IMG/VR virus record: IMGVR_UViG_3300046804_002546
Span: 1 to 25,054 of that record
Direction: 5' to 3' (one strand)
Origin: a virus
DNA length: 25,054 nucleotides
In this document: positions 1-25,054 of the stretch, piece by piece
How the letters are laid out: every line of letters begins with the position of its first letter
Position numbering within the stretch: position 1 is the first letter of the stretch
Position numbers and translations under genes: made by a program
The notes under the pieces: model-generated
Databases searched by the model: none
What the model was told of the DNA's origin: nothing
Seen by the model: the letters and a program-made list of their open reading frames with translations, nothing else

Positions 1-189
1 GAGGTAAGAACCTTTGATGTCGCACGTCCAGCAATGCCACTGTCCCGTTTCAAGGTTGACTTCAAGTTTCCGCTTGTAGTGATGACAGCAGGGGCAAAAA
101 TAAACAGCCTGAGCACCGTTTTTACGGAGTCGTGCTGTTTGGTTCAATATCTCATTGAGCAGAGATACAATTTGCGACTGTACGAGCAT
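1..189 (-). CDS. DNA primase, N-terminal zinc-binding part (partial, runs off left edge)
   Basis: This is the first 63 codons of a gene that continues past the left edge. The translation has a CHC2-type zinc-binding motif as in DnaG primases: CPCCHHYKRK followed by N, then WHCWTCDIKG, giving a C-x2-C-x2-H ... C-x2-C pattern at about residues 37-59. In DnaG-like and T7/T4-type primases this domain reads template DNA and the catalytic TOPRIM domain follows it. The ATG at 189 is the only start codon between the preceding in-frame stop (TGA at 223-225) and the zinc motif. The gene follows the GIY-YIG gene by 33 bases and probably shares its transcript. Lying just downstream of a resolvase gene fits a replication/recombination cluster. 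It could be a primase-helicase fusion, because the catalytic part is not visible. Confidence 0.8.
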   Translation of the reverse strand, partial: MLVQSQIVSLLNEILNQTARLRKNGAQAVYFCPCCHHYKRKLEVNLETGQWHCWTCDIKGSYL

Positions 190-222
190 TTGCCAGAAGA
201 CTACCCGAAAACGAGCGGAAAC

Positions 223-582
223 TCAACTTATTTTAATCTCGGCGTGGAGACCGTTGTATTCGTCAAGTTGTTCCTCCAAACGACTCTTGGCAATGCCAAG
301 GTCAACTTCATACCATTCACCTTTGATGCTCAAGGCGAAATGTTTCATGGTCTCCTTGATTTTCTTTTCAGCTTGGCGAAACTCGGGGTGTTGGAGTGAG
401 AAGACAATTTTGTATCGGCGGTGTGGGTCGCCCGTCTGATACGTGTGCAGTCGAGAAGTCAAATCCATCGTTGTTCCCACCTTGACCCAATTGGGGAATG
501 TTTCATTGATGATGATGTAAAGATAACCAGACTTCACGACGGAGAGTATATCGCTTTGTATTTTGGGCAGGCGTGCATACAT
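223..582 (-). CDS. GIY-YIG superfamily protein, T5orf172-like domain
   Basis: A 119-residue protein. GYLYIIIN (about residues 19-26) followed by WVKVGTTMDLTSRLHTYQTG is the usual layout of the T5orf172/MUG113 branch of GIY-YIG domains: a Y-x-I strand, a K-V-G strand, then R-L in the first helix. A later E-W-Y-E-V segment fits the end of the same fold. These proteins are small phage-borne predicted endonucleases, but the role in the phage cycle is unknown. The ATG at 582 overlaps the upstream zinc-finger gene by 49 bases. A GTG at 537 would instead give a 4-base GTGA overlap with that gene's stop and would start three residues before the GYLYI strand. Both starts are possible, and neither has a strong ribosome-binding site. 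Confidence 0.75.
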   Translation of the reverse strand: MYARLPKIQSDILSVVKSGYLYIIINETFPNWVKVGTTMDLTSRLHTYQTGDPHRRYKIVFSLQHPEFRQAEKKIKETMKHFALSIKGEWYEVDLGIAKSRLEEQLDEYNGLHAEIKIS

Positions 583-743
583 TCATCACAGACCAGTTCT
601 TCTTCCCAGCGTTTGAAATGACTCCAAAATCCGTCGGACACGTCATAGAATCCTGCGGTGATTTTTCCAAACTCTTTGTCTTCGTGAAACAAGCCACGGA
701 CGACTTTTCCACAACGGTCACAGGTAATAGTTACTTCCTTCAT
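534..743 (-). CDS. small zinc-finger (zinc-ribbon-like) protein
   Basis: A 69-residue protein with two cysteine pairs, CDRC at residues 8-11 and CDEC at about 52-55, with a further Cys a few residues later (HACP). The spacing of about 40 residues suggests one zinc site of the ribbon or knuckle type. I do not recognise a family beyond that. The ATG at 743 lies 6 bases after the stop of the RuvC-like gene, which suggests co-transcription. Its 3' end overlaps the GIY-YIG gene if that gene starts at its ATG. Small zinc proteins of this sort are common among phage DNA-metabolism genes and may bind nucleic acid or a protein partner. No function should be assigned. Confidence 0.65.
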   Translation of the reverse strand: MKEVTITCDRCGKVVRGLFHEDKEFGKITAGFYDVSDGFWSHFKRWEEELVCDECMHACPKYKAIYSPS

Positions 744-749
744 AAAATA

Positions 750-1253
750 TCACGCCATTGCCATCACCATCGCATCATACATGTCTGCATTGCTCTGGTG
801 CCAATTGCCAATCTTATTGATTTTGTCGAACTTAGTCAAGTTTATTTTACTTGATAGTTGTTCTTTTACATAGACCTTTGGTTCAACGCCCTTGACCCGA
901 GCCTTTCCAAAGACTTTTTTTCGGGCCGTGGTCGCTCCAATCAGGTTTACGGGCTTTTTCCATGCCTCTCCGATGATATACTCGAAAACGGCGTTAAAAC
1001 GAGCCAGCTTGATGATGACCTGTTGTGAGGTTCTCCCGCCCATAAAACCGCTCAGGGCGGCTTCTAGGTTGATTTGCGAGGTATTTGGGAGAAGGGGGTG
1101 AGTCGAGAGGACGGAAATGACAAGATTGGCCTTTTCTTTGTTGGTTTCCAGCTTGGAAATGTCAATGAACCCAGCATCTTCAATGGTCTCGCCATTAAAA
1201 AAAGCCCAGCCCACACACGTAGTTGATGCATCAAAGCCTAAAGTCATAGGCAT
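750..1253 (-). CDS. RuvC-like Holliday junction resolvase (RNase H fold)
   Basis: About 167 residues. The three acidic motifs of RuvC-type resolvases appear in order: FDASTTCVGWAFF at the N-terminus (first catalytic Asp), INLEAALSGF in the middle (catalytic Glu), and ADMYDAMVMAMA at the C-terminus (last catalytic Asp). The basic stretch TTARKKVFGKARVKG fits DNA binding. Such enzymes cut four-way or branched DNA, which in phages resolves recombination intermediates before packaging. T4 uses the unrelated endonuclease VII for this job. The reading frame is open to a TTG at 1262, but ATG 1253 or ATG 1247 is the more likely start, the latter giving MTLGFDAS, close to the usual family start. The gene begins just after the terminator at 1261-1289 and has no separate Shine-Dalgarno site. 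Confidence 0.75.
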   Translation of the reverse strand: MPMTLGFDASTTCVGWAFFNGETIEDAGFIDISKLETNKEKANLVISVLSTHPLLPNTSQINLEAALSGFMGGRTSQQVIIKLARFNAVFEYIIGEAWKKPVNLIGATTARKKVFGKARVKGVEPKVYVKEQLSSKINLTKFDKINKIGNWHQSNADMYDAMVMAMA

Positions 1254-1260
1254 ACATAGC

Positions 1261-1289
1261 AAAAAACCCCGCCAATTGGCGGGGTTTTT
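1261..1289 (-). terminator. intrinsic terminator ending the structural gene block
   Basis: A perfect inverted repeat, CCCCGCC AATT GGCGGGG (1267-1284), has a 7-bp all-GC stem and a 4-base loop. Read on the minus strand it is preceded by five A and followed by six T. This is a textbook rho-independent terminator 15 bases past the stop of the 102-residue gene. Because of the A tract it should also work on the plus strand. It separates the structural genes from the resolvase/primase genes. Confidence 0.93.
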
Positions 1290-1304
1290 GTTAAAATAAG
1301 TCGG

Positions 1305-1613
1305 TTATGGCTTATACTTCCGGTTGTTGAATCCACGGATGTAGAGCGAGATTTCCTTGGATTTTGGAGAAGAAGTCGAGTTGGCTTCTTGAGCATCCAA
1401 AAGTTCCGTCACACCAATAGCTTGCTTCACAGCAAAGTCATCGGCAGAATACAGACGTTCGTTACCGTCAATTGGCATACGCTCTCCTGCTTGTGGCGAA
1501 GAACCGGGAGCCTTCAAACGTTGTTTGACTTCAAATGCACCGCCTGCGTGCTGAGACGCATAACGGGATGCGAGGTCTTTTGTCAATGATGGTCTATCTG
1601 CTGGATTTGGCAT
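1305..1613 (-). CDS. hypothetical protein, 102 residues
   Basis: I do not recognise this protein. It is polar, starts MPNPADRPSLTKDLASRYAS and ends with a basic stretch (LYIRGFNNRKYKP). It has no visible membrane segment, signal peptide or cysteines. It looks largely extended, with Pro, Ser and Gly in the middle. The ATG at 1613 has a good Shine-Dalgarno sequence, AAAGGA, at 1619-1624 with a 5-base spacer. It is the last gene before the terminator, so it is the distal gene of the structural transcript. A small structural, assembly or regulatory protein is possible, but nothing in the sequence decides between these. Confidence 0.7.
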   Translation of the reverse strand: MPNPADRPSLTKDLASRYASQHAGGAFEVKQRLKAPGSSPQAGERMPIDGNERLYSADDFAVKQAIGVTELLDAQEANSTSSPKSKEISLYIRGFNNRKYKP

Positions 1614-1626
1614 AAGTGTCCTTTGT

Positions 1627-1648
1627 TATAAATATCATCAGAAGTCCA
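1627..1648 (-). repeat. junction motif copy 1 (TGGACTTC + ATATTTATA)
   Basis: On the minus strand TGGACTTC, five bases, then ATATTTATA spans the stop of the 804-residue gene and the leader of the 102-residue gene. A near copy lies at 23203-23225, also just before a gene with a good Shine-Dalgarno site. Function is unknown, and chance or amino-acid coding constraint is possible because GACTTC is coding here (Asp-Phe). Confidence 0.35.
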
Positions 1649-4052
1649 TTTTCACAACAAAATTTATAGGAAGTTCGGGTGTGATTTTGATTGGGCTTCC
1701 CAATTTTGCAACTGCAATCAAGTCGAGACCGTCATAGAGACCAATGGCAGTCGCCATTGGTGCCGCATAAGAACCTGTCTTGTCATTGCTTGACAACCGT
1801 TCATAATCCAAGAACTGACTCTTGATTTGAGGAACGGCGTGCTTTTGGCTCAGATAGTTCAAATGGTCAATGATGTCACTGAACAACTTTCGAGTGCAAG
1901 ATGGAGTAATGAATTGAGCGTAGTTCTCTTGAGTCAGGCGGTTGGCGAAATACTTCCACAGAATGCTCAAATCACGCTCATCAATCTTATTGTCTTGGTT
2001 GAAATCCAAAACATCCTGAACCCACATATCAGTCGTTTCCCAACGAACAATGCTTTCACTCGTCACGATTGACGTGTGTTCTACATCATAATTGGTATCT
2101 GTCTGATACCAGTTCAACAGGTTGATTTCATCATCGGCGGTGACAATTGACGAACTCCAATCAGTTGAAACCGTAAGACCCTGTTGAGTAGTGTTCTTGT
2201 ATTGCATGTAACGCAACAGGATGTCAACATCTTGGAAATCAAACCGACCGTTTTGATTGACATCCAACGAAGACGTGTTACGAGTTGTGGCCGATGGATT
2301 CGTGCTGACATTGAATTCGCCGGGAGAAACTGAACACACTACTTGCTTTTCAAAGATGGTATGTTGTCCTTTGAAATTGATGTCATACTCGTAAGTCGTG
2401 GAACTGAACGGGTTGTAGAACAACTGGTCAAATACCGAGCCAGAAGTCATCAAGATAATCTTTCCGTTTCGATAGAAAACGTTTCCAACGTGGAACTCAT
2501 TACGAAGATTTGCCAGATTGTAGATGTATGCTTTACCAGATACATCGGCGATTTCAACCCCGTTTGAGGCGGTCAGATCCAAATTGATTTCACGGTTGGA
2601 ATCACTCAAAGACATTGGTGCTCCCACCACAAACGACCGAACACCCGCACCGACACTGCTGCCGAAATGACGGTATGGGGTCAAGAACCGCTTCTTACGC
2701 TGATAGATGTTGGTGATGTCCCATTCTCCTGAAGAAGTATTCTTCTGCAAGAGCATAGCCTGACCGTTCAAGGAAATTTCCAAATCATCCTCACATTGAT
2801 GAAGTTGTTGCAATGTTCCACCAATGAAACAAGATGTCGTGCTACTGCGGTTGATTTTTGGAATTCCTGCAATAGCGTTGTTTGCAAACACATCAACCGA
2901 ATAACCAAGCTGGTTGTTCTTCATGATTGATGATGTGCCATATGTCTTCAATACGAGGTCGAATCGAGTGTTATCGTTCGGGCAACGTTCGTAAATTGAA
3001 ACGGACCCTTGTTGGTATCCAGACGAACCACTGTATTCATATACGGTTCTGTCCAAGTATTCGCCGATGATAACCGTGTCTTGGAACGTGGAAACAGAAT
3101 AACCATAGCCATTGGTCGTATTCAGGTTGACCGTATATGGGTCAAAGTTTCCGAAAGTCAAGGGGTATTCGGTTTCGGTATCAGGAGTGAAAACAAACGT
3201 CTGACGCCAACTACCACTGATGAACTGGAAGTAAAATGCTTTATTGGCTAAAAGGTTTCCACAACCAACAATCAAGCTACCGCTGAACGACCCACTTTGT
3301 TTGTTCAGCTTCAAACTGTGACCAAACTGAGAACCTGATATGACATTGGTTGCTTCGAGTTTTTGAAACAAATCCCAACTGTAATTGCTACCAGTTGAAG
3401 TGTTTCGGTAGAGGTAAACCATACCATTTGAACTACTAACATACGGCGAACCTACTGCAAGCCAGTTGGCATTGATTGATACTGAACGACCGAAAGATTC
3501 GCTCACATTGGAATCTGGATTTTCAATTCCATATGCAAACAAGCTTGAAGTTGGGGAGAGGGTAAACTCGCTTAAGCTCAAATCAAACACGTTGACAATT
3601 GAACCAGACGTATTAAATGCACTTGCTGATGTGTGAACACTTTGAATGTAGTATGGAGACCCTGCTACCAACAATTTGTTGTAAATGTCCACTGAAAGCC
3701 CTACGCCATCTTCCAAAGATGCAGTATAGAAGTTTTTGTCAATCTCGATGTCTTTGTTAAAAGAGCTTCCCGTGTTGTTGCTTTCAGTATGAAGTGGACT
3801 CTTCTGTGATGGAACAGACCCCGTTTGTCCCGCCAAAAGGATGTTCATTTCCACACCTGACAAATACAGAGTTCCAATCAAATCGTGTTGGTCAGAAGTT
3901 TTATTATAGCGGTAGTAATCCAACGAACCTGTGTAATGAAGGCTAGACGTGAGTGCATCGTAACGCACCAAGGCAGGATTGCCAACGACAACGTAATCAC
4001 CATAGGTGGCAACTGCATAACCGTTATTCTCATTTTTTATCGTCAGATACAT
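1638..4052 (-). CDS. large tail/baseplate-associated protein: FG-GAP-like propeller, dockerin-like pair, conserved C-terminal module
   Basis: 804 residues in three parts. Residues about 1-515 carry seven FG-GAP/integrin-type repeats, each with a G-x-S-V strand and then a V-G/A-G-x-P strand (FGRSVSINANWLAVGSPY, LGYSVDVFANNAIAGIPK, FGSSVGAGVRSFVVGAPM); seven fits a seven-bladed propeller. Residues about 595-715 hold two dockerin-like calcium loops, DVNQNGRFDFQD (597-608) and DFNQDNKIDERD (683-694), each followed by L-x-x-Y/L-x-K-Y helix residues. A module beginning VFYRNGKIIL and EFNVSTNPS and ending AIGLYDGLDLIAVAKL...KMDF surrounds the calcium pair and matches the end of the 375-residue protein at 10112-11239. 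There is no signal peptide. The start at 4052 has no Shine-Dalgarno site. Probably a virion surface protein that binds a host or glycan partner. Confidence 0.8.
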   Translation of the reverse strand: MYLTIKNENNGYAVATYGDYVVVGNPALVRYDALTSSLHYTGSLDYYRYNKTSDQHDLIGTLYLSGVEMNILLAGQTGSVPSQKSPLHTESNNTGSSFNKDIEIDKNFYTASLEDGVGLSVDIYNKLLVAGSPYYIQSVHTSASAFNTSGSIVNVFDLSLSEFTLSPTSSLFAYGIENPDSNVSESFGRSVSINANWLAVGSPYVSSSNGMVYLYRNTSTGSNYSWDLFQKLEATNVISGSQFGHSLKLNKQSGSFSGSLIVGCGNLLANKAFYFQFISGSWRQTFVFTPDTETEYPLTFGNFDPYTVNLNTTNGYGYSVSTFQDTVIIGEYLDRTVYEYSGSSGYQQGSVSIYERCPNDNTRFDLVLKTYGTSSIMKNNQLGYSVDVFANNAIAGIPKINRSSTTSCFIGGTLQQLHQCEDDLEISLNGQAMLLQKNTSSGEWDITNIYQRKKRFLTPYRHFGSSVGAGVRSFVVGAPMSLSDSNREINLDLTASNGVEIADVSGKAYIYNLANLRNEFHVGNVFYRNGKIILMTSGSVFDQLFYNPFSSTTYEYDINFKGQHTIFEKQVVCSVSPGEFNVSTNPSATTRNTSSLDVNQNGRFDFQDVDILLRYMQYKNTTQQGLTVSTDWSSSIVTADDEINLLNWYQTDTNYDVEHTSIVTSESIVRWETTDMWVQDVLDFNQDNKIDERDLSILWKYFANRLTQENYAQFITPSCTRKLFSDIIDHLNYLSQKHAVPQIKSQFLDYERLSSNDKTGSYAAPMATAIGLYDGLDLIAVAKLGSPIKITPELPINFVVKMDF
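1992..2264 (-). other. dockerin-like duplicated calcium-binding loops within the 804-residue protein
   Basis: Two copies of the dockerin type I loop pattern D-x-N-x-[DN]-[GN]-x-[FI]-D-x-x-D-[VL] lie at residues 597-608 and 683-694. Both keep Asp or Asn at positions 1, 3, 5, 9 and 12, and both are followed by a helix with L and Y at the usual places. The distance between loops is about 86 residues, longer than in ordinary dockerins, so there is an insertion between them (residues about 618-680). Confidence 0.7.
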
Positions 4053-4082
4053 ACAATCATAAATAGTGGATGGCGTCTATAA

Positions 4083-7000
4083 TTAGTAGTAAACGTTCCA
4101 TCCGTTTCCTTGCAATGTGGCAATATCTGCCAATCCCGCTGGCGATGGCGCAGCGTTGGTGCCACTTCCATAGTTAGAAATATCAATGTAGTTGTCAATG
4201 GTTGGCGTAGCCCCTGCCGCCACAACATCCGCTAACAATTGGTCAACCGCAGCCTGAGTCAAAGCGTTGTTCGAGAAATCAATGATGTCAAGATTTGGGC
4301 ATCCCGAAATATCAACCGTTGTCACCGGATTTCCCCAGCAATACAAAATAGTCAATGTTGAAGATGTTGGCAAAGTCAAGGACGTAATACTCGTGTTGTG
4401 AACCTCTACATATTGCAGCAACGTATTGTTACTCAAATTCAACGAAGTCAAATTGGTGTTTTCTGCTTTGAGATACTTGAGCGCAGTATTGTTCGTCAGA
4501 TTGATTGATGTGACGTGCGTCAATCCGAAGTCAAGATATTCCAGACCGGTATTCGTTGTAACATCCAACGCCGACAAAGTTGGAGTTCCGGTGTAGTTGT
4601 TGTTAAGATTTAGATGAACCAATCCGGTGCTTCCACTTACGTTGATAGATGACAGGACGAAATTGTTTTCCATGTAGATTCCAGTTAAGGCTGGGCAGTT
4701 TATTGCCGAACACGTCATGAAACTTCCAATATACGCCGATGACGAGAAATTACCTGTAGGCGCAGCAATATCCGTATCAAATGGGTATGCAGCGTTTTGG
4801 TCAAAAATCAAATGATTGTTATAAACAATTGGCGCAGAAGCCGTGTATTCAATGCTTGCCGTATTGCTATATGATGAAGCTCCACCCGGACCCGACGCAA
4901 ACAGTCTATACCAATAAGTGTTGCTCTCTGCAACGTTTGTGTCAATGAATGCTGACGCAGTTGCACTGGCAGTATAATACTGTGCATACGTGATACCATC
5001 CAAAGAACGCTCAATTACGTTTGTAGTGTTTATGGCAGAGTTATTTGTCCATTCAAGATGAACTGAACCACTATAAACGATTAAACTGCTGGGAGCACTC
5101 GGAGGACCATAAACGGTCAACAAGGGTGAGAAAACTACACTTGAACTTCCATATGCATTTGCTGCAAAAACCGAATACTGATAGTAAGAGTATCCGTCAA
5201 CACCGGGATATGGGTAAGTAGTATCCGCAAAATTAGTCGAGTTTGCAGAGATTGCAAACCCATCGGAAGAGCCAGTAGTACCGCCTCCCCATTGACGAAC
5301 AATGCTATACGATGTTTCGTTCACTGCATTGTCCGTCCAAGACATGCTTACCGTATTGCTACCTGATTGTGCCACAACAAAATTGCTTGGAGCCGCTGGC
5401 GGAAAGGCCAGAACACTTACGGTTACGCTGGCTGTGTTAGAATAACTAGAAGTTCCAAATTTGTTTCCGGCATAAACACGATACCAATACGAACTTCCGC
5501 TCGTCACATTTGTATCTATTGATTGCGTCGTGTTATGACTTGCAGTATATTGAAGTGAATAATTCACACCGTCAGTTGACCGTTCAATTCCAAACCTACT
5601 TTCGTTAAGACTGTTATCTTGCCATGACAACACGGACGAACTTGCAGAAATTGTCAAGTTGCTTGGTGCTGCTGGCGGAACTCCTGTAGGAGTGTAAATT
5701 GTTGTTCCAGTTGGAACTGTAATAGCAGTTGCCGTCAACAGATTGGTTTCAAAGTCTCCATGTGCTGTATAAACAAGTTTGTCTGTGGTATTGTAGCACA
5801 CGCTATAAATGTATTGTGAACTGCTTGCTGGATGAACTGGTGTGGTTCGAGTTGCAATGAAGTTCGACATTGTAAAGTTGTTGTTTATAACCATCAATCC
5901 AGAACTATCATTTCCAGTGTTAATCGCAGCGATAATAGTGTTGTTACAGTCGCAATACGTAGCATCTTCCAAAATAAAGTTTGTGTTTTGGACAGGAATT
6001 GAATAATCAACTACGTCCGTTACAGGGTTATAAAACTCCAAAGTTGAACTGCTTGGACCCGTGCAAACAATCCGTTGAATTTGTGGAATATACTTGATTA
6101 CAGCATCAGCTACGACGGTCGTATTGCTTGCCGCATAAGTGTTTGCATCCACCACAATCATTGTGAAAGTATAAGGGTTGAAATTTTGCTGTGAGAAATA
6201 GTATTTCTGGTTAACAGATGAATACGTTCCCCAAAACATGTTCGAGCCTGATAAATTAGCAGTGACATCAACAACTTGAATTTCAGTCATCGTGGCAATA
6301 TCGAAAACAACCACTTTCTTAGGAGCAGCATTTCCTGTGTAAAACACGATGCGGTCTTTGTCGGAATCGTAGAACATTCGACCATTCCAGCTTACATTTG
6401 TCAACGATAGACGACTGATGAAACTACCAGTATTGTCATATGTGTCTAAGAAATTTCCATCAATAAAGTTTGCACCCCACACATATGCCTTATCTTGGAC
6501 AGGGCTATAAACTACTCCGTAACAGGTATCCAAATTGTAGTTTTGAAGGATTACTTCGTTAGTAGCATCATAGAACATTACATTTGTTCCGTCATCGCCA
6601 CATGCAATTACGTTCGATGATGGAATATGGACCGAATCAACGGGGCTATAGCCTTGCCAGAGTGCTTTTTGTTTTGAACCGGGAGACACATAAACCAAAA
6701 ATTGTCCAAAGTCATTGTAAACCGAAGAAACTTCAACTTGATATGTTCCCGACACTAAGTTTTGAACCCCAATTAGTCCGGTAGTTGATGTATCACCCGT
6801 CAACCTCAATCCATTTCCTGTTTGAGTTTCCATCTGTGTGGACGAAGTGTCCGCCAATGTGACAGACACATCAAAATCCGCCGAGCGTGCCCAAATAGAG
6901 AGTGGTTCTCCCGAAGCAGGGATGTTTATTGGAATCGTAAGACCATACGTGTTCTGATATGTTGCTATGTCATCTATGCTAATGCTTGCGGAATATATGA

Positions 7001-7685
7001 TAGCCGAGAACGAAGCACTTGGACAATCAGATGGGTTACTTCCGCTTATACCACAAACCAATGCAGAACCAGTGAAGATGAAATTTCCGAAATCTCGGAC
7101 TTCCTGAATCTTTGAAAACAGGTTTTCTTTAGCAACGAGGTTTCCGTCCCCGTCATCATTGATGATGATATTGTCGTCAAAATTCTGGTCATATAGAACT
7201 ACAGTATTTTCCGTGATTCGTTCGCCAAAAATAAGACGTGGAATCGTAAACATCAAAAATTTGTTTGCTAGATAACGGTTGTTCTTCGCCAGCGGAAAAT
7301 CAATGTTGTCTATTCCAAAAATTTGAAGTGGGTTGTTGTAGCGATTGTAAAACGCCCGATAAGTTTGGTCATGAACCAAACGCTTGAAGTTTCCAGTTTT
7401 TGCGTTGATGGCTTCTCTATCGGGAAAGAACTTACCACTTCCACTGATACCTTCTTCGGAGATTGCCAAGTCGGTGCTTTGTTGTTCCAACGCAATGTTA
7501 CATTCACGATTGAGACTACCAGTGTCACCTACCGTGTAGTCCATGTATTCAAGTGCTACCGGCTCTTCCGAGCCAGTTTTCTCGGTTAAGAGCAGTTCTT
7601 GTGGGTCGGTATTCGACAACGCCCATCCCTTCACCGTTATAAACGGCGACATCAGGGTATCATGTTTACCGAGTTGTTTTATCAT
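4083..7685 (-). CDS. giant modular adhesin-like tail protein (attachment domain, propeller-like region, 3x Fn3, LRR)
   Basis: 1200 residues. Residues 1 to about 210 are clearly homologous to the N-terminus of the 360-residue protein at 9018-10100 (shared VALEY-x-DY, IALEQQS, GSGKF-x-PDREA, FKRLVH, FGERI-x-ENTV). Residues about 340-665 form repeated Val/Tyr/Asn-rich beta units resembling a YncE-like propeller. Three fibronectin type III domains follow at about 669-759, 761-859 and 861-952, each opening PP-[AS]-APS and containing a Y-W-Y-R or similar strand. Residues about 986-1153 are leucine-rich repeats of about 20-22 residues (LTSLNLSNNTLL, VTSINLTNNTAL). The end, APSPAGLADIATLQGNGW, is typical of phage and bacterial LRR proteins. 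No signal peptide or transmembrane segment, so it is probably assembled on the virion as a receptor-binding fibre. The ATG at 7685 lies 9 bases after the preceding stop. Confidence 0.85.
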   Translation of the reverse strand: MIKQLGKHDTLMSPFITVKGWALSNTDPQELLLTEKTGSEEPVALEYMDYTVGDTGSLNRECNIALEQQSTDLAISEEGISGSGKFFPDREAINAKTGNFKRLVHDQTYRAFYNRYNNPLQIFGIDNIDFPLAKNNRYLANKFLMFTIPRLIFGERITENTVVLYDQNFDDNIIINDDGDGNLVAKENLFSKIQEVRDFGNFIFTGSALVCGISGSNPSDCPSASFSAIIYSASISIDDIATYQNTYGLTIPINIPASGEPLSIWARSADFDVSVTLADTSSTQMETQTGNGLRLTGDTSTTGLIGVQNLVSGTYQVEVSSVYNDFGQFLVYVSPGSKQKALWQGYSPVDSVHIPSSNVIACGDDGTNVMFYDATNEVILQNYNLDTCYGVVYSPVQDKAYVWGANFIDGNFLDTYDNTGSFISRLSLTNVSWNGRMFYDSDKDRIVFYTGNAAPKKVVVFDIATMTEIQVVDVTANLSGSNMFWGTYSSVNQKYYFSQQNFNPYTFTMIVVDANTYAASNTTVVADAVIKYIPQIQRIVCTGPSSSTLEFYNPVTDVVDYSIPVQNTNFILEDATYCDCNNTIIAAINTGNDSSGLMVINNNFTMSNFIATRTTPVHPASSSQYIYSVCYNTTDKLVYTAHGDFETNLLTATAITVPTGTTIYTPTGVPPAAPSNLTISASSSVLSWQDNSLNESRFGIERSTDGVNYSLQYTASHNTTQSIDTNVTSGSSYWYRVYAGNKFGTSSYSNTASVTVSVLAFPPAAPSNFVVAQSGSNTVSMSWTDNAVNETSYSIVRQWGGGTTGSSDGFAISANSTNFADTTYPYPGVDGYSYYQYSVFAANAYGSSSVVFSPLLTVYGPPSAPSSLIVYSGSVHLEWTNNSAINTTNVIERSLDGITYAQYYTASATASAFIDTNVAESNTYWYRLFASGPGGASSYSNTASIEYTASAPIVYNNHLIFDQNAAYPFDTDIAAPTGNFSSSAYIGSFMTCSAINCPALTGIYMENNFVLSSINVSGSTGLVHLNLNNNYTGTPTLSALDVTTNTGLEYLDFGLTHVTSINLTNNTALKYLKAENTNLTSLNLSNNTLLQYVEVHNTSITSLTLPTSSTLTILYCWGNPVTTVDISGCPNLDIIDFSNNALTQAAVDQLLADVVAAGATPTIDNYIDISNYGSGTNAAPSPAGLADIATLQGNGWNVYY

Positions 7686-7694
7686 TCACTGATG

Positions 7695-8993
7695 TTAGTT
7701 ACTCAGGGTGCGTCCCCAAGTCCAACGGTATCCCAAACTCAATGTTTGTGTATTGGTTTTGCTCTGTGTTTGTTCAAACAAGAAACAAAATGCTTGCGAA
7801 GTTGTGCCGGTTGCACTGTTTGCACTGTTATCCCCAAACCCCATGCTACGAATGTTTGTTCCATCCCACGATGCGGCAGTAATGATTGCACTCTTATCAC
7901 AGGTATAGCTACCATTACTATATGAGTTTTTGGTTGAGTTGGCCAAGGCAGCAGTTGGAGAAGTTCCAACACGACTAATTGCACTGCCGAATGGTTGCAA
8001 TGATGATGATACCATTGAAATCCAGAATGCACATTCAACGCCGGAAGATGCTGGTTCCAACGCCGTTCCACTCGTGTCTGAATTTCCAGTTGCACTTGTA
8101 ATGCTGGACATGACAATGTTTTGAATAGATTCCGAACCATTTGTATTCGTTGCGGGAGAAACTGGCCAACCACTAACAGTGACGTTTGGACGAGACACTG
8201 AAGATGTTGGTGACAAAGTAACATTCATTTGATAGAACACACGTAAACGCTGTCCAACATCAACGAAAACGGTTGAAGGTAAAACAACACGGCTAAATAC
8301 GGTTGCGCTGCCTATAGTTCCTGACCATGCAACACCAATTTCAGCATACGTTGCAGCCAAGCTCTGAGTTTGGAAGTCATATGTGCGATAATAAGTTCGA
8401 CCCGTGCTCGTATCAACCGAATTACAATTTGAAGACCCAACTAACCATTGCGTTCCGGTGATTAAGTCTCCCGCAGACACACTACCTCCCGCTCGACGAG
8501 CCTCAGACTGCAAGCCTGTCTGAGAAGTCTTCCAAATGGTGAATGATTGGGATGGACTGATGGTCAATGAGGTATTTACCGATGCAGTTAAATCGGAAAC
8601 CCCCGTAACTGTTACTTCAGTTACTCCACCAGACCCCGTGGTATATTTGATAACATCACCCACACTTAAAGCACTTGAATACTGACCATATGATTCAGTC
8701 AGGTGATTCAAACCCCCACCCGAACCGGTTGGAATTAGGGTGATGGTCGTTCCTGTCTGTGACAACATTGACCCTGCTGGGTCAAGATAGTTAAGACGGG
8801 TTCCAAGTCCTGCTACAGCAAACCGCATAAGTTCGGCATAATAGGTTGTATAAACTTGGTCAAGACCCTGATTGAGAATCAGATTCTTTTTCAGTTCGGG
8901 CTGTTCCCAAACAACTTGGTTCGTTTGACCATCAACGACTGCTACCCGGTAGTAGCCTTCGATGGTTTGATTGATTGTGCTTGCTTTATTCAT
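7695..8993 (-). CDS. tail fibre-like protein
   Basis: 432 residues. The N-terminus (EGYYRVAVVDGQTNQVVWEQ, then KKNLILNQGLDQV) is a layout I associate with phage tail-fibre and receptor-binding proteins, where a short strand region and KNLILNQGL precede a beta-rich body. The remainder is Ser/Thr/Gly-rich and beta-like with few charged residues. The C-terminus ends in an aromatic YRWTWGRTLSN. The ATG at 8993 has a good ribosome-binding site (GGAG at 9002-9005, 8-base spacer), better than most neighbours, so it may be strongly translated. It sits between the two paralogous genes, splitting them, which supports a role in the same fibre structure. It could instead be a fibre-tip or decoration protein. 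Confidence 0.6.
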   Translation of the reverse strand: MNKASTINQTIEGYYRVAVVDGQTNQVVWEQPELKKNLILNQGLDQVYTTYYAELMRFAVAGLGTRLNYLDPAGSMLSQTGTTITLIPTGSGGGLNHLTESYGQYSSALSVGDVIKYTTGSGGVTEVTVTGVSDLTASVNTSLTISPSQSFTIWKTSQTGLQSEARRAGGSVSAGDLITGTQWLVGSSNCNSVDTSTGRTYYRTYDFQTQSLAATYAEIGVAWSGTIGSATVFSRVVLPSTVFVDVGQRLRVFYQMNVTLSPTSSVSRPNVTVSGWPVSPATNTNGSESIQNIVMSSITSATGNSDTSGTALEPASSGVECAFWISMVSSSLQPFGSAISRVGTSPTAALANSTKNSYSNGSYTCDKSAIITAASWDGTNIRSMGFGDNSANSATGTTSQAFCFLFEQTQSKTNTQTLSLGYRWTWGRTLSN

Positions 8994-9017
8994 ATTTTTA
9001 TCTCCAATCGGCGATGT

Positions 9018-10100
9018 TTAACTGAGAACACCGCTCAAAAATCCTATGTTAAGTGATGCCGTTTGTATTGCTGCCGACATCGAGAGTGAACTTGTCACTA
9101 CTTCGTTGAACAACGAACCTGTATAGAACGTTGTTGCCAAAGACTGCGTTTCAAAAGAACCTGACCGCAGTAAAACTTCGTCATACAGAGAACCAGTATA
9201 GAAACTTGTTCCCATGCTTCCGGTATCTGCTGAACCACTGGTAGCAATTACATTCGTGCCTAAGCTACCAGTGTAGAACCCAATATCCAGTGATGCGGTA
9301 TTTGTTCCACTACCCGTAATGATTTCCAAAGTCAAACTACCCGTGTAAAATCCGACAGAAACGGCATCTACTTCTATCGTTGGGACATCCAATTGCTCGC
9401 CACTAACAAATCCGCCGATTCGCAACGTACTACCGCTATCGGCCACATACACCCGAACATACGTGTCATAACATACATAACTCGATGTTCCAGACATAAT
9501 TATATTCCCAAAGGATCTTACTTCTTGAACTTTTGAGAATAAATTGCTGCGGGCGATTAGGTTTTGATTGCCATCATCTGTGACTTCTACGTTGTCATCT
9601 ACAGCAGTATCGTTCAGACGAACGGTGTTTTCTATAATACGCTCACCGAAAACAGCTTGTGGAACATTGAAAAGACGAGCGATGTTGGACAAATCACGAA
9701 AGGTTTGTCCGAGAGGAAAATCAATGAATTCGACCCCGAAAATCTTGGTGGGGTCGTTGTATTTGTTATAAAAAGCCGCTTTAGTCTGAGCGTGGACGAG
9801 CCGTTTGAACGTTCCGTCGTTGTTGGTAGCTTCTCGGTCGGGGTAGAACTTTCCTGAGCCAGTGATACCTTCTTGATAGTTAATGAAGTCACTACTCTGT
9901 TGTTCCAACGCAATGCTACAAGCCGTGTTTACGAACGGATTGTCTGTGGAGTAGTCGGTGTATTCAAGCGCAACAGTGTCCTCTGAACCAGTCGGTTCAA
10001 GGATTACCAAATCATCAGGATTTCTATTGTATAGATGCCAAGACTTAGCCGCAACGAACGGCGTCGTTAAAAAGTTTTGATGATTGATGTGCTTTATCAT
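9018..10100 (-). CDS. structural protein with shared attachment domain and FYTGSL repeats
   Basis: 360 residues. Residues 1 to about 205 match the N-terminal domain of the 1200-residue protein at 4083-7685 almost throughout (FKRLVHAQTKAAFYNKYNDP versus FKRLVHDQTYRAFYNRYNNP; NLFSKVQEVRSFGN versus NLFSKIQEVRDFGN). After residue 240 it switches to a short-period repeat with FYTGSL about every 24-27 residues, a pattern expected for a beta-helical or fibrous stalk. Probably the common domain docks to the baseplate or neck, and this paralogue ends in a simple stalk instead of an adhesin. The start ATG at 10100 lies 11 bases after the preceding stop with no clear Shine-Dalgarno site. No enzyme motif is seen. 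Confidence 0.75.
   Translation of the reverse strand: MIKHINHQNFLTTPFVAAKSWHLYNRNPDDLVILEPTGSEDTVALEYTDYSTDNPFVNTACSIALEQQSSDFINYQEGITGSGKFYPDREATNNDGTFKRLVHAQTKAAFYNKYNDPTKIFGVEFIDFPLGQTFRDLSNIARLFNVPQAVFGERIIENTVRLNDTAVDDNVEVTDDGNQNLIARSNLFSKVQEVRSFGNIIMSGTSSYVCYDTYVRVYVADSGSTLRIGGFVSGEQLDVPTIEVDAVSVGFYTGSLTLEIITGSGTNTASLDIGFYTGSLGTNVIATSGSADTGSMGTSFYTGSLYDEVLLRSGSFETQSLATTFYTGSLFNEVVTSSLSMSAAIQTASLNIGFLSGVLS
9027..9360 (-). repeat. FYTGSL protein repeats, 4 full and 1 degenerate copy
   Basis: FYTGSL recurs at about residues 250, 274, 297 and 324 of the 360-residue protein, and a degenerate FLSGVL near 352. Between copies there is a Ser/Thr-rich segment such as SGSFETQSLA. The DNA of the copies differs at many third positions, so this is an old protein-level repeat, not a recent DNA duplication. 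Confidence 0.8.
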
Positions 10101-10111
10101 TCATTCAAATC

Positions 10112-11239
10112 TTAGAAGTCGAGGCGTACTTTGATGAGCAATTCGCTGTCAAACGATTTGACTGCGGGGCGGCTGAGTTTGGCAACGGCAACCAACTCGT
10201 TGTTGTCATTATACAGACCGACCGTGGTGATGTAAGTTTTTGGGTCGTTGATGAAATCCGTGTTACGGATTGTTCCCTTAGCATGAACATTGTCCGTTCC
10301 GTCATAGACGTAGGTCGGATTGTTGCTGTAGTTGAAGTCACGATTCTTGACACGAATGAAATAGTGACGTGAAGGCACGTATTCACTACGACGCACGTTC
10401 ATGGTGCGGTTAGCCAACTTCATAGACTCAAACAACGTTTTGTGATTGTAGGTGTAAGAAGCGGTAGATTCAAGACCGGGGTTGTATGGCCAAGTTCCTG
10501 CGGCGGAAGGTCCATTACTACCAACACCGACAGTTGACGTAATACCCAGCTTTTGTGCCAAGAGAGCAGCGTTCAATACGATGATTCCGTTTGATGGATA
10601 GAACAATCCAAGACCTCCATACGTTGGAGTAGAAGGAAGACTGTCCAAAGTTCCGGCAATCATCTGATATACGTTTTGAGTCGTGCTCAAATAGGGAGAG
10701 TTGTCAATGAGCGTCACGCTACCACTTGAACCTGAGAATGAAAGTTCAATGAGACCTTCATCAATCTTGTCCTTTTGTTTGAAAGCTGAGAACGAAATCA
10801 CCCAAATATCATCGGCAGAAACCGTGGTGCTACCACTGTTCATTGTGAACATGCCATCCAAATCGGAAGTTCCCAATAGCATGTTCTTGTATTGCGTGTA
10901 AACCGCCTTCGTAGGAGAAGCTTGAATACTTGCTGACTCCAAGGAGAATGAACCAGACCCCAAATTACCATTGATGTTACCATAAGTAATGGAAAGATAT
11001 GGGTCGTTGTTGTTGTAGTAATCTCCATCAGGGAAAACGTTCAAGTAATACATCGTTCGGCGAACGTCATAGACTGACGTGCCGTATGATGGTGTTCCCA
11101 CTGAACCAGTGAGCGACCAGAAGTCATCAACGAAGTTGCTTTGACTATGAGCGGTCAACCCATCGGGCCAATATCCGCTGGCGACACGGGTTGTGCGTCC
11201 TGCTACGATGTCGGTGTCTTCAAACTGGTTAAATATCAT
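10112..11239 (-). CDS. phage structural protein with conserved C-terminal tail/baseplate module
   Basis: 375 residues. The C-terminal part (NRDFNYSNNPTYV, then FINDPKTYITTVGLYNDNNE and AVAKLSRP, ending KVRLDF) is a module I recall from structural proteins of uncultured T4-like phages, and it recurs at the end of the 804-residue protein in this window. The N-terminal two thirds are beta-rich with many SGS and Tyr residues and have no enzyme motif. By position after the wedge genes it could fill a role like T4 gp8 or another wedge/fibre connector, but I see no direct similarity to gp8. The ATG at 11239 is 7 bases past the upstream stop, with AAGG as a Shine-Dalgarno site embedded in the junction. 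Confidence 0.7.
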   Translation of the reverse strand: MIFNQFEDTDIVAGRTTRVASGYWPDGLTAHSQSNFVDDFWSLTGSVGTPSYGTSVYDVRRTMYYLNVFPDGDYYNNNDPYLSITYGNINGNLGSGSFSLESASIQASPTKAVYTQYKNMLLGTSDLDGMFTMNSGSTTVSADDIWVISFSAFKQKDKIDEGLIELSFSGSSGSVTLIDNSPYLSTTQNVYQMIAGTLDSLPSTPTYGGLGLFYPSNGIIVLNAALLAQKLGITSTVGVGSNGPSAAGTWPYNPGLESTASYTYNHKTLFESMKLANRTMNVRRSEYVPSRHYFIRVKNRDFNYSNNPTYVYDGTDNVHAKGTIRNTDFINDPKTYITTVGLYNDNNELVAVAKLSRPAVKSFDSELLIKVRLDF

Positions 11240-11246
11240 AATTGCC

Positions 11247-11891
11247 TTACGAGTTGGATGGAGGAACGGTCACGGTGACTTCGATTGAAATGCTTCCACC
11301 AGACTCATTTCCGATGATGGTCAAGTTCGTTGTCGTTGTTTTTCCAAGACTGCTGTTTGGAACGAAACGGAAAGTATTTCCAACCACAACTTGAGCACTC
11401 GTGGTGTTGATGTCACCAGCAAACGTTGGGATGGTGTTTGAGACTGCGTTGATGGAGTTGGTTTGTTGAACAATCAAAGTTCCAACGTTCTTGTTTCCAA
11501 GAATTGCAGTATAGCCAGCTTGCAAGTTGTAAGCTGGGTTGGTTGACGGACTGATGATGATGTCACCCGTATAGTCACGAGTAATCAAAATCTTGTCTTG
11601 TGCGATGCTGATAACCGGGATGGACGTGACTCCTTGGTTCAGCGTAACAAGCTTATACTTCATGGCCTGAGTTTCGTCGGTCAATGGCTCAAAGACCGGG
11701 GTATTACGCAATGCGATGTCGTAAAACGCCGAACCGTTTGGATGGTTTGGGTCGTAAAGCGTATAATCAATTTCGTCGTCTGCCAATGAGAACGACGTAA
11801 TGTTGAGATTACCAGTCTTGGCGAGAAGTTCACGTCCTTTCTTCGTCAAAACGGCATCAACGGTGATTGTTTGGTTGTCTATGTAGGCCAT
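11247..11891 (-). CDS. conserved phage structural protein (MAYIDNQ type)
   Basis: 214 residues. The start MAYIDNQTITVDAVLTKKGR followed by ELLA and a DDEIDYTLYDP-x-HPNG block resembles a recurring but uncharacterised protein in T4-like phage structural clusters, which I know only by recall. It is beta-rich, acidic in its N-terminal half, and Thr/Ser-rich toward the C-terminus (SISIEVTVTVPPSNS), where it looks like an immunoglobulin-like strand pattern. There are no catalytic motifs. It is preceded by the longest gene-free gap of the structural block (58 bases, AT-rich), so a promoter in front of it is possible. The leader TTTTATAAAAACAT has no Shine-Dalgarno site. The role is likely in the tail or baseplate. 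Confidence 0.7.
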   Translation of the reverse strand: MAYIDNQTITVDAVLTKKGRELLAKTGNLNITSFSLADDEIDYTLYDPNHPNGSAFYDIALRNTPVFEPLTDETQAMKYKLVTLNQGVTSIPVISIAQDKILITRDYTGDIIISPSTNPAYNLQAGYTAILGNKNVGTLIVQQTNSINAVSNTIPTFAGDINTTSAQVVVGNTFRFVPNSSLGKTTTTNLTIIGNESGGSISIEVTVTVPPSNS

Positions 11892-11949
11892 ATGTTTTTA
11901 TAAAAGAGTACTCAAGTATAAGTATCAATACAAGAGTCTTTTTTCATTG
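11892..11949 (-). promoter_or_regulatory. AT-rich intergenic gap, possible promoter
   Basis: At 58 bases this is the longest gap in the structural block. On the minus strand it holds TATACT (11915-11920), which could serve as a -10 box, and TTTTATAAAA close to the downstream ATG. No convincing -35 box or T4-type late TATAAATA is present on this strand. The call is weak and rests on gap length and composition. Confidence 0.25.
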
Positions 11950-12618
11950 TTATCTGTTAATTACGTTGTCTGTCTGGATGAGGTTCAAATTACCTACTTG
12001 GACCGATTGGACAGGAGCACTTCCGTCTTCCAGCCCATCCGAACCCACCGTAGTATCAATTGTTTGCTGGTTTCGGTAGTATGACCCCGACGTTACGGCT
12101 CCGTTCTGTTTTCCATAGCTGGTCAGCTTGTACAAGGAGAATAGGTCTCGCTTGTGGGTGAAATGGTTTCGGGGATACCCCTTTACCAATTCCAAATACT
12201 CATCCACAGTTGAAAAAATCTTGGTGTTTTCTGTAACATTTCGCAATCCGTTGAACGTCGTCGGCATTGTATAATTATTCACGATGGCGTTTGGACTATT
12301 GCGCCAAGTGTTTGCCTCATGTGTCCAGAGGTCTTCTGTTGCCGAAGCTTCTGAACCGGGACTTCCAACCACGTTATCTACAAACGACGCAGTGTAAACG
12401 TTTTGATTGAACCAATCTGCCGTAACCACCACATAATCATATAAAAAGATTGATGCAGTTGCATAAAGATTCTCGGTTGGAATTTCAGTGCGATTCCACG
12501 AACCACTTTTTGCAAAAATGGTATATTTCTTCCATCGTTTAACCATGTAGTAGGCTTGTGACCCCGAAGGATGCACATCTACATTCATGTCAAATGGAAT
12601 TTTTCCGTTGGTTATCAT
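11950..12618 (-). CDS. phage structural protein, 222 residues
   Basis: 222 residues, unrecognised at family level. The N-terminal part has alternating strands rich in Trp and Tyr (KRWKKYTIFAKSGSW, YVVVTADWFNQNVYTASF). The C-terminal part carries GYPRNHFTHKRDLFSLYKL, then TIDTTVGSDGLEDGSAPVQS and VGNLNLIQ near the end. I recall this C-terminal block from tail proteins of uncultured T4-like phages, sometimes at the end of larger proteins, so this gene may be a separate counterpart of such a domain. It follows the 1622-residue gene by 9 bases and probably works with it. The ATG at 12618 has no Shine-Dalgarno site. No signal peptide or membrane segment is visible. Confidence 0.6.
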   Translation of the reverse strand: MITNGKIPFDMNVDVHPSGSQAYYMVKRWKKYTIFAKSGSWNRTEIPTENLYATASIFLYDYVVVTADWFNQNVYTASFVDNVVGSPGSEASATEDLWTHEANTWRNSPNAIVNNYTMPTTFNGLRNVTENTKIFSTVDEYLELVKGYPRNHFTHKRDLFSLYKLTSYGKQNGAVTSGSYYRNQQTIDTTVGSDGLEDGSAPVQSVQVGNLNLIQTDNVINR

Positions 12619-12627
12619 ACACTATAA

Positions 12628-15600
12628 TTATGTCGGACAGCTAACAATCACACCGCCACGAGAATCACCGCTGTTACCATAAATACTCAACAATGCAGTC
12701 ACAGGATATGAAAGACTCTTGTTAAAGATATAGCTTCCCGTCGTGCTTTGGAATCCAGTGTCAATGACGTTTGCTCCGTTCCAGTTCAATACAAACTTAG
12801 TTTGTGGTTCTGTCATTGCAAAACTCAATTGCACAACACCTGTTCCAGTTCCAAGAACGACTGATTGCGTTGCGGGTAACGTTGTGGACGACACGTTATA
12901 CGATTGTGACAACGCCACACACGTAATTGTTGCCGCTGGGCATTGCACATGGAAGCTTCCTGCCGATGCTGGCGCACGGTCAGTGCTGACAGTGATAGAT
13001 GCCGACGTTGGGTATGCTGATGTCTTATTGAAGTATGCACTTCCAGTTCCAGTTGTATTGAGGCCCGTATCAATGACGTTGGAACCATTCCAGTTGATGA
13101 CGAACCTATCAGGATAGCTGCGAGTGCTCCACACGAGCTTGACTACACCAACATCCGTTCCAAGTGTAACGACATCCACCAAAGATGCGGTATTGCTGAC
13201 AGTATATGAACTCGACAATGCAACACATGCAACTGAACCAAATGTTGTGATGTAATTTGTTTGCACAGACACATCCGTTCCACTACTTCCAGTTGCGCTC
13301 AAAGTGACAGTGTAAGAACCCGTATTGGTATATGTGTGTGATGGATTTGCCACGGAACTTGAAGTTCCATCACCAAATTGCCAGTTGAAGGTGTCCGCAC
13401 CAGCACTTGTGTTGGTGAAGTTTACCAACAGCGGAGAAAGTCCGCTAACAGGTGATGCATAGAAACTTGCTACAACCGGTTCAGGCGGAATGACAACTGG
13501 TGTGGTCAACAACTCCGATGAACCATAATGACCAAGCTGGTATTTATCGGGAACGTCCGAAATGTATGTGCCTTGAGGCAAGAAATTGATGGGATAGTTC
13601 AAGCTTGGCAAATTGATGTATGCCACGTTGAGGTCCAGCGTTAAATTGTTTGGTAAACTTGCCGTGTCAAATTGGCTTGCATACGTTGGGTCAACGTTGA
13701 AATCCGCATATTGAACTGATTCGGTCAACCGAGTCAATTTCGTGTTTGGGTCACGGAAGTAGTGGGATGCTGTAATATCAGCATAGAAAACGGAGCCAGT
13801 GTTAGCTTCACTGTAAACTGGCTTGGCGTGGTACTTTGGACGCTCAAGTACCGTCGGTTCAACGATGACACCAACCAGAACGTTTGAGCGTGCTGGTGTG
13901 AGGTTCTTAATCGCTTCAAAAATTGAGCGGTTGAAGTAGAACTTGTAAAGCGTAATCAACTCGTTGAAGAGTGTGCGACTTCCACTATTCTCGTTTTTTG
14001 CCGAGGCATAGGTCTGGCGGAAGTTGCGGAGGGTGTCATAACTACCCGAAAACTGGTTGTTTGGATTGCCGATGGCATCCATGAAATCGAAGTTACCGAA
14101 GAAGCGAACGATGTCTCGGTTCTTGAAATCTTGCGGGTCAACAAAGAATCCGACTTGGTTGGAATCGGGGGCTGTGCTGTTCCGGGGCACGTAAGTTGAG
14201 CGGGTTTTGTCATCAAATCGAGTCGCAACAGATTGCGAAACATGACGAATCTTCTCGTTACGGAACTTGTTAGGCCCATACTTGGTTGTGGCCAACGTGC
14301 TTGGGTAATCCAATACTTTGAATTGGAACGGGTATGCCGATTGTGAAACATATTCACATGATGCAGAATCATATACCAACTCCTGTGCGCCATGCCAAGC
14401 ATTACGGCTTGACATCAAATCCACCGATGGGGCGTATGCCAAAGCAAATTCTTGCTCTTGCTTTGTTGAAGAACTAAGAGCATAGAATGGATTTGCATTT
14501 TGCCAGCTACCTGACCATACATTTGCACTCGCCGAAGTTTGACGAAGGTCAAATGGGTAGTCGGTGTGCATACGGAACAGCAAAGACTTTTGCGGGTCTC
14601 GTGAGCCGCTAAAACTGTATGAGTTGATGTGATTGACGTAATCTTCAAAATTGCTATCTGTGATTGGGTCATACCACATTTGCCATTTGTCAAATGTGCC
14701 GGTGTATCCTTGGCCGTTATGAGACGTAAACCAACCACCAATCATGATGTTAGACCCCGTATTACTTACATCGAAGAATTGATTGGTCGAGGCTTCATAG
14801 CACACTGCACTTGCTGTCAAATATACGGCCCGCTGTCCCGATTCGTTTTTTTGAACATACAAGTCATAACGACATGGGATAGCATCTGTATTGGCATTTA
14901 CCTCATACTCACTCGACGGAGCATTGCGGCGAAGCATGAAACTGTAAACGCTTCCATCGAATAACGGAAAGTGTGGAGTGTAAATCTTGAACTGCGGGGC
15001 ATTTTTGTAACCAATCTGGAAGAACAGTTTTCCAGATTTTGCTACAGGTTCACGGACAAATCCCACTGACCACTCACCAGAACCAGAGATAGATGACGAT
15101 GCTGCTGAACCACTGACACGTCCAAACAGAATTTGTTCTTGACCATATGAATATGGTTCAGAGCTATCAATTGACAGTTTTCCGAGGAAGGTCTTCGCAT
15201 TAGATGGCGCAGGGACAGAAAAATAATCATATGCGGACGATGTATTCCATTGATACATATAAGCCCGCTCGTAGATGGTGTATGCAGCAGAATCGTCGGC
15301 ATAGTTGACTCCACCAAACTCACGAACACTCAACAACACGCTTGGAATACCATAGCACGCCAACAACAAACGCACGGATTCTTCCGTTCCTTTAGCCTTG
15401 AAAATCTGTGGTAGGTTGGAGAAAATACGGTTGCGGATGGTCTGCAAGCGTTCTTCTGCTGACATTGAAGCCAAACCTTCAATTTGGTCTGATGTCAGAT
15501 AGTTTTGAAGCAAGCTGGCTTGTTCGAGTGAATCGTCAAGATTCCAACCAAACGTCTCCAACATATAATCAACAATGCGCCGAGTGAATTCTTCAGTAGC

Positions 15601-17496
15601 CGATTGACCCACGGTCTTCTCCGATGGAATGTTGGTGATGTAGGCATAGATGCCATCGAAGAAATGACCAACCATTGACAAGAACGTGATGTAATCATCG
15701 TTTTTCTCGTCAGACAAAATGTGGTCGGGGCAGTTGTTAATCAAGCTGTCACGGTTGTATTTGTCGTAGTAACTAGCCGAATTCAACGTCTCCGCAACGA
15801 AACTTGCACTGACAAATCCACTGCCAGAGTATGCAAAATTACCGCTACGATACAGATATGATTCGTAGCCATCGAATGACGATACAATTTCCGTCATCTG
15901 GTCTTGGATGACATTCTTCTCTTGGGTATAGAATGGATATGTGCTACCACTGGCTGAAACAAATGCGGTGTTCTTGTTCTCCAAAGTTACCAGAGAAGAA
16001 GTGAGGGCTGCAAGATTGATAGATTTGTTCTTGAAAATCTTTACTCGTAGTTCAGCAGATGAGAAGACCACGAAATTTGCAAAGTCACTGTAATCAACAT
16101 TCAACTCGCCCAAGTTTTTACTGACAACCAATTCACGGCTGTTTTCATCACTTTCCCTCAAATCTTCTGCGGTATATGCAATGTTAGTATTGGTCAAACT
16201 TACGTTTGGAATTGGAACTGAAAAGTTCGGCGCACCAATCTTATGCACCATCTTACTTGATGGAGTTCTGACAATTGCATTGACGACGTATGGAGCCAAC
16301 GAAATGTTCGATACCCAGCAGTGGCTTCGAGCCATGATGTCGTTTGGCAATTCAGATTGCAACTTAACCAGAAGCGTCAGAGGCTCGGATGGACTGGTTC
16401 GTTCGTCCATCACTCCCGTATTCAAAATTGGAAGGATTCGGTTATTGCCGAGATTCAACCCGTTCTTAAGATAGGAATAGTATTTCTCATTGTATGTGGA
16501 CGACAATACATTGCTGATGGGCTGGTAGTAATGCTTCGTGAAAAAGTCGTAAATGAATGCTTTGGCATCTACATACTGCTTTGAAGGATGCTCGCCTATT
16601 GGAGCGAATTTGCGCTCGATGGATGCGGACACAAACCCATTGAAATGGGTGTCAACCTCTTTGAAATCAACGACGTTTTCCGAGTTAGAAAGGAGATAGT
16701 TCGTAAAATAGGTTTGAATTCCTTGAATACGAATCAAACGGTCATTTGTGCTCGAAACTCCTGCATTGGAAACTTTTGGAACGGTCGTAAAAATCAAGAA
16801 GTCTTCATACAGATTCTTCAAGAATTTAAGCATCGCCCCGTCGGTGTTCAGGAAGAATACTTGTTTGATTGTGTTGATTTCAGACGTGTATTGGGAACTA
16901 ACTCTGGAATAAATTTGTTCGTATGGGCAGATTGCAACACTCTTCAAATAGAGTGGCGACACATCGCTCAACAAAACTTTCTTGCGGCAAAATGCATCAT
17001 AGTTAGCATTGGAACTGCTCAGAGGAACGAGTTTCAACTCCTTACGGGAAGGTGAAATTTCCTTGATGACCAACGGTTCGTTGATGTTACCCGCCATTTC
17101 ACGGGTGAAATTGTAAACAAAGAAGAAGCTGCCTTCGGTCATTCCAGTTGCCGTTTGCAACTCTTCGGCAGGATTGACCAAGACTTTCTCATTCTTGTAA
17201 AGCGTGAAATCGGTCAGCAACTCGGAGTAAGAATATGTTACGGGGTAATCGAGAGCGTTGAGATATGAGAGAGTAATCTCGTTGAAGCTCTTGGATTGAT
17301 TCAAGACATTCCATCCGATGAAGTTGTCTTCTCTGTCCCAAACCCCGAACTCAATCACGTCATTAGCCGAAAATCCAAACCACAAATCCGATACATATCC
17401 GTTGACAAAAAGAGTCGTCTCGGTTCTGTTGAGGTAAGAACCAGTGTTCAGACTGCCGGTGTTTGTCGCAACTAATGGATATGATGTGAATTCCAT
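12628..17496 (-). CDS. giant baseplate/tail protein with tail protein I-like, LamG-like and PKD regions and tandem C-terminal domains
   Basis: 1622 residues, the largest protein here. Residues about 635-720 (YMLETFGWNLDD; IRNRIFSNLPQIFKAKGTEE; LLLACYGIPSVL) resemble the tail protein I-like core found in large tail proteins. About 780-960 looks like a concanavalin A/LamG-type beta sandwich (SVGFVREP, LFFQIGYKN, FDKWQMWYDP). A PKD domain lies at about 1341-1417 with the hallmark FNWQFGDGTSSSVANPSHTY. It is followed by two homologous domains of about 100 residues (about 1422-1524 and 1526-1621), each with F-V-x-NWNG-x-N-VIDTG. Its place after gp6 and the coiled-coil gene suggests a counterpart of T4 gp7 (about 1030 residues), which is positional inference only. 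The gene starts 1 base after the preceding stop, suggesting translational coupling. The C-terminal domains could bind host surfaces. Confidence 0.75.
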   Translation of the reverse strand: MEFTSYPLVATNTGSLNTGSYLNRTETTLFVNGYVSDLWFGFSANDVIEFGVWDREDNFIGWNVLNQSKSFNEITLSYLNALDYPVTYSYSELLTDFTLYKNEKVLVNPAEELQTATGMTEGSFFFVYNFTREMAGNINEPLVIKEISPSRKELKLVPLSSSNANYDAFCRKKVLLSDVSPLYLKSVAICPYEQIYSRVSSQYTSEINTIKQVFFLNTDGAMLKFLKNLYEDFLIFTTVPKVSNAGVSSTNDRLIRIQGIQTYFTNYLLSNSENVVDFKEVDTHFNGFVSASIERKFAPIGEHPSKQYVDAKAFIYDFFTKHYYQPISNVLSSTYNEKYYSYLKNGLNLGNNRILPILNTGVMDERTSPSEPLTLLVKLQSELPNDIMARSHCWVSNISLAPYVVNAIVRTPSSKMVHKIGAPNFSVPIPNVSLTNTNIAYTAEDLRESDENSRELVVSKNLGELNVDYSDFANFVVFSSAELRVKIFKNKSINLAALTSSLVTLENKNTAFVSASGSTYPFYTQEKNVIQDQMTEIVSSFDGYESYLYRSGNFAYSGSGFVSASFVAETLNSASYYDKYNRDSLINNCPDHILSDEKNDDYITFLSMVGHFFDGIYAYITNIPSEKTVGQSATEEFTRRIVDYMLETFGWNLDDSLEQASLLQNYLTSDQIEGLASMSAEERLQTIRNRIFSNLPQIFKAKGTEESVRLLLACYGIPSVLLSVREFGGVNYADDSAAYTIYERAYMYQWNTSSAYDYFSVPAPSNAKTFLGKLSIDSSEPYSYGQEQILFGRVSGSAASSSISGSGEWSVGFVREPVAKSGKLFFQIGYKNAPQFKIYTPHFPLFDGSVYSFMLRRNAPSSEYEVNANTDAIPCRYDLYVQKNESGQRAVYLTASAVCYEASTNQFFDVSNTGSNIMIGGWFTSHNGQGYTGTFDKWQMWYDPITDSNFEDYVNHINSYSFSGSRDPQKSLLFRMHTDYPFDLRQTSASANVWSGSWQNANPFYALSSSTKQEQEFALAYAPSVDLMSSRNAWHGAQELVYDSASCEYVSQSAYPFQFKVLDYPSTLATTKYGPNKFRNEKIRHVSQSVATRFDDKTRSTYVPRNSTAPDSNQVGFFVDPQDFKNRDIVRFFGNFDFMDAIGNPNNQFSGSYDTLRNFRQTYASAKNENSGSRTLFNELITLYKFYFNRSIFEAIKNLTPARSNVLVGVIVEPTVLERPKYHAKPVYSEANTGSVFYADITASHYFRDPNTKLTRLTESVQYADFNVDPTYASQFDTASLPNNLTLDLNVAYINLPSLNYPINFLPQGTYISDVPDKYQLGHYGSSELLTTPVVIPPEPVVASFYASPVSGLSPLLVNFTNTSAGADTFNWQFGDGTSSSVANPSHTYTNTGSYTVTLSATGSSGTDVSVQTNYITTFGSVACVALSSSYTVSNTASLVDVVTLGTDVGVVKLVWSTRSYPDRFVINWNGSNVIDTGLNTTGTGSAYFNKTSAYPTSASITVSTDRAPASAGSFHVQCPAATITCVALSQSYNVSSTTLPATQSVVLGTGTGVVQLSFAMTEPQTKFVLNWNGANVIDTGFQSTTGSYIFNKSLSYPVTALLSIYGNSGDSRGGVIVSCPT
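12630..13233 (-). repeat. tandem pair of about 100-residue domains at the C-terminus of the 1622-residue protein
   Basis: Both copies share CVALS-x-SY-x-VS at the start, G-T-x-x-GVV-x-L, then RFVINWNGSNVIDTG in copy 1 versus KFVLNWNGANVIDTG in copy 2, a F-N-K strand, and a final V-x-CP. The DNA has diverged, but the protein match is unmistakable, so this is an old internal duplication. Confidence 0.85.
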
Positions 17497-17497
17497 A

Positions 17498-17953
17498 TTA
17501 CTTCTTTGTCTTCTTTACTGGCGTGTAAGGGAAATCTTCTGAAAAATCTGATTCGACACGGCCTTGGCCAAGTGCTTTACGCAACTCGAAGATAACCTGC
17601 TTGGTAGCCAAAACGTCAACCGACCCGCTGTCGGAGTTTTCGGCAATCACTGTGTCTAGTTGTGACTTCAAAGTGATGTTTTCTTGTTGAAGAACCTGCA
17701 TTTGTTCTTCCAATGCCGTAATCTGTTGTGCTGAAGAAGTCAACTCTTGGGGAACAAACTCTTCAAAATCAACGTTATAGAAAGTCTTGATTTTGCCATT
17801 GTTATAAAAAACGTTTTGAAGGGGAAATGCGAGGTAAACTTGACTGAAATCAGTCGAAGAACTGTTGAACGTCAGATTTCCGACACTATCGAATTTATAT
17901 TCGTATGTGCCGTAACGCTGAAAGTTCTGGATGTCTTGCGAAAAATCGCTCAT
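17498..17953 (-). CDS. small coiled-coil structural protein
   Basis: 151 residues. The N-terminal half is beta-like and aromatic (YGTYEYKFDSVGNLTF, VYLAFPLQNVFYNNGK). Residues about 73-105 form a convincing coiled coil with hydrophobic heptads (ITALEEQMQVLQQENITLKS). The C-terminus is basic (PVKKTKK). I do not recognise a family. It sits between the DNRLRE-like and giant wedge-type genes with 1-base gaps on both sides (TAA T ATG), which points to co-translation and possibly to complex formation with one of them. The stop of the gene before it supplies AAGG as its Shine-Dalgarno site. A trimeric or dimeric connector is plausible, but this is only an inference from the coiled coil. Confidence 0.7.
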   Translation of the reverse strand: MSDFSQDIQNFQRYGTYEYKFDSVGNLTFNSSSTDFSQVYLAFPLQNVFYNNGKIKTFYNVDFEEFVPQELTSSAQQITALEEQMQVLQQENITLKSQLDTVIAENSDSGSVDVLATKQVIFELRKALGQGRVESDFSEDFPYTPVKKTKK

Positions 17954-17954
17954 A

Positions 17955-20132
17955 TTACCTTGTTACTTTGAATGTCTTGCCCGTGTCAATCGTGTGGATT
18001 GATGTGCCATCATTTACCCGAATCAGAACTCGGTAGTATCGTTCTTGAGGCAATGCCGTCGTGTCAATCACGAAGTAATTGCCCTCTGGATACATACAAC
18101 CAATCCGAGTATAATTATCGAAATCCATGAGAATTTCACTAGTCTCATTGTCTTTCAATGCATAATATGATGACGTTGGCAGATATTCAGGAACAAGGTA
18201 TTGTTGCTGCTGCGTTGACTTTCCGAAGGTTTTGAGTGGAAATTGCTTACGACCGAACACATTCATCTTCACAATATCCCCTGCCTTATAGGTTGGGGAA
18301 ACGTTTGACAACGTAACTGTGAATGGACGCTCAGAGTCCAGTGGCGAGAGCACGCTAGACGTAAATTCAACACTGCTAGTGTAAGAATATGACGACGTTA
18401 CGACGCTGCCGCTCAATTGAAGGCTCAAAACGCCACCTAGCAGGTTGCCGTCAATAAACTGTCCGTTGAAGCTTGCACTGGTCGAACCCGACAGGGTGTA
18501 TGTTCCAAGTGCTCGTCCGTTCACGTATGTTCCTACCACTGTGGCGTAGGCATATGGCTCAATTCCCGATGGGATTCCAATGTAAACTCTCGAACCATAC
18601 AATGCGTCAGGAGTCCACGAACCCGTCAAAAATGCGTTCTCAAACTTGTAATCAACATAGTAGGCCGTGAATGTGCTACCACTCCAAATTCCGTTGAGGA
18701 ATGACCCGCTCGACATTTGAGCATAGAAATTGTTTCCACATGGTCCTTGAACAAAGGATGACGACCCTGAGATAGAGGCGGACACAAATCCATAGACAGG
18801 CAAACCAATGATGTTGCCACTCAGTCCGCCGCCGCTTACAATTCCAGATGCGGACAGTTCTGGCCACAGCACGCTTGCTGAGAAGTTTTGGGTGATAGTC
18901 AACACAGCACTTGCAGAAAAACTGCCGCTAATACCACCAGCAATGGTGAAGGTTGAGCCACTTTGCACGGAAGCTGTAATTCCAGCCGAAGCCGTTGCAA
19001 TAGTCACGCTGCCAGTTGAAATACTACCCGTGATGTCACCGCCATTCAAAGCGATGTCGTCCCACATTACATCCAAGCATGGGGAATAGATGGTGTTTGT
19101 GTCACGGCTGAAGAATCTCAAGGTAAATCCAGAACCAGTGCTATGCAATTCGTCTGAACTGACAAGCATCAATCCTTCATTCGGCAAACTTCCGCTCAAC
19201 CATCCGAGAACAATTGGCGTGACATCCATGTTTATGTCCGAGGATTGATATTCAAAACTCTGTGAGCAAACACTGGACGTGTAGAATGTGCCACCACCGT
19301 ATGCAAACGATGCAGTTGCCGATGCGGGGTCGGTGATGAAGTCAATAGCTGGCCGAGAACCAGACAAAGATTGGGAATACCAAGTCGTGCCGCCGTTGTT
19401 ATCACGGTATTGCCAGCTTACACCACGGTCAGAACCACCATCTGAATAGTATCCATTTCCCATGTCCCAGCTTTGGCTGATTGGAAGGGCATAGATGTTG
19501 TATGTGATTGGCAACTCATATTCGTTACAAACCTTCACCTTCAACGAGAAGTGTGGAGTTGCAATTTCGCCATTGGCAATTGAAGTTGAGATTGCAGTCA
19601 AATCAAATTTGAGGAAGGTACGGTCAATGAACTTCGTCGTTGCATCTACCCAATTTTGAACGTTGCGGGTATCCACGCCCGAACCAGTTCCAGACAAACA
19701 TCCCGATGAACCCGACAGAACGCCAGTAAAGACACCTACGAGATAAGGTGCAATTACTGAACCTGAAATGCTTCCGATGATGGTGCTTCCCGAGGCAGGA
19801 TTGCCAAAGCTACCACTACCAACCGAGCCTGTACCATCAACGGAGCCACTGAAAAAGGAAGCACTGAAAATCAGACCGCTTCCCGAAATTGTTCCATAGG
19901 ATGAAGACACCGTTCCCGAGAATGAACCCGTCAATGTTCCCGTGAAACTGGTAACTCCTTGGGTATTGAATACCACATCAGTATAGACGTAATCCTTCGT
20001 GGAACTCAACGTTCTGACGATGGTGTTCGCCGTACCTACTTGCAACAGTTCATCAATGCCGAAATTCTTATCTTCATAATTGCTTCGGTTGGTGATGTAG
20101 GTGTCTTTAGATGGGTATATGAAATGGTGCAT
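17955..20132 (-). CDS. DNRLRE-like, Gly/Ser-rich phage structural protein
   Basis: 725 residues. The N-terminus YPSKDTYITNRSNYEDKNFG and DELLQVG, together with FIDRTFLKFDLTAIS, ALPISQSWDMGNG and MDVTPIVLGWLSG, follows the order of a DNRLRE-type domain (tag D-T-Y-I, E-L-x-V-G, R-x-x-L-K-F-D, V-T-x-x-V-x-x-W, G-L-x-L). That domain is a beta-sandwich usually seen in bacterial surface and exoproteins. It is interrupted by a Gly/Ser-rich repeat stretch at about residues 60-155, and another follows at about 375-600 (repeated SGS, GSFSG, SGSV). A compact C-terminal domain at about 610-725 ends FKVTR. Next to gp6 it most likely decorates or extends the baseplate wedge. The start is 3 bases after the gp6 stop. 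Confidence 0.7.
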   Translation of the reverse strand: MHHFIYPSKDTYITNRSNYEDKNFGIDELLQVGTANTIVRTLSSTKDYVYTDVVFNTQGVTSFTGTLTGSFSGTVSSSYGTISGSGLIFSASFFSGSVDGTGSVGSGSFGNPASGSTIIGSISGSVIAPYLVGVFTGVLSGSSGCLSGTGSGVDTRNVQNWVDATTKFIDRTFLKFDLTAISTSIANGEIATPHFSLKVKVCNEYELPITYNIYALPISQSWDMGNGYYSDGGSDRGVSWQYRDNNGGTTWYSQSLSGSRPAIDFITDPASATASFAYGGGTFYTSSVCSQSFEYQSSDINMDVTPIVLGWLSGSLPNEGLMLVSSDELHSTGSGFTLRFFSRDTNTIYSPCLDVMWDDIALNGGDITGSISTGSVTIATASAGITASVQSGSTFTIAGGISGSFSASAVLTITQNFSASVLWPELSASGIVSGGGLSGNIIGLPVYGFVSASISGSSSFVQGPCGNNFYAQMSSGSFLNGIWSGSTFTAYYVDYKFENAFLTGSWTPDALYGSRVYIGIPSGIEPYAYATVVGTYVNGRALGTYTLSGSTSASFNGQFIDGNLLGGVLSLQLSGSVVTSSYSYTSSVEFTSSVLSPLDSERPFTVTLSNVSPTYKAGDIVKMNVFGRKQFPLKTFGKSTQQQQYLVPEYLPTSSYYALKDNETSEILMDFDNYTRIGCMYPEGNYFVIDTTALPQERYYRVLIRVNDGTSIHTIDTGKTFKVTR

Positions 20133-20135
20133 ATC

Positions 20136-22115
20136 TTACAATACTGACCCTTTGATGTCGCTGTCAGGGTATTTGACCTCAAAGATAGAAGGGTCAACCG
20201 ATGGATAAACAATGCCGTTCTTTGTTGCTGCGGCAATGTCATATTCCACCGATGAATAATCTCCATCCAAGGCGGTTTTGTTTTTGATTGACAGGCTGAT
20301 AACTGACTGGACACCATCAACCTTGGCAATTTCAAGCTGCAACTGACTCAAATTGATAGGTTGAGAGAAATTCCACTTGTCAACATTGAAGAAAGATTGC
20401 ACCGACTGGATGCAGTTCAAAAGAACATCTTTCTTGTTGAAGCCTTTGTAAACGGTAATCGTAAACTCAACTCCGATGTTGATGACATAACCATCAATAA
20501 TGTTCACGCCATCCGTAATCATGCGTGATTGCTTCAAATATGTAATCAGATTCGTAATCAAAGCGTCATTGGGTGGAATGAGTTTCTTGTCCGCATCATA
20601 CGACAAAAGATACACATTGATTGCGAATGGATTTGTCACGTCATATGCAATACGACGGAAGAAATTGTTATCACTGTTGCTGACAACAGTTGCGGCGTTG
20701 TCTTGATTCACCGTGCCGACCAAAATCTTGTTAATTCCAACCTCAAGGCTGGTATCGGCAATGACCTGTGCCTTGGCAATCGAACCAAACTTTGCTGGCA
20801 ACGAATATACTCGAACGAGGTAATCGTTTTGAGTTACTGTGCGGTTTTGTGCCGCAAAATTAGCCATTGCGTTTTGCTTGATTTCGTCATCAGTCTCGCT
20901 GTCCTTACCGCCCACACATGGAACGGGATTGCTTACTTGCAATGAGTTCTTGACAGTGTTCAAGAGTTCTACTTGCTCTGGCAACAGTCCTTCGGATGGA
21001 TTATCAAACTCGGCTGATACCACGTTACGAATCTCGTTGGTTTGACAATTGGATTGTAATCCTCCACCAACCAGATAGCGAATGGTCAAGGTAGTATTGA
21101 ACGGAGCAATACCATAGTTTTCATTCTTCAAGAAATTCGCAGGGTCAAGCGGAACATTGACATTGGAAATGCGGTTCAATCCCACACCAATCAGATTGGA
21201 GTCAAATGTCACGATTTCATCATCAACCCCGTTTGTTCCTGCACCGAACTGCAAAGAAGTAACGTTGTTTTCATCAACCAATGTGACAAAACGACGGGAG
21301 GTCTTGAGATACTTCAAGATGTAAGGAACGGAATCCTTGTATTGGTTCAACGAGCCTTCAAACTCGGCATCGTTTGGAGTTGAGATTGGAACAAGTTCCT
21401 GTGCCAGATAGTCAACTTCATACCACTTGTTGTTGTCAGAATCCGTGATGTCGAGGATGGCCAGAACGTTTGGCTCGTCCAAAGTAATCGTATAGTATGG
21501 TGTTGGTGAGCCAACCACAACTTCCTTGCTCAAGATTTGTCCTGAGTTGATGCTACCCGTTTTCTGCAAAAGGAAGAACTCAGGCGTTCCGTCTGTGTTG
21601 CGAGAGTAAACCGAGTCCAGCCGTGGGGACATAGATGAACTTACTTGGAAGTCCACCGCTTGATTCAAAATGTAATATGAACCCCCGTTGTTTGAAAACT
21701 GAGTGTTCTCCTTGACCAACAACATATAGTCGGTATCTGGATAATAGTTTCCAGCACCATCAGTGGCCGAAGGACAAAGTTGAAAGAGATTAACTGCACC
21801 AGTTGATGCACGGGATGGTTTGACTTTGTAACCAAGGTAACGTGCCAAATTGATAATGTTACGACGCTCGGTCGCACTGGTGAGAATACTTTCCTTGAAA
21901 GCGTAATCTGTGTAGTAACTCAGAACGTCACCGACGTAGGCAGCTTGTTCAATGAACATCATGCCGGGAGCAGATGGCGAGAAGTCACGATACGTATTGG
22001 GATAATACGTTTTGGCAAAGTTGATAAGCGAATCCTTCAACTGAGAGAAATCTCGGTTCAAGTAGCGAATCTCTTTGCTGTTTGGAGCAAATGACTTTTG
22101 GGTGTTGCTTGGCAT
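20136..22115 (-). CDS. 6: baseplate wedge protein gp6 (baseplate J-like)
   Basis: 659 residues, practically the length of T4 gp6 (660). The N-terminus carries the signature of the family: IRYLNRDFSQLKDSLINFAK, TYRDFSPSAPGMMFIE, AAYVGDVLSYYTD, ESILTSATERRNI and LARYLGYK. Later parts match the J-like core (EQVELLNTVKNSLQ, then AQNRTVTQNDYLVRVYSLP). In T4, gp6 dimers join wedges into the hexagonal inner ring of the baseplate and govern the change to sheath contraction. Here the gene lies directly after gp25, its structural partner in the wedge core, with a TAA TT ATG junction. No truncation or frameshift is visible. A firm assignment. Confidence 0.94.
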   Translation of the reverse strand: MPSNTQKSFAPNSKEIRYLNRDFSQLKDSLINFAKTYYPNTYRDFSPSAPGMMFIEQAAYVGDVLSYYTDYAFKESILTSATERRNIINLARYLGYKVKPSRASTGAVNLFQLCPSATDGAGNYYPDTDYMLLVKENTQFSNNGGSYYILNQAVDFQVSSSMSPRLDSVYSRNTDGTPEFFLLQKTGSINSGQILSKEVVVGSPTPYYTITLDEPNVLAILDITDSDNNKWYEVDYLAQELVPISTPNDAEFEGSLNQYKDSVPYILKYLKTSRRFVTLVDENNVTSLQFGAGTNGVDDEIVTFDSNLIGVGLNRISNVNVPLDPANFLKNENYGIAPFNTTLTIRYLVGGGLQSNCQTNEIRNVVSAEFDNPSEGLLPEQVELLNTVKNSLQVSNPVPCVGGKDSETDDEIKQNAMANFAAQNRTVTQNDYLVRVYSLPAKFGSIAKAQVIADTSLEVGINKILVGTVNQDNAATVVSNSDNNFFRRIAYDVTNPFAINVYLLSYDADKKLIPPNDALITNLITYLKQSRMITDGVNIIDGYVINIGVEFTITVYKGFNKKDVLLNCIQSVQSFFNVDKWNFSQPINLSQLQLEIAKVDGVQSVISLSIKNKTALDGDYSSVEYDIAAATKNGIVYPSVDPSIFEVKYPDSDIKGSVL

Positions 22116-22117
22116 AA

Positions 22118-22537
22118 TTACACTTTATTCGTGTTGAGGACAATTTCCACCACATCGGACTGGTTGATGGCGTCCACGGTAAACTTTACGACGATGTATA
22201 GTTTATAAATATCTCGAAGGTCGGTACTTTTGTCATCTTCAAAGTATTTAACGTCAACTGAATTCACCGACACGCCGGGAATCCACTGTGCAATGTCTTC
22301 TGTGATGATTTTGTTCACCTTTTCAGGGATAAAGTCGTCGTTTGGCTCGAAAACAAGTGTCCAAAGACGGCATCCAAACGTCGGATTCATGCGACGTTCG
22401 CCCGGAACGGTGCGAATCAGATTTATTATATTCATCCGATACGCCGTGAAACTATCCGTGGTTTGGTCAAAATAGCCACTATTCCCACCTTGAATCGGTA
22501 GGTTCAAACCAATCGGAATGTTCTTCAAAATGGCCAT
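22118..22537 (-). CDS. 25: baseplate wedge protein gp25 (GPW/gp25 family)
   Basis: 139 residues against 132 in T4. The family core is clear: FTAYRMNIINLIRTVPGERR followed by MNPTFGC and LWTLVFEP, then an amphipathic helix (EKVNKIITEDIAQWIPG) and alternating strands at the end. The GERR/EPR-type residues lie in the core bundle that gp25 forms with gp6 and gp53, the most conserved part of contractile injection machines. The ATG shares one base with the stop of the Ala/Pro-rich gene before it (TAATG), so translation is probably coupled. No anomalies seen. Confidence 0.95.
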   Translation of the reverse strand: MAILKNIPIGLNLPIQGGNSGYFDQTTDSFTAYRMNIINLIRTVPGERRMNPTFGCRLWTLVFEPNDDFIPEKVNKIITEDIAQWIPGVSVNSVDVKYFEDDKSTDLRDIYKLYIVVKFTVDAINQSDVVEIVLNTNKV

Positions 22538-23199
22538 TAAGCGAGCACGCCTTTCTTCTTCTTGTCAATGATTTTCATCATCTGAGAATAGTTGCGAGTC
22601 AGGGCTTGGGCAACCGGTGCTGCCAATGGCACTTGACGGGCAACATCCAACGCCGAAACACCTTCAGGAATTGCCTGCATGGGTGCATGAGTGCTTTCCT
22701 GCCCTTCACGCAACACGGGAGGCGTTCCAATAGGCATAGAAGGCATACCACGGGTGAATGCTGGTGCTTCTTCTGCCATCGCTGCGCTCATTTCGACAGG
22801 GCTGGGCATGGCGGTTGCGGCTGCTTGTTGATATTGATTCAAAAAGGCAGGCATTGACCCCATGTTACGTTCATGTTGACGCAACGGAGTAGTTTCGTTC
22901 AAAATCTGGTTAAGAATCGGGTCTTTGGTAAAATGCCGTGGCTGTGGGGCTGCTGGTCGAGCAGCTACAGGAGCAGTCGGCGTAGCCCCAGCGAACATTT
23001 CTCGCAGGGACGCCTTCAAGTCCAATTCTTCTTCTGCTGCTGGGGCTACAGGAGCAGGTTGACGTTGTTCCGTCACAACCGATTTACCCATCATGTTTTG
23101 AAACGTTTCTGCAATGATGACCGGCAGTTGTTTACGGACTTCCTTGGCTACAAGGGCTTCAATTAGCTGTGTGAGTTGTGTGAGTTCTGACTTTTTCAT
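22537..23199 (-). CDS. Ala/Pro-rich protein between the spike and wedge genes
   Basis: 220 residues from ATG 23199. The frame is open further, but GGGAGGA at 23211-23217 makes ATG 23199 the natural start (11-base spacer, somewhat long). The N-terminus is an amphipathic helix (TQLTQLIEALVAKEVRKQLP). The middle is a low-complexity Ala/Pro/Met linker with short conserved-looking islands (FTKDPILNQILNETTPLR). The C-terminus is basic and helical (TRNYSQMMKIIDKKKKG). There is no recognised domain. It lies between the gp5-like and gp25 genes and overlaps the latter by one base, so a baseplate assembly or linker role is plausible. The helix-linker-helix design suggests it tethers two partners. Confidence 0.7.
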   Translation of the reverse strand: MKKSELTQLTQLIEALVAKEVRKQLPVIIAETFQNMMGKSVVTEQRQPAPVAPAAEEELDLKASLREMFAGATPTAPVAARPAAPQPRHFTKDPILNQILNETTPLRQHERNMGSMPAFLNQYQQAAATAMPSPVEMSAAMAEEAPAFTRGMPSMPIGTPPVLREGQESTHAPMQAIPEGVSALDVARQVPLAAPVAQALTRNYSQMMKIIDKKKKGVLA

Positions 23200-23202
23200 A
23201 GA

Positions 23203-23225
23203 TATAAATATCCTCCCGAAGTCCA
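23203..23225 (-). repeat. junction motif copy 2 (TGGACTTC + ATATTTATA), includes ribosome-binding site
   Basis: On the minus strand TGGACTTC, six bases and ATATTTATA lie in the leader of the 220-residue gene, a near copy of 1627-1648. The six bases between, GGGAGG, form the Shine-Dalgarno site. The function of the shared flanks is unknown. Confidence 0.35.
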
Positions 23226-23229
23226 ATGA

Positions 23230-24792
23230 TTACCGATGATTAGCACCTTTCCATCCACCGGGGACGCCTTCCCCGTTTCCAGTACTTATTTTAACGGGGG
23301 CAGTGCCATCTGTTATCGTGCTTCCATTCTGGCCCGGGGCTAATCCCCCACCAGTTACGAAGACTCTTCGGCTCATTAGTGTGTGTAGTTTATCTCGCAA
23401 TGCAATCAGTTGTTGAACCTGCACAGGAACTTGAGTCGTCGAAGGCGATTCTTTTCCAGCATCAACATGCGAGTGTTTGTGCCAATGCGTGTGAGCAAGC
23501 AACCAATTACAAAGTTCATACATCCAACTGACCGTGGTTTGTCCCAAAAGAACCGGCTCATTGGTCTGGTCATATTCGCCGAGGTAAATTGCAGGCGAGT
23601 TGATTACGGTCTTGGTGTTTGTCGTCAATACAATCTGTTGGTGAGCATCCACGGTATATTCGTTGTCCGTTACGATGCCATAACGCTTCTTAGCGTAGTG
23701 AAGTGTCTCGCCATAACGTGACGACAACACTAATCGGTCGGTATTGATAACAATCTGGTCTCCGTTCAATATCGGAGTCTTGAAATCCGTTGTGCCTTGG
23801 AACTTGGCAGTCTCTTCGCCATCACCGAACATTTTCTTGTAGCAAGTGGTGACGTAGCCACTGATTGTTTGTCCCGAAGTAATGGAAATGGTCGAACCAT
23901 CGTGATTGATATTCTCTTCCAAATATCCGCCTGTGTTCTTCTCCCATTCCGTTCCAATGATAGGCGGCAACTTCTTGTGAGGAATCAACTTTTGACCCTG
24001 CTTAACAAGTGGACGTTGACGATTGCGGATAACAATCATCGGGTTGCCGCCGTCTTTGTAATCCTTATTCTTTGGGTCGCCTACGTCGTTGGCACGATTA
24101 TCGTCATAGGCTGTAAAATGAATGGTTTGGCCAAACCGACTTTCAAACAACAAATCTCCTTCAAACCGTTTGATAGTGCGAATCTTTGGGTTAGCAACGA
24201 AGTATTGTCCAGCATAACCGTGGAAACCACTATCACCTTTGTAACTTGTTTTGGACTCTTTCCTACCTTTCAATGTCTTGTCAGAAAACAATTCGTTGTT
24301 AGAACGACCCGACGTTGACGTTTCAACGGCAAAGTCTAGGTTATTGTTTGGCCAGTTGTGATAATTGACTTTACGAGTGTAGTAGAGTTGGTCTTTGTGA
24401 TTTACTAAGACGACTGTCTCGTTAATCAATGGATACTCCGAGATATTGCTCTCCAATGGATATGCCCAAAGCAACTGGTCTTTGTCGGTCAGACGTTCTG
24501 ATACCAACGGACGAATCAGTGCTCGCCCAATCCATGAAAAATCCTTGTCGGTTTGCAGAGCAGGAACATCTTCCAAATCGGCAGGCCAACGGTCAGAGTC
24601 AATTGTAGCGTGGTTCTTGCTACCTTTTTGAAACAAGGGATGCTTGTCATCCAGAACAATGTCCAGCACGACGCCCAATTCCATTTCGTAGAATTCGTTC
24701 GTGGAAGAACCTTGCCCACTGCTTTGATTGGTTGACAACCCAAAGCTGTCGAGGGTTCGAGAATTCTTGTTTGTAGATTTCCAGTAAGCCAT
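23230..24792 (-). CDS. baseplate spike/hub protein, gp5-like OB-fold
   Basis: 520 residues. Residues about 35-150 match an OB-fold as in gp5/gpV-type spike proteins: MELGVVLDIVLDDKHP, then IGRALIRPL, LLWAYPLESNISEYPLINE and VVLVNHKDQLYYTRK. The middle contains FEGDLLFESRFGQTIHF and a NPMIVIRNRQRP block, and then strand-turn repeats (DGSTISITSGQTI, GDQIVINTDRLVLSS, VLTTNTKTVINSPAIYLG) that look like the start of a beta-helical spike stem. A histidine cluster, HTHWHKHSH, is at 434-442. There is no lysozyme domain of the T4 gp5 kind. In the virion this would form the trimeric spike that pierces the cell envelope. The gene follows the partial gene by 2 bases (TAA TT ATG) without a Shine-Dalgarno site. 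Confidence 0.75.
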   Translation of the reverse strand: MAYWKSTNKNSRTLDSFGLSTNQSSGQGSSTNEFYEMELGVVLDIVLDDKHPLFQKGSKNHATIDSDRWPADLEDVPALQTDKDFSWIGRALIRPLVSERLTDKDQLLWAYPLESNISEYPLINETVVLVNHKDQLYYTRKVNYHNWPNNNLDFAVETSTSGRSNNELFSDKTLKGRKESKTSYKGDSGFHGYAGQYFVANPKIRTIKRFEGDLLFESRFGQTIHFTAYDDNRANDVGDPKNKDYKDGGNPMIVIRNRQRPLVKQGQKLIPHKKLPPIIGTEWEKNTGGYLEENINHDGSTISITSGQTISGYVTTCYKKMFGDGEETAKFQGTTDFKTPILNGDQIVINTDRLVLSSRYGETLHYAKKRYGIVTDNEYTVDAHQQIVLTTNTKTVINSPAIYLGEYDQTNEPVLLGQTTVSWMYELCNWLLAHTHWHKHSHVDAGKESPSTTQVPVQVQQLIALRDKLHTLMSRRVFVTGGGLAPGQNGSTITDGTAPVKISTGNGEGVPGGWKGANHR

Positions 24793-24794
24793 AA

Positions 24795-25054
24795 TTATGC
24801 TTTTGGAATGTCAGCAGCTTCGACTGCTTTCTTGATTTCTTTGACTTCGCTCTTTGCAGCCGCTTTTAGCAACTGCTCCTTTTCTTCCTCAGACAACATA
24901 CCATCCTCACCACCAGTAGTTTCAAGTTGGGTGGACTGAAGCTTTTGAAGAATGGCAGTTAGTTTGATAATCTGTTCATCGTTTTTGATGCCGACTTCAA
25001 GAAGTTCTTTCACCCGAGGAAGGAATACGGCGACATCATTGGCGGTCTTGATGT
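24795..25054 (-). CDS. 3' end of an unknown gene (5' end outside window)
   Basis: The last 86 codons of a gene entering from the right edge. The frame is open to the end of the window, with no in-frame ATG before it, so the GTG at 25013 is unlikely to be the true start. The visible part is acidic and helical: a putative coiled region (IKNDEQIIKLTAILQKLQ), a Gly-rich turn (TTGGEDG) and a charged helix (LSEEEKEQLLKAAAKSEVKE). I do not recognise it. It precedes the gp5-like spike gene, so a hub, tape-measure-associated or tail assembly protein is possible, but nothing in the tail of the sequence proves it. Confidence 0.7.
   Translation of the reverse strand, partial: IKTANDVAVFLPRVKELLEVGIKNDEQIIKLTAILQKLQSTQLETTGGEDGMLSEEEKEQLLKAAAKSEVKEIKKAVEAADIPKA

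Follow-up and report, generated by a model that had tools for sequence, protein, structure and literature searches.

The last gene of a baseplate gene cluster from an uncultured phage encodes a protein in which a dockerin-like domain of about 150 amino acids interrupts a conserved tail module. In bacteria, dockerins serve as plugs of cellulose-degrading complexes. On sequence grounds the domain is an insertion: related phages have other tail proteins in which the module, here called module B, runs on uninterrupted. We consider it somewhat better than even (probability about 0.55) that the domain is a calcium-clamped structural or assembly element of a baseplate or tail-fibre protein that also has a propeller head and a C-terminal anchor. 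The whole stretch of DNA that was analyzed, referred to as the window, is a 25,054-base IMG/VR virus fragment with a G+C content of 0.44.

The gene lies at 1638-4052 on the minus strand, which carries the large genes of the window, and encodes 804 amino acids from an ATG start. It consists of a propeller followed by a C-terminal unit with the inserted dockerin-like domain. Read from the right, the gene order is gp25-like, gp6-like, large fibre-like proteins and finally this gene. The gp25-like baseplate wedge gene (22118-22537, minus strand) was matched by GPW_gp25 at 4.2e-12, and the gp6-like baseplate wedge gene (20136-22115, minus strand), which fixes the context, by phrog_219 at 5.6e-18. 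Because the gene stands last in a cluster that includes the gp6- and gp25-like baseplate genes, its product is probably a virion protein. Beyond it are a 102-aa ORF, a RuvC-like ORF and a T5orf172 ORF; Microcystis phage Mel-JY01 similarly has a GIY-YIG gene after its last tail protein. The best annotated relatives of the gp6-like protein are in Mel-JY01 (43.7%), the 484-kb uncultured phage LR756508 (39%) and Flavobacterium phages immuto (38%), and it also matches hundreds of uncultured contigs.

A 1622-aa baseplate-region protein of the window, at 12628-17496, has a PKD domain near residue 1360-1417. The fibre-like proteins at 4083-7685 and 9018-10100 have a common N-terminal module of 210 residues (54% identity) and different C-terminal parts, and the longer one (4083-7685) ends in leucine-rich repeats.

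Residues 1-505 (2538-4052, minus strand) form a seven-repeat FG-GAP beta-propeller of the integrin alpha type. Pfam FG-GAP_2 (PF14312) matched the ORF at 1.3e-14 with 54.5 bits. Six FG-GAP cores were located by pattern at residues 117, 187, 243, 316, 382 and 463, and a seventh, NGYAVATYGDYVVVGNP, was read by eye in the translation from residue 10. Structure prediction with 46 sequences gave a confident propeller, nearly all beta, for residues 1-512. When this model was searched with Foldseek, the best PDB matches were integrin alpha chains (best E 9.4e-14). The seven FG-GAP-type repeats that the preliminary description had proposed are thus borne out. An FG-GAP Pfam match was found in 45 of 46 family members, and the mean pair identity of the propeller is 0.38. 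The product of an 11-kb hypothetical gene of Sinorhizobium phage Phosso (PV764938.1, 57900-68978) also matches the propeller weakly, at 24.8% and E 3e-4.

The C-terminal unit contains two calcium-loop motifs. Loop 1, DVNQNGRFDFQD, spans residues 597-608 (2229-2264, minus strand), and loop 2, DFNQDNKIDERD, spans residues 683-694 (1971-2006, minus strand), so that the two are 86 residues apart. Both match the strict pattern D-x-[DN]-x-[DN]-x-x-hydrophobic-[DN]-x-x-D, and no other match occurs in the six frames of the whole window. In 100,000 shuffles of the protein the average was 0.002 loops, and at least two loops arose at a rate of 1e-5. As shown by the model, each loop leads into a helix, at residues 606-623 for F-hand 1 (2184-2237, minus strand) and at residues 692-702 for F-hand 2 (1947-1979, minus strand). 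The second helix carries the invariant residues W699, K700 and Y701. Dockerin_1 matched the ORF in two stretches at 4.2e-7 with 30.5 bits, above its cut-off of 22.9, as the curated profile demands of a type I dockerin. EF-hand_7 reached only 13.4 bits against a cut-off of 30. These results uphold the earlier view that the loops are of the dockerin type, not generic EF-hands, and that a helix comes after each of them. Among 46 family members, 34 had a Dockerin_1 match at E 0.01.

It is conceivable that two generic calcium loops arose by convergence in an unrelated helical domain, with no dockerin descent. The loops of the relatives are 72-92 residues apart, compared with about 32 for the repeats of Doc48S, and the intact domain gave no significant Foldseek match, as convergence would predict. 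The comparison with solved structures points the other way. Among PDB chains, a profile of the whole insert matched dockerins (best 1.5e-4), for the most part through loop 2. When the linker was cut out, both repeats aligned jointly with 4fl4 (6.2e-6), Doc48S (1.0e-5) and 1daq (1.1e-5), and the alignments with Doc48S and 1daq were gapless from end to end. In the list obtained with the linker-less profile, bacterial, mostly cellulosomal, chains ranked above all eukaryotic EF-hand proteins. Two dockerins were among the top 13 matches when the intact domain was searched with Foldseek against 350,542 chains (TMt 0.54 for Doc48S and 0.49 for the ScaB dockerin), a ranking that is suggestive at an E of about 4, which is not significant. 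Together with the two Pfam scores, these alignments make convergence improbable.

We conclude from the alignments that the inserted pair is dockerin-related, with an internal helical expansion. It has the two F-hand repeats and the ligands of a type I dockerin (D1, N/D3, N/D5 and D12, each kept in 46-49 of 49 sequences), and both predicted loops presumably hold calcium. We stop short of classing it as a true dockerin, because its repeats are 72-92 residues apart and not about 32 as in the compact module of about 60-70 aa; cohesin binding is putative. Dockerin_1 tends to pair loop 1 with its second repeat and loop 2 with its first. Circular permutation was considered and set aside: natural and swapped repeat orders both fit solved dockerins, which reflects repeat symmetry. 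Since the swapped order fits similarly, as symmetry leads one to expect, we draw no conclusion on repeat order.

The inserted domain covers residues 593-742 (1827-2276, minus strand). When DNA 1815-2294 was modelled in isolation, the insert was predicted as one compact helical domain with a pLDDT of 92.7 and a pTM of 0.88. The order in the model is loop 1 with its helix, further helices, a short helix, loop 2 with its helix and two more helices. The linker between the F-hands (residues 623-682; 2007-2186, minus strand) is 46-66 aa long with a pair identity of 0.33, and its roughly 55 residues between the F-hands were modelled as helices. The loop separation of about 86 residues, which had been called unusual, is therefore confirmed and explained by helices between the repeats within a single confidently predicted domain. 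Prediction of the protein with 46 sequences also gave confident helices for residues 588-745 and low confidence for the remaining C-terminus.

Module B flanks the insert on both sides. Its first half is residues 506-592 (2277-2537, minus strand; GNVFYRNGK ... PGEFNVSTNP) with a pair identity of 0.59, and its second half is residues 743-804 (1641-1826, minus strand; TGSY.AP..T.IGLY..L.AVAKLG.PIK). The motifs EFN..NP ... PYITTIGLY..LVAVAKL that mark the module are thus present in a protein of the baseplate cluster. We built a profile from the sequence on either side of the dockerin-like region, omitting that region. This flank-only profile matched proteins of LR756508 (306 aa, 8.5e-26), immuto (357 aa, 4.9e-24) and Mel-JY01 (593 aa, 5.2e-23) in a single continuous stretch. 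It matched other tail proteins more weakly, including one in the window itself (10112-11239, minus strand; E 9e-10), whose C-terminus aligns as module B without the insertion. Pairwise BLAST between that protein and the one described here gave a faint match, E 0.002. The distance between the module motifs was then compared in the 164 unique ORFs with both motifs. It was 0-59 residues in 108 and 140-199 residues in 56, with none between. The long-gap ORFs have the WKY helix motif or, in the seven that were printed, plainly the same dockerin-like domain. Because the gap is bimodal with no intermediates, the insertion looks like a single event at one site. That the domain sits inside a separate conserved tail module is the point that the preliminary description missed.

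The insert was found only alongside the propeller. All four parts occur together in 161 ORFs, counted with search patterns derived from the family itself, which could miss unrelated carriers. The exceptions are one contig end, two split genes and one rearranged gene. In the annotated phages the best match to the insert was at chance level (E 0.6). A weak scan of genome contigs with one narrow peptide pattern confirmed no insert, so no cellular donor with such spacing was found.

The C-terminal unit is separable. In two separate contigs, L178 and L200, it is an ORF of its own (295 aa): an in-frame TAA at 7408-7410, with an ATG four bases on, splits it from the propeller. The invariant columns of the family start at the boundary of this unit, G506. 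From its separability and this boundary, the unit may be read as an anchor. Because module B is poorly predicted, its role as an anchor is a guess. In L203 (2073-6939) the propeller gene is interrupted by a segment resembling the fibre gene at 4083-7685 of the window, with an fn3-like and a leucine-rich-repeat-like part. An intron was considered there and had no Rfam match. The interruption looks like fibre-gene recombination, or it may be an assembly chimera.

A direct search of viral contigs with the single protein gave no match, and annotated phages matched it only weakly, at the propeller or the C-terminal end. To reach relatives, we started from the gp6-like neighbour and went on by alignment and profile. 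By this bridge, 26 of 39 records matched the protein or part of it, and the profile search found 79 loci directly, on contigs of up to 369 kb. Since the contigs reach this length, some carriers are of jumbo-phage size. Module B without the insert was found in Flavobacterium phages, in Mel-JY01 and weakly in Rhodothermus phages. Its presence in the Flavobacterium and Rhodothermus phages hints at Bacteroidota-type hosts for the phage group.

The calcium ligands are almost invariant in 49 non-redundant sequences from IMG/VR relatives, down to about 30% identity. Ligands of loop 1 are kept in 47-48 of 49 and those of loop 2 in 46-49 of 49; positions 1 and 3 of loop 1 are kept in 47, and positions 1, 3 and 12 of loop 2 in all 49. 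In one clade of N-terminally extended proteins (L109, L110, L199 and L202; 1140-1513 aa), the front half of loop 1 is lost, while its helix and loop 2 are kept. The expectation that homologues keep the Asp/Asn ligands thus held at 46-49 of 49 per position and failed for the front of loop 1 in this clade, where at least one calcium site is dispensable because that loop is lost. The F-hands, which are constant in length, are as conserved as module B (identity 0.59-0.60 versus 0.59-0.62). Variation lies instead in the linker, the propeller and the last helices, with identities of 0.33-0.38. Conserved F-hands and module B beside a variable linker and propeller suggest a structural core and not a host-tracking surface. 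A surface that follows the host should vary, so the best-kept F-hands fit either the core of a structure or a contact face for another phage protein. The same conservation would also follow if the F-hands bound a conserved phage-encoded partner.

Such a partner is the core of a different explanation, in which the domain assembles the tail as a calcium-dependent docking plug. Its socket would be a beta-sandwich resembling a cohesin, carried by a fibre or baseplate protein next to it. The dockerin descent of both repeats and the strong conservation of the F-hands are consistent with it. Position 18, which contacts cohesin in type I dockerins, is R or K in loop 1 of 45 of 49 sequences and K in loop 2 of all 49. 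However, loop 1 has aromatic-Gln at positions 10-11, the usual recognition pair, and loop 2 varies there. Moreover, a Pfam cohesin scan, which distant cohesin-like folds would escape, found none in the window or in 21 IMG/VR carrier records, four of them contigs of more than 250 kb. The proposed search for a cohesin-like domain in the rest of the phage thus gave no Pfam match in the window or the carriers tested. We regard this tail-assembling plug as unlikely, and equally doubtful the wider idea that a captured and rebuilt dockerin still plugs, calcium-dependently, into a partner resembling a cohesin, either within the virion or at the host surface.

The sole cohesin found belongs to a Flavobacterium phage in which the module-B protein has no insertion. 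In this phage, immuto, a secreted-looking protein (MW353176.1, 12691-13422) has an annotated cohesin domain (PF00963, 2.5e-10) and a C-terminus that resembles a T9SS sorting domain; a C-type lectin gene lies three genes away. An otherwise unrelated 841-aa protein, immuto35A_191 (L218:963-3488), has a single dockerin-like loop, DINNDGKVDKTD.

The immuto cohesin indicates that cohesins occur in such a setting, and with the dockerin-like sequence it would be in keeping with binding to a cohesin-like protein on the host surface as an aid to adsorption. Across phages and samples that differ widely, however, the F-hands are kept better than the propeller, the opposite of host tracking. The domain is also nested in a conserved unit rather than placed at a tip, and no cohesin was identified. 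Binding at the host surface is thus very unlikely, and stiffening or assembly of the particle is a more likely role for the calcium-loop domain than plugging into a host cohesin.

In the structural reading, the protein would belong to the baseplate or tail fibres of T4-like, partly jumbo-sized, uncultured phages. The variable integrin-like propeller would probably be an outward head, and the conserved C-terminal unit (residues 506-804) probably an anchor in the particle. A single insertion would have placed a dockerin-related domain, made larger by helices between its F-hands, in a loop of this unit, where it was then kept. Two calcium ions may hold the two loop-helix units together as a rigid helical knob, which could stiffen the joint between head and anchor or pack on a neighbouring subunit of the same virion.

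By these results, the tail machinery of a widespread but uncultured phage group has taken up a cellular docking fold and conserved it. If docking persists, phage assembly or adsorption uses a cellulosome-type joint. If docking is gone, the domain is a clear example of how a binding module can become a structural insert stabilised by calcium. Given the family, its single insertion site and the insert-less relatives, both readings can be tested.

Our search of largely open-access papers met with no description of a dockerin within a tail or baseplate protein, and the domain had no significant match in the viral structure library. Dockerin-like sequences in phages are already known; what is new, as far as we checked, is a nested and expanded form that has become fixed in a family of tail proteins. 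Gene 40 of Vibrio phage VvAW1 was noted as dockerin-like without further analysis (PMC3558961), and BFVD A0A8S5M688 is a protein of a metagenomic myovirus named 'Dockerin type 1'. Both are isolated annotations, with no analysis of a tail role, and are likened here to the present domain at the level of annotation.

Compared with type I dockerins (PF00404; 2mte Doc48S, 1daq, 4fl4 and 2vn5), the domain has the same two loop-helix F-hands, calcium pattern, hydrophobic positions and [KR]-Y in the helix. It differs in the spacing of the repeats (72-92 residues instead of about 32), in the extra helices between and after them and in its nesting in a phage tail module, and no cohesin was found with it. 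The propeller has the seven FG-GAP cores of integrin alpha, its best structural match, but it is part of a phage protein, has neither the integrin beta partner nor thigh domains and is low in sequence identity. The insert-less module-B proteins (306 aa in LR756508, the 357-aa immuto35A_165, 593 aa in Mel-JY01 and the window protein at 10112-11239) have the same C-terminal module and lie in the same gene clusters. Where the insertion would sit, however, their gap is about 20-40 residues, and their N-terminal parts are different, such as Laminin_G_3 in Mel-JY01.
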